This document shows, one piece after another, positions 1 through 64,000 of a DNA stretch of 64,000 bases. The number at the start of each line of letters is the position of its first letter. Within the stretch, counting starts at the first letter, position 1. The translations under genes and the position numbers were made by a program. The notes under the pieces were generated by a model, which was not told the DNA's origin, did no database searches, and saw only the letters and a list, made by a program, of their open reading frames with translations. The stretch is from Kiritimatiellales bacterium (GTDB taxonomy: Bacteria > Verrucomicrobiota > Kiritimatiellia > Kiritimatiellales > Pontiellaceae), in assembly GCA_003246265.1 (NCBI GenBank), contig QKAU01000002.1, positions 62,001-126,000 of the forward strand, in the 5' to 3' direction.

Positions 1-1
1 C

Positions 2-778
2 AGGGCTGGAATGCCGAAGCTACAGGAGATCGTCGCGGGCACCAGCCGCTTCGCCAAGCTCATCGACCTGCATAGCCAAATCGCCGGCAACCTGCTCTTC
101 CTCCGCTTCGAGTTCACCACCGGCGACGCCTCCGGCCACAACATGTGTACCCAGGCCGCCGAGGCGCTGATGAACCACATTCTCGAATACCACCCCGATC
201 TCCAATACGGCTCTATTTCCGGCAACTACTGCTCCGACAAGAAGGCCACCGCCGTCAACGGCATCCTCGGGCGCGGCAAGTATGTTGTCGCCGAACTGCT
301 CATCCCCGGCAAGATCTGTAGCCGCTATCTAAAGACCACGCCCGAAAAGATCGTCCAGCTCAACATTCGCAAGAACCTGATCGGAACCATGCTCGCCGGC
401 GGACTGCGCAGCGCCAACGCCCACTTCGCCAACATGCTGCTCGGCTTCTATCTCGCCACCGGCCAGGATGCCGCCAACATCGTCGAAGGCTCGCAGGGCC
501 TGACCTTGGCCGAGGAACGGGGAGGGGACCTCTATTTCTCCGTCACATTGCCCAACCTGATTGTCGGAACCGTCGGCAACGGGAAAGGGTTGGATTTCGT
601 GCAGGAAAACATGCGGCGCATGGGGCTCGCCGAAACGCGCGACCCCGGCGAAAATTCTCGCCGCCTCGCCTGCCTCTGCGCCGGTGCCGTCCTCTGCGGC
701 GAACTCTCCCTCCTCGCCGCCCAGACCAACCCCGGCGAACTCATGGAAGCCCACCGCCGCATCGAGCGCGGGCAATAG
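2..778 (+). CDS. HMG-CoA reductase, class I type (5'-truncated by window edge)
   Basis: Reduces HMG-CoA to mevalonate with NAD(P)H, the committed step of the mevalonate route to isoprenoids. The frame is open to the left edge, so the N-terminus is missing. The visible part aligns by eye with the catalytic domain of the eukaryotic/archaeal class I enzyme. It contains a GDASGHNM cofactor/substrate segment, GNYCSDKK with the catalytic Lys, GQDAAN with the catalytic Asp, GTVGNG, and a C-terminal His in MEAHRR. Fni, MvaS and mevalonate kinase follow 2.5 kb downstream, separated by an unrelated secreted-protein gene. No transmembrane part is visible in this portion. Family assignment is firm; cofactor preference cannot be read from the sequence. 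Confidence 0.93.
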   Translation, partial: RAGMPKLQEIVAGTSRFAKLIDLHSQIAGNLLFLRFEFTTGDASGHNMCTQAAEALMNHILEYHPDLQYGSISGNYCSDKKATAVNGILGRGKYVVAELLIPGKICSRYLKTTPEKIVQLNIRKNLIGTMLAGGLRSANAHFANMLLGFYLATGQDAANIVEGSQGLTLAEERGGDLYFSVTLPNLIVGTVGNGKGLDFVQENMRRMGLAETRDPGENSRRLACLCAGAVLCGELSLLAAQTNPGELMEAHRRIERGQ

Positions 779-840
779 GAAACCTAGGGCAGGCAACGGT
801 TGGGTTTCCGTTAATGGGTGCAAGGGCGGTGTGTCCGACA

Positions 841-869
841 CCGCCGTGGACGGCGGGGGACAGTCGTCC
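841..869. repeat. GC-rich palindromic element, copy 1
   Basis: Two overlapping inverted repeats: CCGCCG-TGGA-CGGCGG (841-856) and GGACGGC...GTCGTCC (848-869, one G-T wobble). The second resembles the palindrome at 31692-31712. It lies 60 bp after the HMG-CoA reductase stop with no T-run, so it is not a standard terminator. It could be a dispersed palindromic repeat or a transcript 3' end. The rest of 779-1005 shows nothing recognisable. Confidence 0.4.
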
Positions 870-1005
870 GTACCAGTGAAATCGGCAGCGGCATCTCATT
901 AAAGCATGACCCCTCCATTTCTTTGCACATATACACTTAATACACGATCATAAATATCTTGTTTTGTGGTTCCCTTGCTGATAGATGGGATGGAAACCCC
1001 AACGG

Positions 1006-3255
1006 ATGAATCCCATGAAACGAAAACCAATTCTACTCAACCTCGTCTCTGTCGCGCTATTGATGTTCGCCGGTGCTCCGCTTCGCGCCCAGCTTACGGA
1101 ACCGGTATTGCACTGGACGTTGGAGGAGGGGGCGGGCACCAACACGGCCGAAGCCGTTTCGGGGGTAACCAACGTGGCCCATTTTGTCGATGGGGTGGCT
1201 TGGACCAACGGCCTCGCACCGGGCAGCAGCCATGCGGTCAATCTCCAGCTTTCGAACTCCGGCTACATCGATGCGGGCACCTTGCAGACCAACGGCGACT
1301 ATGTCGCCGCCACAGACGCAACCGACATGTTCGTTTTGTCCAACCAGTGGACGATCACCGGCTGGGTGGAGCTCGCGCAAGACAGCTTCCTATACAACGA
1401 CCAATGCATCCTGACCTCCGATACCGACGCTCCCGACTGGTGGCTGTTTTTCATCCGCACCGCCGGCCAGCTGCCGAACAGCCTCGGGTTCGACTTCAAC
1501 AGCGTCCGGATCGATAGCGGAATAGACATTCCGACGGGCAGACCCGTTTTTGTTTGCATATCGGGCGACCAGACAGCCTTGGCTTTTGGCCCCGGCATCG
1601 GGCATCGCTTCGCGGTTTGGGATGGCGCGGGCTGGCACTACAAGGAAGGCGTCCGTTACGAGAATATCCAGCTCGACGGGCTGGAGATCGGTTCGTTCAA
1701 CAACGGCACCCGGCAATTCGAGGGTACGCTGGACGAGCTGCGCGTCTACAATACAGCCTTGAGCAAGGCGGAACTCGCCGGTCTCGCGCTCAACAATGCG
1801 ATCGGGGGCGACCTGGGCGCAACCGTCACCGCCCCCGCCGCCTTGACCAACGCCACCAGCCTCTCCTTCGCCGTCCAATTCACCGAGGACGTGACGGGCT
1901 TCGACATAACCGATCTGGACTTCTCGATCGGCCCGTCGATCTTCACCGGGACGCCGGCCATCACCGGTTCCGGCAGCACCTACACGGTGACTCTTCCCGT
2001 GCAGGGATCCGGGCCGGTTTCCCTCGACCTGGTTCCCGGCAGCGGGGTGCAGACCCTCGGCGGGGATCCGCTCGTCAATCCCATTGCCAGTTCGGTCGTG
2101 GAGCTGGACCAGACCTCGCCCGCGGCAACGGCCATCACGTTGATCGGTGCTAATCCGACCCCCGCGCTTGTGGTCAGCTTCGATGTCGTATTCAGCGAGT
2201 TCGTCACGGGTTTCAACGACTCGAACGACGTGCTCGTCGCGCACTCGGGAACGGCCAACACCGGTGTTGAAATCGACGGCGACGGTTCGAACTATGTGGT
2301 CACGTTGACCGGCGTCACCGGCGCTGGCTCGTTCACGGTCGAGGTGGTTCCGGCCGGCGGTACCAGGGATCTGGCGGGCAATGCCGTTTACAGCAGCGTC
2401 ACCAGTGCAACGGTAGCGCATACCATCGATACCACGCCGCCCCAAGTGGTTGGCGTCACTCCGGAATCGACCGGACCGGTCACCAACGGATTCGCGAACT
2501 TCACCGTGGCGTTTTCCGAACCAGTGATCGGTTTCGACCCCTACGTCCACATGGGCTACGACTCGACCAATATGATGTTGATCGATCCATACGAGTACCA
2601 TTCGCTTGACGAAAGCAACTACACGGTCGTGGTTAATTGCGTTGTGGTCGATGGCGCGGCCAGCGGAACCTTCGATGCGCGGGTTCTTCCATCCCTCGAT
2701 GTAACCGACCTGGCAGGCAATCCGCTCCTGGAAGCGGGGCCCACCAGTGCCGTGGTCACTGTTTCCGCCAGCCCCTACCAGCTCTGGGCCATCGGCAAAG
2801 GGCTTTCCAGCACGAACTTCAACTATGCGCTCGATCCGGACGGTGACGGCCGGAACAACGCCATGGAGTTCCTGCGCGACGGCAATCCGCTCGATGCCAA
2901 CGATCCCGTCAAGCAGCGCATCCACATTGCCGAAGTCGCCGGACAACAATACGGTGTCCTCACCATTGCGGCACCCGATGGGTTTGCTTATGTCCCCGGC
3001 GAAGAGCCCGGAACGATGGAGTCGTATTTCCCGGATTCCTACTTTTTCATTTCCGACACGATCCTCCCCACCAGCGACCTTTTCGACTGGGTCGCCGGCC
3101 TCGCGCCGATCGTCGAGGACCCGTCCATCGCAACCCCGCCCGGCATGCCCGCGCTCTCCCCAGGCTGGTCCTACCGGCATTTCCGCTTCGCGGATCCGGT
3201 CGATGTCTTGCCGAAAGCCTTCATGAAGGGAGAAGCGTATGTACCCGAGCCTTGA
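1006..3255 (+). CDS. Secreted LamG / Ig-like repeat protein
   Basis: Probable exported or surface protein of about 750 residues. It has an N-terminal signal peptide (MKRKP, a hydrophobic stretch, then a cleavage-type APLRAQ). A concanavalin/LamG-like domain follows at about residues 25-260, then three bacterial Ig-like repeats (about 270-600), each with an 'F.V.FSE.V.GF' strand pattern and a 'DLAGN' turn. The C-terminal segment contains DPDGDGRNNAMEFL, a calcium-type motif common in secreted PVC-group proteins. ATG codons at 985, 1006 and 1015 are all in frame and none has a clear Shine-Dalgarno; 1006 or 1015 gives the most normal signal peptide. The gene sits between mevalonate genes without obvious functional relation. 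No catalytic residues are recognised. Confidence 0.8.
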   Translation: MNPMKRKPILLNLVSVALLMFAGAPLRAQLTEPVLHWTLEEGAGTNTAEAVSGVTNVAHFVDGVAWTNGLAPGSSHAVNLQLSNSGYIDAGTLQTNGDYVAATDATDMFVLSNQWTITGWVELAQDSFLYNDQCILTSDTDAPDWWLFFIRTAGQLPNSLGFDFNSVRIDSGIDIPTGRPVFVCISGDQTALAFGPGIGHRFAVWDGAGWHYKEGVRYENIQLDGLEIGSFNNGTRQFEGTLDELRVYNTALSKAELAGLALNNAIGGDLGATVTAPAALTNATSLSFAVQFTEDVTGFDITDLDFSIGPSIFTGTPAITGSGSTYTVTLPVQGSGPVSLDLVPGSGVQTLGGDPLVNPIASSVVELDQTSPAATAITLIGANPTPALVVSFDVVFSEFVTGFNDSNDVLVAHSGTANTGVEIDGDGSNYVVTLTGVTGAGSFTVEVVPAGGTRDLAGNAVYSSVTSATVAHTIDTTPPQVVGVTPESTGPVTNGFANFTVAFSEPVIGFDPYVHMGYDSTNMMLIDPYEYHSLDESNYTVVVNCVVVDGAASGTFDARVLPSLDVTDLAGNPLLEAGPTSAVVTVSASPYQLWAIGKGLSSTNFNYALDPDGDGRNNAMEFLRDGNPLDANDPVKQRIHIAEVAGQQYGVLTIAAPDGFAYVPGEEPGTMESYFPDSYFFISDTILPTSDLFDWVAGLAPIVEDPSIATPPGMPALSPGWSYRHFRFADPVDVLPKAFMKGEAYVPEP

Positions 3256-3339
3256 GCGGGTGGCCGCCTCCGCTTCGAACGCAGCATCCAAGATTAGGGT
3301 TTCCAAGCCTCGGCGAAACGGTGTAGCTTGGGTGGAAAC

Positions 3340-4368
3340 ATGGAACCGATCAACCAGCGCAAACTGGACCACATCAACATCGTCTCCGGCGACCGGGCGG
3401 TCGACCGCCAGCGTTTCTATTTCGACCGCATTCGGCTAAGCCACCGCGCCCTGCCTGAAATCAGCTTGGCGTCGGTCGATCCGTCGACCAAGTTCTTGGG
3501 CAAGTCGCTTTCGTTTCCACTGCTGATCTCCTCGATGACCGGCGGAGCGGATGCCGAGCTGGTGAAGATCAACCGGAACCTGGCCCTTGCGGCCGAAGCG
3601 GAGGGGGTTGCGCTGGCCGTCGGTTCCCAGCGCGTCTTCCTGTCCGATGCCGCCGCTTGCGCCAGCTTCGAGCTGCGGCAGCATGCGCCCAGCACGGTGC
3701 TGCTGGGCAACCTGGGGGCCGTCCAGCTCAACTACGACCTAGGGTTTGCCGACTGCGAGGCCGCCCTGAAGATCCTTGATGCCGACGGCCTCTACCTCCA
3801 CCTCAACCCGCTGCAGGAGGCGGTACAGCCCGAGGGCGATACCGATTTCGCCGATCTGGGCGAGAAGATCGCCACGGTGGTCAGGGCGCTGCGGAAGCCG
3901 GTCATCGTCAAGGAGGTCGGTGCCGGGATTTCGCCGGAAGATGTGGAACACCTGCTGGCGGCGGGCATCAGGCACATCGACGTCGCGGGCAGCGGCGGCA
4001 CCTCGTGGAGCATGGTGGAGAGCCGCCGCAGCGACCAGCCGGCCCTGGGCGAGCTGTTCGCCGACTGGGGGATTCCCACGCCGCTGGCGCTGAAATTGCT
4101 CAAGCCCTTCCGGCACGAGGTGCAACTGATCGCTTCCGGTGGTGTACGCAACGGCATCGACATGGCCAAGGCGATCGTGCTCGGGGCTTCGATGTGCGGT
4201 CTGGCACGTCCGTTCCTTGATCCCGCCCGCGAGTCGGCCGATGCCGTTCGCGCAGTCATCCGGCGGCTGAAGCGCGAGTTCACGGTCGCGATGTTCCTGC
4301 TGGGGGCGAAGCGGGTGGAGGAGATCAAGAACAGAGAGGATCTGGTGTTGGATGGATATTGGAATTGA
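3340..4368 (+). CDS. fni: Type 2 isopentenyl-diphosphate delta-isomerase
   Basis: FMN- and NADPH-dependent enzyme that interconverts IPP and DMAPP. The 342-residue length is normal for the family. Diagnostic segments are HLNPLQE...PEGD in the middle (substrate/Mg binding), VKEVGAGIS, and the FMN-phosphate loop SGGVRNGIDMAKAIVLGA near the C-terminus. The ATG at 3340 is preceded by GGGTGGAAAC, a plausible ribosome site, and is preferred over a TTG four codons upstream. The gene overlaps mvaS by 17 bp, indicating translational coupling in a mevalonate operon. Confidence 0.95.
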   Translation: MEPINQRKLDHINIVSGDRAVDRQRFYFDRIRLSHRALPEISLASVDPSTKFLGKSLSFPLLISSMTGGADAELVKINRNLALAAEAEGVALAVGSQRVFLSDAAACASFELRQHAPSTVLLGNLGAVQLNYDLGFADCEAALKILDADGLYLHLNPLQEAVQPEGDTDFADLGEKIATVVRALRKPVIVKEVGAGISPEDVEHLLAAGIRHIDVAGSGGTSWSMVESRRSDQPALGELFADWGIPTPLALKLLKPFRHEVQLIASGGVRNGIDMAKAIVLGASMCGLARPFLDPARESADAVRAVIRRLKREFTVAMFLLGAKRVEEIKNREDLVLDGYWN

Positions 4369-5524
4369 CCGTATCAGCTTCTATACGTCGAACTATTTCG
4401 TCGACCTCAAGACCCTCGCATCGGCCCGCTCGGTGGAAGCGGACAAGTACTATGTCGGGATCGGGCAGGAGAAGATGGGCATCCCGCCGCCCGACGAGGA
4501 TGTGGTGACGCTGGGCGCGAGCGCCGCGTGGCCGCTCAAGCGCGACGGCGAACTCGACGACGTCGAACTCCTGCTCTTCGCCACGGAAAGCGGCATCGAC
4601 CAGTCGAAAGCGGCAGGGATCTATGTCCACGGCCTGCTTGAAATGTCGCCGCGCTGCCGGACGGTGGAGCTCAAGCAGGCCTGCTACAGCGCCACCGCGG
4701 GGCTGCAGCTGGCCATCGGGTTCGTGGCGCGCAATCCCGGGAAGAAGGCGCTGGTCATCGCCTCCGACATCGCCCGCTACGAGCTCGGAAGTCCCGGCGA
4801 GGCCACGCAAGGATGCGGTGCCGTCGCCATGGTCGTCTCCGCCAATCCGCGACTGGTGGCCATCGATCCGGAGTGCGGCTACTACACTGAAGACGTGATG
4901 GACTTCTGGCGCCCCAACTACCGCTCCGAGGCGCTGGTTGATGGCAAGTACTCGACGATGGTCTACATCCATGCGCTGATCGAGTCGTGGAGGCAGTATG
5001 CCGCCCTGACGGGCCGTTCGCTCGCCGGTTTCGACCGCTTCTGCTACCATATCCCCTTCACGAAAATGGCCGAAAAGGCGCACGAGAAGCTCTGCCGCAA
5101 GTTCAACGAGCCGCTCGATTCGGAGCGGGTGCGCATCCTGCTCGACGAGTCGCTGCGCTACAGCCGCATCACGGGGAACTGCTACACGGGATCGATGTAC
5201 GTCGGCCTGGCCTCGCTGCTCGACACGGCGAGGGAGGATCTCGCCGGGAAGCGGATCGGCTTCTACAGCTACGGATCGGGCTGCGTCGGGGAGTTCTTCA
5301 GCGGCACCGTCCAGCCCGGATACCGCGATTTCTGCTGCGCCGAAGCCCATCACAATTTGCTGGCGAACCGCGCCGAACTGACGTATCAACAATACGAAGA
5401 CATTTTCAATTACGGGGTGCCGACCGATGGTGGGGAATATGTCTTCCCCCAGTACAAGACCGGGCCATTCCGGTTCTCTGGCATCAGCCAGCACAAGCGC
5501 GAATACGAATCGTTGATGGAGTAG
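4352..5524 (+). CDS. mvaS: Hydroxymethylglutaryl-CoA synthase
   Basis: Condenses acetyl-CoA and acetoacetyl-CoA to HMG-CoA, the second step of the mevalonate pathway. It has the thiolase fold, 390 residues. The catalytic triad falls exactly at the numbering known for Gram-positive MvaS: Glu79 (ATESG), Cys111 (KQACYSA) and His233 (CYHIPF). The gene overlaps the end of fni by 17 bp and ends 3 bp before mevalonate kinase. A C-terminal YSYGSGCVGEFF segment is also typical of the family. No oddities seen. Confidence 0.95.
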   Translation: MDIGIDRISFYTSNYFVDLKTLASARSVEADKYYVGIGQEKMGIPPPDEDVVTLGASAAWPLKRDGELDDVELLLFATESGIDQSKAAGIYVHGLLEMSPRCRTVELKQACYSATAGLQLAIGFVARNPGKKALVIASDIARYELGSPGEATQGCGAVAMVVSANPRLVAIDPECGYYTEDVMDFWRPNYRSEALVDGKYSTMVYIHALIESWRQYAALTGRSLAGFDRFCYHIPFTKMAEKAHEKLCRKFNEPLDSERVRILLDESLRYSRITGNCYTGSMYVGLASLLDTAREDLAGKRIGFYSYGSGCVGEFFSGTVQPGYRDFCCAEAHHNLLANRAELTYQQYEDIFNYGVPTDGGEYVFPQYKTGPFRFSGISQHKREYESLME

Positions 5525-5527
5525 CGC

Positions 5528-6532
5528 ATGAAGGCGATTGCACCGGGCAAACTGATCCTCAGCGGCGAACATGCCGTGGTCTACGGAAAACCGGCCATTG
5601 CCATGGCCATCGACCGCAGCGCCGTCTTCGAGCTGACCCCCCAGGCCGGGAATGCCATCTCGTTCGACCTTGCCGACGGCCGCGAAAGCGAATCGTTCAC
5701 CCTGCTGGCCCTGCGCGACCTCAAGCGCCGCGTCGAAAACAAATACCACCAGTTCCTTCGCGGCGAGGTCGGCATCCGCGAGGTGCTCGCCATGCCGGCC
5801 GATCTCTTCCGCTTCGCCTTCATCAACACGCTCGACGGCCTCCATCGCCAGCTCGATTCGGGCCTGGTATGCAAGCTGCGCTCCAGCATTCCCGTCGGCT
5901 GCGGCATGGGCTCCTCCGCCGCCACGGTGCTCAGCGAGATCCGCGCGATCGGCCACTACCTGCGGGTCGACTTCAAGCCCGACTGGTACTACGAGTACAG
6001 CCTCGAGGCCGAGAAGCTCCAGCACGGGCGTCCCAGCGGCGTGGATAGCTACATCTCGCTGCACGGCGGATGCGCCCGGTTCAGGCAGGGGGTGGCCACG
6101 CCCATCTCCCTGCCGCGCATGAAGATGTTCCTCGTCCAGACCGGCGTGCCTCAGACCACGACCGGAGAATGCGTCATGGCCGTCGAGCAGCGTTTCCGCG
6201 ACAGCGGAATCTGGGACGAGTTCGAGGCTGTTACCGAGGCGTTCGGGGATGCCATCCGGGCCAACGACTCACAGAAGGTCCATTGGCTGGTGCGCGAAAA
6301 CAACCGCCTGCTGTGCGAAATCGGCGTCGTGCCCGCACGCGTCGGGAAGTTCATTGCCGAAGTCGAAGGGTGGGGAGGATCGGCCAAGGTGTGCGGCGCC
6401 GGTGCCGTGGCGGGCGATGCCGGCGGAGTCGTGCTCGTCTTCGCCGACCGTCAGCCTACCGAACTGTGCGACAAATACGGCTATGGCGTCTCGCCGGTCC
6501 GAGGCGACCCTCTCGGCACCCGCATCGTCTAG
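5528..6532 (+). CDS. Mevalonate kinase (GHMP kinase family)
   Basis: Phosphorylates mevalonate to 5-phosphomevalonate. The 334-residue protein begins with APGKLILSGEHAVVYGKPA, the mevalonate-kinase N-terminal signature. It has the GHMP nucleotide loop PVGCGMGSSAA at residues 122-132, the catalytic Asp173 in RPSGVDS, and the third GHMP motif KVCGAGAVAGD near the C-terminus. Its position three bases after mvaS supports mevalonate rather than galactose or homoserine as substrate. The next two pathway enzymes, phosphomevalonate kinase and diphosphomevalonate decarboxylase, are not in the window; they may lie upstream with HMG-CoA reductase or elsewhere. Confidence 0.9.
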   Translation: MKAIAPGKLILSGEHAVVYGKPAIAMAIDRSAVFELTPQAGNAISFDLADGRESESFTLLALRDLKRRVENKYHQFLRGEVGIREVLAMPADLFRFAFINTLDGLHRQLDSGLVCKLRSSIPVGCGMGSSAATVLSEIRAIGHYLRVDFKPDWYYEYSLEAEKLQHGRPSGVDSYISLHGGCARFRQGVATPISLPRMKMFLVQTGVPQTTTGECVMAVEQRFRDSGIWDEFEAVTEAFGDAIRANDSQKVHWLVRENNRLLCEIGVVPARVGKFIAEVEGWGGSAKVCGAGAVAGDAGGVVLVFADRQPTELCDKYGYGVSPVRGDPLGTRIV

Positions 6533-6556
6533 GAATGGCGGCAGAGACGCGCCGGC

Positions 6557-6591
6557 CGTTGTTTCCCCAACAACGACCCGCAAGCTTTTTT
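6557..6591 (+). terminator. Possible weak terminator of the mevalonate operon
   Basis: A perfect 7-bp stem CGTTGTT-TCCCC-AACAACG lies 25 bp after the mevalonate kinase stop, followed after 10 bases by a run of six T. The distance between stem and T-run makes it suboptimal. Confidence 0.3.
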
Positions 6592-6669
6592 CCTGGTGCC
6601 TGCAACGCGGAACCCTCCATCCAGATGTTTGCTCACGGATTCCGTGGCCGGATCGACCTGGACAATCGT

Positions 6670-6686
6670 CTAGTAAAAAATACTAG
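6670..6686. repeat. Perfect inverted repeat CTAGTA-N5-TACTAG
   Basis: A 6-bp perfect dyad with an all-A spacer, ending 8 bp upstream of a consensus TTGACA box. The position fits an operator for the membrane-protein gene at 6757, but no regulator is adjacent. Confidence 0.35.
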
Positions 6687-6694
6687 CCATCCCA

Positions 6695-6722
6695 TTGACA
6701 AAACCTCATCGACGGCTAATGT
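6695..6722 (+). promoter_or_regulatory. Candidate sigma-70-type promoter for the gene at 6757
   Basis: A perfect -35 hexamer TTGACA (6695-6700) is followed after 16 bp by a weak -10 TAATGT (6717-6722). The transcript would start about 30 bp before the start codon. The -10 matches only three of six bases. Confidence 0.35.
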
Positions 6723-6756
6723 GCCGCAGTTAACGTGGAGTCATTGGAGGATGCCC

Positions 6757-7488
6757 ATGCTTAGGTCGTTCAGGTTGGTTGGAGTGGTCGTTTTCGCCCT
6801 GCTCATGGGGTTCTCGTCGCATGCCCTCTGGAAGATGTACGAATCGGGGAGCCTGTTCGACCGCTACAACAGTGCGCGCAAGGCGAGGATCACGCTGTGC
6901 GGACTCTCCCTGCTGGCACTGGGTGCGCTGGGGTATCTGGAAATATCGAGCAGCCGTCGCCGCGCCATGCGTCGGAGCTACGGTGGGCGGCACTACCGGG
7001 AGCGGGCTCCGTCCGAAGAGAAACCCGCGGATGCCACCAACATCTATGCTTCACACGAGTCGCACGACGCATGGCAGGGTCGCAGGACGCACAGCCGAAC
7101 AGCGCGCCGTCATGAACCCGTGGAGATGGCCGAGGTTTGGATGGGACTGCTGAAGGTGTGCGTGGCCGCAATACCGCTCTATTACGTGGTGCAGTTGCTC
7201 TGGCAATGGTTGCACTCCACGTCGGGGGAACCTATGCCTCCCATTGCCGTTGGGGGATGCTGCGCCGTTGTGGCATGGTCTCTTTTTACGGCCATCGCCA
7301 TCTACCGCCGCTTGCGGCGCGCGCTCGTGCTGGGGTATGCCCTGGCCATCTGCAACCTGTTGGTCTTTCCCGTAGGCACGGTGATGGGCCTGTTCCTCCT
7401 GATGGGCCTCGTCGGGTCCACGCCGCTTTTTTTCACTGCCGCCAAGGCGCGCCGTTCTGTTGTTCGCGATCCGGCCGCCCTGGTCTAG
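6757..7488 (+). CDS. Polytopic membrane protein of unknown function
   Basis: I do not recognise a family. The 243-residue protein has about five hydrophobic segments. Two are near the N-terminus (LVGVVVFALLMGF and ITLCGLSLLALGALGYL). A charged, Arg/Ser/His-rich cytoplasmic-type stretch follows at about residues 70-125. Three more segments lie in the C-terminal half. The ATG at 6757 is chosen because GGAGG ends 6 bases before it; the in-frame ATG at 6751 abuts the GGAGG and is too close. The gene is monocistronic with its own candidate promoter. Confidence 0.7.
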   Translation: MLRSFRLVGVVVFALLMGFSSHALWKMYESGSLFDRYNSARKARITLCGLSLLALGALGYLEISSSRRRAMRRSYGGRHYRERAPSEEKPADATNIYASHESHDAWQGRRTHSRTARRHEPVEMAEVWMGLLKVCVAAIPLYYVVQLLWQWLHSTSGEPMPPIAVGGCCAVVAWSLFTAIAIYRRLRRALVLGYALAICNLLVFPVGTVMGLFLLMGLVGSTPLFFTAAKARRSVVRDPAALV

Positions 7489-7626
7489 CCGGGGCGGATA
7501 TCCATGCTTTTGTCCGGATGCGCTGGAATTGGCGCACCGCGATCCACGATTAAAATCGATGGTGTTGGTTTGATTTCTCCCCGCCTCCTCCGCTAGGTAT
7601 AGCGCCATTCAACCGACGGAGCATCC

Positions 7627-8694
7627 ATGAACAAGCAGTCCAAGCAGTTTCTTGCCGACCTCATCAACAGCATTAGTCCTTCCGGCTACGAGGCGCCCGC
7701 CGCAAAGATCTGGAAGGCCGAGGCCGCGTCGTTCGCCGCCAAGGTCTGGACCGACACGCACGGCAATTCGCACGCCATCGTCAACCCCGGTGGCAGTCCG
7801 CGCGTGATGTTCGCCGGACACTACGACGAAATCGGTTTCCAGATATCCTACATCGACGACCAGGGCTTTCTCTGGATCCAGGCGCTGGGCGGCTGGGATC
7901 CGCAGATCGCCCAGGGCCAGCGTGTGCAGATCATGACGAAGAAAGGCATCGTGCGCGGCGTGGTCGGCAAGGTCGCGATCCACCTGCAGGATCCCGAACA
8001 GCGCAAGAAGGTCTCCGAGGTGAAGGACCTGTGGATCGATATCGGCGCCAGGGACAGGAAGGATGCCGAGAAGATGGTGGAGATCGGCGATCCGCTGGTG
8101 ATTGCCTACGGCTTCGAGGAACTGGCCAACGGATTGGCCGCTGGCCGGGCGTTCGACAACCGTGCCGGCGCATTCGTCGTGCTCGAAGCGGCCCGCATGC
8201 TTTCGACGCTCGATCCCGCCGCGGAAATCCATGCCGTGGCCACGGTGCAGGAGGAGATCGGGCTGCGTGGCGCCACGACCGCCGCCTACGGCATCGATCC
8301 CGATGTCGGCATCGCGGTAGACGTCACGTTCGCTACCGACCATCCGAACATGGGTGATGCCATCAAGCGGGAAAACAAGATCGAACTGGGCAAGGGCCCC
8401 GTGCTGACGCGCGGTCCGAACATCAATGGAAAACTGTTCGATCTGTTCGTGAAGACGGCCAAGGCGGAAAAGATACCGGTCCAGATCAATGCCGAGCCGC
8501 GGGGGACCGGAACGGATGCCAATGCGTTGCAGCTCAACCGCGCCGGGGTCACGACCGGGTTGGTCAGCATTCCGCTGCGCTACATGCACAGCCCCTGCGA
8601 AACCATCAGCCTCAAAGACCTGGAGCAGGTGGCCAGGCTGCTCGCCAAGACGGTCGCCAGGATCACGCCCAAAACCGATTTCGTCCCGTTCTGA
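7627..8694 (+). CDS. M42 family metallo-aminopeptidase (glutamyl aminopeptidase/endoglucanase-M type)
   Basis: Cytoplasmic di-zinc aminopeptidase, 355 residues, usually a dodecameric shell that trims peptides. Metal and catalytic residues expected for M42 are visible: His65 (AGHYDEIGF), bridging Asp177 (FDNRAG), the Glu209-Glu210 pair (VQEEIGLRGA), Asp232 (VDVTFATD) and a C-terminal His in YMHSPCE. The first motif has GHYDE where AHMDE is commoner. ATG 7627 follows ACGGAGCATCC, a good ribosome site. The older 'cellulase' annotation of this family is not supported by its chemistry. Confidence 0.93.
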   Translation: MNKQSKQFLADLINSISPSGYEAPAAKIWKAEAASFAAKVWTDTHGNSHAIVNPGGSPRVMFAGHYDEIGFQISYIDDQGFLWIQALGGWDPQIAQGQRVQIMTKKGIVRGVVGKVAIHLQDPEQRKKVSEVKDLWIDIGARDRKDAEKMVEIGDPLVIAYGFEELANGLAAGRAFDNRAGAFVVLEAARMLSTLDPAAEIHAVATVQEEIGLRGATTAAYGIDPDVGIAVDVTFATDHPNMGDAIKRENKIELGKGPVLTRGPNINGKLFDLFVKTAKAEKIPVQINAEPRGTGTDANALQLNRAGVTTGLVSIPLRYMHSPCETISLKDLEQVARLLAKTVARITPKTDFVPF

Positions 8695-8715
8695 GCGATC
8701 TTGGCTGCGGTACAC

Positions 8716-9405
8716 CTATTGCCGCAGCAGCTTGACTGAGCTCATCGCGCCGACAAAACCGATGGGGGTCGCTCCCGGAACGCGCTCCATGAACGCGGGC
8801 AGGGCAGGTTGCGATCCCAGCCGGAGCGTCATCTTCTCCCCCTTGAGCGGCGCATCGAGCCATGCCATCGCTATGCGCGTACGGTTGAGGCTCAGGTACG
8901 CCATGTCCTCCTTGATGCGCAGTTCGATCGTAGTCCACCGCCGCATGCGGTCGGAAATGCCGCGCGCGGGATCTTCGGCGAGGGTGATGGTGGCGTGGCT
9001 TGTACGGAGGGAGGCGCGTACCCCGCCATCCACCGTATAGATGGCATAGCCCAGCTCCCCGTTGCTCTGGGCCATGATCATGCCGTTGCTCTGGACAAAG
9101 ACCCTGGCCGAAAAGATCCATTCGCTTCCGTCGGGATCGAGCAGCGAACTGTGCGGGATGTCCAGCCCCCGACCCGGCTCAAACCATACCAGGCCCCGTC
9201 CATAGTCCCTGCCGATCTCGAGGCCGCCCTGCGGGACATGCAGGGGGAAGAGCGCCTTGTTCATCACAAGGCCCTCCTGCACGTCGAGGAAGTCGAGGTT
9301 GAGCATCAGGCCCTTGGGCAGGAGGGGTTGCGCCGATACGATTCCGACGCCGGCGAACAGAATCGACGCGGTGGCAAGCAGGGGAATTCGTTGGTGTCTT
9401 CGCAT
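8716..9405 (-). CDS. Secreted protein with a probable concanavalin-like fold
   Basis: A 229-residue protein with an N-terminal signal peptide (MRRHQRIPLLATASILFAGVG...SAQ) and no further membrane segments. The body shows a LamG/concanavalin-like pattern: 'LMLNLDF' strand, a central WIFSARVFV, IYTVDGG, and WTTIELRIKEDMAYLSLN followed by a C-terminal FVGAMSSVKLLR. It might bind carbohydrate, but no specific ligand residues are recognised. It is a single gene on the minus strand between the M42 peptidase and tRNA-Met, with no clear ribosome site before the ATG at 9405. Confidence 0.7.
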   Translation of the reverse strand: MRRHQRIPLLATASILFAGVGIVSAQPLLPKGLMLNLDFLDVQEGLVMNKALFPLHVPQGGLEIGRDYGRGLVWFEPGRGLDIPHSSLLDPDGSEWIFSARVFVQSNGMIMAQSNGELGYAIYTVDGGVRASLRTSHATITLAEDPARGISDRMRRWTTIELRIKEDMAYLSLNRTRIAMAWLDAPLKGEKMTLRLGSQPALPAFMERVPGATPIGFVGAMSSVKLLRQ

Positions 9406-9439
9406 CTTGAAGAATAGGGCTACTTTCCCGAGAAAGGAG

Positions 9440-9516
9440 TGGTGGCTGGGGAGGGACTTGAACCCTCGACCTACGGATTATGATTCCGCCGCTCTGACCA
9501 ACTGAGCTACCCAGCC
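9440..9516 (-). tRNA. tRNA-Met (CAU), elongator type
   Basis: The complement folds into a full cloverleaf. It has a GGCTGGG/CCCAGCC acceptor, D stem GCTC/GAGC, anticodon stem GCGGA/TCCGT with loop ATCATAA (anticodon CAT), T stem GAGGG/CCCTC with TTCAAGT, and an encoded CCA. U4 in the acceptor stem resembles elongator Met; the lysidine-modified tRNA-Ile2 usually has C4-C5, so Met is preferred. It is not initiator type because the first base pair is G-C. Confidence 0.9.
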
Positions 9517-9666
9517 CCGAAATTGGAAGTTGGAAGATAGTTAACGCCCCCCTCCAAGGCAAGGCCATTTACGGCTAAAATTGACCCGGAAATACCGCTG
9601 CGGAAGTGCGGGGCCAGGGCTATCCGCGCGCCTGCCGGACGGGGTGCAATCCGGCTTTTCCCGACC

Positions 9667-11004
9667 TCACGCGGATGCCACTTTGGGTGTTGAATGCGCG
9701 GTCATCGCACGGAGGCGCCGCTTGAAGGTTTCGCGCCGCCAGGTAGTGAATTCGTCGGAGTAGAGCTCGCGGGCGAGAGCATGGAATCCGGCCCGCAGCG
9801 CTTCTCCTGTCATGCCGAGTGGCCGGAAGTTGAGATCGAACAGGGTGCACTTTTTCCAGTTGGTCGGCTCGATCAACCGGTTCCGAGCCTTGAGCCGGTC
9901 ATACAAGGCGGTGCCGGGGAAGGGGGTGAGGATGGTGATCTGCACCTCGTAGAGCTCGGTCTCGCGAACGAAGTCATGGATCTGGTCGAAGACGGCAGCA
10001 GTTTGACCGTCGAGTCCGACGATGAAACAGCCATTCACCGTAATCCCGTGAGATTGTATGGCCCGGATCGCCTGCCGGTATTCCCCGAAGCGCTTTTGTT
10101 TCCAGTTGCCATGCTGCTCAACGCCGTTGAGCGGCGATTCGGTAGGACTTTCGAATCCGATCAACACCTGGGCACAACCGGCCTCGCGCATGAGATGCAG
10201 CAGCTCGGAGTCTTCGGCCACGGAAAGGTCGGTTTCCGTGAACCAGCGCACATGGCGTTTTTTTAGTTCTGGAAGCAGCTCTTTCCAATAGGACTGGTTG
10301 ACGAAGCTGTTGTCGTCCGCGAACTCGATGAAAGGATGCGGCCAGATTTCGCAGATGCGGTCGACCTCGGCCAGCACCCTTGCCACGGGTTTCTGCTTGT
10401 AGCAGGAGGAGATCAGGTTCGATCCTGCGCAAAACTCGCAGCGGTGCGGGCATCCCCGGCTGGTCTGCACCGTGAGCCGGTTGTATTTTCCGATGTCGAG
10501 CAGCTCGTAGGCCGGCATGGGCGCATCAGCCAGGTCGTAGTGGAGTTCCCGGGCATCGTAGAAGAGCTTGAGGCAGTCGTTTTCGGCATCCTCGAGAAGC
10601 TGCAGCCAGACAGGCTCGCCTTCCCCCAGGACGACGGAGGTGCAGTACCTCCGCGCCTCGTGGGGGAGTGCGGTCACATGCGGTCCGCCCATCACGACCG
10701 GGACGCCGATGCCCCGGTAGCGCGACGCCAGTTCATAGGCTTCGCCGATCTGTGCGCTGTAGCTGGAGATCGCCACCAGGTCGTAGGGTTCCAGCGGCCC
10801 CTTCTCTGCATTCAGGTCGGGGATCTCGATGTAGTGGCAGTCATGACACCTTGGCGTCATGCCGGCGAGGGTCAGGAGCCCGAGGCTCGGCAGGGAGGCG
10901 ATCTGCCGGCTGCGCTCCACGAAGCCGGGAAGCGTAAGACCGAGTTCCAGCAGCTCGGTGTCGCAGGCGCGGATGCCACTCATGGCGATAAATGCGATTT
11001 TCAT
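9667..11004 (-). CDS. B12-binding-fold radical SAM enzyme
   Basis: 445-residue radical SAM protein. The N-terminal half has the cobalamin-binding-like fold (MGGPHVTALPHEA, LGEGEPVW) but no DxHxxG cobalamin ligand motif is visible. The core has the iron-sulfur signature CPHRCEFC (CxxxCxxC) and radical SAM repeats (FADDNSFV, IGFESPTE, FIVGLDGQT, TPFPGTALYDRL). The start is placed at ATG 11004, preceded by AAAGGATGG. Longer in-frame starts would run into the upstream gene. It is the last gene of the five-gene operon that begins with the LplT-Aas fusion. Relatives carry out methylations, hopanoid or tetrapyrrole chemistry; the substrate here is unknown. Confidence 0.85.
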   Translation of the reverse strand: MKIAFIAMSGIRACDTELLELGLTLPGFVERSRQIASLPSLGLLTLAGMTPRCHDCHYIEIPDLNAEKGPLEPYDLVAISSYSAQIGEAYELASRYRGIGVPVVMGGPHVTALPHEARRYCTSVVLGEGEPVWLQLLEDAENDCLKLFYDARELHYDLADAPMPAYELLDIGKYNRLTVQTSRGCPHRCEFCAGSNLISSCYKQKPVARVLAEVDRICEIWPHPFIEFADDNSFVNQSYWKELLPELKKRHVRWFTETDLSVAEDSELLHLMREAGCAQVLIGFESPTESPLNGVEQHGNWKQKRFGEYRQAIRAIQSHGITVNGCFIVGLDGQTAAVFDQIHDFVRETELYEVQITILTPFPGTALYDRLKARNRLIEPTNWKKCTLFDLNFRPLGMTGEALRAGFHALARELYSDEFTTWRRETFKRRLRAMTAHSTPKVASA

Positions 11005-11006
11005 GG

Positions 11007-11369
11007 CTACACCATCCTTTCGATGAAGAGTACGATGGAAACGAGGACCGCTCCCGCCGGGATGAAGAACAGATGCCGGCAAGGAGGGTGGAAAGCACTT
11101 GCATAGCAAACCGGGGGCATGGTGGCCGCCCCGGCCAGCATCAGGATCGACGCGGCAGGTGCGGCAATGCCGGTCGCGCACATCGTCAGTCCCATGCCCA
11201 GATTGAGAAATCCGAGCCCGAAAAAGGCAATGTGGGCCAGGCGGATCATCCGACGCGGCCAGGTGGCATAGCCGCCCAGCCATTCCGTCCGATGGAAAAA
11301 CAGGCCGGTAGCCGCCCCGGAAAGAGCACCCAGCAGAAAACCGATCCAGGCTGCAAGGATATTAGGCAT
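11007..11369 (-). CDS. Small polytopic membrane protein
   Basis: 120-residue protein with four hydrophobic segments (IGFLLGALSGAATGLFF, IAFFGLGFLNLGMGLTM, PAASILMLAGAATM and FIPAGAVLVSIVLFI) and a short loop containing HRTEW. I do not recognise a family. The start at ATG 11369 has AAGGAG 7 bases upstream and overlaps the aminotransferase stop by 8 bp. Its stop is 2 bp before the radical SAM start. The tight packing implies it works with its neighbours, perhaps as a membrane partner of the radical SAM enzyme. Confidence 0.75.
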   Translation of the reverse strand: MPNILAAWIGFLLGALSGAATGLFFHRTEWLGGYATWPRRMIRLAHIAFFGLGFLNLGMGLTMCATGIAAPAASILMLAGAATMPPVCYASAFHPPCRHLFFIPAGAVLVSIVLFIERMV

Positions 11370-12510
11370 GGCAGGGCTCCTTTCCCGTGGCTGCGACGAG
11401 CGCATCTTCCATGATCTCCAGCATGCGCTGGTTCGTTCGTGCGTCCTTCACGGCGATACGCAGGGCGCGGTCGCCCATGGCTGTACCCATCTCGGATGCA
11501 TCTCGGATGAAGAGCCCCCGGTTCCGGCACAGGCGGATCATGGATTCGCCGTCGGGGCCGCCATCGGGCAGATGGAAAAGGATAAAGTTGGCGATGCCCG
11601 GGATGATGTCCCGCATGCCGATTGCACGGAGGCCGGCCGCAAGCTGTGCCCGCAGAACGTGTGTTTCGCGGTAGCGCTGGGCGTAATAGCCCGTAGCCTG
11701 CAGGGCGTGAACGGCGGCGATTTGTGCGGGAAGGCTGACCGACCAGGGCGGCTGGAGGCCCCGAAGCGAGTCGATGTGACGACGCGGGCCGCACAAGTAG
11801 CCGACCCGCAGTCCGCTCAACCCATAGACCTTGGACATCGATTTGACCACCACGACATTGTTGGACGATGCGGCAAATGCTTCGAGAGATTGGCCTTTTC
11901 CGGCATACTCGACATAGGTTTCGTCGATCCAGAAACGGGTCGATGGGGGGCATTGCCGGATGATATCCTGCACCTCGCCGGGTACAACGTGCCTTCCCGT
12001 GGGACTGTTGGGATTGACCCATGCCACAAGGTCGAATCCGGTGGCCAGCGTTTTGGCAAACCGGAGGGGGTCGAACACATAGCCATCCTCGCGAAGGAGC
12101 CTGAAGCGTTCGACCCTGCAACCGACGACTTTCTGGAGGACGTGGACGTATTCGCCATACATCGGATCGAGAACCAATACGCGCGACGAGGGCGTCAGCC
12201 ATTGGCGAAACGCCGAGAAGATGAGCGGCGACGAACCGCCGGCCGCCAGAATGTGCTCCTTCGCCACCCCGCGGACTTCGGCAAGGGTTTCCACCAGCCC
12301 TTCGGCATGGTTGGGTGGCGAGGTGCCCATGATCCATTCCAAGTGGTCGCGGATGGCTTGGACTGCCGCTGGGCAGGGCGGGTACCAGGCGTCCAGGACG
12401 TCGGCGTTGATGATGTCGTGCCGCCGGGGCAGGTCGCCGAACCGGTTGCCGATGGCTTCGAAGAATGCCCCGCCGTGGTAGCATTCGGGCGATGCAATTG
12501 CGCTATTCAT
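11362..12510 (-). CDS. PLP-dependent aminotransferase, histidinol-phosphate aminotransferase-like
   Basis: 382-residue class I/II fold enzyme of the HisC/CobD type. Visible features are an Asn-rich substrate loop (WVNPNSPTG), the PLP-pyridine Asp in WIDETY, the PLP lysine in VKSMSKVYGLSGLRVG, and a C-terminal LRIAVKD containing the carboxylate-binding Arg. It sits inside the sigma-54-controlled operon, not near other his or cob genes, so biosynthesis of an amino-containing small molecule or lipid headgroup is more likely than histidine synthesis. That role is inferred. The start overlaps the upstream hydrolase by 8 bp and has GGGAG in range. Confidence 0.88.
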   Translation of the reverse strand: MNSAIASPECYHGGAFFEAIGNRFGDLPRRHDIINADVLDAWYPPCPAAVQAIRDHLEWIMGTSPPNHAEGLVETLAEVRGVAKEHILAAGGSSPLIFSAFRQWLTPSSRVLVLDPMYGEYVHVLQKVVGCRVERFRLLREDGYVFDPLRFAKTLATGFDLVAWVNPNSPTGRHVVPGEVQDIIRQCPPSTRFWIDETYVEYAGKGQSLEAFAASSNNVVVVKSMSKVYGLSGLRVGYLCGPRRHIDSLRGLQPPWSVSLPAQIAAVHALQATGYYAQRYRETHVLRAQLAAGLRAIGMRDIIPGIANFILFHLPDGGPDGESMIRLCRNRGLFIRDASEMGTAMGDRALRIAVKDARTNQRMLEIMEDALVAATGKEPCHA

Positions 12511-13261
12511 GGCTGTTCTCCCGTGGAGTGAAGGTTCCGTGTTCCAGAAAGTAGAGGGTTTCCCGAATCACATGGCGGTTCCACATCATCGTGGCATGGG
12601 TCGTGTGGAGTTCCACGCAGTCGCTAAAGTTCTCGGGGCGGACGCGGGCGAGAGCTACCTTGCCATCGTCCGGACCGGGAATCAGCAGGGAGAGAACCGG
12701 GTTGATCGAGCGGTCGCCCGCAATGATGCCCAATTCAAAATCCGGTACCTTCAGCCGGAGCGGAAGGCTGTCGGTTCCGGTGCCCAGCTGGTTCCCGGCC
12801 GGACCATTGATCCATCGGTAGAGAAAGGTTCCGCCCAGCTTGTCGGCCACTTCGCTCCCGCGGCTGGGAGGCGCTAGCATGACGACCCGGCCCAGGTTGG
12901 GCTGGGGATGCGTTTCGAGATGGTAGCGCAGCAGGATCCCTCCCATCGAGTGGGTGACGTAGTGGACGGTGTTCGATCCCTCGATGCGGGGCTGGAGATC
13001 CGTGAAGATCCGCTCCGACAAGCTCCCGATGGCAGCGCGGGTGGACGGATAGTCGATGTTGATGACGGTGTATCCTTCGCGCTGCAGCGCGCGGCCCAAC
13101 TTCTCCATGGATCTGCTAGACCGGGCAAGCCCATGCAGCAGGACGACGGTTGCGTTCCTGGCCGAGACGGCTTTTTCTGCTGTACTCGGAGTGCAGTGCG
13201 AGTCCGCCATGCCCATGAACACGATGGGTATGAAAAGAAAGATGGCTATGAGTATTTTCAT
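12503..13261 (-). CDS. Lipase-like alpha/beta hydrolase, exported or membrane-anchored
   Basis: 252-residue alpha/beta hydrolase of the triacylglycerol-lipase type. The N-terminus MKILIAIFLFIPIVFMGMA is a signal peptide or anchor. VVLLHGLARSS gives the oxyanion region, THSMGG the nucleophile serine, and the C-terminal HTTHATMM may hold the catalytic His; the probable Asp lies near PDDGKVAL. The start ATG 13261 shares ATGA with the stop of the upstream LplT-Aas gene and has GAGG upstream. A longer in-frame start exists but would lie within that gene. An extracytoplasmic lipase beside a lysophospholipid recycling enzyme suggests phospholipid deacylation followed by reacylation. Confidence 0.85.
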   Translation of the reverse strand: MKILIAIFLFIPIVFMGMADSHCTPSTAEKAVSARNATVVLLHGLARSSRSMEKLGRALQREGYTVINIDYPSTRAAIGSLSERIFTDLQPRIEGSNTVHYVTHSMGGILLRYHLETHPQPNLGRVVMLAPPSRGSEVADKLGGTFLYRWINGPAGNQLGTGTDSLPLRLKVPDFELGIIAGDRSINPVLSLLIPGPDDGKVALARVRPENFSDCVELHTTHATMMWNRHVIRETLYFLEHGTFTPRENSHE

Positions 13262-16200
13262 GCCGGCCTCGCGATCTTCCTGAGCGAGCACAGATCGAGC
13301 TTGCCGGAACCCAGCACGGGCAGCTCGGGTATGCGGAAGAAATTTGCGGCGCGCGGTATCCACAGGTTTGGCAGTCCAATGGCGCGGAGCCGTTCGATTA
13401 GCGCCTTCGGATCCCCGGCTTCGGGGGTGTAGCAAACCGCCAACTGCTCTCCCTTGCAGGTGTCGTCGATGCCTACGACGGCAACGCAGGGTTCGGCAGA
13501 TCCGGTGGCCTGTTGCAAGGCGTCTTCGACCGCACCGTGCGGGACCATCTCTCCGGCTATCTTGCTGAAGCGTGACAGGCGTCCGGTGACGAAGACGAAA
13601 CCATCCCGATCCACATGGGCGATGTCGCCGGTGTTATACCAGCCGCCACGCACGGTTTCAGCAGTCCTTTCAGGTTCCCCGACATAGCCCTGCATGACGC
13701 TGGGTCCCTTGATCCACATGAGGCCATCTTTGCCATCGGGAAGGATTTCATGCGTCACCGGATCAACGATGCGGACCGCAATGCCTGGCAACGGTAGTCC
13801 GGTGCTCCCGGGGCGGAAGCCGTTCGATGTGCTGAGAAGTGCAACCGGCGACAATTCCGTGCACCCGTAGCCCTCCAACGGACGGACGCCAAAGCGTTCT
13901 TCGAACCGGTCGGCCAGATCGATGCGAAGTTTTTCGCCACCGGCAATGACATGCTTCAGGCTGGCCAGGTCTTGGACGGAAGCCTTTCGCATGTAGGTTT
14001 GCAAAAAAGTCGGGGTCGCGAGCAGGGCGGTCAACCGCATCTCGCGGATAAGACGGATGATGCGGTCGGCCTGCAACGGGTTGGGATGATAGGCGACCGG
14101 AATGTTCTTCAGCAACGGCCACCAGAACAGCCCCAGATATCCAAAGGCGTGGAACAATGGAAGAATTGCGCATATCGAATCCTGTTTCCCAAGGTGCTGC
14201 AGCGCCTGCGTACCATCGACGTTGGACAGAATATTTGCATGACTGAGCAAGACTCCCTTCGGCCTGCCCGTGCTTCCGGAAGAGAAGATGATGGTGGCGG
14301 TATCGGACGGATTTGGTTCATGTCCCCCGGCCAGGTGTTTCGGAGACGCAAACAGTGCCGCTCGAACGGCACGGATACGTTCGATGCGTCCGAGATTCCG
14401 CAGCTCGTCTTCAAGGTAGAGCCAACGCACCTGCAGGTCAGGCCGGGCGGTTTTCTGGATGAAGCGGCGCGAGGTGATGACGTATTTGATGTCGGCCTGC
14501 CGGACAGCGTATTGCAGGGTTTCCGCTGATGTCGTCCAGTTCAGGTTGATGCTGGCTTTCCCGCTGAGCGTCACGGCCAGGTTGGCGAGGATGCCGCCAA
14601 GGGAGGTCGGCATGAAGATGCCGATGTTCTTCTGGTTGGAAGTACAGGGCGTTATGCGGTTTGAAAGCGCGATGCTGCCTGCCAGCAGCTTCCCGTATGT
14701 GGCGGAGTTGCCCATCGTGTCGGTGGCGATCGTGCGGAACCAGTTGAACCTTGCTTTGCGGATGAAGGCCTTGTTGAGTGTATTTCCGGGCATCAGGCTC
14801 TTCTCGATCGAATATTCGGCACCCAGCTCGGCGATGACCCTGCGGGCTTCATCCGCGGTGGTGTCCGCGGGCAACGCTTCGCCGAACCGCACAGAGACGG
14901 GGTAGGGAAACCTGAGCGGCCGTTTGAGTCCCGGTTTCCCTCGGTAGAAGCTGAAAATGCTCCCCCAAATATCGCCGATGTATGCCGGGATGATAGGGCA
15001 GCCTGTGTTGCGAGCGATTTTTTCGAAGCCCTTGCTGAACGGCATCAGGTTGCCATTGCGGGTTAGTTTCCCCTCGGGGAAGATCGCGACGATCGCCCCT
15101 TCCTCCAAAGCCCTGCGCGCTTCGTGCAGGGACTTTGCCAATGCGCGGGGTCCGTCCGAGGTGTGGATTGGAATGCAGTCGGTCAGCTGGAAAACAGGCT
15201 TCACCCATTTCCATGTCTTGAATACGTCGCGTGACATGATGAAGCGCACGGGGCGCGAGGTGGCCGCCTGCAGCAGCAGCGCATCGGCATAGGCTGTGTG
15301 GTTGCATATCAGCAGTGCACCTCCCTCGCACGGCAGGTTGTCGATCCCCTGGAAGCGAATCTTATAGATCCGGTTGACCATGCGCATGAGGCAGAACCGC
15401 ACGAAGAACCCTGGCAGGTACACGCAGGCAATCACGGCGGGAACAGCGGCCAGAAGGCCTGTGACGAATATGCAGGTGGTCGACGTGAAATGAAGGTGCA
15501 TGGTCATGACGTAGAAGAATCCTGAGGAGGCCACCATGGCGCTGAAACTCAGGAAACCCGACGCTCCGAAGACCTCGCCCCTCCGATCCGCAGGGATTCG
15601 ATGCTGCAGATAGGCGTTGAGGGGAACCAGGTACATGCCGCAGCAGGCGCCAAGAGCAACAATCCAGGCACCTACCCACACGGGTGACTGCGTGGCTGCC
15701 AAGACAATTGAGCAAACCATGATCCCGATGGCGCCGACCGGTATCAGTCCGATTTCTATCGTGTGCCTGGACAGCTTACCGGTCAGCAATGCGCCGACAC
15801 CGATGCCGATGGCGGCCAACGGGAAGAGCATGGGACTCTTTTCCACGGACAATCCCAGCACCTCCTTGCCGAAGATAACCAGGGTCTGCTGGAAAAGGGC
15901 GGAGATGGCGCCAAAGAGGACGAGTCCGAGAACGGCCAGCATGGCCCATCGGTCGGATTTCAGGTTTCGAACGGCGCGAACGACATCGGGAATGATCAGG
16001 GGTGAAGATTTCTTGTGCGCGCCAGCCGCCGGTACGGGTGCGATTCGCGTGGAAGCAACGAGGCCGGCGATGGCAACCAGACCGCAAGAGGCAACGGAAT
16101 AGAGGGGACTCAGCCCCATGTATCCGGTTAGAAGCGATGGCAGGGCGGTGCCGAGGATGATGGCTGTGTAGGTTGCCGAGGTGAGGAAGCCATTGGCACG

Positions 16201-16596
16201 AGAAAGTTCAGTCGTAGCGACCAGCTCCGGAACAATTCCGCGTTTTGCGGGACCAAAAAGGGCGCTTTGCGTGCAGATCAGGAAGAGCAAAGCATAGACC
16301 GGTATCGCCTGGCCGGCCAAGACAACCGGTACGGCCAGCACCAGAAGCGCCACCTCGAGCCACTTGCTTGCAATAATGATGTCGCGCTTGCTGTATCGAT
16401 CCGCGAGCGTACCTGCCACATTCGAAAACAGAAGGAAAGGAAGAACGAATAAGGCCGAGCAGATGGCGAGTACACTAGGGAGGCTGCCATCACCTAGGTT
16501 TGCCACAAGAACCATGACCGCCGTCATCTTAAAGGCGTTGTCGTTGAAAGCCCCGGTACACTGGCTCACGTTCAACCATTTGAAGGTGTTCATCAT
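13258..16596 (-). CDS. LplT-PlsC-Aas fusion: lysophospholipid transporter / acyltransferase / acyl-ACP synthetase
   Basis: 1112-residue three-part membrane protein. Residues 1-400 are a major-facilitator transporter with the LplT-type start (SQCTGAFNDNAFK). Residues 420-600 are a PlsC acyltransferase with the HX4D motif NHTAYAD (432-438) and FPEG (506-509). Residues 630-1112 are an AMP-forming acyl-ACP/CoA synthetase with FSSGSTGRPKG (771-781), GYGCTE (909-914), NTGD and the C-terminal Lys in RFSKIAGE. Such fusions import lyso-phosphatidylethanolamine and reacylate it, tasks split between LplT and Aas in E. coli. It is the first gene of the operon, with GGAG 6 bases before the start and a sigma-54 promoter upstream. 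Confidence 0.92.
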   Translation of the reverse strand: MMNTFKWLNVSQCTGAFNDNAFKMTAVMVLVANLGDGSLPSVLAICSALFVLPFLLFSNVAGTLADRYSKRDIIIASKWLEVALLVLAVPVVLAGQAIPVYALLFLICTQSALFGPAKRGIVPELVATTELSRANGFLTSATYTAIILGTALPSLLTGYMGLSPLYSVASCGLVAIAGLVASTRIAPVPAAGAHKKSSPLIIPDVVRAVRNLKSDRWAMLAVLGLVLFGAISALFQQTLVIFGKEVLGLSVEKSPMLFPLAAIGIGVGALLTGKLSRHTIEIGLIPVGAIGIMVCSIVLAATQSPVWVGAWIVALGACCGMYLVPLNAYLQHRIPADRRGEVFGASGFLSFSAMVASSGFFYVMTMHLHFTSTTCIFVTGLLAAVPAVIACVYLPGFFVRFCLMRMVNRIYKIRFQGIDNLPCEGGALLICNHTAYADALLLQAATSRPVRFIMSRDVFKTWKWVKPVFQLTDCIPIHTSDGPRALAKSLHEARRALEEGAIVAIFPEGKLTRNGNLMPFSKGFEKIARNTGCPIIPAYIGDIWGSIFSFYRGKPGLKRPLRFPYPVSVRFGEALPADTTADEARRVIAELGAEYSIEKSLMPGNTLNKAFIRKARFNWFRTIATDTMGNSATYGKLLAGSIALSNRITPCTSNQKNIGIFMPTSLGGILANLAVTLSGKASINLNWTTSAETLQYAVRQADIKYVITSRRFIQKTARPDLQVRWLYLEDELRNLGRIERIRAVRAALFASPKHLAGGHEPNPSDTATIIFSSGSTGRPKGVLLSHANILSNVDGTQALQHLGKQDSICAILPLFHAFGYLGLFWWPLLKNIPVAYHPNPLQADRIIRLIREMRLTALLATPTFLQTYMRKASVQDLASLKHVIAGGEKLRIDLADRFEERFGVRPLEGYGCTELSPVALLSTSNGFRPGSTGLPLPGIAVRIVDPVTHEILPDGKDGLMWIKGPSVMQGYVGEPERTAETVRGGWYNTGDIAHVDRDGFVFVTGRLSRFSKIAGEMVPHGAVEDALQQATGSAEPCVAVVGIDDTCKGEQLAVCYTPEAGDPKALIERLRAIGLPNLWIPRAANFFRIPELPVLGSGKLDLCSLRKIARPA

Positions 16597-16637
16597 GTTC
16601 CGCTCCGATCCTGTTTACTCGCTACGGTTTGGACAAT

Positions 16638-16653
16638 TGCACGGGACGTGCCA
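16638..16653 (-). promoter_or_regulatory. Sigma-54 (-24/-12) promoter of the LplT-Aas operon
   Basis: The minus strand reads TGGCACGTCCCGTGCA. The -24 element TGGCACG is a perfect consensus match and the invariant GG and GC doublets are separated by exactly 10 bases. The -12 box is GTGCA where TTGCA is ideal. Transcription would start near 16627, leaving a leader of about 30 bases with a GGAG ribosome site. A sigma-54 activator gene starts 100 bp away in the opposite direction, which strongly supports the call. Confidence 0.88.
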
Positions 16654-16659
16654 TCGATT

Positions 16660-16676
16660 GCATTGATGTGCAATGC
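16660..16676. promoter_or_regulatory. Inverted repeat GCATTG-N5-CAATGC beside the sigma-54 promoter
   Basis: A perfect 6-bp dyad lies 7 bp upstream of the -24 element. The position is closer than a usual enhancer site (80-150 bp), so it may be a repressor or accessory-factor site rather than the activator's own. Confidence 0.4.
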
Positions 16677-16746
16677 GCTCTGGGGGAATGAATTGCGAAA
16701 TATATCATATAGATTGTGCGATGTTAATATAGACAATTAATGAATA

Positions 16747-16767
16747 ATATGCATGCATATATGCATG
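16747..16767. promoter_or_regulatory. Overlapping AT-rich palindromes at the activator start codon
   Basis: A 14-bp perfect palindrome (ATATGCATGCATAT, 16747-16760) overlaps a 16-bp perfect palindrome (CATGCATATATGCATG, 16752-16767). Together they cover both candidate start codons of the activator and lie about 100 bp upstream of the sigma-54 promoter. That is a normal distance for an activator-binding enhancer and would also allow autoregulation. The 16680-16750 stretch is markedly AT-rich compared with its surroundings. Confidence 0.5.
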
Positions 16768-18219
16768 AGTGAGTCTTTCTTCCAGATGGTGGCCGAAGCG
16801 GCGTTCAGCAATCCGTTCGGGGCGCGGCGCGTGGAGGCGGATCGCCGGATCGTTGGTGCATCGGCCGATGCCGGATGGCACGACATGCTCGCGCCGCTGT
16901 TGTCCGAACTGGCTCGGCACCTGGATGAGCTTGGGGTGGGCGGCCGCATCAAGGTGAGGCCGGAGGGGAGCGAGCAGGAGCGCGCTGTTGCGGTCGGTGT
17001 CCTGTTCCATGTCTTCCACCAGTACATGGAGCATTTCGATCGCCTTATCGAGCAGCAGATCGAGGAGGGCGACGAGCCCTGCCCGGCACCGTTCGCCATG
17101 GAGTGCACGCAGGCGCTTTGCCGCTATGGATACGGCCGCGCCGATGCGCTGCGCTATGTCGGCATGTTCTACCAGATACGCCGGGCCTACTTTTTCATAT
17201 CGAGGACCCTGGTGGGCGCAAGTCCATGCATGAGGAATTTCAGGGCGCGGCTTTGGGACAACATCTTTACCCACGACATCGCATGGTACGAGCGATGCCT
17301 CTGGAACCGGATGGAGGATTTCTCGACCTTGCTCCTCGGCGAAACCGGTACGGGGAAGGGCGCGGCGGCGGCAGCTGTCGGGCGCTCGGGCTTCATTCCG
17401 TACAATCCGAACACCTGGAAATTCGCCGAGAGTTTCACCAGCGCGTTTGTCAGCATCAACCTCTCCCAGTATCCGGAAACCCTGATCGAGTCGGAGCTCT
17501 TTGGCCATCGAAAAGGCGCCTTTACCGGGGCGATCGAGCAGCATGACGGCGTCTTCGCCCGTTGCAGCCCGTACGGCGCGATCTTTCTCGACGAGATCGG
17601 GGACGTTGGCATCCCCGTCCAGATCAAGCTGTTGCAGGTGCTGCAGGAACGCACCTTCACTCCGGTCGGCAGTCACGAAAAACTGCGATTCAAAGGGAGG
17701 GTCATCGCGGCCACGAACAGATCGCTGGATCAACTCCGGCGGGCAGGCTCCTTTCGCGACGACTTCTACTACCGACTCTGCTCGGACCTCATCACGGTTC
17801 CTTCGCTGCGCCAGCGGCTCAGGGAGGATCCGGCCGAGCTGGAGGCCCTGACGGAGCACATCATGCAGCGCATCTGCGGGCAGGGCCTTGGCCTGCCAGT
17901 TTACGAAATACTCAAGCGGAACATCGGCAGGAACTATGCATGGCCGGGCAACGTGCGCGAACTCGAACAGGCGATCCGCCGCATCATGCTCACCGGAACC
18001 TATGGCGGGGATCGCTCTGCGGCATCTGCCCCGGAGGGGGATGTCGGCGACGCCATGCAGGCCGGGCAGCTGAGCGCGAAGGATCTTGTGGCCCGCTACT
18101 GCCGGGATCTCCATGACCGCTTCGGAAACTATGGCGAAGTGGCGCGCCGCACCGGTCTGGACTGGCGCACCGTGAAGAAGTATGTTTCGGAGCAGCATGC
18201 GCAGGAAGAGAAGAGATAG
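16753..18219 (+). CDS. Sigma-54-dependent transcriptional activator with uncharacterised sensor domain
   Basis: 488-residue bacterial enhancer-binding protein. Residues 1-170 form an alpha-helical, Cys/His-containing N-terminal domain that I do not recognise; it is not an obvious receiver, PAS or GAF domain. The AAA+ domain has Walker A GETGTGKG (196-203), the sigma-54-contact loop GAFTGA (255-260), Walker B FLDEIGD (278-284) and an RDDFYYRL sensor region. The C-terminus is a Fis-type helix-turn-helix (NYGEVARRTGLDWRTVKKYV). ATG 16753 and ATG 16765 are both possible starts; neither has a Shine-Dalgarno. It is divergent from the LplT-Aas operon and presumably activates its sigma-54 promoter. 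Its 3' end overlaps the nuclease gene by 23 bp. Confidence 0.93.
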   Translation: MHICMSESFFQMVAEAAFSNPFGARRVEADRRIVGASADAGWHDMLAPLLSELARHLDELGVGGRIKVRPEGSEQERAVAVGVLFHVFHQYMEHFDRLIEQQIEEGDEPCPAPFAMECTQALCRYGYGRADALRYVGMFYQIRRAYFFISRTLVGASPCMRNFRARLWDNIFTHDIAWYERCLWNRMEDFSTLLLGETGTGKGAAAAAVGRSGFIPYNPNTWKFAESFTSAFVSINLSQYPETLIESELFGHRKGAFTGAIEQHDGVFARCSPYGAIFLDEIGDVGIPVQIKLLQVLQERTFTPVGSHEKLRFKGRVIAATNRSLDQLRRAGSFRDDFYYRLCSDLITVPSLRQRLREDPAELEALTEHIMQRICGQGLGLPVYEILKRNIGRNYAWPGNVRELEQAIRRIMLTGTYGGDRSAASAPEGDVGDAMQAGQLSAKDLVARYCRDLHDRFGNYGEVARRTGLDWRTVKKYVSEQHAQEEKR

Positions 18220-19189
18220 TGAACCTTGGCGGGTGCGGTGGACATGGCTGTTCCTCCCCGTGTTGTACGGTGGCCTTTCCATGGCCTACCATGGGTTGCC
18301 GTGGCCCGTGCGCCGGCCCGTGCACAACCATGCCGCGTGGCTGGACGATGCGCTGCGGCGCAGTGGATACCAGCTCTTCCTTGTGTGGGACGAACTGGGC
18401 GTAGGGCGTGATTGTTCGGTCCCGATCGACTGTTCTTTCGGCGATGGGCGCACCTACGCGGGATTGCCCTCCCAGGGCTTCAGGCTCGCCGGTCGAGCGG
18501 AGGTGCTGGAGAACCACGGTTTCACGGTAGGCTACAGCGAGCACCAGCGCAACCCGCTATGGGTGGCCTACCGGGTGTACGATGTCTCCAGCTTACAACA
18601 TGCCCCACGCCCGTCCCGTTTCAAGGTCGATGCGCGCACACGGTCGCAGGTGCGTCACGACGACTATACGGGCTCCGGCTACGACCGGGGGCACATGGCG
18701 CCGAATTTCGCCATGGCCACCCGCTACGGCGCGGCAGGACAGGCAGACTCCTTCCTGATGAGCAACGTGGTTCCCCAACCACCGGGCCTGAACCGCCATC
18801 TCTGGAAAGATCTGGAGATGCGCGTGGCCCTGCGCTACGGACGCTACTTCAAGGAGGTGTGGGTGATCACTGGCCCGGTCTTTACCAGTCCGGTCCGCCG
18901 GCTCGATTCGGGGGTTGCGATCCCGTCGGCCTACTACAAGATCGTGGTGGATGAAGCCGACGGCGGGTTGCGGGCCATGGCATTTCTGGTCGACGCCGAT
19001 TGCCCGCCGTTTACACGCCCCCGGCAATGCCTGGCCAGTATCGACCGTGTCGAGGAGTTGACCGGGCTGGACTTCTTCCCCGACCTGCCCGAGGAGCTTC
19101 AGGTGGAACTGGAGTCGCATCCGGCCAGCCGCCTGTGGCCCTGGTGGTTTTCCGCCATCCGGTACGGATTGACGGGTTCGGGCCAGTAG
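18197..19189 (+). CDS. Membrane-anchored DNA/RNA non-specific endonuclease (NUC1 family)
   Basis: 330-residue protein. A basic N-terminus and one hydrophobic segment (WLFLPVLYGGLSMAYHGLP) suggest export or anchoring. The beta-beta-alpha-metal nuclease core follows, with the signature YDRGHMAPNF holding the catalytic His. Further family features are the SNVVPQPPGLNR stretch with the Mg-ligand Asn region and VWVITGPVF. ATG 18197 has CGGAG 6 bases upstream and overlaps the activator gene by 23 bp; ATG 18182 is also possible. Co-transcription with a sigma-54 activator is unusual for this family. A role in extracellular nucleic acid breakdown is plausible but not proven. Confidence 0.88.
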   Translation: MRRKRRDSEPWRVRWTWLFLPVLYGGLSMAYHGLPWPVRRPVHNHAAWLDDALRRSGYQLFLVWDELGVGRDCSVPIDCSFGDGRTYAGLPSQGFRLAGRAEVLENHGFTVGYSEHQRNPLWVAYRVYDVSSLQHAPRPSRFKVDARTRSQVRHDDYTGSGYDRGHMAPNFAMATRYGAAGQADSFLMSNVVPQPPGLNRHLWKDLEMRVALRYGRYFKEVWVITGPVFTSPVRRLDSGVAIPSAYYKIVVDEADGGLRAMAFLVDADCPPFTRPRQCLASIDRVEELTGLDFFPDLPEELQVELESHPASRLWPWWFSAIRYGLTGSGQ

Positions 19190-19197
19190 CAGAAAGC

Positions 19198-19222
19198 AAA
19201 AAAGCCCGCCGAGGCGGGCTTT
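19198..19222 (-). terminator. Rho-independent terminator for rpsB-tsf
   Basis: AAAGCCCGCC-GA-GGCGGGCTTT forms a strong hairpin. Read on the minus strand, the stem is followed by six T, placing it 25 bp after the tsf stop. It also lies 9 bp after the nuclease stop and could act in both directions. Confidence 0.9.
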
Positions 19223-19246
19223 CATGGTCCAAGGCGGGCGCGCGGT

Positions 19247-20110
19247 CTATAGGCCGCCCAGCTGAAAGCGGACATAGCGCCGGATCATCAGCGTGTCGCC
19301 CATCTCCTTGCCCTTGGCCGCGACGAGGTCGCGTACCGGCACCTTGTCATCCTTCACGAAGCCCTGTTCCACGAAGCAGATCTGGGAGAAGAACTTGTTC
19401 ACCTTGCCGATCAGGATCTTCTCGATCATTTCGGCGGGGCGGGTCTTCCCCTTTTCCTCGTCTTCGGCCTTCATCTGGTTGCGGTAGATCTCCTTTTCCG
19501 ATTCGACCACACTGGCCGGAACCTCTTCGCGCCCGAGGTACTGCGGCGCCGCGGCGGCGACGTGCAGGGTGAGGTCCTTGGCGAGTTCCTGGAAGAGCGG
19601 GCTTGCTGCCGATTCGGCCTTTTCGCAACCGAGTTCGAGCAGGACGCCGACCTTGCCACCCATGTGGATGTAGGAGGTGATCGCCCCGTTGCCTTCGACC
19701 GCCAGCTTGACGTTGCGGCGGAAGAGGATCTTTTCCCCGGTGGAAGCCATCTTGGCTTCAACCTTCTCCTTGACTCCTTCGGCCATGGCGCCGGTTTCGT
19801 AGTCCAGCGCTTCAAGGCGCAACTCTTCCACAAAGGCCTGGAAGTCCTCGTTGCGGGTGACGAAGTCGGTTTCACAGTTGACTTCGATCATGGCCGCACT
19901 CTTGCCGTCTGCGGCCACGTTCGCCACTACCATGCCCTCGTTGGCCTCCTTGCTAGCACGCTTGGCGGCCACGGCAGCCCCCTTCTCGCGCAGGATCTTG
20001 ATGGCGGCCTCGAAGTCGCCGCCCGTCTGCTCCAGGGCCTTCTTGCAGTCCGCAATGCCCAGGCTGGTGGCGTCGCGAAGCTCCTTGATCATGCTTGTCG
20101 TAATAGCCAT
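19247..20110 (-). CDS. tsf: Translation elongation factor Ts
   Basis: Guanine-nucleotide exchange factor for EF-Tu. The 287-residue protein opens with the UBA-like domain typical of EF-Ts (IKELRDATSLGIADCKKALEQTGGD). The EF-Tu-binding segment EVNCETDFV follows, and a later IAAAAP-like region appears as HVAAAAPQYL with the C-terminal coiled insertion. ATG 20110 has AAGGAG 9 bases upstream. It is the second gene of the conserved rpsB-tsf operon, 17 bp after rpsB. Confidence 0.97.
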   Translation of the reverse strand: MAITTSMIKELRDATSLGIADCKKALEQTGGDFEAAIKILREKGAAVAAKRASKEANEGMVVANVAADGKSAAMIEVNCETDFVTRNEDFQAFVEELRLEALDYETGAMAEGVKEKVEAKMASTGEKILFRRNVKLAVEGNGAITSYIHMGGKVGVLLELGCEKAESAASPLFQELAKDLTLHVAAAAPQYLGREEVPASVVESEKEIYRNQMKAEDEEKGKTRPAEMIEKILIGKVNKFFSQICFVEQGFVKDDKVPVRDLVAAKGKEMGDTLMIRRYVRFQLGGL

Positions 20111-20127
20111 GTGTTGAAGTCTCCTTT

Positions 20128-21144
20128 TTAGGCTTCGGTTTTCTCTTCGCCGGCGGCTTCGGGGGCAGGGGCCTCTTCCGCGGCGGGCGCTTCAGCGGCG
20201 ACGGGTTCGGCAGGCGCCTCGACTTCGGCCTTGGGGACTTCGGCAACGGCTTCCGCCTTGGCCGCCTCGGCCTTCTTCTCGTCGGCCTTCTGCTTCTGCT
20301 CCTTGATCTTCTTCAGCACCTCTTCGCGCTTCTTCTTCTCTTCGGCTTCCTTCTTCTTCCGTTCCTCACGGGCCACCTTCGCGCGCTCGCGCTCCTCGGC
20401 TTCGGCCTTCTCCCGCGCATCGCGTTCGGCCTTGGCCTTGGCGGCGTATTCGGCGTCGGCACCCTTGATCACTTCGCCAAGTACGTCGCAGATGAGGCCG
20501 ATGGAGCGAAGGGAGTCGTCGTTGCCGGGAATCGGGTACTCCACGAGGTCGGGGTCGGCATTGGTGTCGACGAGCGCAACCACCGGGATATTGAGCCGCT
20601 GTGCTTCGGCCAGGGCCAGCCGCTCGCGCTTCAGGTCGACGACGAAGAGCGCGCCCGGCTTGCGTTCGAGATCGGCGATGCCGGACAGGTTGCGCTGCAG
20701 CTTGCTGAGTTCGCGGCGCAGGACTGAAACCTCCTTCTTGGGAAGCTTTTCCATGCTGCCGTCCTTTTCCATCTTCTGCAGTTCGCGCATGCGCGCAACG
20801 GAGGAGCGGATCGTCTTGCTGTTGGTCAGCATGCCGCCGAGCCAGCGATGGATGACGTAGGGCTGGTTGGTGGCTTCGGCCGTCTGCCTGAAGATGTCGG
20901 AAGCCTGCTTCTTGGTGCCGACGAAAAGCACCTTTTCACCGCGCAGGACCACGTCGTTGAGGAAGCTCTTGGCCAGTTCCAGCTGCGACAGGGTCTTGTT
21001 GAGGTCGATGATGTAGATCCCGTTCTTCACGCCGTGGATGAAGCGCTTCATCTTGGGATTCCACCGCTTGGTCTGATGACCAAAGTGCAGGCCTGCGTCG
21101 AGCAGGTCCTGGATAGATACCGTCTTCGTAAATGACTCGGTCAT
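20128..21144 (-). CDS. rpsB: 30S ribosomal protein S2 with long charged C-terminal tail
   Basis: Small-subunit ribosomal protein. The first 235 residues are a normal S2 (LLDAGLHFGHQTKRWNPKMK at the N-terminus, LFVGTKKQA, HRWLGGMLTN, and VALVDTNADPDLVEYPIPGNDD). The remaining hundred or so residues form a low-complexity extension: first a Lys/Glu/Arg-rich probable coiled coil, then an Ala/Pro/Glu-rich tail. E. coli S2 is about 240 residues, so the extension is extra. The start at 21144 has AGGAG 8 bases upstream. The 5' leader of about 100 bases carries a small hairpin (21162-21178). Confidence 0.96.
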   Translation of the reverse strand: MTESFTKTVSIQDLLDAGLHFGHQTKRWNPKMKRFIHGVKNGIYIIDLNKTLSQLELAKSFLNDVVLRGEKVLFVGTKKQASDIFRQTAEATNQPYVIHRWLGGMLTNSKTIRSSVARMRELQKMEKDGSMEKLPKKEVSVLRRELSKLQRNLSGIADLERKPGALFVVDLKRERLALAEAQRLNIPVVALVDTNADPDLVEYPIPGNDDSLRSIGLICDVLGEVIKGADAEYAAKAKAERDAREKAEAEERERAKVAREERKKKEAEEKKKREEVLKKIKEQKQKADEKKAEAAKAEAVAEVPKAEVEAPAEPVAAEAPAAEEAPAPEAAGEEKTEA

Positions 21145-21252
21145 TTATGCCTCTCCTATTGGTTTAACTTGCTTAAACAATCCGCTTTGACACACCACGA
21201 GGTCAGGTGGCCTTCGCTTCCGACCGGATCATCCGATCGATTAAAGGCGGGG

Positions 21253-21281
21253 AATATACGGATGGCACCGGGGTGGGGCAA
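21253..21281 (-). promoter_or_regulatory. Promoter of rpsB-tsf
   Basis: On the minus strand, TTGCCC (21276-21281) and TATATT (21253-21258) are separated by the ideal 17 bp, matching 4/6 and 5/6 of consensus. The start site would be near 21246, giving a leader of about 100 bases. In the leader, GTTTAA-CTTGC-TTAAAC (21162-21178) can form a small hairpin just upstream of the ribosome site. The rest of the 306-bp gap between rpsB and coaE holds the coaE promoter and nothing else recognisable. Confidence 0.6.
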
Positions 21282-21348
21282 GTACCAATTGCCGCGGAAT
21301 TCGGGGATTTTCCTAGGCGCTGCGCTGCAGAATCTAGGCTGCGGGGGG

Positions 21349-21377
21349 TTGACAATGAGCGAGAATACGCCTAGAAA
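21349..21377 (+). promoter_or_regulatory. Candidate promoter of coaE-rho
   Basis: TTGACA (21349-21354, perfect) and TAGAAA (21372-21377, 4/6) are spaced 17 bp apart, with the predicted transcript starting about 65 bp before coaE. It is divergent from the rpsB promoter. Confidence 0.45.
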
Positions 21378-21450
21378 GCGTACCAGTTTCAGGGCGGAAC
21401 GGCTCCAATCCCCATGACTCCAAACCGGACACCTTGTGTCCTGCCATCCC

Positions 21451-22068
21451 ATGTCCAACCATGACTGCAAGGCAATTGTTATCGGCGTGACCGGCGGCAT
21501 TGCCTGCGGCAAATCGGAAGCGGGAAGGATCCTGGAGGAGATGGGGTTTGCGGTGTGCGATGCGGACCGCGTGGCTCACGACCTGATGCGGAAGGGGACT
21601 CCAACCTATTGGCAGGTCGTCGCGCATTTCGGCCCGCGCATCCTTGCGGATGACGGGGAGATCGCAAGGCCGGAACTGGCACGCATCGTCTTTGGCCAGC
21701 CGGAGGAGCGATCGGTCCTGGACCGACTGGTCCATCCCGCCGTGCGGCATGGATTGGAAAGCTGGATGGCCGAGCGGAAAAGCGAGGGCCTCGATGCGGC
21801 CGCGCAGGTGCCCCTGCTGTATGAGAGCGGCATGGAAACCCTTGGCTGGGATGCGATCCTGTGCGTGGTCGACGGCGAGGAGCGCGTGCTCGGGCGGCTG
21901 GCGCGGCGCGGGCTTGGTCGGGAAGACGCCCTCGAGCGCATCCGTGCGCAGATGCCGCTGCGGGAGAAGGCGGCCCGGGCCGATGTGGTCGTGCAAAACA
22001 ACGGTACCCTGGATGATTTCAAAGTGGCCATGCGGCAGGCCGTGGAATGTTGCCGAATGAAAGGTTGA
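21451..22068 (+). CDS. coaE: Dephospho-CoA kinase
   Basis: Catalyses the last step of coenzyme A synthesis, phosphorylating the ribose 3'-OH of dephospho-CoA. It is a P-loop kinase of about 205 residues with Walker [12 protein letters not shown] near the N-terminus, the [11 protein letters not shown] substrate motif, VHPAVR and VPLLYES, and an Arg-rich LID ([16 protein letters not shown]). ATG 21451 places the P-loop at the usual distance; an upstream GTG at 21436 is less likely. Neither has a strong ribosome site. The gene ends 2 bp before rho, so the two are probably co-transcribed. Confidence 0.93.
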
Positions 22069-22070
22069 AC

Positions 22071-23669
<1,599 letters not shown>

Positions 23670-23693
23670 GGAATGCCTTGTCCATGTTCGGGA

Positions 23694-23719
23694 GGCGGCC
23701 GATGCAGGCCGCCTTTTTT
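23694..23719 (+). terminator. Rho-independent terminator after rho
   Basis: GGCGGCC-GATGCA-GGCCGCC, a perfect 7-bp GC stem, is followed directly by six T, 25 bp after the rho stop. Confidence 0.92.
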
Positions 23720-23771
23720 CTTGGATGGGCCCGGTGCCCCGGCTATGGTTTCCGTGTAGCGGGGAGGTTGC

Positions 23772-24779
23772 ATGATCCGTTCGGACAGCACCATCGATGC
23801 CGTCGTCCTGGCCGGCGACCGGCAAGCCAGCATCCAGGTCCGGGACGACAACAAGGCATTCCTTCTTCTCCGGGGAATGCCGCTCCTCGTCCACGTGCTC
23901 CGGGCATTGCGGGATGCGCGGTTCGTGGGTCGCATCGCGGTGGTCGGTCCGCGGGAGCGGATCGAAGGACTCCTGGCCGCGCAGGCAATCCCCGATGTCC
24001 AGGTGGTCGACCAGCGCGCCAACATGATCGAAAACTTCAAGGCCGGCTACGTGGCTGCGCTCGGCCTGGGGGAGGATGTGGACTTCGGGAGCCTGCGGGG
24101 TACCGCGCACGCGCAGACGCCGGTGCTGGTCGCGCCGTGCGACATCCCGCTCCTGGTGCCGGAAGAGGTCGACGAATTCATCCTGCGCTGCAATCTGCGC
24201 GAATACGACTACGCCATTGGCATTACCTCCGAACGAGTTCTTTCGCACTACCATCCGCGCGACGGGAAGCCGGGCATCCGAATGATCTACTTCCACGTCA
24301 AGGAAGACCTGATGCGCCACAACAACCTGCACATTGGCAAGCCGCTCACCTTCGAGCACCTCGACTACATCGAGAAGATGTACGAATGGCGCTACCAGAC
24401 GCGGCTGCCCAACATCCTGCGGATGCTCTTCTCCCTGCTCTTCGCGGGATGGCGGCTGGCCAAGGGACTACGCATATTCATCCTGATGCAGCTCTCCCTG
24501 TTCTACGACCGGCATGGACATCCGCGGCTGTCCGACCGCATCCGCTCGCTGGTGGGGTTCAACCGCTTGGCGGAAGGCATCGGCAACGCCATCGGTGCGC
24601 GCGTCCAGATCGTCTACACCCACTTCGGCGGCGCGGCCCTCGACGCCGACAACGAGCGCGACCTGGCCACGATCGAGCAGCGCTATGACGAGTGGATGGC
24701 GTTCCAGCGGGGACTGGCCGGGAAAGGCGGCAAAGGCGCCTCCGTACCGGCCGAAGGCGGGATGCCCGCCGAGGACTAG
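23772..24779 (+). CDS. MobA-like NTP transferase domain protein
   Basis: 335-residue protein with a nucleotidyltransferase (GT-A/MobA-like) fold. It has an N-terminal DAVVLAGDR loop, a lysine in DDNKAFLLL, IAVVGPRERIEG, and a metal-binding acidic motif in VAPCDIPLLVPEEVDEF. The glycine-rich loop is shorter than the classical LAGGxSxRMG, so the nucleotide and acceptor cannot be named. The C-terminal third contains a hydrophobic segment (LFSLLFAGWRLAKGLRIFILMQL) that may associate with the membrane. It lies downstream of the rho terminator. Its stop codon overlaps the stop of the convergent NfeD gene in the tetranucleotide CTAG. Confidence 0.75.
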   Translation: MIRSDSTIDAVVLAGDRQASIQVRDDNKAFLLLRGMPLLVHVLRALRDARFVGRIAVVGPRERIEGLLAAQAIPDVQVVDQRANMIENFKAGYVAALGLGEDVDFGSLRGTAHAQTPVLVAPCDIPLLVPEEVDEFILRCNLREYDYAIGITSERVLSHYHPRDGKPGIRMIYFHVKEDLMRHNNLHIGKPLTFEHLDYIEKMYEWRYQTRLPNILRMLFSLLFAGWRLAKGLRIFILMQLSLFYDRHGHPRLSDRIRSLVGFNRLAEGIGNAIGARVQIVYTHFGGAALDADNERDLATIEQRYDEWMAFQRGLAGKGGKGASVPAEGGMPAED

Positions 24780-26167
24780 CTCCGGACGATGTCCTCGACG
24801 ACGATGCGGTTGCCGTGCACCTCCACGATGCGTACCGGTGTCTGCCGTGCGATGTAGTCGCCATAGGTCACGACATCCAGCTTGCGGTCGCCGAAGTAGG
24901 CGGTGCCGCCCGGGCGAAGGTCGGAATGGGCGAAGCCTTCGAGGCCCACAAGTTCCTCCCTGGCGTCCTGCGCGGGCGAGACGGCGTGCAGCGTCAGGCT
25001 CTGGAAGGCCCTTGAATGGGGCAGGAAGCGGCCGGCCAGCGCCACGAGGACGATCGATCCCACGAAGGAGAGCACCACCTTCAGGAAGGGGATGGAGAGG
25101 GTTTCGGGCGAGAAGTCGATGGGCCGCCAGCCGCCGGGCATATGCTCGCTCATGGCACTGATGAAGGAGACGAAGATCAGCAGCAGGCCGCTGAACCCCA
25201 GCACGCCGAAGCCGGGCGTGACGAAGATCTCGATCGCCAGCAGCACCACGCCCGCCACGAACAGCAGGACATCCTCCATGCCGGCCAGTCCCGCGATGTG
25301 GTGTCCGAAGAAGAAGAGCAGCAGGCAGGCGATCCCGGTGATGCCGAATATGCCGAACCCCGGGGTCTTGAACTCCAGCCAAAGGCCTCCCAGCCCAAGG
25401 ATCATCAGGATCGGTGCGATCCCCGCGATCAACCGCGCCAGTTTCTCGGCGGCTGTAACCTTGAGCACCTTCTTGCGGGCATCCTTCAGTCCGATCTTCG
25501 CCAGAAGGGCATCGACATTCTCGACCGTTCCCTCCGAGAGCAGGGGTCGCTGTTCATCGCCGACCAGCTGGACCGCTTCTTCGTTGGTGAGGGTGAGCAG
25601 GCGTCCCTTGGGGCTGATTACCTTGCCGTTCACGCTGTATTCCATGTCGGCGCGGACCATCGCCTCGGCCAGTTCCTTGTCGTGGCCCCCCTGTTCCGCG
25701 GCGGCGCGAACCATGGCGGCCACGGCCGAGGTCATTTTCTCCTGCACCTCTTCCGGCAGCTCCTGAACGCCACCGACGGGTGACATCATCATGGGTGTGG
25801 CGGCCCCGATGACGCTTCCCGGCGCCATGTAGATATGTTGCGTGGCCAGTGCGATGATGGCGCCTGCCGAATAGGCGTCCTTTTCGACGAAGGTATAGGT
25901 GGGGATGTCGGCCTTCGTGATCACGGAGATGATCCCTTCCGCCGCGTTGACTGCACCTCCTGGCGTGTCCATTTCGAAGATGATGGCCTTGGCGTCGGCG
26001 CGGACCGCCTCGTCGACCCCGCGGCGCACGACGTAGAGCAGGGCGGGCTCGATCATCTTCCTGATCGGGATGACGTAGACCAGCGGGGGTTCGGCCGGGT
26101 TCTCCTGCGCGGCGGTGGCGAACGCCAGATGGCCGGCCAGCCACGTGAAAAGGAATCTCCGTACCAT
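24776..26167 (-). CDS. NfeD-type membrane serine protease (ClpP-like domain plus NfeD OB fold)
   Basis: 463-residue long-form NfeD. A signal sequence is followed by a ClpP/SppA-like periplasmic protease domain (FEMDTPGGAVNAAEGI; nucleophile Ser in DAYSAGAII; the probable general base Lys is further on). Four to five membrane segments span about residues 255-385, and a C-terminal OB-fold NfeD domain follows (ELVGLEGFAHSDLRPGG, VEVHGNRIVVED). In other bacteria such proteins partner with flotillin/SPFH proteins, which are not in the window. A role in membrane-protein quality control or lipid microdomains is inferred from the family. Confidence 0.88.
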   Translation of the reverse strand: MVRRFLFTWLAGHLAFATAAQENPAEPPLVYVIPIRKMIEPALLYVVRRGVDEAVRADAKAIIFEMDTPGGAVNAAEGIISVITKADIPTYTFVEKDAYSAGAIIALATQHIYMAPGSVIGAATPMMMSPVGGVQELPEEVQEKMTSAVAAMVRAAAEQGGHDKELAEAMVRADMEYSVNGKVISPKGRLLTLTNEEAVQLVGDEQRPLLSEGTVENVDALLAKIGLKDARKKVLKVTAAEKLARLIAGIAPILMILGLGGLWLEFKTPGFGIFGITGIACLLLFFFGHHIAGLAGMEDVLLFVAGVVLLAIEIFVTPGFGVLGFSGLLLIFVSFISAMSEHMPGGWRPIDFSPETLSIPFLKVVLSFVGSIVLVALAGRFLPHSRAFQSLTLHAVSPAQDAREELVGLEGFAHSDLRPGGTAYFGDRKLDVVTYGDYIARQTPVRIVEVHGNRIVVEDIVRS

Positions 26168-26291
26168 GCAACGCCCTCCCGATCGATATATCGGGATTTA
26201 ACCATCAATTGCGGGAAGCACACGAAAAATTGGCTACAATTTCTGGCAAGCTTTCGCTCGCTTGGTGTATTCCGTATGGGCGAGGAACGGA

Positions 26292-26990
26292 ATGAGCGAG
26301 TTGACGGGCAGGCGGGCGTTGGTTACAGGGGGCGCGGTGCGCATCGGCCGGGCGATTGTCGAGGCGCTGCAGGCGGCCGGCGTCGAGGTGGTGGTACACT
26401 ACCTCGCATCCAGGCAGGAGGCCCTTTCGCTATCGCCCTTCACGGTGCAGGCCGACCTGGGGAACCCGGCGGAGTGCGCCCGCCTTGTCGGCGAGGCGGG
26501 CCCCGTGGACTTCCTGGTGAACAACGCCTCCATCTTCACCAAGGATGCGCTGCCGGTCGCCACGCCGGAACGGGTGCTGCGCGAATTCCAGGTCAACCTC
26601 TTCGCTCCGCTGGAATTGATCCGGCAGTTTGCCGCGCAGGCCCGCGGAGGGGCCGTCGTCAACCTCCTGGACCGGCGCATCCGCGCCCACGACACAACCT
26701 GTGCGCCGTATTCGATTGCCAAGAAGGGCCTGGAGGAATTGACCCGGTTGGCGGCCATCCAATATGCACCCGGCGTCCGGGTGAATGCCGTAGCCCCGGG
26801 ACCGGTCCTGCCGCCGCCCGGCAGAGGGGCGGCGGGCTTCCGGGAGCTGGCCGGGCGGATACCGCTCGACCGCTTGCCGACACCGGAACAGATCGCGGAG
26901 GCCGTCCTCTTCCTGTTGCGGGCGGAGGCGATCACGGGGCAGGTCGTCTACGTGGACGGTGGCCAGCACATGCTGGGGAATGGAGTTTGA
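26292..26990 (+). CDS. Short-chain dehydrogenase, pteridine reductase (FolM/PTR1)-like
   Basis: 232-residue SDR with the NADP-binding start RRALVTGGAVRIGRA; the Arg after TGG is typical of pteridine reductases. NNASIF is the adenine-ring motif and YSIAK the catalytic Tyr/Lys. In place of the usual catalytic Ser there is Asp in NLLDRR, as in PTR1-type pteridine reductases. It ends 2 bp before folB, so reduction of a dihydropterin or dihydrofolate is the best guess. ATG 26292 follows GAGGAACGG. It could supply dihydrofolate reductase activity; no folA is seen nearby. Confidence 0.8.
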   Translation: MSELTGRRALVTGGAVRIGRAIVEALQAAGVEVVVHYLASRQEALSLSPFTVQADLGNPAECARLVGEAGPVDFLVNNASIFTKDALPVATPERVLREFQVNLFAPLELIRQFAAQARGGAVVNLLDRRIRAHDTTCAPYSIAKKGLEELTRLAAIQYAPGVRVNAVAPGPVLPPPGRGAAGFRELAGRIPLDRLPTPEQIAEAVLFLLRAEAITGQVVYVDGGQHMLGNGV

Positions 26991-26992
26991 GA

Positions 26993-27346
26993 ATGGACAG
27001 GATTTTCATCCGCGACCTGGCGCTGCGCTGCATCATCGGAATCTATCCGGAAGAGCGCCGTGAAAAGCAGGACCTCGTGATCAATGTCGAAATGCATGCC
27101 GACCTGCGCAAAGCGGGGATTACGGACGACCTGGCCGACACGGTCGACTACAAGGCGGTCAAGAAGGCGATCCTGCGGCTGGTCGAGGGTAGCAGATTCC
27201 AGCTGATCGAATCCCTTGCGGAGCGCATCGCCGCCATCGCCCTGGAGCAGGAGAAGGTGCGGCAGGTGGTCGTGACGATCGACAAGCCCGGAGCGCTTCG
27301 CTTCGCCAAGGCTTCGGCGGTCGAAATTACCCGGGTGAAAGCGTAG
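26993..27346 (+). CDS. folB: Dihydroneopterin aldolase
   Basis: Cleaves dihydroneopterin to 6-hydroxymethyl-dihydropterin in folate synthesis. At 117 residues it is standard length, with RIFIRDLALRCIIGIYPEER at the start (catalytic Glu region), TVDYKAVKKAI, LIESLAERIA and the C-terminal VTIDKPGALRFAKAS with the active-site Lys. It is directly coupled to the pteridine-reductase-like SDR and convergent with accA, which ends 8 bp away. Confidence 0.95.
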   Translation: MDRIFIRDLALRCIIGIYPEERREKQDLVINVEMHADLRKAGITDDLADTVDYKAVKKAILRLVEGSRFQLIESLAERIAAIALEQEKVRQVVVTIDKPGALRFAKASAVEITRVKA

Positions 27347-27354
27347 TTTCCCGC

Positions 27355-28323
27355 CTATTCAACGCTTCCTTCGAAGATGCCCATGGTGCGGAACTTGTCG
27401 TAGCGTTCCTGCATGAGTTCCCCGGCCGGCTTCTTCGCCAGTGCCTCCAGGTTGCGCAGCAGCGCCTCCTTGAGGTTGGCCGCGGCCGTCCCCGGATCGG
27501 CATGGGCGCCACCCTTGGGTTCGGGAACGACTTCGTCGGCGAGCTTGAACTTGAGCAGGTCCGGGCCGGTCAGCTTGAGTGCGGCGGCCGCCTTGTCCGC
27601 ATAGGCGCGGTCCTTCCAGAGGATCGCGGCGCAACCCTCCGGGGAGATGACGGAGTAGTAGGCGTGCTCCATCATCAGGATGCGGTTCCCGATCCCGATC
27701 CCCAGTGCTCCGCCGCTGCCGCCTTCACCAATGATCACGCAGATGACCGGCACCTTGATGTTGAAGCTTTCGCGGAGGTTCACGGCGATGGCTTCGGCAA
27801 TGTGTCGCTCTTCGGATTCCACGCCGGGGTAGGCCCCGGGCGTATCGATCAGCGTCACGATCGGCACGCCGAACTTGTCGGCCAGTTTCATCAGGCGCAG
27901 GGCCTTGCGATAGCCTTCGGGGTATGCGCATCCGAAATTGCACTCGAGGTTGCTCTTCGTGTCGCGCCCCTTCTGGTGGCCGATCACCATCACCTTCCGG
28001 TCGCCGATCCTGGCAAAACCGCCGAGGATGGCCCGGTCGTCGCGATGGATGCGGTCGCCATGGATTTCGATGAAGCCGGTCGTCATGGCGCGGATGTAGT
28101 CCATGGTGTAGGGGCGGTCGGGATGGCGGGCGACCTGCACCTTCTGCCACGGCGTAAGGTTGGCGTAGATCGAGTTGCGGGTCTCCTCGATCTTCTCCTT
28201 CATCTTGTTGATTTCGTGGGAGACATCGATGTCCTGTTCCTGACTGAAGGCTTCGAGTTCCACCAGCTTGTCTTCCAGGACGGCGATGGGGCTCTCGAAC
28301 GGCAGGGTGGTACGTGCGCTCAT
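27355..28323 (-). CDS. accA: Acetyl-CoA carboxylase carboxyltransferase subunit alpha
   Basis: With AccD it transfers the carboxyl group from biotin to acetyl-CoA, giving malonyl-CoA for fatty acid synthesis. The protein has 322 residues. Family features are the N-terminal helical FESPIAVLEDKLVELEAF segment, the ARHPDRPYTMDYI motif, HGDRIHRDDRAI, GHQKGRDTK, TLIDTPGAYPG, IIGEGGSGGALGI and HAYYSVISPEGCAAILWKD. ATG 28323 has AAGGAG 9 bases upstream; longer starts are rejected because they enter the upstream gene. accD is not in the window. Confidence 0.97.
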   Translation of the reverse strand: MSARTTLPFESPIAVLEDKLVELEAFSQEQDIDVSHEINKMKEKIEETRNSIYANLTPWQKVQVARHPDRPYTMDYIRAMTTGFIEIHGDRIHRDDRAILGGFARIGDRKVMVIGHQKGRDTKSNLECNFGCAYPEGYRKALRLMKLADKFGVPIVTLIDTPGAYPGVESEERHIAEAIAVNLRESFNIKVPVICVIIGEGGSGGALGIGIGNRILMMEHAYYSVISPEGCAAILWKDRAYADKAAAALKLTGPDLLKFKLADEVVPEPKGGAHADPGTAAANLKEALLRNLEALAKKPAGELMQERYDKFRTMGIFEGSVE

Positions 28324-28346
28324 GGAACAACTCCTTTTCCAGAAAC

Positions 28347-29291
28347 TCAGTCGGTTATGACCACGGGGGTTTTGCGCGGGACAAGGTCGAACAACTCCTC
28401 GACGTCCTCGTTGAACATGCGAACGCAACCGGCGCTGGACTGGTGTCCGATGCTGTCGCGCTCCCAGGTGCCGTGGATGCCGAAGCCGACCAGTTCGGGA
28501 TGGTCGTCGGATTTGAGCGCCATCCAGCGGGTTCCGAGGACGTTCTCGGGGTCGCCGTATTGGATCTGCTTGTTGTCGCTCGGCCGGGTCCACGGCGGCT
28601 CAACGATCTTGTCGACGATGGAAAACCCCACTTCGGGCGTCTTGCCGAACTTGCCGGTGCCGACGGGGTAGCGCTTGAAGAGCTTTCCACCGGAGAGCAG
28701 GTCGAGGGTGTTGGCGGTCTTGGAGACGCGAATGGAGAAGTTGCCGTTGAAGACGAGCAGGCGGGCCCCGAGACGGATGGTGTCGCTCTCCAGCCCGTTC
28801 ATCGTCTTGATCAGCTCGACGGTGGTGTTGAACTTGCCGGCGATCTTCTGGAGGTAGTCGCCGGACTGGATGACATAGTACTCCTTGCCGGGCATCATCT
28901 GGGGCGACCTGAGCAGCCGGATATTGACCTCGCCCAGCAGCTTGAGCGCCTCCGGATCGCTGGACTGCGCCACGACCTTGTCGAGGATGGTCTTGGCCGC
29001 CTGGAGCTGTCCGCCATCGAGCGCTGCGCGCGCGTCCGCGATGGCACCCTGGGCGGCCGGGTCGGGACTGGCCGGCGCAAGCGGCAGCGGGGCCGGGGCG
29101 GCGGGGAGGGGCAGATCGGCCGAAGGGGCCGATGGTCCGGGGGGTGCCGGTTGCTCCTCGCCTCCCTTCCGTGTCGCTACAAGATAGACGCCTACGGCAA
29201 CCAGGTGGAGAAGGATGATGATGGTGAACACCGTCCTCCAGCGGCTGCGGCCGCGCGACGGGTAGGAACCTGCGTAAATCGGTTTTGCCAT
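28347..29291 (-). CDS. LysM-containing L,D-transpeptidase (YkuD family)
   Basis: 314-residue envelope enzyme that crosslinks or anchors to peptidoglycan. It has an N-terminal transmembrane anchor (TVFTIIILLHLVAVGVYLVA), a Pro/Ala-rich periplasmic linker and a short helical repeat region. A LysM domain follows (YYVIQSGDYLQKIAGKFN...), then the C-terminal YkuD domain with HGTWERDSIGHQSSAGCVRM, containing the catalytic His, Ser and Cys. The start is at ATG 29291 (MAKPIYAG). It lies 23 bp upstream of accA on the same strand and could share its transcript. Confidence 0.92.
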   Translation of the reverse strand: MAKPIYAGSYPSRGRSRWRTVFTIIILLHLVAVGVYLVATRKGGEEQPAPPGPSAPSADLPLPAAPAPLPLAPASPDPAAQGAIADARAALDGGQLQAAKTILDKVVAQSSDPEALKLLGEVNIRLLRSPQMMPGKEYYVIQSGDYLQKIAGKFNTTVELIKTMNGLESDTIRLGARLLVFNGNFSIRVSKTANTLDLLSGGKLFKRYPVGTGKFGKTPEVGFSIVDKIVEPPWTRPSDNKQIQYGDPENVLGTRWMALKSDDHPELVGFGIHGTWERDSIGHQSSAGCVRMFNEDVEELFDLVPRKTPVVITD

Positions 29292-29484
29292 GGAAAAAGC
29301 CTTCGTTTGTCGCAATCCGGAAATTTATGCCGAAACGCCATGGGGGGTGCAACCATAATACGAGCGCAGATAGGCCGTTCACCGGCGTTCCCGCCCGGTT
29401 TTAGCCTGTCCGGACAAAAATCGTTGTTTTTTTCAGTTCTCAAGGGAGGGGGTTTTGATAGCTTATCCCGGAAGGGATCAGTTC

Positions 29485-29504
29485 GGCCGACAGGGAGGTC
29501 GGCC
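29485..29504 (+). other. 5' leader hairpin upstream of the gene at 29522
   Basis: A perfect 7-bp stem GGCCGAC/GTCGGCC has AGGGAG in its loop, while a second AGGGAG serves as the ribosome site before the start codon. The downstream GGACGGCAGGGA shares 12 bases with the palindromic element at 31692. Function unknown; could be a translational control hairpin or part of a repeat. Confidence 0.3.
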
Positions 29505-29521
29505 CGGACGGCAGGGAGTCC

Positions 29522-29914
29522 ATGTTGAAGGGTCAAAGCCTGAAAGTTGCCGTTTTGTGTCTTTTTATGGGCCTTTCCGGCATGGCGCAGGAGGAGGGTT
29601 CCGTCAAGCCCATGCTGGAGCTTGCACCTGCGGAATCGAACGGAGGCGCCAAGGTCACGGCCGTCTATGGCGTGACGGCCGATGATTATCTGCCTACCCT
29701 CGAGGAGGCGCGGCGGCACCTGAGGCCGAACGTCCGCCGCGGGGGGTCCCACCCCTCGTTCGACCTGCCCGATGTCTTCTATTTCGTGGGTGGGCCGATT
29801 TTTCTGCTGCTTTTTCTGCGGGTGCTGGTTATTTTCCTCAACGGCTTCGAGGAGAAGCGCAAGGAGGAGCTCCAAAAGGCGGCTAGCGAAAGCATCCATC
29901 CCCAAAAAAGCTGA
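29522..29914 (+). CDS. Small single-pass envelope protein of unknown function
   Basis: 130-residue protein with an N-terminal signal peptide (SLKVAVLCLFMGLSGMAQ). A short extracytoplasmic region of about 65 residues follows, then a membrane segment (VFYFVGGPIFLLLFLRVLVIFL) and a charged Lys/Glu tail. I recognise no domain. The ribosome site AGGGAG lies 5 bases before ATG 29522. It is followed by recN after 54 bp and may be co-transcribed with it, although no functional link is apparent. Confidence 0.65.
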   Translation: MLKGQSLKVAVLCLFMGLSGMAQEEGSVKPMLELAPAESNGGAKVTAVYGVTADDYLPTLEEARRHLRPNVRRGGSHPSFDLPDVFYFVGGPIFLLLFLRVLVIFLNGFEEKRKEELQKAASESIHPQKS

Positions 29915-29968
29915 ACCAGCGGGCCTGAAGGCTTGCCGCATCCACGATTTCGCCGTTAGCCTGCCACC

Positions 29969-31627
29969 ATGCTCCGGACCCTCAAAATCAAAAACCTTGC
30001 CCTGGTGGACGATGTCCAGGTCGGTTTCAACGACGGGCTGAACGTCATTACGGGGGAGACCGGGGCAGGAAAATCGCTCCTGATCGGGGCTCTGCGCCTC
30101 CTGTTGGGCGAGCGGGCCGACAAGTCGATGATCCGTACCGGAGAAAGCACCTGCTCGATCCACGCCGAGTTCGGGTTGGCCGACTCCTCGGCAGTCGATG
30201 CCGTGCTGGCCGACGTAGGACTCGATGCCTGCGACGGCGGGCTGCTGATCATCCGCCGCATCATCACCGAGTCGAGCAACAAGGCGCTGGTCAACGACGA
30301 GCCGGCCACGTTGCAGGTGCTGCGCCGGCTGGGAGAGGTGCTGGTCGACATGCATGGGCCCTACGACCACCAATCCCTGCTCGATCCCGCCGCCCAGCTT
30401 GAAATCCTGGATGCCTTCGGGCAGCTGTCCGCGCCGATGACGGCCTACCGGGCCGTCTATTCCCAGTACCGGGAGCTCCAGCGCCGGATCGACGAGCTCA
30501 ACGCCGCCAACGAAGAGGACCTGATGCGGCAGATCGAGTTCCTAGACTACCGGGTCGACGAGATCGAAAAGGCCCGCATCTCCCCCGAGGAGGAGGCGGA
30601 AGTGGTTGAAGAGCACGGCATGGTCGCCAACGCCCAGCAACTGATCGAACTGGCCAATGGGATCGTCAATGCGTTGACCGAGTCCGAGGGATGCGCGTTC
30701 GATGGACTGGTGGCCGCCCAGCAGAACCTCAACCGGCTGGTCAAGCTGATGCCCGAAGCGCAGGAGTGGCATGACGAAATCGAGCGGGCCACCACGGCGG
30801 TCCGGGAAGTCGTCCGCTCGATCGAAGGTTCCGCTGCCGGGATCGATGCCAGTGCGGAGCGGATGCAATGGCTTGACGACCGGCTCACCACCTACCAGAC
30901 CCTGAAACGGAAGTATGGCGCAACGGTCGAGGCCGTACTGGACAACTGCGCGGAATGGCGACGGCAGCTCGACGAGCTGCGCAGCCGGGACCGTCGTCGT
31001 GCCGAACTCCGCCAGGAAGCCGATGGCGTCTATGCCGAGGTGGAGAAGGCGGGGTTGGTGCTCCGGAAAAAGCGCGAGAACGTGGCGGACCATCTGTCGG
31101 AATGCATCACGCGCGAACTGGTCGACATCGGTTTCGAGCACGGCTTTTTCGATGTCCAGATAAAGCCCTGCGAGGCGGGGCCGTCCGGCATGGATGCGAT
31201 CGAGTTCGGGTTCGCTCCGAACGCAGGCGAGGAAATGCGGCCCTTGCGGTTGATTGCCTCCAGCGGCGAAATCTCGCGGGTCATGCTGGCCACCAAGGCC
31301 GTGCTTGCCCGGCAGGACCGCATCCCGGTGCTGGTGTTCGACGAAATCGACGCCAACATTGGCGGAGAAATCGGTGGAGCGGTCGGCCGCAAGTTGGCGG
31401 AGGTGGCTGAGCTCCATCAGTTGATTGTCATCACCCATCTGCCGCAGGTGGCCGCGTACGGAACAACGCATCTGGCCGTTTCCAAGAAAGTGGAGAACGG
31501 CCGGACCTACACGGAGGTTGAACTGCTCGATGCGGAGTCCCGGCCCGACGAGATCGCCCGCATGCTCGGCGGCAAGGAGAGCACCAACGTCACCCTGCAG
31601 CACGCCCGCGAACTGCTGGAGCGGTAG
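29969..31627 (+). CDS. recN: DNA repair protein RecN
   Basis: SMC-like ATPase acting in double-strand-break repair. The 552-residue protein has an N-terminal half-ATPase with Walker A GETGAGKS (residues 29-36), two central coiled-coil arms, and a C-terminal half with the ABC signature SSGEISRVMLA, Walker B VLVFDEIDANIGG and the VITHLPQVA switch motif. The length matches the family. No SOS-box-like sequence was recognised in the short upstream gap. Confidence 0.96.
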   Translation: MLRTLKIKNLALVDDVQVGFNDGLNVITGETGAGKSLLIGALRLLLGERADKSMIRTGESTCSIHAEFGLADSSAVDAVLADVGLDACDGGLLIIRRIITESSNKALVNDEPATLQVLRRLGEVLVDMHGPYDHQSLLDPAAQLEILDAFGQLSAPMTAYRAVYSQYRELQRRIDELNAANEEDLMRQIEFLDYRVDEIEKARISPEEEAEVVEEHGMVANAQQLIELANGIVNALTESEGCAFDGLVAAQQNLNRLVKLMPEAQEWHDEIERATTAVREVVRSIEGSAAGIDASAERMQWLDDRLTTYQTLKRKYGATVEAVLDNCAEWRRQLDELRSRDRRRAELRQEADGVYAEVEKAGLVLRKKRENVADHLSECITRELVDIGFEHGFFDVQIKPCEAGPSGMDAIEFGFAPNAGEEMRPLRLIASSGEISRVMLATKAVLARQDRIPVLVFDEIDANIGGEIGGAVGRKLAEVAELHQLIVITHLPQVAAYGTTHLAVSKKVENGRTYTEVELLDAESRPDEIARMLGGKESTNVTLQHARELLER

Positions 31628-31691
31628 GGCACGATCGCGGCTCGACTGAGCTCGCCGCAAGGCAGGGCGTGGTGCCCCCACGCCGCGCCGC

Positions 31692-31712
31692 GGACGGCAG
31701 GGACAGCCGTCC
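31692..31712. repeat. GC-rich palindromic element, copy 2
   Basis: GGACGGC-AGGGACA-GCCGTCC, a perfect 7-bp dyad in the 89-bp gap between the convergent recN and mfd genes. It resembles the element at 848-869 and shares GGACGGCAGGGA with the leader at about 29506. No T-run follows, so termination would be inefficient unless Rho-assisted. Confidence 0.45.
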
Positions 31713-31716
31713 CTAC

Positions 31717-34914
<3,198 letters not shown>

Positions 34915-34960
34915 TGTGCGCAGGATCGCTAATATGCGCGCTTCACGGAGTGGGAATGGC

Positions 34961-36046
34961 ATGGAACAGAACAAACGGCTAGGCGATATCTCGTGGCAGG
35001 ATTTCAAGGCGCTTTCCGTCGTGGAGAAGGGAAGCTACTGCCAGGGGGAACCGATGCACACGCTGGTGGCGCAGCAGTTTTCCCGCGCGCAGCTGCAGGA
35101 GCTGTGCACCCTGGCCACCAGGATCAAGCGCATCTGCAAGCGGCGGGCGGGGGCGAACTTCCTCAAGACGCTGCTTTCGGACAAGCGGGCGATGCTCTAC
35201 TTCGCGCAGCCCTCCTCGCGTACCTACCTGTCGTTCAACGCCGCCTGCCAGACGCTGGGGCTCGACACCATGGACGTGCGGGACACCAAGACCTCCAGCG
35301 AGGTGAAGGGGGAGTCCCCCGAGGATACCTTGCGGACCTTCAGCTCCTACGCGGACATGATCATCATGCGCCATCCGGTCGGCGGCTTCGCCGAGCGCGT
35401 GGCGTGGATGCTGGCACATACCAACCGCGAAATCCCGGTCCTGAACGCCGGCTCCGGGGCCGACCAGCATCCGACCCAGGCGTTGTTGGACATCTACACC
35501 CTGGAGCGCAGCTTCGAGAAGATCGGGGGCATCGACGGCAAGCACATCGCCTTTGTCGGCGATCTGCAGCGCGGGCGCACCGTGCGCTCGCTGGCCTGGC
35601 TGCTGACGCTCTACAAGGATATGACCCTGCACTTCGTGGCGCCTGAGCCGCTGCAGATCGGGCAGGACATCCTCGATCTGCTCGACGCGGCGGGGACCCG
35701 CTACGTGGTGACGCAGGATTTCGCGGCGGTGCTGCCCGTGGCCGACGCCATCTACATGACCCGCATCCAGGACGAGTGGGACGTGGACGGCGAAAGCAGC
35801 ACGATCGACACCAGCAGTTTCAGCATCGGTGCGGAGCATATGGAGATTATCAAGGAGTCGACGGTCATCATGCACCCGCTGCCCCGGCGCAAGGAGATCA
35901 GCACGGACATCGACAACGATCCGCGGGCGATCTACTGGCGGCAGATGCGCAACGGCATGTGGATCCGCGCGGCGCTGATCCTGACCACCTTCGGTCGGCA
36001 GGCCGAAGCGCACCAGTACTACGACGACTACAAACCGCAAAATTGA
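34961..36046 (+). CDS. pyrB: Aspartate carbamoyltransferase catalytic chain, extended
   Basis: Forms carbamoyl-aspartate in pyrimidine synthesis. Carbamoyl-phosphate loop is QPSSRTYLSF (Ser in place of the common Thr of STRT). SSEVKGESPEDTLRT carries the catalytic Lys brought by the neighbouring subunit, which separates aspartate from ornithine enzymes. HPTQALLD, GDLQRGRTVRSLAWLL and a C-terminal HPLPRRKEIS complete the set. The protein has 361 residues against about 310 in E. coli, with an extra N-terminal stretch of roughly 40 residues. No pyrI regulatory chain is nearby. An in-frame ATG at 34934 is an alternative start. Confidence 0.92.
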   Translation: MEQNKRLGDISWQDFKALSVVEKGSYCQGEPMHTLVAQQFSRAQLQELCTLATRIKRICKRRAGANFLKTLLSDKRAMLYFAQPSSRTYLSFNAACQTLGLDTMDVRDTKTSSEVKGESPEDTLRTFSSYADMIIMRHPVGGFAERVAWMLAHTNREIPVLNAGSGADQHPTQALLDIYTLERSFEKIGGIDGKHIAFVGDLQRGRTVRSLAWLLTLYKDMTLHFVAPEPLQIGQDILDLLDAAGTRYVVTQDFAAVLPVADAIYMTRIQDEWDVDGESSTIDTSSFSIGAEHMEIIKESTVIMHPLPRRKEISTDIDNDPRAIYWRQMRNGMWIRAALILTTFGRQAEAHQYYDDYKPQN

Positions 36047-36115
36047 CAAGGGAAGCGCGAGGCGCGAAGAATCGCGGCCCATCGCACTTTTATCCGCGTA
36101 CCACGAGGAAGAACC

Positions 36116-37048
36116 ATGGACCATTTGATTTCATTGAAGGAGTGGAGCCCGGCCATGATCCGGCAGGTGCTGGACCTGGCGCGCGACGTCAAGGCGCATC
36201 CCGGGAAGTACCGCGACGCGATGTCGCGCAAGACGCTGCTCATGATCTTCGAGAAGCCCAGCCTGCGCACCCGCCTCTCCTTCGAGGCCGGCATGACCCA
36301 GATGGGCGGGCACGCCATCTACTACCACACGGGCAATTCGCCGATGGGCAGCGGCAAGGAGAGCATCAGCGACTCGATCAAGACCGCTTCGCGCTTCGTC
36401 GACGCCATCATGGCCCGCCTCTTCAAGCATGCCGACCTGCTTGAAATGGCGAAGCACGCCACGGTACCGGTCATCAACGCCCTGACGGACGACAGCCACC
36501 CCTGCCAGATCCTCGCCGATCTTCAGGCGATCGAGGAGAAGAAGGGTTGCCTGGCAGGGCTCAAGCTGGCCTACCTCGGCGACGGCTTCAACAACGTGAC
36601 CCATTCGCTGATGTTCGGCGGCACCAAGATGGGCATGCACGTGAGCGTGGGCGCGCCCGCCGGCGCCGACTTCTCGCCGCGTCCCGACGTCATGGCCGAC
36701 TGCGAACGCTTTGCTGCGGAATCGGACGGTTCCCTGTTCGTGACCGACGATCCCGTTGCCGCCATCAAGGACGCCGACGTCGTCTACACCGATTCCTGGA
36801 TGAGTTACCACATCCCCAAGGAGCAGGAGGCGGAGCGGATCGCCAAGTTCATGCCCTACCAGGTCAACGCCGCGCTCATGGCGCATGCCCGCCCCGACGC
36901 CATCTTCATGAACTGCCTGCCAGCCCTGCGCGGGTACGAGCAGACGGCCGAGGTGATCGACGGACCGCAGTCGATCGTCTTCGACGAAGCCGAGAACCGC
37001 ATCCATGTGCAGAAGGCCGTGATCCTGATGCTGTGCGGCGCCGTTTGA
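36116..37048 (+). CDS. Ornithine carbamoyltransferase-like protein with altered substrate loop
   Basis: 310-residue transcarbamylase, probably forming citrulline from ornithine for arginine synthesis. Carbamoyl-phosphate motif KPSLRTRLSFE (residues 47-57), HPCQ (128-131) and NCLPALRG (266-273) are clear; the last has Asn for the usual His before Cys. The ornithine-binding 'DxWxSMG' loop reads DSWMSYHIP (226-234), so the Met-Gly of SMG is replaced. This leaves room for another amine substrate. It lies 69 bp after pyrB, perhaps in the same transcript, and no other arg genes are visible. Confidence 0.85.
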   Translation: MDHLISLKEWSPAMIRQVLDLARDVKAHPGKYRDAMSRKTLLMIFEKPSLRTRLSFEAGMTQMGGHAIYYHTGNSPMGSGKESISDSIKTASRFVDAIMARLFKHADLLEMAKHATVPVINALTDDSHPCQILADLQAIEEKKGCLAGLKLAYLGDGFNNVTHSLMFGGTKMGMHVSVGAPAGADFSPRPDVMADCERFAAESDGSLFVTDDPVAAIKDADVVYTDSWMSYHIPKEQEAERIAKFMPYQVNAALMAHARPDAIFMNCLPALRGYEQTAEVIDGPQSIVFDEAENRIHVQKAVILMLCGAV

Positions 37049-37058
37049 GGATAGGGCA

Positions 37059-37724
37059 ATGCGGCTGCAGGATTTCAGCGCCTTCGTCCTCGACATGGAT
37101 GGTACGCTGATCGACTCGGGAAAATACCACGCCCGGGCCTTTGCGGATGCCGTGCTGGAGCTTTGCGGCTACGCCCTTGCCCCGCACGAGCACCACGAGT
37201 TCTTCGCTTCGCATACCGACATCTTTTCGCTGGTGCTCAACAAGCGCCATGGGTTGTCCCTCGATCCGGCCGTCGTGCTGGCCAGCAAGCGGCGGCGCAT
37301 GCAGGAGATCTTCGTGGCGGAGCTGTTCGAAGGAGCCGGCGCCTTCCTGGAACACTGGCACGGCCGGATCCCCCTGGCGATGGCGACCAACTCGCCTTGG
37401 AGTTTTGTCCAGCCGGCCCTGCGGGATGCGGGCATCGGACACTATTTCGAGTGCATCATGACGGCCGACGAGGTTGTGCATCGCAAGCCGCACCCGGAAA
37501 TCATCGAGCGGACCGTCCAGCGGCTCGGTGTCGATCCGCTCGCCACCCTGGTGTTCGAAGACCAGCTGATCGGCATCGAAGCGGCGCGGGCCGCCGGCAC
37601 CCATGTCGTGGCGGTCGACAACGGACAGCCGGTCGATTTCCCGCCCGAGGTCGTGCTCCGCACATGGAGTGGATGGCTCAACAACCCGGAAATTCCCGAT
37701 GGAACCCCAACTGCTGGTCTTTGA
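37059..37724 (+). CDS. HAD-superfamily hydrolase, beta-phosphoglucomutase/phosphatase-like
   Basis: 221-residue haloacid-dehalogenase-fold protein. Motif I DMDGTLIDSG carries the two catalytic Asp, motif II ATNSPW the Thr/Ser, motif III lies at HRKPHPE, and motif IV is VFEDQLIGIEAA. An alpha-helical cap lies between motifs I and II. The closest pattern is the beta-phosphoglucomutase/CbbY group, but the substrate cannot be named. It starts 10 bp after the carbamoyltransferase and overlaps the next HAD gene by 26 bp. Confidence 0.85.
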   Translation: MRLQDFSAFVLDMDGTLIDSGKYHARAFADAVLELCGYALAPHEHHEFFASHTDIFSLVLNKRHGLSLDPAVVLASKRRRMQEIFVAELFEGAGAFLEHWHGRIPLAMATNSPWSFVQPALRDAGIGHYFECIMTADEVVHRKPHPEIIERTVQRLGVDPLATLVFEDQLIGIEAARAAGTHVVAVDNGQPVDFPPEVVLRTWSGWLNNPEIPDGTPTAGL

Positions 37725-38334
37725 TCTGGATGGTACGCTGATCGATTCGCGGGCCGACCTGGCGGCGGCGATCAACCACATGCGTGACCGGTTCGGGCTG
37801 GGGCCGCTGGCAATCGAAACGGTGGCTGGCTACATCGGCGACGGGGTCGGAAAGCTGGTGGAGCGCTCCCTCCAGGGGGCCGCGGTCGATTTCGGCGAGG
37901 CCCTGCGCATCAACAAGGCCTACTATCTGGACCACCTGGCCGTCCATACTGTGCTTTACGAAGGCGTCGCCGCGGGATTGGCGCAGCTTGCCCGGCGCGG
38001 ACATCGGCTGGCCGTCCTGACCAACAAGCCGGGGGATGCCACCCGCAGCATCCTGGACCATTTCGGATTGGTGCCGCACTTTGCCGCCATCATTGGCGGA
38101 GGTGGTGCCGAAAGGTTGAAGCCCGCCCCCGACGGACTGTTTCGATGCATGGAGGCGGCCGGGACCGGGACCGGCAATTCGTGGATGGTCGGCGACCACC
38201 ATACCGACCTGGCGGCGGCGAAAAATGCCGGGATCCGGTCGGCGTTTGTCCACTATGGCTTTGGCGATGCCGCGGGCCTGCAAGCCGATGCATATTTTGC
38301 TTCGTTTGACGAACTGGTCGGGTACTTTCTCTAG
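37699..38334 (+). CDS. HAD phosphatase, phosphoglycolate phosphatase-like
   Basis: 211-residue HAD hydrolase with FDLDGTLIDSRADLAAAIN at the start (as in Gph), a helical cap, LTNKPGDATRSIL (motif II), the Lys in RLKPAPD, and VGDHHTDLAAAKNAG (motif IV). In this family the enzyme removes phosphate from 2-phosphoglycolate made during repair of oxidised DNA ends. The similarity to Gph is good but other small phosphates are possible. The start at ATG 37699 lies inside the previous gene. The two adjacent HAD genes are only distantly similar, so they are not a recent duplication. Confidence 0.85.
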   Translation: MEPQLLVFDLDGTLIDSRADLAAAINHMRDRFGLGPLAIETVAGYIGDGVGKLVERSLQGAAVDFGEALRINKAYYLDHLAVHTVLYEGVAAGLAQLARRGHRLAVLTNKPGDATRSILDHFGLVPHFAAIIGGGGAERLKPAPDGLFRCMEAAGTGTGNSWMVGDHHTDLAAAKNAGIRSAFVHYGFGDAAGLQADAYFASFDELVGYFL

Positions 38335-38337
38335 GCC

Positions 38338-39087
38338 ATGAAGACCTACCTTTCCGAAATTTTCAGCTCGGTCCAGGGCGAAGGCCCCTACGTGGGGGAG
38401 CGCCACCTCTTCGTCCGTTTCTGCGGCTGCCACCGCGACTGCATCTTCTGCGATACCAACACCGAGCGGACCGAAACCGTGATGGTGGAGAAGGAGGCGG
38501 GATCGGGCGTTTTCGAACAGGTCCCCAACCCGCTGACGGTCGAGCAGATGATGGAGCTGGTCCGTGCGGTCGACGCCAGGAAGAACAACCGCCGCATCTC
38601 CCTGACGGGCGGGGCCCCGCTGCTCCAGGCCCACTACCTCAGGGAACTGCTTCCCCACCTGTGCGGCGACGACTACAGCATCTATCTCGAAACGGCCGGC
38701 GACCTGCCGCACCAGCTCAAGTCGATCATCGAATGGATCGATATCGTGGCCATGGATGTCAAGCTATCGAGCGTTACCCACGAAAAGCCCACCTTTCCCG
38801 CCCATTGGCAGTTCCTCCAAACCTGTCGCGACTGGGAAGTGGACGTTTTCGTGAAGATGGTCTTGTCCGCGGAAACCCACGAAGGCGAGCTGATGGAGGC
38901 CGCCCAGGGAATCAAGAAGGCGGGCGGCGAGAATACGCTGGTCGTGCTCCAGCCGATGACCAGGGCGGCGCGGACCGATGCCGTCCCGAGCCCCCTGCAG
39001 CTGCTCCGCTGGCAGGACAAGGTCGCCAAGCTGCTGCCCAACGTGCGCGTCATTCCCCAAACCCACAAGATGATGGATATGCTCTGA
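38338..39087 (+). CDS. queE: 7-carboxy-7-deazaguanine synthase
   Basis: Radical SAM enzyme that converts 6-carboxy-tetrahydropterin to 7-carboxy-7-deazaguanine on the queuosine pathway. The 249-residue protein starts [20 protein letters not shown], typical of QueE. The iron-sulfur Cys motif is [10 protein letters not shown] (CxxxCxxC), followed by the SAM-binding [10 protein letters not shown] and YLETAGDLP. It is the first of three tightly packed queuosine genes (1-3 bp gaps) following two HAD genes. Confidence 0.95.
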
Positions 39088-39088
39088 T

Positions 39089-39784
39089 ATGGCCGGCGAT
39101 GCAAAGAAAGCGGTGGTGCTACTGAGCGGCGGGCTCGATTCCGCGACCGCGCTCGCGATCGCCAGGCGGGAAGGGTTCGAACCCTACGCCCTGTCATTCC
39201 ACTATGGCCAGCGTCATGCCGTCGAACTTGAATGCGCGGTGGAGCAGGCCCGCTCGTTGGCCCGGGAGCACCGGATCGTAGAGATCGACCTGCGGGCATT
39301 CGGCGGATCGGCGCTCACCGCCGAGATCGAGGTGCCCAAGCACGACGATGTCGGCGAACTCACCGACGAGATTCCAGTGACCTACGTGCCCGCGCGCAAC
39401 ACCATTTTCCTCTCCTACGCCCTGGCCTGGGCGGAAGTGCTCGGGGCGAACGACATCTTCATCGGCGTCAACGCCCTCGACTACAGCGGCTATCCCGATT
39501 GCCGCCCCGAGTTTATCGAAGCCTTCGAGAGGGTGGCCAATCTCGCCACCGTTGCCGGCGTGAAGGGAAGCACGCTTTCGATCCACGCCCCGCTGATCCA
39601 TATGAGCAAGGCGGAAATCATCCGTTGCGGGCTGGATTTGGGAGTCGATTACGCCAAAACTACAAGTTGCTACGATCCCGCCCCCGATGGGCGCGCCTGC
39701 GGGCGATGCGACTCCTGCCTGCTGCGCAGGAAGGGGTTCCGGGATGCGGGGGCGGAGGATCCGCGCCGCTACATGGAGGTTTGA
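39089..39784 (+). CDS. queC: 7-cyano-7-deazaguanine synthase
   Basis: ATP-dependent enzyme that turns 7-carboxy-7-deazaguanine and ammonia into preQ0. The 231-residue protein has the PP-loop [36 protein letters not shown], and the C-terminal zinc-binding Cys cluster SCYDP...[14 protein letters not shown]. The gene lies between queE and queD. Confidence 0.97.
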
Positions 39785-39787
39785 CCG

Positions 39788-40153
39788 ATGCCGAAGATGA
39801 GGATCTACAAGGAGTTCAAGTTCGATTCCGCCCACTGGCTGCCCCACGTGCCGCCGACGCACAAGTGCGCCAACATGCATGGCCACACCTACATCGTGGA
39901 GATCCACATCGAGGACGAACTCCATCCCACGCTGGGCTGGGTGCTGGACTACAACGATCTCCGCAGGATTGTCGAACCGCTTATCGACCGGCTCGACCAC
40001 AAGGTGCTCAACGAGATCGAGGGGTTGGAGAATCCCACGGCGGAGCACCTGGCCCTCTGGCTGTGGGGTGCCATCAAGCCTTCCCTGCCGCAGCTCTGCC
40101 AGGTTGTCGTGAAGGAAAACCCCTCCAACGTCTGCATCTATTCGGGCGGGTAG
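39788..40153 (+). CDS. queD: 6-carboxytetrahydropterin synthase
   Basis: Converts dihydroneopterin triphosphate to 6-carboxy-tetrahydropterin, the first dedicated queuosine step. The 121-residue protein has zinc-ligand His residues in FDSAHWLP and MHGHTY, the catalytic Cys in THKCANMHGH, and the conserved VLDYNDLR and LDHKVLNE segments plus PTAEHLALWLW. It ends the queE-queC-queD cluster; the GTP cyclohydrolase that feeds it is not in the window. Confidence 0.95.
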   Translation: MPKMRIYKEFKFDSAHWLPHVPPTHKCANMHGHTYIVEIHIEDELHPTLGWVLDYNDLRRIVEPLIDRLDHKVLNEIEGLENPTAEHLALWLWGAIKPSLPQLCQVVVKENPSNVCIYSGG

Positions 40154-40273
40154 GCACAGGCCATCCGTATTCGAGGAAGGGACGAGCCACCGGGCCGTCC
40201 GTTCGGATGATCGGTCATTCCTGATTTCGGCACGCTCGGCGATCGCGCCCTACCGTGCCGGTCGAACCCTGCC

Positions 40274-40690
40274 TCACGCTTCTGACGAATCGATCTTGAC
40301 CGAAGAAGTGATGCCGCCGCGGGCGGTGAAGTTTCCGTTGACGACGAGTCGGCGAGGCTTGAGCGTTGCGGACAGGTCGGAATAGATGCGGTTGACGATC
40401 TCTTCGTAGAAGGTTCCGGTCTGACGGAACGAGAAGAGGTAGAGCTTGAGCGACTTGCTCTCCACGCACAACGCCTCGGGGATGTATTCGATCAGGATCG
40501 TGGCGAAGTCCGGTTGGCCGGTGATGGGGCAGAGCGAAGTGAACTCCGAGGTCTGGAAGGTGATCCAGTAGTTGCGCTGGCGGTTGGCGTTTTCGAAGGT
40601 TTCGAGCTTCGCCTCGCCAGGTGAGGCGGGATAGCTGGTCTCGCCCTTCTTCAGCAGGGTCAGTCCGTCGTGCCGGTGCTCGTCGCTCAT
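40274..40690 (-). CDS. queF: NADPH-dependent preQ0 reductase
   Basis: Reduces the nitrile of preQ0 to the amine of preQ1, completing the base before it is put into tRNA. The 138-residue, single-domain short type has the active-site Cys in TSLCPITGQPDF, the substrate-binding Glu in VESKSLKLYLFSFR, and a C-terminal NGNFTARGG. ATG 40690 has GAGGA upstream. It is convergent with queD, so all four preQ1 genes are local but on two transcripts. I looked for a preQ1 riboswitch upstream and saw no convincing one. Confidence 0.95.
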   Translation of the reverse strand: MSDEHRHDGLTLLKKGETSYPASPGEAKLETFENANRQRNYWITFQTSEFTSLCPITGQPDFATILIEYIPEALCVESKSLKLYLFSFRQTGTFYEEIVNRIYSDLSATLKPRRLVVNGNFTARGGITSSVKIDSSEA

Positions 40691-40854
40691 GGTTGGTTCC
40701 TCGTTGTCAAAGGTCCGGCATCTTATCGGCCGGCGGGAAATGGGCAAGCCCGATGTTCAACGCCGCCGCGCCTGGACTGTCCATCGCCGAGGCTATGCAA
40801 GGTTGACCCCGCGGATCGCTTCGGGTCTACTTGGAGACGGATCGAAAGGAACGC

Positions 40855-41646
40855 ATGCACTACAACGAACCCCGGAATATCGGAGGCATGGTCGGGATAA
40901 CGCCCGCCGTACGCTTCCTGCTGGTCCTGAACATAGCGGTTTTCGTGCTGGAGTCCTGGTTCCATGTCCCACTGGGTAATACATTCGCCCTGCCCGCCGC
41001 CTGGTGGCAACACTTCTCCTTCGGCAAGCTCTTCACCTACATGTTCGTCCATGCTAGCTTCTCCCATCTCTTCATGAACATGCTGGGCCTCTTCTTCATC
41101 GGCCCGGCCGTGGAGCAGACGATCGGCTCCTACCGCTTTTTCGTCCTGTACTATTTGAGCGGCATCCTGGGCGGGCTGGGTTGGTCGCTGCTGGCGAAAT
41201 CAGGCTGCTGCGTCGGTGCTTCCGGAGCCTTCATGGGCATCCTGGGCGCCTTCGGGGCCCTCTATCCGAACGCGCAGCTGCTCCTCTGGTTCGTCCTTCC
41301 CATCCGGGCGTGGGTGCTTGTCCTGATCCTGGCCGCATGGGAGCTGCACGAGACGATCGGCGAACCGCTGATTGGCGGCATCGCGAACGCGGCCCATCTT
41401 TTTGGCGGCATCGCCGGCTTCTGCTACGCCTTCTCGCTGAAGCATCCGCATGTCGTCGCCGAGCTGCGGCAGCGGTTGGGCCTGGCCAAGGCGGCAGGAT
41501 CCCGGCGCGCTCCGGGAACGGGTGCCCGCTCCCAAACCCTTTCGCCCGAGGAGGTGGACCGCATCCTCGACAAGATCGGCAGGCAGGGGATGGGCGCCCT
41601 GACCCCGCGCGAGCGCGAACTGCTGAAGAAAGCGACCAGAGGGTAG
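40855..41646 (+). CDS. Rhomboid-family intramembrane serine protease
   Basis: 263-residue polytopic membrane protein with about six transmembrane segments. The rhomboid pattern is clear: a HASFSHLFMNMLGLFF segment, catalytic Ser in VGASGAFMGI, and catalytic His in NAAHLFGGIAG. The C-terminal cytoplasmic tail holds an Arg/Ala-rich linker and a short helical segment (LSPEEVDRILDKIGRQG) common in bacterial rhomboids. The start ATG 40855 has AAAGGA in range; TTG 40831 is less likely. The substrate is unknown. Confidence 0.92.
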   Translation: MHYNEPRNIGGMVGITPAVRFLLVLNIAVFVLESWFHVPLGNTFALPAAWWQHFSFGKLFTYMFVHASFSHLFMNMLGLFFIGPAVEQTIGSYRFFVLYYLSGILGGLGWSLLAKSGCCVGASGAFMGILGAFGALYPNAQLLLWFVLPIRAWVLVLILAAWELHETIGEPLIGGIANAAHLFGGIAGFCYAFSLKHPHVVAELRQRLGLAKAAGSRRAPGTGARSQTLSPEEVDRILDKIGRQGMGALTPRERELLKKATRG

Positions 41647-41773
41647 GGGGGGCTCGCCGAGCGCGCCGCAAACGGTTCGACGAACTTTTCGCTGTTGCGC
41701 CCTCATCCGGTCGCGCAGTGCAGCGACGGTCGAGTGCATTGCAAAATACGTGCATGCCGGGTCGGGTATTGCC

Positions 41774-44146
41774 CTATCCTAGGCACGTGATGGGATTATG
41801 TTCCAATGCGCCTCGCTGGTTCCGGAACACGCGGGGGGTTGCTTTGCAGTGTTCTCGGAAAGCGCGGCAGAAATGGTTGGTCTGCCTGAAGCCGCACTGT
41901 TCAGCGATTTCGTTGATGCGCATGGACGAATAGATGAGCAATTCCTCCGCATGGAGGAGCCGGGTTTCGAGGAGGTAGCGGCGAGGCGTGGTGCGTAGAT
42001 GACGCTTGAACCGCATTTCCAGCAGGCGCCGCCCGATTCCGGCAACCTCGGCAAGATCATCAACGGTGATGGCATCCTGAAAATGGGTTTCAATGAATTC
42101 GACGGCGCGTCCCAGTTCGGGATCGTCCGACGCAATGCCGGCGGTGGACCCGCGCTCGCGCACCATTTGCGCGGGGAAAATTCTTTCTGCCACCGGCCGT
42201 TCCTTTCGGATGTAGGCGATAAAGTTCTTAAGAGTATGGGCTCCGATGCGCGGAAATCCTATGTCGATACTGCTTAGGGCAGGTCGGGCAAGACGACAAT
42301 AGCCAGGGCTGTTGTCAACGCCAAGAATAGCGATTTCCCGCGGCACCTTGATGCCATGATTCTGGCACATCAACAGGATCTGGGTTGCCATCTGGTCGTT
42401 GAAGCAGAACAGGGCGATGGGCTTTGGCAGTTCCTTCAACCAGTCAATCATGGGACGGGAATCGGTGTCCATGAAGTAGGTGTGAATGCAAGTCCCATGC
42501 AGTCCGGCATGGTGGATCGCAGCGCGAAACCCGGCTTGGCGGTCGCGGCTTCGGCGGTCGGAAAGTCCGAGCTTCCGTTCGCGCGGGGTCACCGGCTTGA
42601 TGTCGAAATAGGCACAGTAGGCGAAATTGCGGTGTCCCTTTCGCAGGAAATGACGACCGGCGAGAAGCCCAACGTCGATTTCGTCCACCTGCATGCTTAT
42701 CGCACCGGGAAGGTTTTGTTCGTAGGCATGATACAGGACGGGGGTCTGGGGATTTGCGTTGTCGGGTATCTCGTCGCCGGATACGACGATAGCGCCATCA
42801 TACCAATAGAGTTGCGTCCACGAAGCGAAACGGGCGCGGTCATGCAGGATGAGGTTTATGGATGGATCGGTCTGTGCATACGCGGTTGCCCCCTCCATGA
42901 AGTCGCGCGAAGCCTGCCATTGGAACGAAGAGAGCATTCCGATCTGGATGATATCGGTTTTGTTGGTGCCCGGGTTGCGAACGGGCGCGGCTCCTCCCAT
43001 GAAATAATTCCGGTATTCGGCGGGGGTGCATCCCTCGAACCTCCTAAAATTCCGGTAAACGCTGTGATGGCTCATACCGAGTGTGGAGCAGATGTCCTCG
43101 ATGGGAGCCCGGCGGACACGGAGTTCCTTCAGGCAGTGTTCGTGCCGCACGGCGATCAGTTCCTCCTGCGGCGTCCTGCCCCGATGTTTCCTGAAGAGGA
43201 TTTCTAGATGTCGTTGGCCCAAGCGGGATGCGCGCACGACATCGGCCACCGATGCGCCCAGATGGGCATGGTCGTTGATGTATCTGACCGCCCGCACAAG
43301 CCGTTCGTCTACGGTGGTTGAAAAGTGGCCGGTCGATTCCCTCTGGATGGTTTTGAAAACCGGAACGATGGTATGAGGCTTATTCGGCATGGTGCCTTCA
43401 AGCATCTGCTCAAGCATGGAAAGCCCCTGGTAGGCCAGACCCGGCAGGTCGATATCGACCGTTGAAATGGAGGGATGGGAAAGGTTGCAGACCAGCTGGT
43501 CGTTGTCGACCCCCACGATGGCTATCTCATGCGGCACCTGCAACCGAAGCAGAGAACAGGCCTGTAGAACCTCCAAAGCCGCTGAATCGTTGAAGGTAAA
43601 AATTCCTGCCGGGCGGGACAAGTGTTCCATCCAGGATAGAATATCCTTTGCCGTTCCAAGGGTATGGCATTGCACGCTCGTTCCGGCATCCTGTATTCCC
43701 CGTTCCTCGAGCCCCTGGATAAATCCGCGCAGGCGCGCCTTGCTTCTCCTCCCGGAGTCCGACTGCGGTTCCGCCGGATAATCGCAGTAGCCGAAGCAGG
43801 CCATTCCGCGGTTCCACAGGAGTTCCGCAGCCAGCCGACCGATGCTTTCCGTGTCGGTGCTGATGCAGATTTCGTCGGATCGTGGTTCCGAGAGGTCAAG
43901 ATGAACGACCGGTTGATCGGATATGTAGGGAAGAATCCATGGTGACCGTCCAGAGAGTAGAAAGGCATCGAACTGCCGGGTAAGGCGATCCGGATCCTCC
44001 AGTCCCTTGCATAGCAGCACGGGGTCGATTCGACGGTCCCGCTCTTCGATATACCGGACGCAACCGTTTACCGTATCCCTTCCATATCCCAACTGCGGGT
44101 CGGTAGCCACGGCAACGCTCCATCGCTTTTTGGGAGATTCACTCAT
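41774..44146 (-). CDS. Tandem XylR-type regulator: two sugar-binding plus AraC-HTH modules in one chain
   Basis: About 790 residues, twice the normal size of this regulator type. Module 1 has a LacI/periplasmic-binding-like ligand domain (SVAVATDPQLG at the start, FTFNDSAALEVLQ, IAIVGVDND) to about residue 265. An AraC double helix-turn-helix follows at about 280-385. After a short linker, module 2 repeats the plan: a ligand domain from IIQIGMLSSFQW with FCFNDQMATQILL and IAILGVDNS, then a second AraC domain (ELGRAVEFIETHFQDAITVDDLAEVAG) to the C-terminus. The modules are clearly diverged. ATG 44146 is chosen; ATG 44164 adds six residues. It is divergent from a secreted carbohydrate-binding protein and GH3 gene, its likely targets. 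Confidence 0.88.
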   Translation of the reverse strand: MSESPKKRWSVAVATDPQLGYGRDTVNGCVRYIEERDRRIDPVLLCKGLEDPDRLTRQFDAFLLSGRSPWILPYISDQPVVHLDLSEPRSDEICISTDTESIGRLAAELLWNRGMACFGYCDYPAEPQSDSGRRSKARLRGFIQGLEERGIQDAGTSVQCHTLGTAKDILSWMEHLSRPAGIFTFNDSAALEVLQACSLLRLQVPHEIAIVGVDNDQLVCNLSHPSISTVDIDLPGLAYQGLSMLEQMLEGTMPNKPHTIVPVFKTIQRESTGHFSTTVDERLVRAVRYINDHAHLGASVADVVRASRLGQRHLEILFRKHRGRTPQEELIAVRHEHCLKELRVRRAPIEDICSTLGMSHHSVYRNFRRFEGCTPAEYRNYFMGGAAPVRNPGTNKTDIIQIGMLSSFQWQASRDFMEGATAYAQTDPSINLILHDRARFASWTQLYWYDGAIVVSGDEIPDNANPQTPVLYHAYEQNLPGAISMQVDEIDVGLLAGRHFLRKGHRNFAYCAYFDIKPVTPRERKLGLSDRRSRDRQAGFRAAIHHAGLHGTCIHTYFMDTDSRPMIDWLKELPKPIALFCFNDQMATQILLMCQNHGIKVPREIAILGVDNSPGYCRLARPALSSIDIGFPRIGAHTLKNFIAYIRKERPVAERIFPAQMVRERGSTAGIASDDPELGRAVEFIETHFQDAITVDDLAEVAGIGRRLLEMRFKRHLRTTPRRYLLETRLLHAEELLIYSSMRINEIAEQCGFRQTNHFCRAFREHCKATPRVFRNQRGALEHNPITCLG

Positions 44147-44180
44147 TCCAGCAAGGCTTCGCATTCAGATCATATTACTA

Positions 44181-44203
44181 CGAATCGCGCTATTGTCGAT
44201 TCG
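44181..44203. promoter_or_regulatory. Candidate operator: perfect inverted repeat CGAATCG-N9-CGATTCG
   Basis: A 7-bp perfect dyad with 9-bp spacer lies in the 124-bp gap between the tandem XylR-type regulator and the secreted-protein gene, overlapping the predicted -35 region of the latter. It is the most plausible binding site for the regulator. Confidence 0.5.
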
Positions 44204-44220
44204 GATTCGCCTTGTATGTT
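44193..44220 (+). promoter_or_regulatory. Candidate promoter of the secreted protein/GH3 cluster
   Basis: TTGTCG (44193-44198) and TATGTT (44215-44220) are spaced 16 bp apart, each matching 4/6 of consensus. The -35 overlaps the inverted repeat at 44181-44203, so a bound regulator could block or contact RNA polymerase. Confidence 0.35.
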
Positions 44221-44270
44221 GTTATGCGTGCGGTTTGTAGCCAACCCTGTATGGAAAGGAATGGAGCGAG

Positions 44271-46727
44271 ATGAAATCAAAGAATACACCTATGCTGCTG
44301 ATGTGCGCGGCTGTGTTTTTCGGTTCGGCGTATTTTGCGCCGGTCGAGGCGGCGAATTCGCCATGGACAAGCAGCAACCGCATCGCCATCAGCGCGGACG
44401 GCAATCCTGACGCGGATGCGGACGACACCGGGGCAACGCCGTTTACACTGGCCATATTGGCCAAACTCGGACTGCAGGACAATTTGGTGCATTACGATTT
44501 CAACAATTTCCTGGAATACAAAATCATCAATCCAGGCAGCAACCGCATGTGGTTGAGCGCCATGGGCGGACAAAATCGTTGGGGATTCGACAGCAGCCGC
44601 TTCTTCGATGCGTCTATTGATTCCGACGGGGCCGTTGCGCACCTGACGGCTGAAATCAATAAATCAACGGCCGGCGATCCGCTCTACCTCATTGCGGCGG
44701 GTCCGATGGAACTGACCTATCGCGCACTGAAAGCAGCCAATCCCGCGGCGATTCAATACGTAACGATTGTATCGCACCATCAGTATAATGAATATTTCAA
44801 GCCGCGCCTTTGGCAACGCAACTGGAATGATATTCAGGCTGAGTTTCCGGGCATTGGCTATATCCGGATCGCAGACCAGAACGGGGCCATCGGCACGGGA
44901 CTCAAAGGGGAAGTCGATTCGGACTTCAGCTGGCTTCAGACCCATGCAGACCCCAACCTGAACTGGGTGTACGACCGCATCGTGGCCGGTTCTCCTGACG
45001 TCTCAGACGCGGGTATGACCGCCTGGCTGGTCGGCATCAACGGCATCGATGAAAAGGTATCCATTGCCGAAATGCAGACCTGGTTCGGTACAAACTCCAT
45101 TCCGATGAACGGCGGAACCGCGTCAACACCTGCTGCCCCGGCCGGTGTCGATCCATCCGTCGTGCCGCCCCCAACCGAAAGTATTTTTGAGGAAGTCGGC
45201 GGAAAGATCGTGATTGAGGCCGAGAGTGTTCCGCTGACTGACAAGTGGCATCTCCTTACAAGCGACTCGGCGTCCAAACCGGGTACAGTTTACAGCGGTG
45301 ACGGTTATATTCGCTGGGAGCCTTCATGGATCGGTGAAATCAGCCAGCAACATCAGGGAGTTCTGTGCTACAAGCTTCGCATCACCAATCCGGGCAACTA
45401 CCGCATGGCGCTGAGGTCTTCGCACTATGGCGCGCCGGCGCGCGACCAGTGGAACGACTGCTGGACCGTAATGGGTTTGAATCCGGTAAACCCCTACGGC
45501 ATTACACGCAAAACCTACCACTCCATTACCCAGGCTGCCTTTGACAGCGGGACAGACTTTACCTGGGACACCACACACAACAACTATGGAACGGTTGCAT
45601 CGACGGACGGAACCTATTCCCAGCCACTCTATGACCTCACTGCAGGTGATCACTATTTCTGGATTCTGGGTCGCTCGGGCGGATTCCGGATCGACAAGAT
45701 CCATTTCTTCCTCGAGGGCGTCAGCGGATTCAAGAGCGACTCCGAACCCGTGACCCCGATACTTCCCGGCGATCTTGAACCGCCTCCGACACCCACCTAT
45801 CCTGTACAGGCATCTTTCGATGGATCAAATATTATCCTGAGCATGACCAATGGTCCGGCCAACAACTGGTTTTCAGTGCTGTCCAAGACCAACCTGGCGG
45901 ACGCGACCTGGACCACCAACGGGACGAGCATACCCCTGGACGGATCGGGCGCTGGTGCCTTTACCAATCCGATGACGGCACTGCAGGCATTCTACGTCCT
46001 GGTTGAGTCCGGAGCGCCGCCGGCCCCGCAGCCTCCCTATACGACCAGCTTCGCCGGCCCCGCCTACAGCGCCGGCAATCTGCACGGACAGGATGGCTGG
46101 ATTGCACAGACCCAGTGGCAGGCGGATGGTGCAGGGAATGTCGTGAACACAGTCGGAACATTTATTCGTGCTCACAATACCGGCGTACTGGGCACCACCG
46201 CTACCGGTGAGGCGATGTCGATCAGTTCCACCTTCACACTTGGTGCCTATGCCACACCGTCCGCCGACATCGCGGATTGGGAGGAGGGGATCTTCGTGCA
46301 GGCCATGTCTCATCAAAATGGAGTGCAGGCATGGTCGGCTGGGCTTTCTGCCGGCATTTTCTATGATGTTGGAACGGGCAATGTCGAACTCCGTGCGGAT
46401 GCGGGTACGGAAGTCTCTGGAACCTACTCCGCAACCATCGGCGCTGCGACAGGCCTTGGCGGTACCACCTACACGCTGGAAACGGTATACTCCAAGACGG
46501 CGGATGATACGTGGTCCGTGGTGGCCAAACTTATTCAGGGTGGAACTACGAATTCGATCAGCTACACGGCTAGCGCGGGGATCGATCTGAATACCGACAC
46601 CGATGGCGGCGGTATTCTGGGGGGATTCATGGCGGTTCCATGCGGCGGTGGTTCCGGCGGCGTTGCCACCGCTCCCTTTGGGCCCACGACGGTCATGGAC
46701 TATTCCATTGAAGTTTTTGCGCTGTAG
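44271..46727 (+). CDS. Secreted nucleoside-hydrolase-like / carbohydrate-binding multidomain protein
   Basis: 818-residue exported protein. It has a signal peptide (MLLMCAAVFFGSAYFAPVEAA), then a domain starting IAISADGNPDADADDTGA that resembles the nucleoside-hydrolase-like domain seen in marine polysaccharide-degrading proteins (about residues 35-280). A beta-sandwich of the CBM6/CBM35 kind begins KIVIEAESVPL (about 310-490), followed by an FN3-like module and a C-terminal concanavalin-like module (about 585-818, from TTSFAGPAYSAGNLHGQDGW). GGAG lies 5 bases before ATG 44271. Its setting beside a GH3 enzyme and a sugar-responsive regulator suggests glycan binding or cleavage; a defined activity cannot be assigned. 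Confidence 0.78.
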   Translation: MKSKNTPMLLMCAAVFFGSAYFAPVEAANSPWTSSNRIAISADGNPDADADDTGATPFTLAILAKLGLQDNLVHYDFNNFLEYKIINPGSNRMWLSAMGGQNRWGFDSSRFFDASIDSDGAVAHLTAEINKSTAGDPLYLIAAGPMELTYRALKAANPAAIQYVTIVSHHQYNEYFKPRLWQRNWNDIQAEFPGIGYIRIADQNGAIGTGLKGEVDSDFSWLQTHADPNLNWVYDRIVAGSPDVSDAGMTAWLVGINGIDEKVSIAEMQTWFGTNSIPMNGGTASTPAAPAGVDPSVVPPPTESIFEEVGGKIVIEAESVPLTDKWHLLTSDSASKPGTVYSGDGYIRWEPSWIGEISQQHQGVLCYKLRITNPGNYRMALRSSHYGAPARDQWNDCWTVMGLNPVNPYGITRKTYHSITQAAFDSGTDFTWDTTHNNYGTVASTDGTYSQPLYDLTAGDHYFWILGRSGGFRIDKIHFFLEGVSGFKSDSEPVTPILPGDLEPPPTPTYPVQASFDGSNIILSMTNGPANNWFSVLSKTNLADATWTTNGTSIPLDGSGAGAFTNPMTALQAFYVLVESGAPPAPQPPYTTSFAGPAYSAGNLHGQDGWIAQTQWQADGAGNVVNTVGTFIRAHNTGVLGTTATGEAMSISSTFTLGAYATPSADIADWEEGIFVQAMSHQNGVQAWSAGLSAGIFYDVGTGNVELRADAGTEVSGTYSATIGAATGLGGTTYTLETVYSKTADDTWSVVAKLIQGGTTNSISYTASAGIDLNTDTDGGGILGGFMAVPCGGGSGGVATAPFGPTTVMDYSIEVFAL

Positions 46728-46871
46728 ATCATTTTGCTCCCTCTCATCTGCGGCAGTGCTCCGGATTGACCACGACAACATGCCGTCCTCTTGAGTTTTA
46801 ACTTTCACAACTTACACTCATCCACGAAACCTAGGGCAAAGACGTTTTTACAACAGAGAGGCGATGGAAAA

Positions 46872-49439
46872 ATGAAAAACCGAATGCTTGGATACATGGT
46901 TGCGATAACAATAAGTGCGTCGCCGGTCTTGATGGCGGCCCCGTGGCAGGACACTGCGCTCACGGTCGACCAGCGCGTGGAAGACCTGCTTTCGCGCATG
47001 ACGCTGGAGGAAAAAATACAGCAATGCAGTTCGGACATTCCGGCGATCGAGCGCCTGGGCATCCCCGCCTACATGTGGTACGGCGAAGCTCTGCACGGTG
47101 TCATTGCCTGGAAATGCACCTCGTTTCCCCAGAACATCGCGATGGGCTGCACCTGGAATCCAGAACTGATGCTGGAGGTGGCCACGGCCATTTCCGACGA
47201 GGCGAGGGCCTTGAAGAACACGGGTCAGAAAGAGGTGATGATGTTTTCGCCCACCGTCAACATGGCGCGGGACCCGCGCTGGGGGCGCAACGAGGAGTGC
47301 TACAGCGAAGATCCCTATCTGATGACGCAGATGGCCCGCATGTATGTGCGCGGCATGCAGGGGAATGATCCCGAATACCTTAAAACCGTGTGCACCGTGA
47401 AGCACTATGTCGCCAACAATGTGGATGCCGGCCGCGAAAGAATCCATTCCAGGATCAGCGAACGGGATCTGCGCGAATACTATTTCCCGGCCTACAAGGC
47501 GTGCATCGTGGATGAAAATGCCGCCGGCATCATGACCGCGCTGAACGGGCTGAACGGCATACCCTGCTCGGGGCACGACTGGCTGGTTAACCAGGTGTTG
47601 CGCCAGGAGTGGGGGTTCAATGGGTATGTGATTGCCGACTGGAACGCCGCCAGCGGTATGTACAAAAACATGAAATATGTGGGTTCTTATGCGGAAGCGT
47701 CCGCCTTGGCGATCAAATCCGGCGTCGACCAGGAGTGCTTCCGTCCGAAAGCCTCTCCCATGGTGAAGCATCTCAAGGAGGCGATTGACCAAGGCTTGCT
47801 GACCGAAAAAGATCTGGATGTGTCGGTGAAGCGCTTGTTGCGCCTCCGTTTCCTGACCGGGGATTTCGATCCGCCGGAGATCAATCCCTATGCGCATATT
47901 CCGGAATCCGTGTTGGAGTGCGAGGGTCACCGCATGCTGGCCCGAAAGGCGGCCGAGCAAGGGATAGTGCTGTTGAAGAACGACAACCCGACTCTGCCCC
48001 TGAAAAAGGAGATGAAGAAGATCGCAGTCATCGGACCCTTTGCCGATCGATGCTGGCTCGGAATTTATTCCGGCCATCCCAAGAGCACGGTATCGCCGTT
48101 GGCGGGGATCAGGGACGCCTTCGATGGCGAGGTGGTTTATGCCGAAGGATGCGGCGTTACCGAAGAGCGGGATCCCGAAAAATTCCGTGAAGCCATGGCG
48201 GTTGCGAAGAGCGCCGATACCTGTATTGTGGTGCTGGGCAATGATGAAACCACTGCAACGGAAAACGTGGACCGGAAATCCCTGAACCTGCCCGGCGCCC
48301 AGCAGCAGTTGCTGGAGGAAGTCCATAAGGTCAATGCCAACGTGGTACTGGTTCTGGTTCCGAGCGGTGCGACTGCGGTAGGCTGGGCCCAGGACCATGT
48401 TCCGGCCATCCTCTGCCTGTGGCCCAATGGACAGGAACAGGGCCGCGCGCTGGCCGATGTGCTGTTCGGCAAGGTGAATCCCGGCGGAAAGCTCTGTTCG
48501 ACATGGTTCCGGTCAGACAGCGACCTGCCGGATGTCCACGACTACAACGTGCACAACAATCGCACCTACATGTATTTCAACGGCGAACCACTCTATCCGT
48601 TTGGATATGGCCTCAGCTACACTTCGTTTGAATACGGCAACCTGAAGGTCGACCAAGAGAAGGTGGCCTCCGGCGAAGCCATACGGCTTCGCTTCGATGT
48701 GCAGAATACGGGTTCGGTACCCGGTGATGAGATTACCCAGCTTTACATCAAGGATTTGGATGCAAGCGTGCCTGTGCCGAAGAAGGCGTTGAAAGGATTC
48801 AGGCGCATCCATCTTGCTCCCGGTGAAAAGAAGACTGTCGAATTGGAGCTTCCCTATGCCGCATTGAGTTTCTGGGATGCGGATACGAAACGCTTCATCG
48901 TTGAGCCGGGCGAGTTCGAGTTGATGGTGGGCGCTTCATCGGAAGACATACGGCTCGAAGCAAGCGTGGTGGCGGATGGGGGAACGATACCCGAACGAAG
49001 GGTTGAGGCCAGGGAGGAGCGCACAGGCAACAAGGCCAGTAGGATATATGGGGCCATGTCCGAAGGAAGTAGCCAAGTTGCGCTTTCCAACGTGGAGGAC
49101 CATAAGTGGGTTGAATATGCCTATACCTTCAAGGATCCCGGCTTCTATGTTAATGATTGGAAGGCGGAAGTATGGATCTCGTCGGCCGAAGGCAACGCTC
49201 GGATCAGGCTCTCCATGCTTGGCATGGACTTTGGTGAATATGATGTATCTGACCCTTCTGATTCAGGCGATGTCCTCAAACTTCCAGTCGCAATTCCCAT
49301 TCCGCCGGAATATGGGCGAGAGTGTCAGATCAGGATCACCGTATTGCAAGGAAAGGTTGAAATAGATTCAATCCACATCCATTCACCAGAAACCGGCAAA
49401 CCCGCCGAGGTCAACTCCCCATCCTCGAAATCGGAATAG
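46872..49439 (+). CDS. Glycoside hydrolase family 3, secreted, with C-terminal sugar-binding-like domain
   Basis: 855-residue exo-acting beta-glycosidase (beta-glucosidase or xylosidase type). Signal peptide MLGYMVAITISASPVLMAA. The GH3 TIM-barrel has the KHYVANN substrate motif (177-183) and the probable nucleophile Asp256 in GYVIADWNAA. The alpha/beta sandwich and FN3-like domain follow, the latter from about 600 (YPFGYGLSYTSFEY to MVGASSEDIRL). The last 120 residues form an added beta-rich module (WVEYAYTFKDPGFYVNDWKAEVWI) resembling a CBM. ATG 46872 is the start that gives a proper signal peptide. It follows the secreted protein by 144 bp, probably in one regulon. Confidence 0.92.
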   Translation: MKNRMLGYMVAITISASPVLMAAPWQDTALTVDQRVEDLLSRMTLEEKIQQCSSDIPAIERLGIPAYMWYGEALHGVIAWKCTSFPQNIAMGCTWNPELMLEVATAISDEARALKNTGQKEVMMFSPTVNMARDPRWGRNEECYSEDPYLMTQMARMYVRGMQGNDPEYLKTVCTVKHYVANNVDAGRERIHSRISERDLREYYFPAYKACIVDENAAGIMTALNGLNGIPCSGHDWLVNQVLRQEWGFNGYVIADWNAASGMYKNMKYVGSYAEASALAIKSGVDQECFRPKASPMVKHLKEAIDQGLLTEKDLDVSVKRLLRLRFLTGDFDPPEINPYAHIPESVLECEGHRMLARKAAEQGIVLLKNDNPTLPLKKEMKKIAVIGPFADRCWLGIYSGHPKSTVSPLAGIRDAFDGEVVYAEGCGVTEERDPEKFREAMAVAKSADTCIVVLGNDETTATENVDRKSLNLPGAQQQLLEEVHKVNANVVLVLVPSGATAVGWAQDHVPAILCLWPNGQEQGRALADVLFGKVNPGGKLCSTWFRSDSDLPDVHDYNVHNNRTYMYFNGEPLYPFGYGLSYTSFEYGNLKVDQEKVASGEAIRLRFDVQNTGSVPGDEITQLYIKDLDASVPVPKKALKGFRRIHLAPGEKKTVELELPYAALSFWDADTKRFIVEPGEFELMVGASSEDIRLEASVVADGGTIPERRVEAREERTGNKASRIYGAMSEGSSQVALSNVEDHKWVEYAYTFKDPGFYVNDWKAEVWISSAEGNARIRLSMLGMDFGEYDVSDPSDSGDVLKLPVAIPIPPEYGRECQIRITVLQGKVEIDSIHIHSPETGKPAEVNSPSSKSE

Positions 49440-49560
49440 TTCGGGAACGGGCGCTTTCAGGCGGCAGGATTTGATAAGGATTGCTGCAGCGTGTCGAATA
49501 GCACCGGTATCGAGTCCGGAGACGGTTTCTCGTTAATGGGTTCGTAGAGGGAGAAGGGAA

Positions 49561-51531
49561 TCAGGATTTTCCCAGTTCCTTGATCCGGTCGCGCAGAACG
49601 GCGGCGCGCTCGAACTCCAGCGCATCCGCGGCTTCTAGCATCTCCTGCTCAAGCTGGCGGAGCGCCTCGTTCACAGCGTAGTCCCCGCCGGCCTCGGCTA
49701 CCGCCGATTCGACCGTCTCTTCGGCGCTTTCATAGAGGGTTTTCAGGCTCTCCTGGATCTTCTTCTTGATCGCCTGCGGCACGATGCCGTGTTCCGCATT
49801 GTAGGCCAGCTGCTTGCTGCGGCGGTGGTCGCACTTGTCGAGCATGCGCCGCATGGAGTCGGTGATCGTCTCCGCATACATGATGACCAGTCCCTGGACG
49901 TGGCGTGCCGCGCGCCCTGCCGTCTGGATCAGCGAGGTTTCGGAGCGCAGGAAGCCCTCCTTGTCCGCGTCGAGGATCGCGACCAGCGATACCTCCGGCA
50001 GGTCGAGCCCTTCGCGCAGCAGGTTGATGCCGATCAGGCAGTCCACGCTGCCACTGCGCAGCTCGCGCAGGATGTCGACCCGCTCCAGCGCGTCGATGTC
50101 GGAATGGAGGTACTGCACCTTGAGTCCGGTCTTTTCCAGGTACTCGGCCAGATCCTCGGCCGTCCGCTTGGTGAGCGTGGTGACGAGCGTCCGTTCGCCG
50201 CGTTCCGCGCGGCTGCGGATCTCTTCCATCAGGTCGTCGATCTGGTTCCTGAGCGGGCGGATCTCCACGGGCGGGTCGACGATTCCGGTAGGGCGGATGA
50301 TCTGCTCGACCGGCTCACCGCCGTGCTCGAGTTCGAAGGGGCCGGGCGTGGCGGAGAGGAAGACGATCTCGTTGGTGACCTGCATGAATTCATCGAAGCT
50401 CATCGGCCGGTTGTCGAGCGCGGAGGGGAGGCGGAAGCCGTGTTCAACCAGTACGCGCTTGCGCGCCTGGTCCCCGTTGTACATGCCGCGCACCTGCGGC
50501 AGGGTCACGTGCGATTCGTCGATCACCGTCAGGAAGCCGGGGGGGAAATAGTCGAGCAGGCATTCGGGCCGCTCGCCCGCCTTGCGGCCCGCGAGGTGCC
50601 GGGAATAGTTTTCGATGCCCCCGCAGAAACCGATCTCCTTCAGCATCTCGAGGTCGTATTCCGTCCTCATCTTGATGCGCTGCGCCTCGATGAGGCGGTT
50701 TTCGCGCTCGAACCGCGCGACCTGCTCTTCCATCTCGCCCCGGATCGCGACCAGGGCGGCGTCGATCTTGGTTTGCGGCATCACAAAGTGCTTGGCGGGC
50801 GAAACCATGATGTGCTCGTAGCTTTCCAACCCGTTGCCCGTCAGTGGATCGATCTTCCGGATCGATTCGATCTCGTCGCCCCAGAACTCGATCCGGATGG
50901 CGTATTCCTTGGCGTAGGAAGGAAAAATGTCGATCGTGTCCCCCCGCACGCGGAACTTCCCGGGGCCCGGCTCGTAGTCGTTGCGCTCGTACTGGATGTC
51001 GACCAGTTTCCGCAGGATCGCATCGCGGTCGATCGACGCCCCCACGTCGGCGCTGACGACCATCTGCCGGTAGTCTTCCGGCGAGCCGAGGCCGTAGATA
51101 CAGGAGACCGAGGCGACGATGATCACGTCCTCCCGGTTGAGCAGGGCATCGGTGGCGGCCAGGCGAAGCCGCTCGATCTCCTCGTTGATGGAGGAGTCCT
51201 TTTCGATGAAGGTGTCGGTCTGGGGGATGTAGGCCTCGGGTTGGTAGTAGTCGTAGTAGGAGATGAAATACTCCACCGCATTCCGGGGGAAGAAGGACTT
51301 GAGCTCGGCATAGAGCTGGGCCGCCAGCGTCTTGTTGTGCGAAAGCACTAGGGTTGGCCGGCCGTGGCGGGCGATGGCGTTTGCGATCGTGAAGGTCTTG
51401 CCCGAACCGGTCACCCCTTCGAGGGTCTGGAACTTGCGGCCCCGGGCAAGGCCGACGCAAAGGCGGTCGATCGCCTCGGGCTGGTCGCCGGTCGGCCCGA
51501 AGTCCGCCACGAGCTGGAACGGGAAATCCAT
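49561..51531 (-). CDS. uvrB: Excinuclease ABC subunit B
   Basis: Damage-verifying helicase-like subunit of nucleotide excision repair. The 656-residue protein has Walker A EGVTGSGKTFT, the flexible beta-hairpin region SYYDYYQPEAYIPQTDTFIEK, SVSCIYGLGSP, the DESH motif (VIDESHVTLPQ), LSATPGPFE, QTAGRAARHV, and a C-terminal UVR domain (LEQEMLEAADALEFERAA) that binds UvrC. The start is set at ATG 51531 (MDFPFQLVADFGPTGDQPEAI), the normal UvrB N-terminus. The 121-bp gap downstream, before the GH3 stop, holds nothing recognised. Confidence 0.97.
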   Translation of the reverse strand: MDFPFQLVADFGPTGDQPEAIDRLCVGLARGRKFQTLEGVTGSGKTFTIANAIARHGRPTLVLSHNKTLAAQLYAELKSFFPRNAVEYFISYYDYYQPEAYIPQTDTFIEKDSSINEEIERLRLAATDALLNREDVIIVASVSCIYGLGSPEDYRQMVVSADVGASIDRDAILRKLVDIQYERNDYEPGPGKFRVRGDTIDIFPSYAKEYAIRIEFWGDEIESIRKIDPLTGNGLESYEHIMVSPAKHFVMPQTKIDAALVAIRGEMEEQVARFERENRLIEAQRIKMRTEYDLEMLKEIGFCGGIENYSRHLAGRKAGERPECLLDYFPPGFLTVIDESHVTLPQVRGMYNGDQARKRVLVEHGFRLPSALDNRPMSFDEFMQVTNEIVFLSATPGPFELEHGGEPVEQIIRPTGIVDPPVEIRPLRNQIDDLMEEIRSRAERGERTLVTTLTKRTAEDLAEYLEKTGLKVQYLHSDIDALERVDILRELRSGSVDCLIGINLLREGLDLPEVSLVAILDADKEGFLRSETSLIQTAGRAARHVQGLVIMYAETITDSMRRMLDKCDHRRSKQLAYNAEHGIVPQAIKKKIQESLKTLYESAEETVESAVAEAGGDYAVNEALRQLEQEMLEAADALEFERAAVLRDRIKELGKS

Positions 51532-51618
51532 GGCGCGAGGGTACACGGATCGATCTTTTATGAAAGAGAAAGTTGAAACCCCGCACAATAGCGGCTAGAA
51601 CATCGGGCCTTCCACTGG

Positions 51619-51693
51619 GCGGGAGTAATTCAGTGGTAGAATGTCAGCTTCCCAAGCTGAACGTCGTGGGTTCGAGTCCCATCTCCCGCTCCA
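51619..51693 (+). tRNA. tRNA-Gly (CCC)
   Basis: Full cloverleaf: acceptor GCGGGAG/CTCCCGC, D stem ATTC/GAAT, anticodon stem TCAGC/GCTGA with loop TTCCCAA (anticodon CCC), T stem GTGGG/CCCAT (one wobble) with TTCGAGT, discriminator T and encoded CCA. It is followed within 10 bp by a strong terminator. Confidence 0.93.
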
Positions 51694-51701
51694 TAATTTT
51701 C

Positions 51702-51731
51702 AAGGGCCTTCCCTGCGCGGGAAGGCCCTTT
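51702..51731 (+). terminator. Rho-independent terminator after tRNA-Gly, probably bidirectional
   Basis: A 12-bp perfect stem AAGGGCCTTCCC/GGGAAGGCCCTT with loop TGCGC. Flanking A and T residues are short, but the stem is very stable. It also faces the minus-strand gene ending at 51767. Confidence 0.8.
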
Positions 51732-51766
51732 GCCATTCCCCCTGCGGAAGGGGGGAGGCTGGACGT

Positions 51767-52498
51767 TTAATACCAGCACTTTGGCGGGGTGGGGTAGCAA
51801 CGGGTGCAGGTTTCGTCGAAGTAGGCGCCGATGGGCAGCTGCCTCAGGTTTTCGATGTTCTCGTAGAGCCATTTGTTCGAGGTGGAATGGGCAATGATCA
51901 CGCCCCGCTTGTCGGTGATGATCACCAGGTTCCCCCCGTATTGCCGCCCGAACGTAAGGCCGTGCGAGATGTAATCCATGATTTCAACCACCCTGGAGCC
52001 CTTGAAGGAGTAGGAGAGGTCGTTCTCGCGGGTCAGGGTGAAGGAACTGCTGTCGCGGTCCAGCAGCATGTATTTATTGCCTGTCTTTTCCTGCCCGATG
52101 GCGAAGTATTCGATCTGCAGCGGGTAGGGGTAGTCGCCGGCCGAGGTTTGCTTGACCTTGGCGCCAAAGGTGAAGTCGTTGATGCGAGGTGGCAGCTCGG
52201 CTGAAAAGACAGGCGATGTTGCGATGATCCGCTGGCTGCTCGACTTGACGAAGTCGACCGACAGCCTGGGCGGGTTCGAAAGCGAGATCCACTCCTTGTC
52301 CTCGTCGCTCAGCGCATCGTAGGGGTACTTGACCTGCTTTCCACCGGCAAGCTCCAGGATGACCTTGTCGCCCATTACGCTGATGTATTTGGCTTCGACC
52401 GTGCCGTCGCCGAACTGCCACGTTCGTATCTGGGCCAGGGAGGCGTTGGTCCCGAGGATCCAGATGCCCAGCAAAATGAAGTATTTTAGCGCATTCAT
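51767..52498 (-). CDS. Secreted protein with SHD1-like domain
   Basis: 243-residue protein with signal peptide (YFILLGIWILGTNASLAQ). The next 55 residues match the SHD1-like pattern frequent in PVC bacteria: WQFGDGTVEAKYISVMGDKVIL, a 'GGKQVKYPYDALSDEDKEWI' segment. The rest is a predicted beta-rich domain of unknown function ending in a short Cys-containing tail (CTRCYPTPPKCWY). No catalytic motif is recognised. It is a single gene with no clear ribosome site. The 200-bp region upstream, shared with the divergent gene at 52701, has a duplicated GCGCTAAAC (52647 and 52676). Confidence 0.7.
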   Translation of the reverse strand: MNALKYFILLGIWILGTNASLAQIRTWQFGDGTVEAKYISVMGDKVILELAGGKQVKYPYDALSDEDKEWISLSNPPRLSVDFVKSSSQRIIATSPVFSAELPPRINDFTFGAKVKQTSAGDYPYPLQIEYFAIGQEKTGNKYMLLDRDSSSFTLTRENDLSYSFKGSRVVEIMDYISHGLTFGRQYGGNLVIITDKRGVIIAHSTSNKWLYENIENLRQLPIGAYFDETCTRCYPTPPKCWY

Positions 52499-52700
52499 GT
52501 GGCTCTCCGCAGTCCCAACCCAAGTGTCCTGAAATTTGAATTGTGAAAAATGTCACGAAGGAACGAGAAATTCAACCTGCGCCAGCGTGTTTTTTTCGAA
52601 GCGATGCCACGGATGGCGGATGTGGAAAATATGGGAATTTTTTGTGGCGCTAAACGGTATTTGTGAGAAGCTGTCGCGCTAAACACGGGGATGGGTGCGA

Positions 52701-53813
52701 ATGACAAGAGGTAAGAAACGGGGTATCGCCAAAGGGGCGCCAAGCGGCTTCCTGATCAGTCTGCTGGTGCATGCTGCGGCTTTTCTGCTGGCGGGGGTGT
52801 TCGTGGTATTCACGGTGATCCAGAAGGAGGAGCCAAAGTTTGTCGCCCCAAAACCGATCGACCGGCCCAAGATGAAGCTCAAGAAGCCCAAGGTGCAGCT
52901 GAAGAAGAACACGAAGCCCAAATCGGCCAACCGCATCGTCACCAAGGTGAGGCGCTCCACCATGCCCTCCATCCAGCTGCCGGAGATGTCCGGCATGGGT
53001 GAAGCGTTGACGGCAGGCATCGGCGGCCTGGAACTCATGCCGGACTTGAGCGACATCACCATCTTCGGCGCCAGCCAAACCATTGGCAACGACTTCGAGG
53101 GCACCTTCTACGACTTCAAGCGCAATCGTTCGGGCAACAACATCGCCATGGATGAGGGTACCTTCGGAGACCGGGTCAGCGAGTTCACGCGCAGCGGATG
53201 GAATCCAAGCAAGTTGGCCCAATATTACCGCGCGCCCAAGAAACTCTACGCCACTTGCTTCATGGTGCCGACCGTTCCTTCGTCGATCGGACCTTTCGCC
53301 TTCGGGGAAACGACGACGGTCGGATGGTGCTGGCTGGCCCACTACAAGGGCAAGCTGGTCCACAAGGAGGACATCACCTTCCGCTTCTGGGGGGAGGGCG
53401 ACGACATCCTTGTGGTGCGGGTCGACGGAAAAGTGGTGCTCAACGCCAGCTGGCCCGGCGGCAAGTGGGACACGCAAAACAGGCTTTCCCCAATGTGGCA
53501 GTCGAGTGCCAATGGCCGGCGCAATTTCCGGATGGGCAACAACTATGCCGAAATCGGCGACTGGATCACCCTCAAGGCCGGCGAACCGCACGACATGGAG
53601 GTGATCCTTGGCGAGGTGCCGGGAGGAAATTTCGATGCCATGCTCTGCGTCGAGGTCGAAGGGGTGGAATACGAGCGCAACCGGCAAGGCGGTCCCATCC
53701 TGCCGATGTTCAAAACCGAGGAGCCGTCGCACGAGTTGCTCGACGCCATCATCCCGATCCTCATCCCGGGCGAGGCCTGCCTCACCAACGGTCCCGTGTT
53801 CCGCGACTACTAG
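52701..53813 (+). CDS. Membrane-anchored protein with TonB-like N-terminus
   Basis: 370-residue protein of the inner-membrane-anchor type. A basic N-terminus and single membrane helix (FLISLLVHAAAFLLAGVFVVFTVI) are followed by a Lys/Pro-rich stretch (KPIDRPKMKLKKPKVQLKK), as in TonB. The large C-terminal part (about 130-370) is beta-rich with GWCWLAHYKGKLVHKED and ITFRFWGEGDDILVVRVDGKVVL, reminiscent of a PA14-like or jelly-roll fold, but this is only a pattern match. No TonB C-terminal domain is visible. GTG 52695 and ATG 52701 are alternative starts; ATG 52701 with GGGGATGGG upstream is chosen. It is convergent with polA. Confidence 0.72.
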   Translation: MTRGKKRGIAKGAPSGFLISLLVHAAAFLLAGVFVVFTVIQKEEPKFVAPKPIDRPKMKLKKPKVQLKKNTKPKSANRIVTKVRRSTMPSIQLPEMSGMGEALTAGIGGLELMPDLSDITIFGASQTIGNDFEGTFYDFKRNRSGNNIAMDEGTFGDRVSEFTRSGWNPSKLAQYYRAPKKLYATCFMVPTVPSSIGPFAFGETTTVGWCWLAHYKGKLVHKEDITFRFWGEGDDILVVRVDGKVVLNASWPGGKWDTQNRLSPMWQSSANGRRNFRMGNNYAEIGDWITLKAGEPHDMEVILGEVPGGNFDAMLCVEVEGVEYERNRQGGPILPMFKTEEPSHELLDAIIPILIPGEACLTNGPVFRDY

Positions 53814-53825
53814 GTTGCGGCGCGG

Positions 53826-56618
53826 CTAGTGCGCCTCGAGCCAGTTCCGGCCCGTGCCTGATTCCACCAGGATGGGGACCTCCATCGGTATGGCGTTCTT
53901 CATCTTCTCCTCGATCAGCGGAACCAGCTCGGTGCGCTCTTCTTCGGCAAGGTCGAACACCAGTTCGTCGTGCACCTGGAGCAGGAGCCGGGTTTCGGCG
54001 CTACGTTCGCGGAGCATACGGTGGATATCGACCATGGCGATCTTGATCATGTCGGCGGCCGTTCCCTGGATCGGAGCGTTGATGGCGTTGCGCTCGGCAC
54101 TGGCCCGAATGGCCTGGTTTCGCGCATTGATGTCGCGGATATAGCGGCGGCGACCGGTGATGGTTTCAACGTATTCATGCTTCCTGGCAAACTCCAGTAC
54201 CCGGTCGAGGTAGTCCTGGACGCCGGGATAGTTCGCGCGGTACTGCTCGATGATTTCGGCGGCCTCCGTGCGCGGGATCCCGAGGCGTTGCGCCAGTCCG
54301 AAGGCGGAGATGCCGTAGATGATGCCGAAGTTGACCATCTTGGCCTTGGAACGCATCTCGCGGGTGACGCCGCTCTTCTCAACGCCGAAGACGCGGGCGG
54401 CGGTGGCGGTATGGATGTCTTCGCCGTGGATGAACGCTTCGCGCATGTGCTCGTCCTGGCTGAGTTCCGCCATGATGCGCAGCTCGACCTGGGAGTAGTC
54501 GCAGGCCAGAAGTGAAAACCCTTCGCCGCGGGGGATGAAGGCGCGGCGGATCTCCTGGCCCTCGTCGGTGCGGATCGGGATGTTCTGGAGGTTGGGGTTC
54601 TCGGACGAGAGCCGTCCCGTGGTGGTGACCGCCTGGCGGAAGGTGGTGTGGATGCGGCCGGACCCGGGGAAGACCTCCCTGGGTAGCGCGTCGACGTAGG
54701 TTCCCTTGAGCTTGGTGAGGGTCCGGTAGTCGAGCATTTGGCGGACGATTTCGTGCTTCGGTGCGAGTTCGGAGAGGATTTCCTCGTCGGTCTTGTATTG
54801 CCCGGTTTTTGTTTTCTTGGGTTTTTCAACGAGCTTCAGCACGTCGAACAGGACTTCGCCGAGCTGCTTGGGTGAATTGAGGTTGAATTCCATCCCGGCG
54901 AGGGCGTGGATCGACTTTTCCAGACCGGCGATTTTTCCGGCGAGCTCTTCGGAATAGGCCTCCATCGCGGGGACGTCGAGGTTGATGCCGACGTGCTCCA
55001 TGTCGGCGAGGACCGGCATCAGCGGGGTCTCGATTTCGTAGAAGACGCGCTCCTGCCCGCGCTCCTTGAGCATGGGCCTGAGCTTGTGCCAGAGCTGGAG
55101 GGTGATGTCGGCGTCCTCGGCGGCATATTCGCACAGGGCATCCGGATCGACCTCGCGCATGCTTTTCTGCGTTCCCTTCTTTTCGCCGATGAGCGCCGTG
55201 ATGGGGACGGGGGAGTAGCCGAGCAGGCTTTCGGCGAGGTGGTCCATGTTGTGGCGCTGGTCAGGATCGATGAGATAGTGCGCGAGCATGGTGTCGAGCA
55301 GTTCGCCGCGTACCTCGATGCCGTGCCATTTCAGGATGCCGACGTCGTACTTGAGGTTTTGCCCGACCTTGCGGATGTCGGGGTTCTGCAGGATGGGCAG
55401 GAACGGGGCCAGGGCCTTGAGGGTTTCTTCGCGGTCGGGTGGCAGCGTGACGAACCACGCTTCATGCGGTTCGATGCAGAAGGAGATTCCGACGAGTCCG
55501 GCGGTGCGGATGTCGAGGCCGGTGGTTTCGGTGTCGAAGCAGACCAGTCCGTTGCCCGCCAGTTTCGCGGCGAGGGCTTCGCGCTCCGCCGCGGTGGTGA
55601 CGAGGTGGTACCGGTGCTTCACTTCCTTGATGGTCTTGAACTGCGGCAACGGTTCCATCATTTCCGGTTTCTGGGCGGCGGCGAACTCGAAGAGGTCTCC
55701 CTGACCGAGGGATACTGCCGCGACGGCGACCGATTTCGGCGTCGGGGTTTCGCCGAACAAACGCGCGATCAGCGATTTGAACTCCAGTTCGGAAAAAAGA
55801 ACCTTTAGCTGGTCGTCGTTGCGCGGGCCGAGGAGCAGGTCATCGGGGTTTTCCTTTACGGGGACGTCGCACTTGATGGTCACGAGCCGCTTGGAGAGCA
55901 GGGCGAGGTTCCGGTTTTCCTCGATCTTTTCCTTCTGCTTGCCCTTGAGCTGGCCGGTGTTGGCGAGCAGGTTGTCGATGGTGCCGAATTCGGCGATGAG
56001 CTTTTCGGCGGTTTTGGGGCCGATGCCGGGGATGCCGGGAATATTGTCGGCGGTATCGCCGGCGAGGCCGAGGATGTCGATGACCTGGCCGATGCGCTGG
56101 ATGTTCCATTGCTCGAGGATTTTCTGCTCGTCGAGCAGTTCGGAGTCGTTGGAGCCGCGGCCGGGCTTGAGCATGAAGGTGTGCCGGTCGACGAGCTGGG
56201 CGTAGTCCTTGTCCGGGGTGACCATGTAGGTGTCGAATCCCTCTTTCTCCGCAATGCGGGCGAGGGTGCCGATGATGTCGTCGGCCTCGTAGCCGGGATA
56301 TTCGAGCACCGGGATGTTGAAGGCCTTCAGCAGGTTTCGTATGTGGGGGACGGCGGTGCGGATGCCTTCGGGGGTTTCGTCGCGCGTGGCCTTGTATTCG
56401 GGATACTCCTCGTGCCTGAAGGTGGGTCCGTGGGTGTCGAACGCGACGGCGACATGGGTGGGTTCATAGGTATGTATCAGGTCGAGCAGGGTGTTCACGA
56501 AGCCAAAGACCGCGGAGACGTTTTCGCCTTTGGAATTGATGCGCGGATTCTTGATGAAGCCGAAATAGGCGCGGTAGACGATCGCCATGCCGTCGATGAG
56601 GAAGAGTTTTTTTGCCAT
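53826..56618 (-). CDS. polA: DNA polymerase I
   Basis: Repair and Okazaki-fragment polymerase, 930 residues. The N-terminal 5'-nuclease (LFLIDGMAIVYRAYFGF, GYEADDIIGTLA, PDKDYAQLV, GIPGIGPKTA) is followed by a 3'-5' exonuclease that keeps its acidic residues (CFDTETTGLD, YAAEDADITLQLW). The polymerase domain is complete (TTGRLSSENPNLQNIPIR, CDYSQVELRIMAELS, MRSKAKMVNFGIIYG, QVHDELVFD). ATG 56618 is the family start; a longer in-frame start would add an unrelated leader. All three activities look intact. Confidence 0.97.
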   Translation of the reverse strand: MAKKLFLIDGMAIVYRAYFGFIKNPRINSKGENVSAVFGFVNTLLDLIHTYEPTHVAVAFDTHGPTFRHEEYPEYKATRDETPEGIRTAVPHIRNLLKAFNIPVLEYPGYEADDIIGTLARIAEKEGFDTYMVTPDKDYAQLVDRHTFMLKPGRGSNDSELLDEQKILEQWNIQRIGQVIDILGLAGDTADNIPGIPGIGPKTAEKLIAEFGTIDNLLANTGQLKGKQKEKIEENRNLALLSKRLVTIKCDVPVKENPDDLLLGPRNDDQLKVLFSELEFKSLIARLFGETPTPKSVAVAAVSLGQGDLFEFAAAQKPEMMEPLPQFKTIKEVKHRYHLVTTAAEREALAAKLAGNGLVCFDTETTGLDIRTAGLVGISFCIEPHEAWFVTLPPDREETLKALAPFLPILQNPDIRKVGQNLKYDVGILKWHGIEVRGELLDTMLAHYLIDPDQRHNMDHLAESLLGYSPVPITALIGEKKGTQKSMREVDPDALCEYAAEDADITLQLWHKLRPMLKERGQERVFYEIETPLMPVLADMEHVGINLDVPAMEAYSEELAGKIAGLEKSIHALAGMEFNLNSPKQLGEVLFDVLKLVEKPKKTKTGQYKTDEEILSELAPKHEIVRQMLDYRTLTKLKGTYVDALPREVFPGSGRIHTTFRQAVTTTGRLSSENPNLQNIPIRTDEGQEIRRAFIPRGEGFSLLACDYSQVELRIMAELSQDEHMREAFIHGEDIHTATAARVFGVEKSGVTREMRSKAKMVNFGIIYGISAFGLAQRLGIPRTEAAEIIEQYRANYPGVQDYLDRVLEFARKHEYVETITGRRRYIRDINARNQAIRASAERNAINAPIQGTAADMIKIAMVDIHRMLRERSAETRLLLQVHDELVFDLAEEERTELVPLIEEKMKNAIPMEVPILVESGTGRNWLEAH

Positions 56619-56765
56619 AGCCGGAACCCGTAGTGGAAACTTCGCCAGCCAAGGTACACGAGCCGCAAGGCGGTTCCAAAAACAATCCCGACAAATCGGC
56701 TTGTGTTCCGCTCCGTTTTCGAGTGCCTTCATATCTTTGTGCGGACGGAGAGTCTGGATTCAACG

Positions 56766-57302
56766 ATGGCGATCATACCCGACAGGAGGGCCTTGCGACG
56801 GGCCTACATGCGCTTGATGCGGCACCCCGGTTCCCCGCAACGGACCGGCCGCGGGATTGCCATCGGGCTCATGGTGGCCTTCGTGGTGCCCTTCACGTTC
56901 CACATGGTGCTGGCCCTCGCCCTGGCCATCCTGCTTCGGGGCGCACGCTTCGCCGCGATGCTGGCCACCTGGGTGGTGAATCCGCTCACAATCCCCGTCC
57001 TCTACCCGATCCAATGCTATGTCGGGGGATACCTGACCGGGCGGCCGCTCTCCTACACTTCGGTGGCCAAGTGGTTTTCCGATGTGTTCACCGACCCGTC
57101 GTGGAGCAGCTTCGAGGCGTTCGGCAAGGGACTGCTGATCCCGTTCTTCGCCGGCGGACTCTTTTTTGGTATTGTAGCATCGGTGGCAGGCTACTATGCA
57201 ACCACGGCCATGATCGTCCGTTTCCGGGAACGGCGGGCGGCTAGGAAAGGCCCTCCGGGGCTGGGCGGCGTGGCCCGCAAGGAAGCCCATAATCGAGGAT
57301 GA
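56766..57302 (+). CDS. DUF2062 membrane protein
   Basis: 178-residue protein with two to three membrane helices. It has the DUF2062 layout: basic N-terminus, a GRGIAIGLMVAFVVPF segment, a central RFAAMLATWVVNPLTIPVLYPIQCYVGGYL, and a C-terminal helix pair. Family function is not known; members often sit near envelope or glycosyltransferase genes. Here it starts a run of phospholipid genes, 4 bp before psd. The start ATG 56766 gives the typical N-terminus; a longer in-frame start would overlap the polA leader region. Confidence 0.82.
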   Translation: MAIIPDRRALRRAYMRLMRHPGSPQRTGRGIAIGLMVAFVVPFTFHMVLALALAILLRGARFAAMLATWVVNPLTIPVLYPIQCYVGGYLTGRPLSYTSVAKWFSDVFTDPSWSSFEAFGKGLLIPFFAGGLFFGIVASVAGYYATTAMIVRFRERRAARKGPPGLGGVARKEAHNRG

Positions 57303-57306
57303 TGCG

Positions 57307-58005
57307 ATGACATTGGCTAAATATGGAAAACGGGAGTGGCTGGGGGGTGGCGCGATTGCGCTCTCCCTCATCCTGCTGGGTGCGGGCATGGTCTTCAGGG
57401 GCCTGATCGCCCCGGGTGCGATGCTGGCGGGTTTGGCGGCGATCGTTTGGTTGGCGCTGGCTGCCTTCTTCCGCGTGCCTAGGAGGCTCATTCCCGACGA
57501 TCCCGATCTGCTGCTTTCCCCGGCGGACGGCGTGGTGCGCGACATTGGTACCGTGACCGATCACGGGATCGCGCCGTTCGAAGGCGAGGCCCTGGTGCGC
57601 ATCGGGATCTTTCTCTCCGTCTTCGACGTCCATGTCAACCGGGCCCCCTGCGACTTCTCCGTGGAGCACCGGCAATACAAGGAGGGCCGGTTCCTGGATG
57701 CGCGCGATCCCCGGTGCGCCAGGGAGAACGAATCGCTGGTGATCGCCGGAACGGGCCATGCTGGCGGCGCGACTTTCCCGCTTGCCGTGCGGCAGATTTC
57801 CGGGGCCATCGCGCGACGCATCGTCTGCGAGCCCGAATCCGGTGCCCGGCTGGGGCGCGGGGAGATCTACGGGATGATCAAATTTGGTTCGCGCACAGAG
57901 TTGTATTTTCCGGCGGATGGTCGCATAAGCGTAGTGGTTCGCGAGGGGGAGCGGGTTTTTTCCGGCACTACGCCCCTCGCGCGGCTGGCCGGCAAGGCCG
58001 TTTAG
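57307..58005 (+). CDS. psd: Phosphatidylserine decarboxylase, short pyruvoyl type
   Basis: Makes phosphatidylethanolamine from phosphatidylserine. The 232-residue proenzyme has two N-terminal membrane segments, the LLSPADGVVRDIG motif with the catalytic Asp, FLSVFDVHVNRAP, and the self-cleavage site in IKFGSRTELYFP, where Gly-Ser cleavage creates the pyruvoyl group. It is coupled to pssA (13 bp gap), giving both steps from CDP-diacylglycerol to phosphatidylethanolamine. Confidence 0.95.
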   Translation: MTLAKYGKREWLGGGAIALSLILLGAGMVFRGLIAPGAMLAGLAAIVWLALAAFFRVPRRLIPDDPDLLLSPADGVVRDIGTVTDHGIAPFEGEALVRIGIFLSVFDVHVNRAPCDFSVEHRQYKEGRFLDARDPRCARENESLVIAGTGHAGGATFPLAVRQISGAIARRIVCEPESGARLGRGEIYGMIKFGSRTELYFPADGRISVVVREGERVFSGTTPLARLAGKAV

Positions 58006-58017
58006 GAGTCGAGTTTG

Positions 58018-58833
58018 ATGGAAGATACAGAGGATGTACAGGAGGTCTCCCAGTCCGGATTCAATCCGGTGCCGAGCATGTTCACGCTCTGCAACGCGCT
58101 GTGCGGGTTGACGGCCATCATCATGGTGCTAAACGCGAAGGGCGGTTCCCCGGCGGTTCCCCCGATGGCGCTTTGGCTGGTTTTCGGGGCCATGCTGTTC
58201 GACGTGTTCGACGGGCTTGCCGCCCGCATACTCAATGCCCGCAGTATGCACGGCCTGCATCTCGATTCGCTGGCGGATGCCATCTCGTTCGGGGTCGCCC
58301 CGGCGGTCTTCATCTACTCGGCCGGCATGAACGGGGTGGACCTCTTCGGGATGGCCGACAAGGTCTCCTGGCTGGTGGCGGGGCTCTACCTCGGCTGCGC
58401 ACTATGGCGGCTGGCCGCCTACAACACCCGGGCCCTCGCCGGGATCGACAAGTCCGACAAGGCGGTCTTCGTCGGCCTGCCATCCCCCGCGGCGGCCGCG
58501 ATGGTCTGCTGCATGGTGCACTACCTGCCGGAGTTCCTGCCGCACCCCATGGCGCAGTTCATCGGTTCGATGGCCTATGCCGCCGCGGCGGCGCTGCTGA
58601 TGGTCGGTTCCGCCCCCTACCCGCATCTGCGCAACCTCTTCGAGCGGTTCCCGCCCTGGGTGCCCGTCCTTGCGCTCATCCTGGTAGTGGCCTCCATCGT
58701 CAATCTCGGGGTGGCGGCCCTGGTGCTCTGGGCCCACATCTATATCCTATCCGCACCCATCCACATGCTGGTGGTGCGGGTGCTCAACTGGTACGAGGAG
58801 TTCGAACGGGTGCACCTGTCCGGCGAACGCTAA
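58018..58833 (+). CDS. pssA: CDP-diacylglycerol-serine O-phosphatidyltransferase
   Basis: Membrane enzyme that joins serine to CDP-diacylglycerol. The CDP-alcohol phosphatidyltransferase signature DGLAARILNARSMHGLHLDSLAD (DG-x2-AR-x8-G-x3-D-x3-D) lies near residue 65, followed by ISFGVAPA. Several hydrophobic helices fill the 271-residue chain. ATG 58018 has AGGAG 9 bases upstream; a TTG one codon earlier is not needed. It lies directly downstream of psd. Confidence 0.95.
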   Translation: MEDTEDVQEVSQSGFNPVPSMFTLCNALCGLTAIIMVLNAKGGSPAVPPMALWLVFGAMLFDVFDGLAARILNARSMHGLHLDSLADAISFGVAPAVFIYSAGMNGVDLFGMADKVSWLVAGLYLGCALWRLAAYNTRALAGIDKSDKAVFVGLPSPAAAAMVCCMVHYLPEFLPHPMAQFIGSMAYAAAAALLMVGSAPYPHLRNLFERFPPWVPVLALILVVASIVNLGVAALVLWAHIYILSAPIHMLVVRVLNWYEEFERVHLSGER

Positions 58834-58862
58834 GTCCGGCCATCCAAAAGGGGGAGCCTCCG

Positions 58863-59300
58863 ATGCTGCGCCGTATGTCGATGCTGCTGGCCGTGCTGGC
58901 CGTTGCCTGCTCCGTCCATTCCGCGGAGTCGGAATCCAGGAAATTCGCCCTCGTGCTGCAGGCCGGAAACGAAACCAACGAGGGGATGGCGCGCGCGGTG
59001 CATGCGCTCCTCTATGCCAAGGAACTGCTGGAGAAGGGCTACGACGTGGTCCTGATCTTCGACGGTGCCGGGACGGGATGGGCCAGCGAGCTGGCCAAGC
59101 CCGAAAACCCGCTGCACAAGCACTATGCCCGACTCAAGGAGATGGGCGTGGTGGAAGAGATCTGCGACTACTGCGCCGAGGCCTTCGGGGTCAAGGAGAA
59201 GCTCTCGGACCTGCAGCGCAGGCTCCTGGTCGGCGACTACGAAGGGCATCCGAGCATCGCGAAATGGGTGGCCAGGGGATACCAGCCCATCGTCCTCTAG
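58863..59300 (+). CDS. Exported DsrE-family protein
   Basis: 145-residue protein with a signal peptide (MLRRMSMLLAVLAVACSVHSAES). The DsrE/DsrF-like fold is suggested by FALVLQAGNETNEGMARAVHALLYAKELLEKG, VLIFDGAGTGW, and a Cys pair in EICDYCAEAFGV. Cytoplasmic relatives handle sulfur transfer; exported versions are common but their role is unknown. Starts 29 bp after pssA with GGGAG in range and may share its transcript. Confidence 0.8.
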   Translation: MLRRMSMLLAVLAVACSVHSAESESRKFALVLQAGNETNEGMARAVHALLYAKELLEKGYDVVLIFDGAGTGWASELAKPENPLHKHYARLKEMGVVEEICDYCAEAFGVKEKLSDLQRRLLVGDYEGHPSIAKWVARGYQPIVL

Positions 59301-59474
59301 GCCCGGGTCCCGGCGGCGTCAGGCCACGGGATGTCATGGCGACCACGAAATCGGGGATTGGGACTCTGTTTTTTGTTTTTGGTCTTTGCCTCGTGGCGGT
59401 GGTTCGCTAGATTCCCCGTTCATTTTTCGAGCAGGGGGCGACCCGTCCGCCCCCGAACCCAAACGGAGCATGGA

Positions 59475-60230
59475 ATGAGAAAGAAGATTATTGCCGGAAA
59501 CTGGAAGATGAACAAAACGATCGAGGAGGCCGTGGAGCTGGCCGCCGCGATCAAGCGCGACCTGGCCGACTGCAAGGCCGTGGACGTGGTGCTCTGCCCG
59601 CCCTTTACCGCCATCAAGTCCGTGAGCGACGTGGTTTCCGAGACCCTCATCAATGTCGGGGCCCAGAACATGAGTTCCGAGGAGGAAGGCGCCTACACCG
59701 GCGAGATTTCCCACAACATGCTCAAGGAGCTCTTCGTGCGCTACGTCATCCTCGGCCACAGCGAGCGTCGCGAGTACTACAAGGAAAACGACTATTGGAT
59801 CAACAGGAAGGTCCTCAAGGCCCTTGAAAAGAAGCTGCGCCCGATCCTCTGCGTAGGCGAGAAGCTGGAGCAGCGCGAAGCCGGAGAGACCGAAAAGGTC
59901 GTCGAGGTCCAGATCCGCGAAGGACTGAAGGGCGTTCCGGCCGAAGCCTATGCCGACGTCGTCATCGCCTACGAACCGGTCTGGGCGATCGGCACCGGCA
60001 AGACCGCCACCGCCGAACAGGCGCAGGAGGTGCATGCCTTCATCCGCGGCCTGGTCCGCGAGATGGTCGGCGACCAGGCTGCGCAGACCGTGCGCATCCA
60101 GTATGGCGGAAGCATGAAGCCCGGCAATGCCCCGGAACTGCTGGCCCAGCCCGACATCGACGGCGGGCTGATCGGCGGCGCTGCGCTCGAGGCCTCTTCG
60201 TTTGTCGGCATTGTGAAGGCGGCCCTGTAG
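59475..60230 (+). CDS. tpiA: Triose-phosphate isomerase
   Basis: Interconverts dihydroxyacetone phosphate and glyceraldehyde 3-phosphate. The 251-residue chain has the catalytic Lys in AGNWKMNK, His in ILGHSERRE, Glu in VIAYEPVWAIGTGK with the mobile loop, and the phosphate-binding YGGSMKPGNA and GLIGGAAL. ATG 59475 has GGAG 8-11 bases upstream. The 170-bp gap before it contains T-rich sequence but no clear terminator. Confidence 0.97.
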   Translation: MRKKIIAGNWKMNKTIEEAVELAAAIKRDLADCKAVDVVLCPPFTAIKSVSDVVSETLINVGAQNMSSEEEGAYTGEISHNMLKELFVRYVILGHSERREYYKENDYWINRKVLKALEKKLRPILCVGEKLEQREAGETEKVVEVQIREGLKGVPAEAYADVVIAYEPVWAIGTGKTATAEQAQEVHAFIRGLVREMVGDQAAQTVRIQYGGSMKPGNAPELLAQPDIDGGLIGGAALEASSFVGIVKAAL

Positions 60231-60259
60231 CCGGGGCTGCATAAGATAAGGAGCGGACC

Positions 60260-60649
60260 ATGGTATTCCTCAAAGCGTTGTTCATCGTAATCGAAGTGTT
60301 CTGCTGCCTGCTGCTGATAGGCCTGATCCTGTTGCAGAAGGCGAAGAACGAAGGGCTGGGCCTGGCCTTTGGTGCCAGTACGGGCGAGTCGCTGTTCGGC
60401 GCGCGTGCCGGCAATGTGCTCTCCAAGGCGACGGTCGTGCTCGGCATCGTCTTCATGTGCTCGACCCTGATCCTCGGCAGCCTGTTCGCCCAGCGCGACC
60501 GCACCCTGATGGATTCGGCGGCGAGCGTGCCCGCAGGGCCCACGGCCATGCAGCCCGCTCCGGTGGAAGGCCTTGATCTCGGAATGCCCCCCACCATGGA
60601 AGAGGCGCCGACGATCGATATTCCGGCAGAACCCGCGGATGCCATGTAG
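60260..60649 (+). CDS. secG: Preprotein translocase subunit SecG
   Basis: Small subunit of the SecYEG channel. The 129-residue protein has two membrane segments (ALFIVIEVFCCLLLIGLILLQ and ATVVLGIVFMCSTLILGSLF) joined by the typical loop KNEGLGLAFGASTGESLFG. An Ala/Pro/Met-rich C-terminal tail of about 50 residues is extra to the core. It follows tpiA by 29 bp, an arrangement common in many bacteria. Confidence 0.93.
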   Translation: MVFLKALFIVIEVFCCLLLIGLILLQKAKNEGLGLAFGASTGESLFGARAGNVLSKATVVLGIVFMCSTLILGSLFAQRDRTLMDSAASVPAGPTAMQPAPVEGLDLGMPPTMEEAPTIDIPAEPADAM

Positions 60650-60667
60650 CCTGCCCGGCGCGCATCG

Positions 60668-62548
60668 ATGAGGGTTTGGCCTCCAGCCAGTCGTTGCATG
60701 GGGATTCCCCTGTGGGCGCTTGCCGGAGGCCTGCTTGTTTCCGGATGCGGCGAAGGCCGGCTGGAGTCCGCCCGGGATTCCTCCGAATCGGTCTTCTACA
60801 GCGAAACCCGGCGGATCCGGGGGCTGGATCCCGCTTCGGCGGGCGAAGTCTCGTCGTCGCTGGCGATTGCACGCATCTACGAAGGGCTGCTCCAGTACGA
60901 CTATCTCGCGCGGCCCTACAAGGTCGTGCCCCAGCTGGCCGAAGACATGCCGGAGATCTCGGCGGACGGCCTGGTCTACACCTTCCACCTCCGCAAGGGG
61001 ATCTACTTCCAGGACGATCCCTGCTTTCCGGGGGGGCGGGGACGGGAACTGTCTGCGGAGGATTTCGTCTACTCGATCAAGCGGGTGGCCGACGTCAAGA
61101 ACGTCTCTTCGGGCTTCTGGGCCTTCGGCAACCGCATCGTGGGCATCGACGAGTTCCACGAAGCCTCCAAGGGGCAGGAACCCACGGATTACGACATGCC
61201 CGTCGAAGGGCTCGAGGCGCCGGATCCCTACACCCTGCGCTTCCACCTCACAGAACCCTACCCGCAGTTGCTCTATGTCTTGGCCATGCACTATAGCTTT
61301 GCCGTGCCGCGCGAGGCGGTGGAATACTACGGCAAGGCGATCGTCAACCATCCGGTGGGTACCGGGCCCTACCGGCTGGTCAAATGGCGCCGCAACTCCC
61401 GCATCGAATTCGAGCGCAACCCGAAATGGGCCGAGACCGGGCGCATGGATCCTTATCCGTCTTCCGGCTCGCCGGAGCAGGAGGCGGCCGGACTGCTCAG
61501 GGATGCCGGGCGGCCGGTTCCCTTCATCGACCGCATCGTGCAGTACGTCATCGACGACAGCACGACGGCCTGGATGATGTTCCTGTCGGGCCAGATCGAT
61601 GTTTCCGCCATTACGCGCGACAACTGGAACGCGGTGGTAACCGGCGACCGCAACCTCAACAAGGCTCTCGCGGAGCGGAACATCACGCTGGTGTCGGCCC
61701 CCACGATGGACCTCTTCTACCTCGGCTTCAACTGGGAGGATCCGGTCGTTGGGGGGAGCCGCGATCCGGAGCAGGCCCTGCGCAACCGCAAGCTGCGCCA
61801 GGCCCTGAGCTGCGCCTACGATTTCGACCAGATGAACATTTTCATGAACCACCGGCTCTTCCCGCTCGGTGGTCCCATTCCTTCCCCTCTCGCCGGATGC
61901 CTGTCCAAACCTTCCCCCTATGCCTTCAATATCGAAAAGGCGAGGCGCCTGCTGGTCGAGGCGGGTTATCCGGAAGGCATCGACCGATCTACCGGCCGCC
62001 GCTTGGAACTGACCATGGAACTGGGGAGTGCGGACCCCAACACCCGCCAGCTGATGGAATTGCTGGCGGACATGTACCAGAAGATCGGCATCGTGCTGAG
62101 ACCCTCCTACAACACGTGGCCCGCCTTCATCGAGAAGATGAACCGCCGCCAGGCGCAGATGTTCCAGCTGGGTTGGGTGGCCGACTACCCCGATGCCGAA
62201 AACTTCCTCCAGCTCTTCTACAGCCCGAACGCGTCGCCCGGCCCCAACCATGCAAACTATGCGAACCCGGAGATCGACCGCCTCTACGAGCAGGTGCGCA
62301 CCATGCTCGATACGCCGGATCGGACCGCCCTCTATGAATCCATGGCCGGTATCATCGTCGAGGACTGCCCGTGGATCTTCATGTACCAGCCGATGGACTT
62401 CGGGCTGATCCACTCCTGGGTCGGAAACTACGAATCACACGCCTTTCCATACGGTATGGGCAGGTATCGGAAGGTCGACCCCGCGGTCCGCAAGGCCTGG
62501 TTCGAATCCTACGGCGACCGCAAGCTCGGCATGGGGGGAGGCGGGTAG
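60668..62548 (+). CDS. Oligopeptide-type ABC transporter substrate-binding lipoprotein
   Basis: 626-residue SBP family 5 protein. A lipobox-like LLVSGC puts the lipidated Cys at residue 27. The body has the family pattern: ARIYEGLLQYD, LAEDMPEISADGLVYTFHLRKGI, FSAEDFVYSIKR-like LSAEDFVYSIKR, VGTGPYRLVKW, LRQALSCAYDFDQM and GWVADYPDAENFLQLFYSP. It is followed 3 bp later by the first permease gene. Ligand is probably a peptide or similar small solute; the ligand class is inferred from the family. Confidence 0.93.
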   Translation: MRVWPPASRCMGIPLWALAGGLLVSGCGEGRLESARDSSESVFYSETRRIRGLDPASAGEVSSSLAIARIYEGLLQYDYLARPYKVVPQLAEDMPEISADGLVYTFHLRKGIYFQDDPCFPGGRGRELSAEDFVYSIKRVADVKNVSSGFWAFGNRIVGIDEFHEASKGQEPTDYDMPVEGLEAPDPYTLRFHLTEPYPQLLYVLAMHYSFAVPREAVEYYGKAIVNHPVGTGPYRLVKWRRNSRIEFERNPKWAETGRMDPYPSSGSPEQEAAGLLRDAGRPVPFIDRIVQYVIDDSTTAWMMFLSGQIDVSAITRDNWNAVVTGDRNLNKALAERNITLVSAPTMDLFYLGFNWEDPVVGGSRDPEQALRNRKLRQALSCAYDFDQMNIFMNHRLFPLGGPIPSPLAGCLSKPSPYAFNIEKARRLLVEAGYPEGIDRSTGRRLELTMELGSADPNTRQLMELLADMYQKIGIVLRPSYNTWPAFIEKMNRRQAQMFQLGWVADYPDAENFLQLFYSPNASPGPNHANYANPEIDRLYEQVRTMLDTPDRTALYESMAGIIVEDCPWIFMYQPMDFGLIHSWVGNYESHAFPYGMGRYRKVDPAVRKAWFESYGDRKLGMGGGG

Positions 62549-62551
62549 GCC

Positions 62552-63826
62552 ATGCTGAAATACATCGCCAAACGACTTTTCCAGATGTTTCCGACAGTGG
62601 TCGGCGTGGTCTTGGTCACCTTCCTGCTTTTCAATGTGGTCGGCGGCGATCTTGCGGCAACCGCCCTTGGCAAGAACGTCTCCCTGCAGATGATGGAGGA
62701 CTTCGATGCCCAGCGGGGGCTGGACAAGCCGCTCTTCTTCGGCTACCGGGCCGGGACGCGCGCCTTCGAGGACCTGGATGCGTCGGTGGGCAGGGGACGG
62801 TGGCAGGCGTGGAGCAATGCCACCCATTCCGCAGAAACCGGCACGGTAGCGATCGGCCCGCAGACGGAAATCCTCCTGCCGGCCTTCGCTCTGGACCCCG
62901 GCCGCGACTACGAATGGACCGTCGTCTACCGCGGCAAGGCCATCCTGGCCGGCGAGGCGCTGGATTCTGGGCGGTGGTCGCGGGCCAAGATCCGTTTCGG
63001 CGGCGGCCGCGATGTGTTCCTGCAGACCGGGGAGGAACCCTTCGAGCTGCGCCGTCTCTCGCTGCGCAAGGTGGTTGCCAACCCGTTCGATTCGCAACTG
63101 TCCTTCTATGTCCGCCAGCTGCTGCGTGGCGACCTGGGCACCTCGGAATATTTCAAGCAGCCGGTCGCCAGACTGCTGGCGGACGGCATCGTCCCTTCGC
63201 TGAAGCTGACGGTCCCGATCTTCTTCATCGGCATCGTGGTGTCGGTAAGCCTTTCGCTGGTCTGCGCCTTCTTCCGCGACACCTGGCTCGACCGCTTCTT
63301 CGTGGTTTTATCGGTGGCGCTGATGAGCATCAACTACCTCGTCTACATCGTGGCCGGCCAGTATCTCCTCTCCTACAAGCTGGGCTGGTTCCCGGTATGG
63401 GGCTACGAGTCGTGGCGCTTCCTCGTGCTCCCGGTGGCGATCGGCGTCGTGAGCGGCCTGGGCGCCAACCTGCGCTTCTACCGGACCATCATGCTCGATG
63501 AAATGTACAAGGACTACGTCCGCACGGCCTTTGCCAAGGGCGTCTCGAAGCCGCGCGTCCTCTTCGTCCATGTGCTCAAGAACGCCATGATCCCGATCAT
63601 CACCAACGTCGTCATCGCCATCCCGTTCCTCTACACGGGCTCGCTGCTGCTCGAAAGCTTCTTCGGCGTGCCGGGCCTGGGCTATCTGGGCATCAACGCC
63701 ATCCTCTCTTCCGATATCGACGTCGTCCGGGCCCTGGTGCTGATCGGGGCGCTGCTCTTCGTCGTCGCCAACCTGCTGACCGACCTCTGCTATGCCGCGG
63801 CCGACCCGCGCGTGAAACTGGGATAG
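62552..63826 (+). CDS. OppB-like ABC permease with an inserted extracytoplasmic domain
   Basis: 424-residue permease of the oligopeptide transporter type, about 100 residues longer than normal. The first helix (FPTVVGVVLVTFLLFNVVGGD) and the start of the family loop (RGLDKPLFFGY) are followed by an inserted segment at about residues 68-185. The insert has a beta-rich, FN3-like pattern (LDPGRDYEWTVVYRG, RAKIRFGGGRD). The family then resumes at YVRQLLRGDLGTSEYFKQPV, and the EAA loop is present (EMYKDYVRTAFAKGVSKPRVLF). The insert would face the periplasm, where the substrate-binding lipoprotein docks. Confidence 0.9.
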   Translation: MLKYIAKRLFQMFPTVVGVVLVTFLLFNVVGGDLAATALGKNVSLQMMEDFDAQRGLDKPLFFGYRAGTRAFEDLDASVGRGRWQAWSNATHSAETGTVAIGPQTEILLPAFALDPGRDYEWTVVYRGKAILAGEALDSGRWSRAKIRFGGGRDVFLQTGEEPFELRRLSLRKVVANPFDSQLSFYVRQLLRGDLGTSEYFKQPVARLLADGIVPSLKLTVPIFFIGIVVSVSLSLVCAFFRDTWLDRFFVVLSVALMSINYLVYIVAGQYLLSYKLGWFPVWGYESWRFLVLPVAIGVVSGLGANLRFYRTIMLDEMYKDYVRTAFAKGVSKPRVLFVHVLKNAMIPIITNVVIAIPFLYTGSLLLESFFGVPGLGYLGINAILSSDIDVVRALVLIGALLFVVANLLTDLCYAAADPRVKLG

Positions 63827-63829
63827 ACC

Positions 63830-64000
63830 ATGGAGACCGAAAAGGGACAGAGCCTTTGGGGCGACGCCTGGCGGCGGTTGAAGAAGAACCGCCTGGCCAT
63901 GGCCTGCCTCGGCATGGTGGTGTTCTTCACCCTGCTGGCCCTCTACGGGGAGGGGGTCCACCAGTATTGGAAGTGGAAGGATGCCACCCCCCCGTTCCAG
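63830..64000 (+). CDS. OppC-like ABC permease (3'-truncated by window edge)
   Basis: The first 57 residues of a second permease. They contain a charged N-terminus (GDAWRRLKKNRLAMACLG), typical of OppC/DppC, then the first membrane helix (MVVFFTLLALYGEGV). It begins 3 bp after the OppB-like gene. The loop after helix 1 (HQYWKWKDATPPF) is not yet the standard family sequence, so an insertion like that in its partner is possible. Confidence 0.85.
   Translation, partial: METEKGQSLWGDAWRRLKKNRLAMACLGMVVFFTLLALYGEGVHQYWKWKDATPPFQ

Follow-up and report, generated by a model that had tools for sequence, protein, structure and literature searches.

A predicted sigma-54 promoter and its facing activator gene ahead of a fused LplT-Aas operon in a Kiritimatiellales bacterium

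Analyzing a 64,000-nucleotide stretch of DNA from a Kiritimatiellales bacterium (the window), we find that the motif ahead of a fused LplT-Aas gene is very probably a real sigma-54 promoter, judging from its sequence and from its relatives. The initial annotation had claimed such a promoter for the LplT-Aas operon, and the claim gains support: the genome carries rpoN, the gene facing the site encodes a sigma-54 enhancer-binding protein (bEBP), and the GG-N10-GC signature is kept in relatives. The site appears to belong to a larger divergent module of activator, operator and promoter, missed in the initial annotation, which recurs with other downstream genes. The coordinates are listed in Table 1.

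Table 1. Features of the predicted module and operon (positions in the window)
Feature	Position	Strand	Basis
Predicted sigma-54 (-24/-12) promoter TGGCACGTCCCGTGCA; predicted transcription start ~16627	16638..16653	minus	Sequence, genome-unique exact match, conservation in relatives
Dyad 2 (TCATTAATTGT on minus strand), predicted bEBP site, 90 bp upstream of the -24 element	16733..16743		NCA-N5-TGN core at fixed place in relatives
Dyad 1 (ATGCATATATGCAT), predicted bEBP site abutting the bEBP start codon	16753..16766		Position homologous to relatives' dyad 1
Sigma-54 enhancer-binding protein (bEBP)	16765..18219	plus	PF00158 (E 6.4e-43), alignment, motifs, model; ORF opens at 16753
Ribosome-binding site GGAGCGGAA of LplT-Aas	16598..16606	minus	Sequence and conserved block in relatives
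Fused LplT-Aas: MFS lysophospholipid transporter-like, PlsC acyltransferase and AMP-binding acyl-ACP synthetase domains	13258..16596	minus	Pfam, PRK08633
Alpha/beta hydrolase	12503..13261	minus	Pfam (longer frame), coordinates; 4 bp overlap with LplT-Aas
PLP-dependent aminotransferase	11362..12510	minus	PF00155 (E 2.7e-34), coordinates; 8 bp overlap with hydrolase gene
Small hydrophobic protein	11007..11405	minus	Coordinates; 44 bp overlap with aminotransferase gene
B12-binding radical SAM protein; closes the tight operon	9667..11004	minus	Start by homology

The site, the facing activator and the operon

Reading the minus strand from 16653 to 16638, we find the TGGCACG and GTGCA elements that had been pointed out earlier, with the GG-N10-GC spacing exact. 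The consensus for sigma-54 -24/-12 elements is TGGCAC / TTGCW-like with GG-N10-GC, and the site matches 11 of 12 positions in the window's intergenic stretch; a site this good arises there at a rate of 0.0005 (2000 dinucleotide shuffles). The proposed distances also hold. The site lies 41 bp from the LplT-Aas start codon (ATG at 16596), and the 100 bp to the divergent activator applies to the first ATG of the facing ORF (16753), while the distance to the bEBP start codon conserved among orthologues (16765) is 111 bp. Directly upstream of the -24 element lies a palindrome, ATTGCACATCAATGCAAT (ATTGCA-N6-TGCAAT, 16657-16674); it is absent from the relatives in the alignment and was therefore treated as incidental rather than as a functional part.

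The initial annotation had made its claim hang on the presence of rpoN, and the genome contains one rpoN match (PF04552, E 7e-59). Its frame is full-length and ends in ARRTVAKYRDQL, which we take to resemble the RpoN box. Scanning the genome for other -24/-12 sites, as had also been suggested, we saw no enrichment of the consensus. The exact pattern TGGCACG-N5-TGCA (TGGCACGNNNNNTGCA, 0 mismatches) has a single occurrence in the 2,997,214-base genome. Allowing up to one mismatch, we count 43 genome sites for TGGCACGNNNNNTGCA versus 65 for the reversed control. The loose consensus TGGCACRN4TTGCW with up to three mismatches gave an uninformative 127 matches in the window versus 145.6 expected, and the loose counts for both window and genome were dropped as evidence for want of enrichment. 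As the consensus is not enriched genome-wide, the site taken alone would be weak, a fair guess; the strong evidence for the promoter comes from the comparison of relatives.

The divergent neighbor had been described as a sigma-54 activator, and we recognize it as a bEBP: it has the Walker A and GAFTGA motifs and a helix-turn-helix-like C-terminal end. In the alignment of bEBP orthologues (A1), GAFTGA is invariant, the Walker motifs were located, and the C-terminus is helical with a conserved EVARRTGLDWRTVKK, without a Pfam helix-turn-helix match. No Pfam or NCBIfam family worth naming matches the N-terminal domain, which spans about 180 residues. AlphaFold2 predicts a compact all-helical fold for it (pLDDT 89.8). 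Its fold search brought up no solved structure that stood out among the re-aligned chains (best Z 4.7), and searching solved structures with a sequence profile yielded a single weak match, to a circular tendon repeat protein (E 0.0005). The full-length bEBP model was poor in the AAA+ part, and the fold search from that model was set aside. We rejected the protein as PspF (TIGR02974 equivalog, 147.9 bits versus a curated cut-off of 443.55) and as RtcR (NF038308 equivalog, 181 bits versus a curated cut-off of 650), both matches covering the AAA+ part only. A membrane-stress signal for this bEBP is our guess from the target genes.

On the other side of the promoter, LplT-Aas has Pfam matches to MFS, PlsC and AMP-binding domains in that order (38-356, 412-540, 627-971). 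It scores 1163.4 bits against PRK08633 over nearly its full length, below the curated cut-off of 1221, so we treat it as a close relative of PRK08633 with a predicted function assigned from domain content, not as an equivalog. Given the overlaps of 4, 8 and 44 bp and the 2 bp gap between the small-protein and B12 radical SAM genes, LplT-Aas, hydrolase, aminotransferase, small protein and B12 radical SAM probably form one operon. Relatives of the small hydrophobic protein (cluster 4) also follow in the genus operon, and the radical SAM protein shares a cluster with L101:7885-9222, which matches PF04055 and PF02310. In some genus relatives, DUF2157 and GDYXXLXY genes make up the operon end.

Conservation of the layout

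For 16 LplT-Aas genes linked to the bEBP, we read the 260 bp upstream (G038 in full). GG-N10-GC is kept in all 16, and in eight of them the site is TGGCA[C/T]ACCCTGTGC. The first T is replaced in G039 and G038, and G038 also has a small ORF separating LplT-Aas from the promoter. Aligning 15 rows, we see the TGGCA and TGC columns preserved against otherwise diverged sequence, as are the ribosome-binding site and the dyad cores. The best GG-N10-GC score among 12 LplT-Aas homologues (about 40-46% identical) not beside the bEBP was 8/12; since none exceeded 8/12, the site goes with the bEBP and not with LplT-Aas as such.

The layout was defined on a first set of 33 bEBP upstream regions, 29 from related genomes and four from other phyla (L110-L113). 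These four were the ones that matched over nearly the whole bEBP among at least 80 loci from a contig scan with general AAA+ motifs; their records are named as MAGs of Betaproteobacteria, Methylococcaceae, Sandaracinus and Sumerlaeota, and misbinning is possible. Outside the 33 stood a C-terminal fragment in G023 (L091), a second fragment in G013, and G077, which was later placed among the 17 new loci described below. A GG-N10-GC site of 8 to 11 of 12 is present in 30/33 regions, and 22/33 place it at a distance of 110-114 bp from the start of the bEBP. A pair of NCA-N5-TGN dyads spaced by exactly 22 bp and no more than 80 bp from the bEBP start was found in 22/33 regions, with 0.01 expected from shuffles; no other dyad spacing from 12 to 44 bp appeared more than twice among the 33. 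The window's own dyad pair is weaker than those of its relatives (6/8 core bases). We found no promoter site in the upstream regions of G015, G048 and G002 (3/33); G002 keeps the site before LplT-Aas, with other DNA separating it from the bEBP start. On this comparison, bEBP orthologues of other families and of a few other phyla have one layout, a predicted dyad pair beside the bEBP start and a -24/-12 site about 112 bp on. The putative on-switch, that is, the promoter with the regulator gene, is conserved in many relatives of this bacterium and, in looser form, in a small number of distant bacteria.

We also examined loci not used to define the layout. The N-terminal domain profile matched in 55 of 288 genomes of the phylum, and 17 previously unused loci among those with DNA fetched made up the new set; the second N-terminal match seen in G132 is not part of it. 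Sites scoring 9/12 or better lie 95-130 bp from dyad 1 in 8/17 new loci (0.07 expected by shuffling), and the same stretch holds TGGC[ACG][CT] in 13/17 (0.59 expected). Counting a site of at least 9/12 anywhere in the upstream stretch gave 10/17, and no promoter was found at G269 and G077 among the 17. Five of the new loci (G170, G179, G185, G211, G270) have TGGCA[C/T] with GT or GA replacing GC. At L204, L217, L219, L220 and L221, the would-be -12 element reads GT/GA, and both TGGCA[C/T] and the dyads are retained. These GT/GA forms may be variants or degraded sites, possibly a lineage variant of the sigma-54 -12 element. Taking both sets together, 25 of the 36 rows that could be scored place the -24 element 111-113 bp from dyad 1.

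Searching this genome with the composite pattern TGTC-N74-86-TGGCAY-N6-TGC gave three matches including the window's site. C5:193957 was rejected as a regulon member for having no dyad of the NCA-N5-TGN type at the expected place, and the third match, read by eye, is C5:143822. At L192 (G000:C5:193957-194049), a candidate sigma-54 site, TGGCATGTTTGATGCA, lies a short way upstream of a 494-aa ORF whose product looks, as judged by eye, like circularly permuted ATP-grasp proteins; the bEBP dyad spacing is absent there, and a long palindrome, CATACATTAATGTATG, is found further upstream.

A proposed mechanism and its rivals

Our favored reading, in which we have high confidence, is that a genuine sigma-54 promoter forms the output end of a divergent bEBP module, the bEBP binding the dyads, driving the five-gene operon and probably repressing its own gene. 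The promoter motif, the layout, its conservation, rpoN, the activator motifs and the operon overlaps can be read directly in the DNA. The bEBP made from the facing gene would bind the two dyads (~16733-16766), which start 90 and 112 bp upstream of the -24 element, and would contact sigma-54 RNA polymerase by DNA looping. The activated promoter would then drive the LplT-Aas / hydrolase / aminotransferase / small protein / B12 radical SAM operon, for which we infer a role in membrane-lipid remodelling or repair. The bound bEBP would also repress its own gene, much as PspF does at pspF-pspA. On the bEBP strand, many rows read TRGACA-N16-TATACA over the dyads with the start codon about 8 bp on, and this -35/-10-like reading was made in 40 of 50 aligned rows, chosen by core score. 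As the -35/-10-like pair lies under the dyads and directly before the bEBP start, the bEBP probably represses its own overlapping sigma-70 promoter, and the leader would be short or absent.

The same hexamers allow another reading, that the dyads spaced 22 bp apart are only the -35/-10 boxes of the bEBP's own promoter, with the bEBP binding other sites or not being the activator of this promoter. Many rows do show TRGACA-N16-TATACA on the bEBP strand, and the sum of 6 and 16 gives the 22 bp. However, the half-sites outside the boxes (the CA of each dyad) are equally conserved in the 40/50 rows of high core score, a selection that favors this result, and in G249 and G173, where the dyad pair is not next to the start codon that was chosen, it still lies 112-113 bp from the -24 element. 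We consider this reading unlikely. Driving of the operon by an ordinary sigma-70 promoter further upstream, with an incidental -24/-12 match, seems to us very improbable. The window does contain a 10-of-12 sigma-70-like match with a TG before its second hexamer on the same strand (16727-16699), a score that shuffles reach in 0.02, whereas the best scores in the other 14 of the 15 aligned rows are 6 to 9 of 12, in varying places and ordinary for shuffles; the -24/-12 columns of this alignment are kept where the sigma-70-like match varies. Sigma-70 and sigma-54 promoters could coexist in this genome.

The window's copy of the site is also partly palindromic, and its GCACG-N3-CGTGC inverted repeat might make the -24/-12-like block an operator for another regulator. 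Across the 15-row alignment, in which GG and GC were not required (the selection of sites for the wider stack did demand them), the inner palindrome is lost, but TGGCA and TGC with their fixed gap are kept. The site moreover stands in the facing orientation at a fixed distance from the dyads, and we give the operator reading hardly any credence.

Relation to known systems and genes across the promoter

The sigma-54 promoter with its divergent bEBP is best read, by analogy, as a PspF-pspA-like module, resembling PspF in its working and not PspF by model score. At E. coli pspF-pspA, passages of PMC3709507 describe sigma-54 output together with negative control by PspF of its own sigma-70 promoter via the same sites. 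In both systems the bEBP gene and its target point away from each other, with enhancer sites (predicted ones here) in the stretch between them and a sigma-54 output, and one far relative of the module (L111) faces a PspA/IM30-like gene. Unlike PspF, the bEBP here has the extra N-terminal domain of ~180 residues and scores 148 bits versus 443.55; the module's targets are mostly not pspA, and we identified no PspA partner or IHF site.

The LplT-Aas protein shares its domains with the LplT-Aas lysophospholipid recycling system, here fused in one protein; the E. coli genes form an operon of separate proteins. Passages of PMC11416262 mention fused forms as uncharacterised and make no mention of sigma-54 control. 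The initial annotation had known of no description of sigma-54 control of an LplT-Aas-type gene, and in open-licence PMC full text we likewise found no report of it, nor of sigma-54 with VIT proteins or in Kiritimatiellota. A study linking sigma-54 to lipid, lipopolysaccharide, lipoprotein and exopolysaccharide genes, and portraying it as a controller of the bacterial exterior (PMC3162934), has a theme that membrane-lipid genes here would fit; 'acyltransferase', 'Lentisphaer' and 'Verrucomicrobi' are absent from its main text. In layout, the module also compares with the one-component bEBPs of Desulfovibrio vulgaris, which according to parts of PMC4641369 have inverted-repeat sites upstream of neighboring sigma-54 operons, including one for phage shock and one for lipid A; by contrast, the main text of that paper has no acyltransferase or phospholipid.

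Across the promoter, LplT-Aas is the gene found in the genus. Elsewhere, the position is held by MFS genes that are LplT-like by eye (G155, G249), LplT-PlsC (L112, sequence read), PlsC (G173), VIT/VWA proteins (G054, G072, G207, G321, G257, G231, G145; a VIT fragment in G047), DUF2157 (G303, G132), a methyltransferase (G055, by cluster also G043), B12 radical SAM (G064), a BadF-type ATPase (G045), Big_5/Kelch (L110), and the PspA/IM30-like protein of L111 (32.3 bits versus a cut-off of 33.9). Membrane and lipid functions, as predicted for these genes, recur among the targets without exhausting the list.

Tentatively, the bEBP family might be an unrecognised envelope-stress switch parallel to PspF, with a new N-terminal sensor, self-repressing dyads and a sigma-54 outlet that carries lineage-specific membrane-care genes (LplT-Aas, PlsC, PspA-like, VIT/VWA, DUF2157), the same kind of signal controlling lysophospholipid repair here; we hold this as possible rather than probable. 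If true, the genes for lysophospholipid recycling would have an inducible regulator of their own, and a family of bEBPs would be defined whose cis layout is fixed and whose sensor domain is uncharacterised. The layout would let targets be read from genomes: wherever the N-terminal domain is found, the gene across the promoter is the likely target.

Two observations concern individual genomes. G010 (L109) has the bEBP and the promoter and lacks both LplT-Aas and the hydrolase; its promoter faces the aminotransferase-radical SAM genes, which we read as a natural target change within the genus. The aminotransferase (11362-12510) stands alone in the window; in G005 (L102:8126-9853), it is fused to a weak match to FeeM N-acyl amino acid synthase (25.7 bits, cut-off 27), a fusion that hints at an N-acyl amino lipid.

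Follow-up and report, generated by a model that had tools for sequence, protein, structure and literature searches.

A putative fusion of two XylR-type regulators in a single chain beside a beta-xylosidase-like GH3 gene in a Kiritimatiellales bacterium

In the stretch of 64,000 nucleotides analysed here (the window), we identified an open reading frame that encodes two complete modules of a XylR-type regulator one after the other, each composed of a ligand-binding domain and an AraC double helix-turn-helix (HTH). We consider it fairly probable that two XylR-type regulators have genuinely been fused in this gene, whose product would act as a covalent pseudo-dimer controlling the divergent locus. 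The family itself is ordinary, each module alone being a XylR-type member; it is the single-chain tandem architecture that is unusual. Members usually, though not by strict definition, carry one module of ~390 residues per chain, which proved true of the other XylR-type genes in the sampled relatives, and the present gene departs from this habit with two modules in 790 residues.

The frame lies on the minus strand, which the original prediction had not given, at positions 41774-44164, and is free of internal stop codons. From the first ATG (44164 to 41774) it encodes 796 residues and from the second (44146 to 41774) 790 residues. Domain borders were read off the AlphaFold2 secondary structure and gave a four-domain order: an N-terminal LacI/XylR-type ligand-binding (PBP) domain (residues ~1-275, positions 43322-44146), an N-terminal AraC double HTH of seven helices (281-382, 43001-43306), a linker, MGGAAPVRNPGTNKTD (383-398, 42953-43000), a C-terminal ligand-binding domain of the same type (399-672, 42131-42952) and a C-terminal AraC double HTH (676-780, 41807-42121). 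Pfam search of the whole protein returned Peripla_BP_3 twice and HTH_18 twice. When the halves were split at the linker and each was scanned alone against the Pfam gathering cut-offs, PF13377 and PF12833 passed in the N half (97.5 and 49.5 bits) as well as in the C half (92.9 and 76.5 bits), and PF00165 was likewise above the cut-off in both. The halves share 29% identity over 314 aligned columns with E = 9e-38, thus their internal likeness is not due to chance, and at the level of the domain architecture assigned from sequence they are a true repeat. The prediction that one chain carries two complete but diverged modules was in this way borne out.

The junction, which had been placed near 42940-42990 with a linker of about 20 residues, was found close by, at about 43000-42953, and the linker has about 16 residues, roughly as estimated. 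The HTH of the N half closes with the customary tail of the family, GCTPAEYRN, after which come MGGAAPVRNPGTNKTD and the strand that opens the following binding domain; the junction peptide is AEYRNYFMGGAAPVRNPGTNKTDIIQIGM. The original prediction had also raised a frameshift at this place, of which the three-frame translation of positions 42950-43000 revealed no sign: no indel signature was seen, only the called frame yields the AraC tail, the linker and the start of the next PBP domain, and neither module continues in the other two frames. We regard it as quite improbable that two adjacent genes were joined by a consensus error (loss of a stop codon) in the draft assembly, or that two proteins are made through initiation at codon 383. 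For such a two-gene arrangement speak the ATG of codon 383, which sits exactly at the expected start of a separate C gene, the adjacent two-gene layout with one stop in a relative (G051, described below) and the dependence of the fusion on a single gene; the frame, however, is unbroken before and after the junction, and the third-position GC of the linker (0.70) is coding-like and matches the rest of the gene. Furthermore, none of the ATGs that lie in frame at codons 383, 404 and 417 is preceded by a good Shine-Dalgarno sequence or ribosome-binding site, and a single product is therefore the simplest reading; a separate C product through the ATGs at codons 383 and 404 would be possible. An AGGAGG with an ATG near codon 370 was rejected as the start of the C module, as it is out of frame and leads into a dead end of 67 residues.

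Structure prediction and PDB matching placed both modules close to E. coli XylR. Using an alignment with 38 other modules, AlphaFold2 modelled the N module at a mean pLDDT of 89.4, showing the binding domain and, at high confidence, its seven HTH helices. Its top Foldseek match was apo E. coli XylR (4fe4), with ~396 alignment columns covering both domains, and members of the LacI family were also among the matches. In the full-length model both modules are folded (mean pLDDT 76.1, pTM 0.69) and the linker has a pLDDT below 50 at residues 383-396; the best PDB match was again XylR. As E. coli XylR is the best PDB match of both halves, the XylR kinship of the original prediction is upheld. E. 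coli XylR (4fe4, 4fe7) shares the LacI/GalR-type sugar-binding domain followed by the AraC double HTH, but it is a single module of 392 residues that forms a dimer of two identical chains, whereas here two diverged modules lie in each chain. In the E. coli dimer each AraC head reads one of two neighbouring DNA half-sites. Since XylR is known as a dimer, we find it reasonable to infer by analogy a pre-formed state, in which one chain would provide both halves of a XylR-like dimer, joined by the flexible linker into a covalent pseudo-dimer.

The two halves differ in their HTH regions. The second HTH of the N half is one residue short, this residue being kept in 46/46 other modules of the 47 aligned; HTH_18 scores lower in the N half (49.5 vs 76.5 bits in the C half), and of the highly conserved positions the N half keeps 30/40 and the C half 34/40, most relatives keeping 34-38. 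For these three reasons the N half may read DNA differently from the C half, or more weakly. The same deviations are compatible both with two different DNA-reading heads and with an N module that serves as a sensor only. A real fusion whose N module, its specific DNA binding lost or altered, works as an additional ligand sensor or dimerisation partner, while the C module reads the DNA, appears to us a possible though rather unlikely arrangement: all three deviations of the N half fit it, yet 7/7 of the N HTH helices are predicted at high confidence and the N HTH score still exceeds the Pfam cut-off. Given the 29% identity of the halves and the residue missing from the N-terminal HTH, it is plausible that they recognise different ligands and different DNA sites.

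To our reading of the sampled data the tandem stands alone. Sampling covered 29 family and genus genomes, 288 of the class and 388 of the phylum, the wide scans scoring 2-3 candidates per genome. Among the matches listed for the 29 family and genus genomes, no XylR-type match carried a second module, and the same was true of the matches listed for the 388 phylum genomes. We also built a two-module profile, for which single modules were artificially concatenated and combined with the window protein. Among its matches listed in the 288 class genomes, the window gene alone spanned the profile (2-753, 1043 bits) and the remaining ones covered essentially one half each; repeated on the 388 phylum genomes, the search again gave no second tandem among the matches listed. 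Beyond the phylum, coverage consisted of one pattern scan and a plasmid collection. The pattern scan of genome contigs returned mostly LacI-type matches with no tandem among those listed, and the best 20 of 1149 plasmid records match over stretches of ~0.9-1.2 kb, that is, single modules. No description of a tandem XylR was found in the literature. Thus other proteins with this four-domain order, a search for which the original prediction had proposed, were not encountered in the sampled genomes, and the tandem is unique, as judged from sequence, within what was sampled; it is known from one gene, in a draft assembly of 81 contigs. XylR-type regulators with one module, from the same genus, class and phylum, share with it the domain order, the length per module and ~25-36% identity, and occur many per genome, but no listed frame among them covers both halves. 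Long frames of 857, 679, 675, 574, 573, 550 and 533 residues were examined as tandems and rejected, as each holds one module, the rest being non-homologous sequence upstream. A frame of 824 residues in G051 was rejected likewise and proved to consist of two genes with a single stop between them.

This G051 locus (L082; contig C16, 1588-4017, minus strand) consists of two adjacent XylR-type genes in the same frame with one stop codon between them, and hence the pre-fusion layout exists. As in the window gene, two XylR modules follow each other head to tail without a change of frame, but the stop codon here separates two proteins, which are not particularly related in sequence to the window halves. 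This is plausibly the layout from which a fusion would arise by losing one stop codon. The tree, built from 47 modules, united the two window halves with the G009 homolog of the C half (support 97/81); the N half and the C group lie on long branches, that of N being very long, and their join was flagged as possibly false. With C left out, the N half took no supported position. Given the long branches and the unplaced N half, duplication is favoured, but not proven, as the origin of the two halves. The most likely route would lead from duplication of a XylR gene through an adjacent gene pair and the loss of the intervening stop codon to the fused chain.

In the genome G009 lies the nearest homolog of the C half, about 66-67% identical to it over 247 residues in its second part. 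On codon comparison with it the C module is under purifying selection (dN 0.25, dS saturated at ~2.7). The 5' part of the homolog, inspected for an N half, has been replaced by sequence that is repeated in other genomes, and a frameshift is present, therefore G009 tells nothing about a former tandem there. In this locus (L071; contig C223, 168-365) a 66-residue sequence is joined to the truncated, frameshifted C-module homolog, and two sister genomes have 4-6 copies of it, most of them within frames of ~510-525 residues. Because of this recurrence, the repeated sequence is likely a mobile element. The damaged G009 copy and the failure to find an orthologous tandem in the sampled genomes would suit a recent neutral fusion or a decaying gene, with a tandem arrangement devoid of selected function. 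Against it stand 790 open codons of steady codon-position composition, the good predicted folds and the strong divergence of the halves, which shows that they are no fresh duplicate, and we deem this explanation highly improbable.

The surroundings of the gene suggest what it may regulate. The divergent intergenic region of 106 bp (44165-44270) is where operators and promoters would be expected. In it the search for an operator yielded only a 9-nt near-repeat (44210 and 44245), matched by 51/200 shuffles and thus at chance level, and one weak sigma-70-like match was seen on the minus strand. Across this region lie, on the plus strand, two probable target genes, one encoding a protein of 818 residues (44271-46727) that matches no Pfam or NCBIfam model, the other a GH3 glycosidase (46791-49439; PF00933/PF01915). 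The 818-residue protein, encoded upstream of the GH3 gene, has a secreted look by eye. The models nearest to the GH3 protein are those of beta-xylosidases: its best NCBIfam model is Xyl3A, with a score below the cut-off of that model, and its best PDB match is the beta-xylosidase 7zb3. A XylR-type regulator beside a beta-xylosidase-like GH3 gene would fit a role in controlling a xylan-type locus. The tandem regulator probably acts on this divergent locus (44271-49439), and from the same genomic context we infer a sugar such as D-xylose as a candidate ligand. On the other side of the regulator (37603-41646) a run of small genes reads like queuosine synthesis together with a rhomboid-domain gene; QueF has a Pfam match at 40274-40747, and its neighbours look by eye like radical-SAM and QueC/QueD-like genes.

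Taken together, a genuine fusion is favoured by the open, coding-like frame across the junction, by both domains above the cut-off in each half, by E. coli XylR at the top of the PDB matches and the folding of both modules in the full-length model, and by the grouping of N and C in the tree, the G051 pair, the purifying selection on the C module and the GH3 gene across the promoter region. Counted against it are the single gene with no second tandem in the sampled relatives, which leaves no further copy by which to judge whether the fusion is conserved, and also the long N branch, the 30/40 conserved positions kept by the N half, the operator search and the possible internal starts at codons 383 and 404. 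A more elaborate form, a single-chain heterodimeric XylR that would sense two different sugars and read an asymmetric operator with two unlike AraC heads, as an AND/OR gate for a xylan-type locus, seems to us unlikely. If the fusion is only a lineage-specific one with redundant halves, it would be a curiosity of domain architecture. If the protein is a natural covalent pseudo-dimer, gene fusion would have turned a homodimeric sugar-responsive activator into a two-input switch, and this would offer a ready-made scaffold for studying how two ligand pockets govern one promoter.
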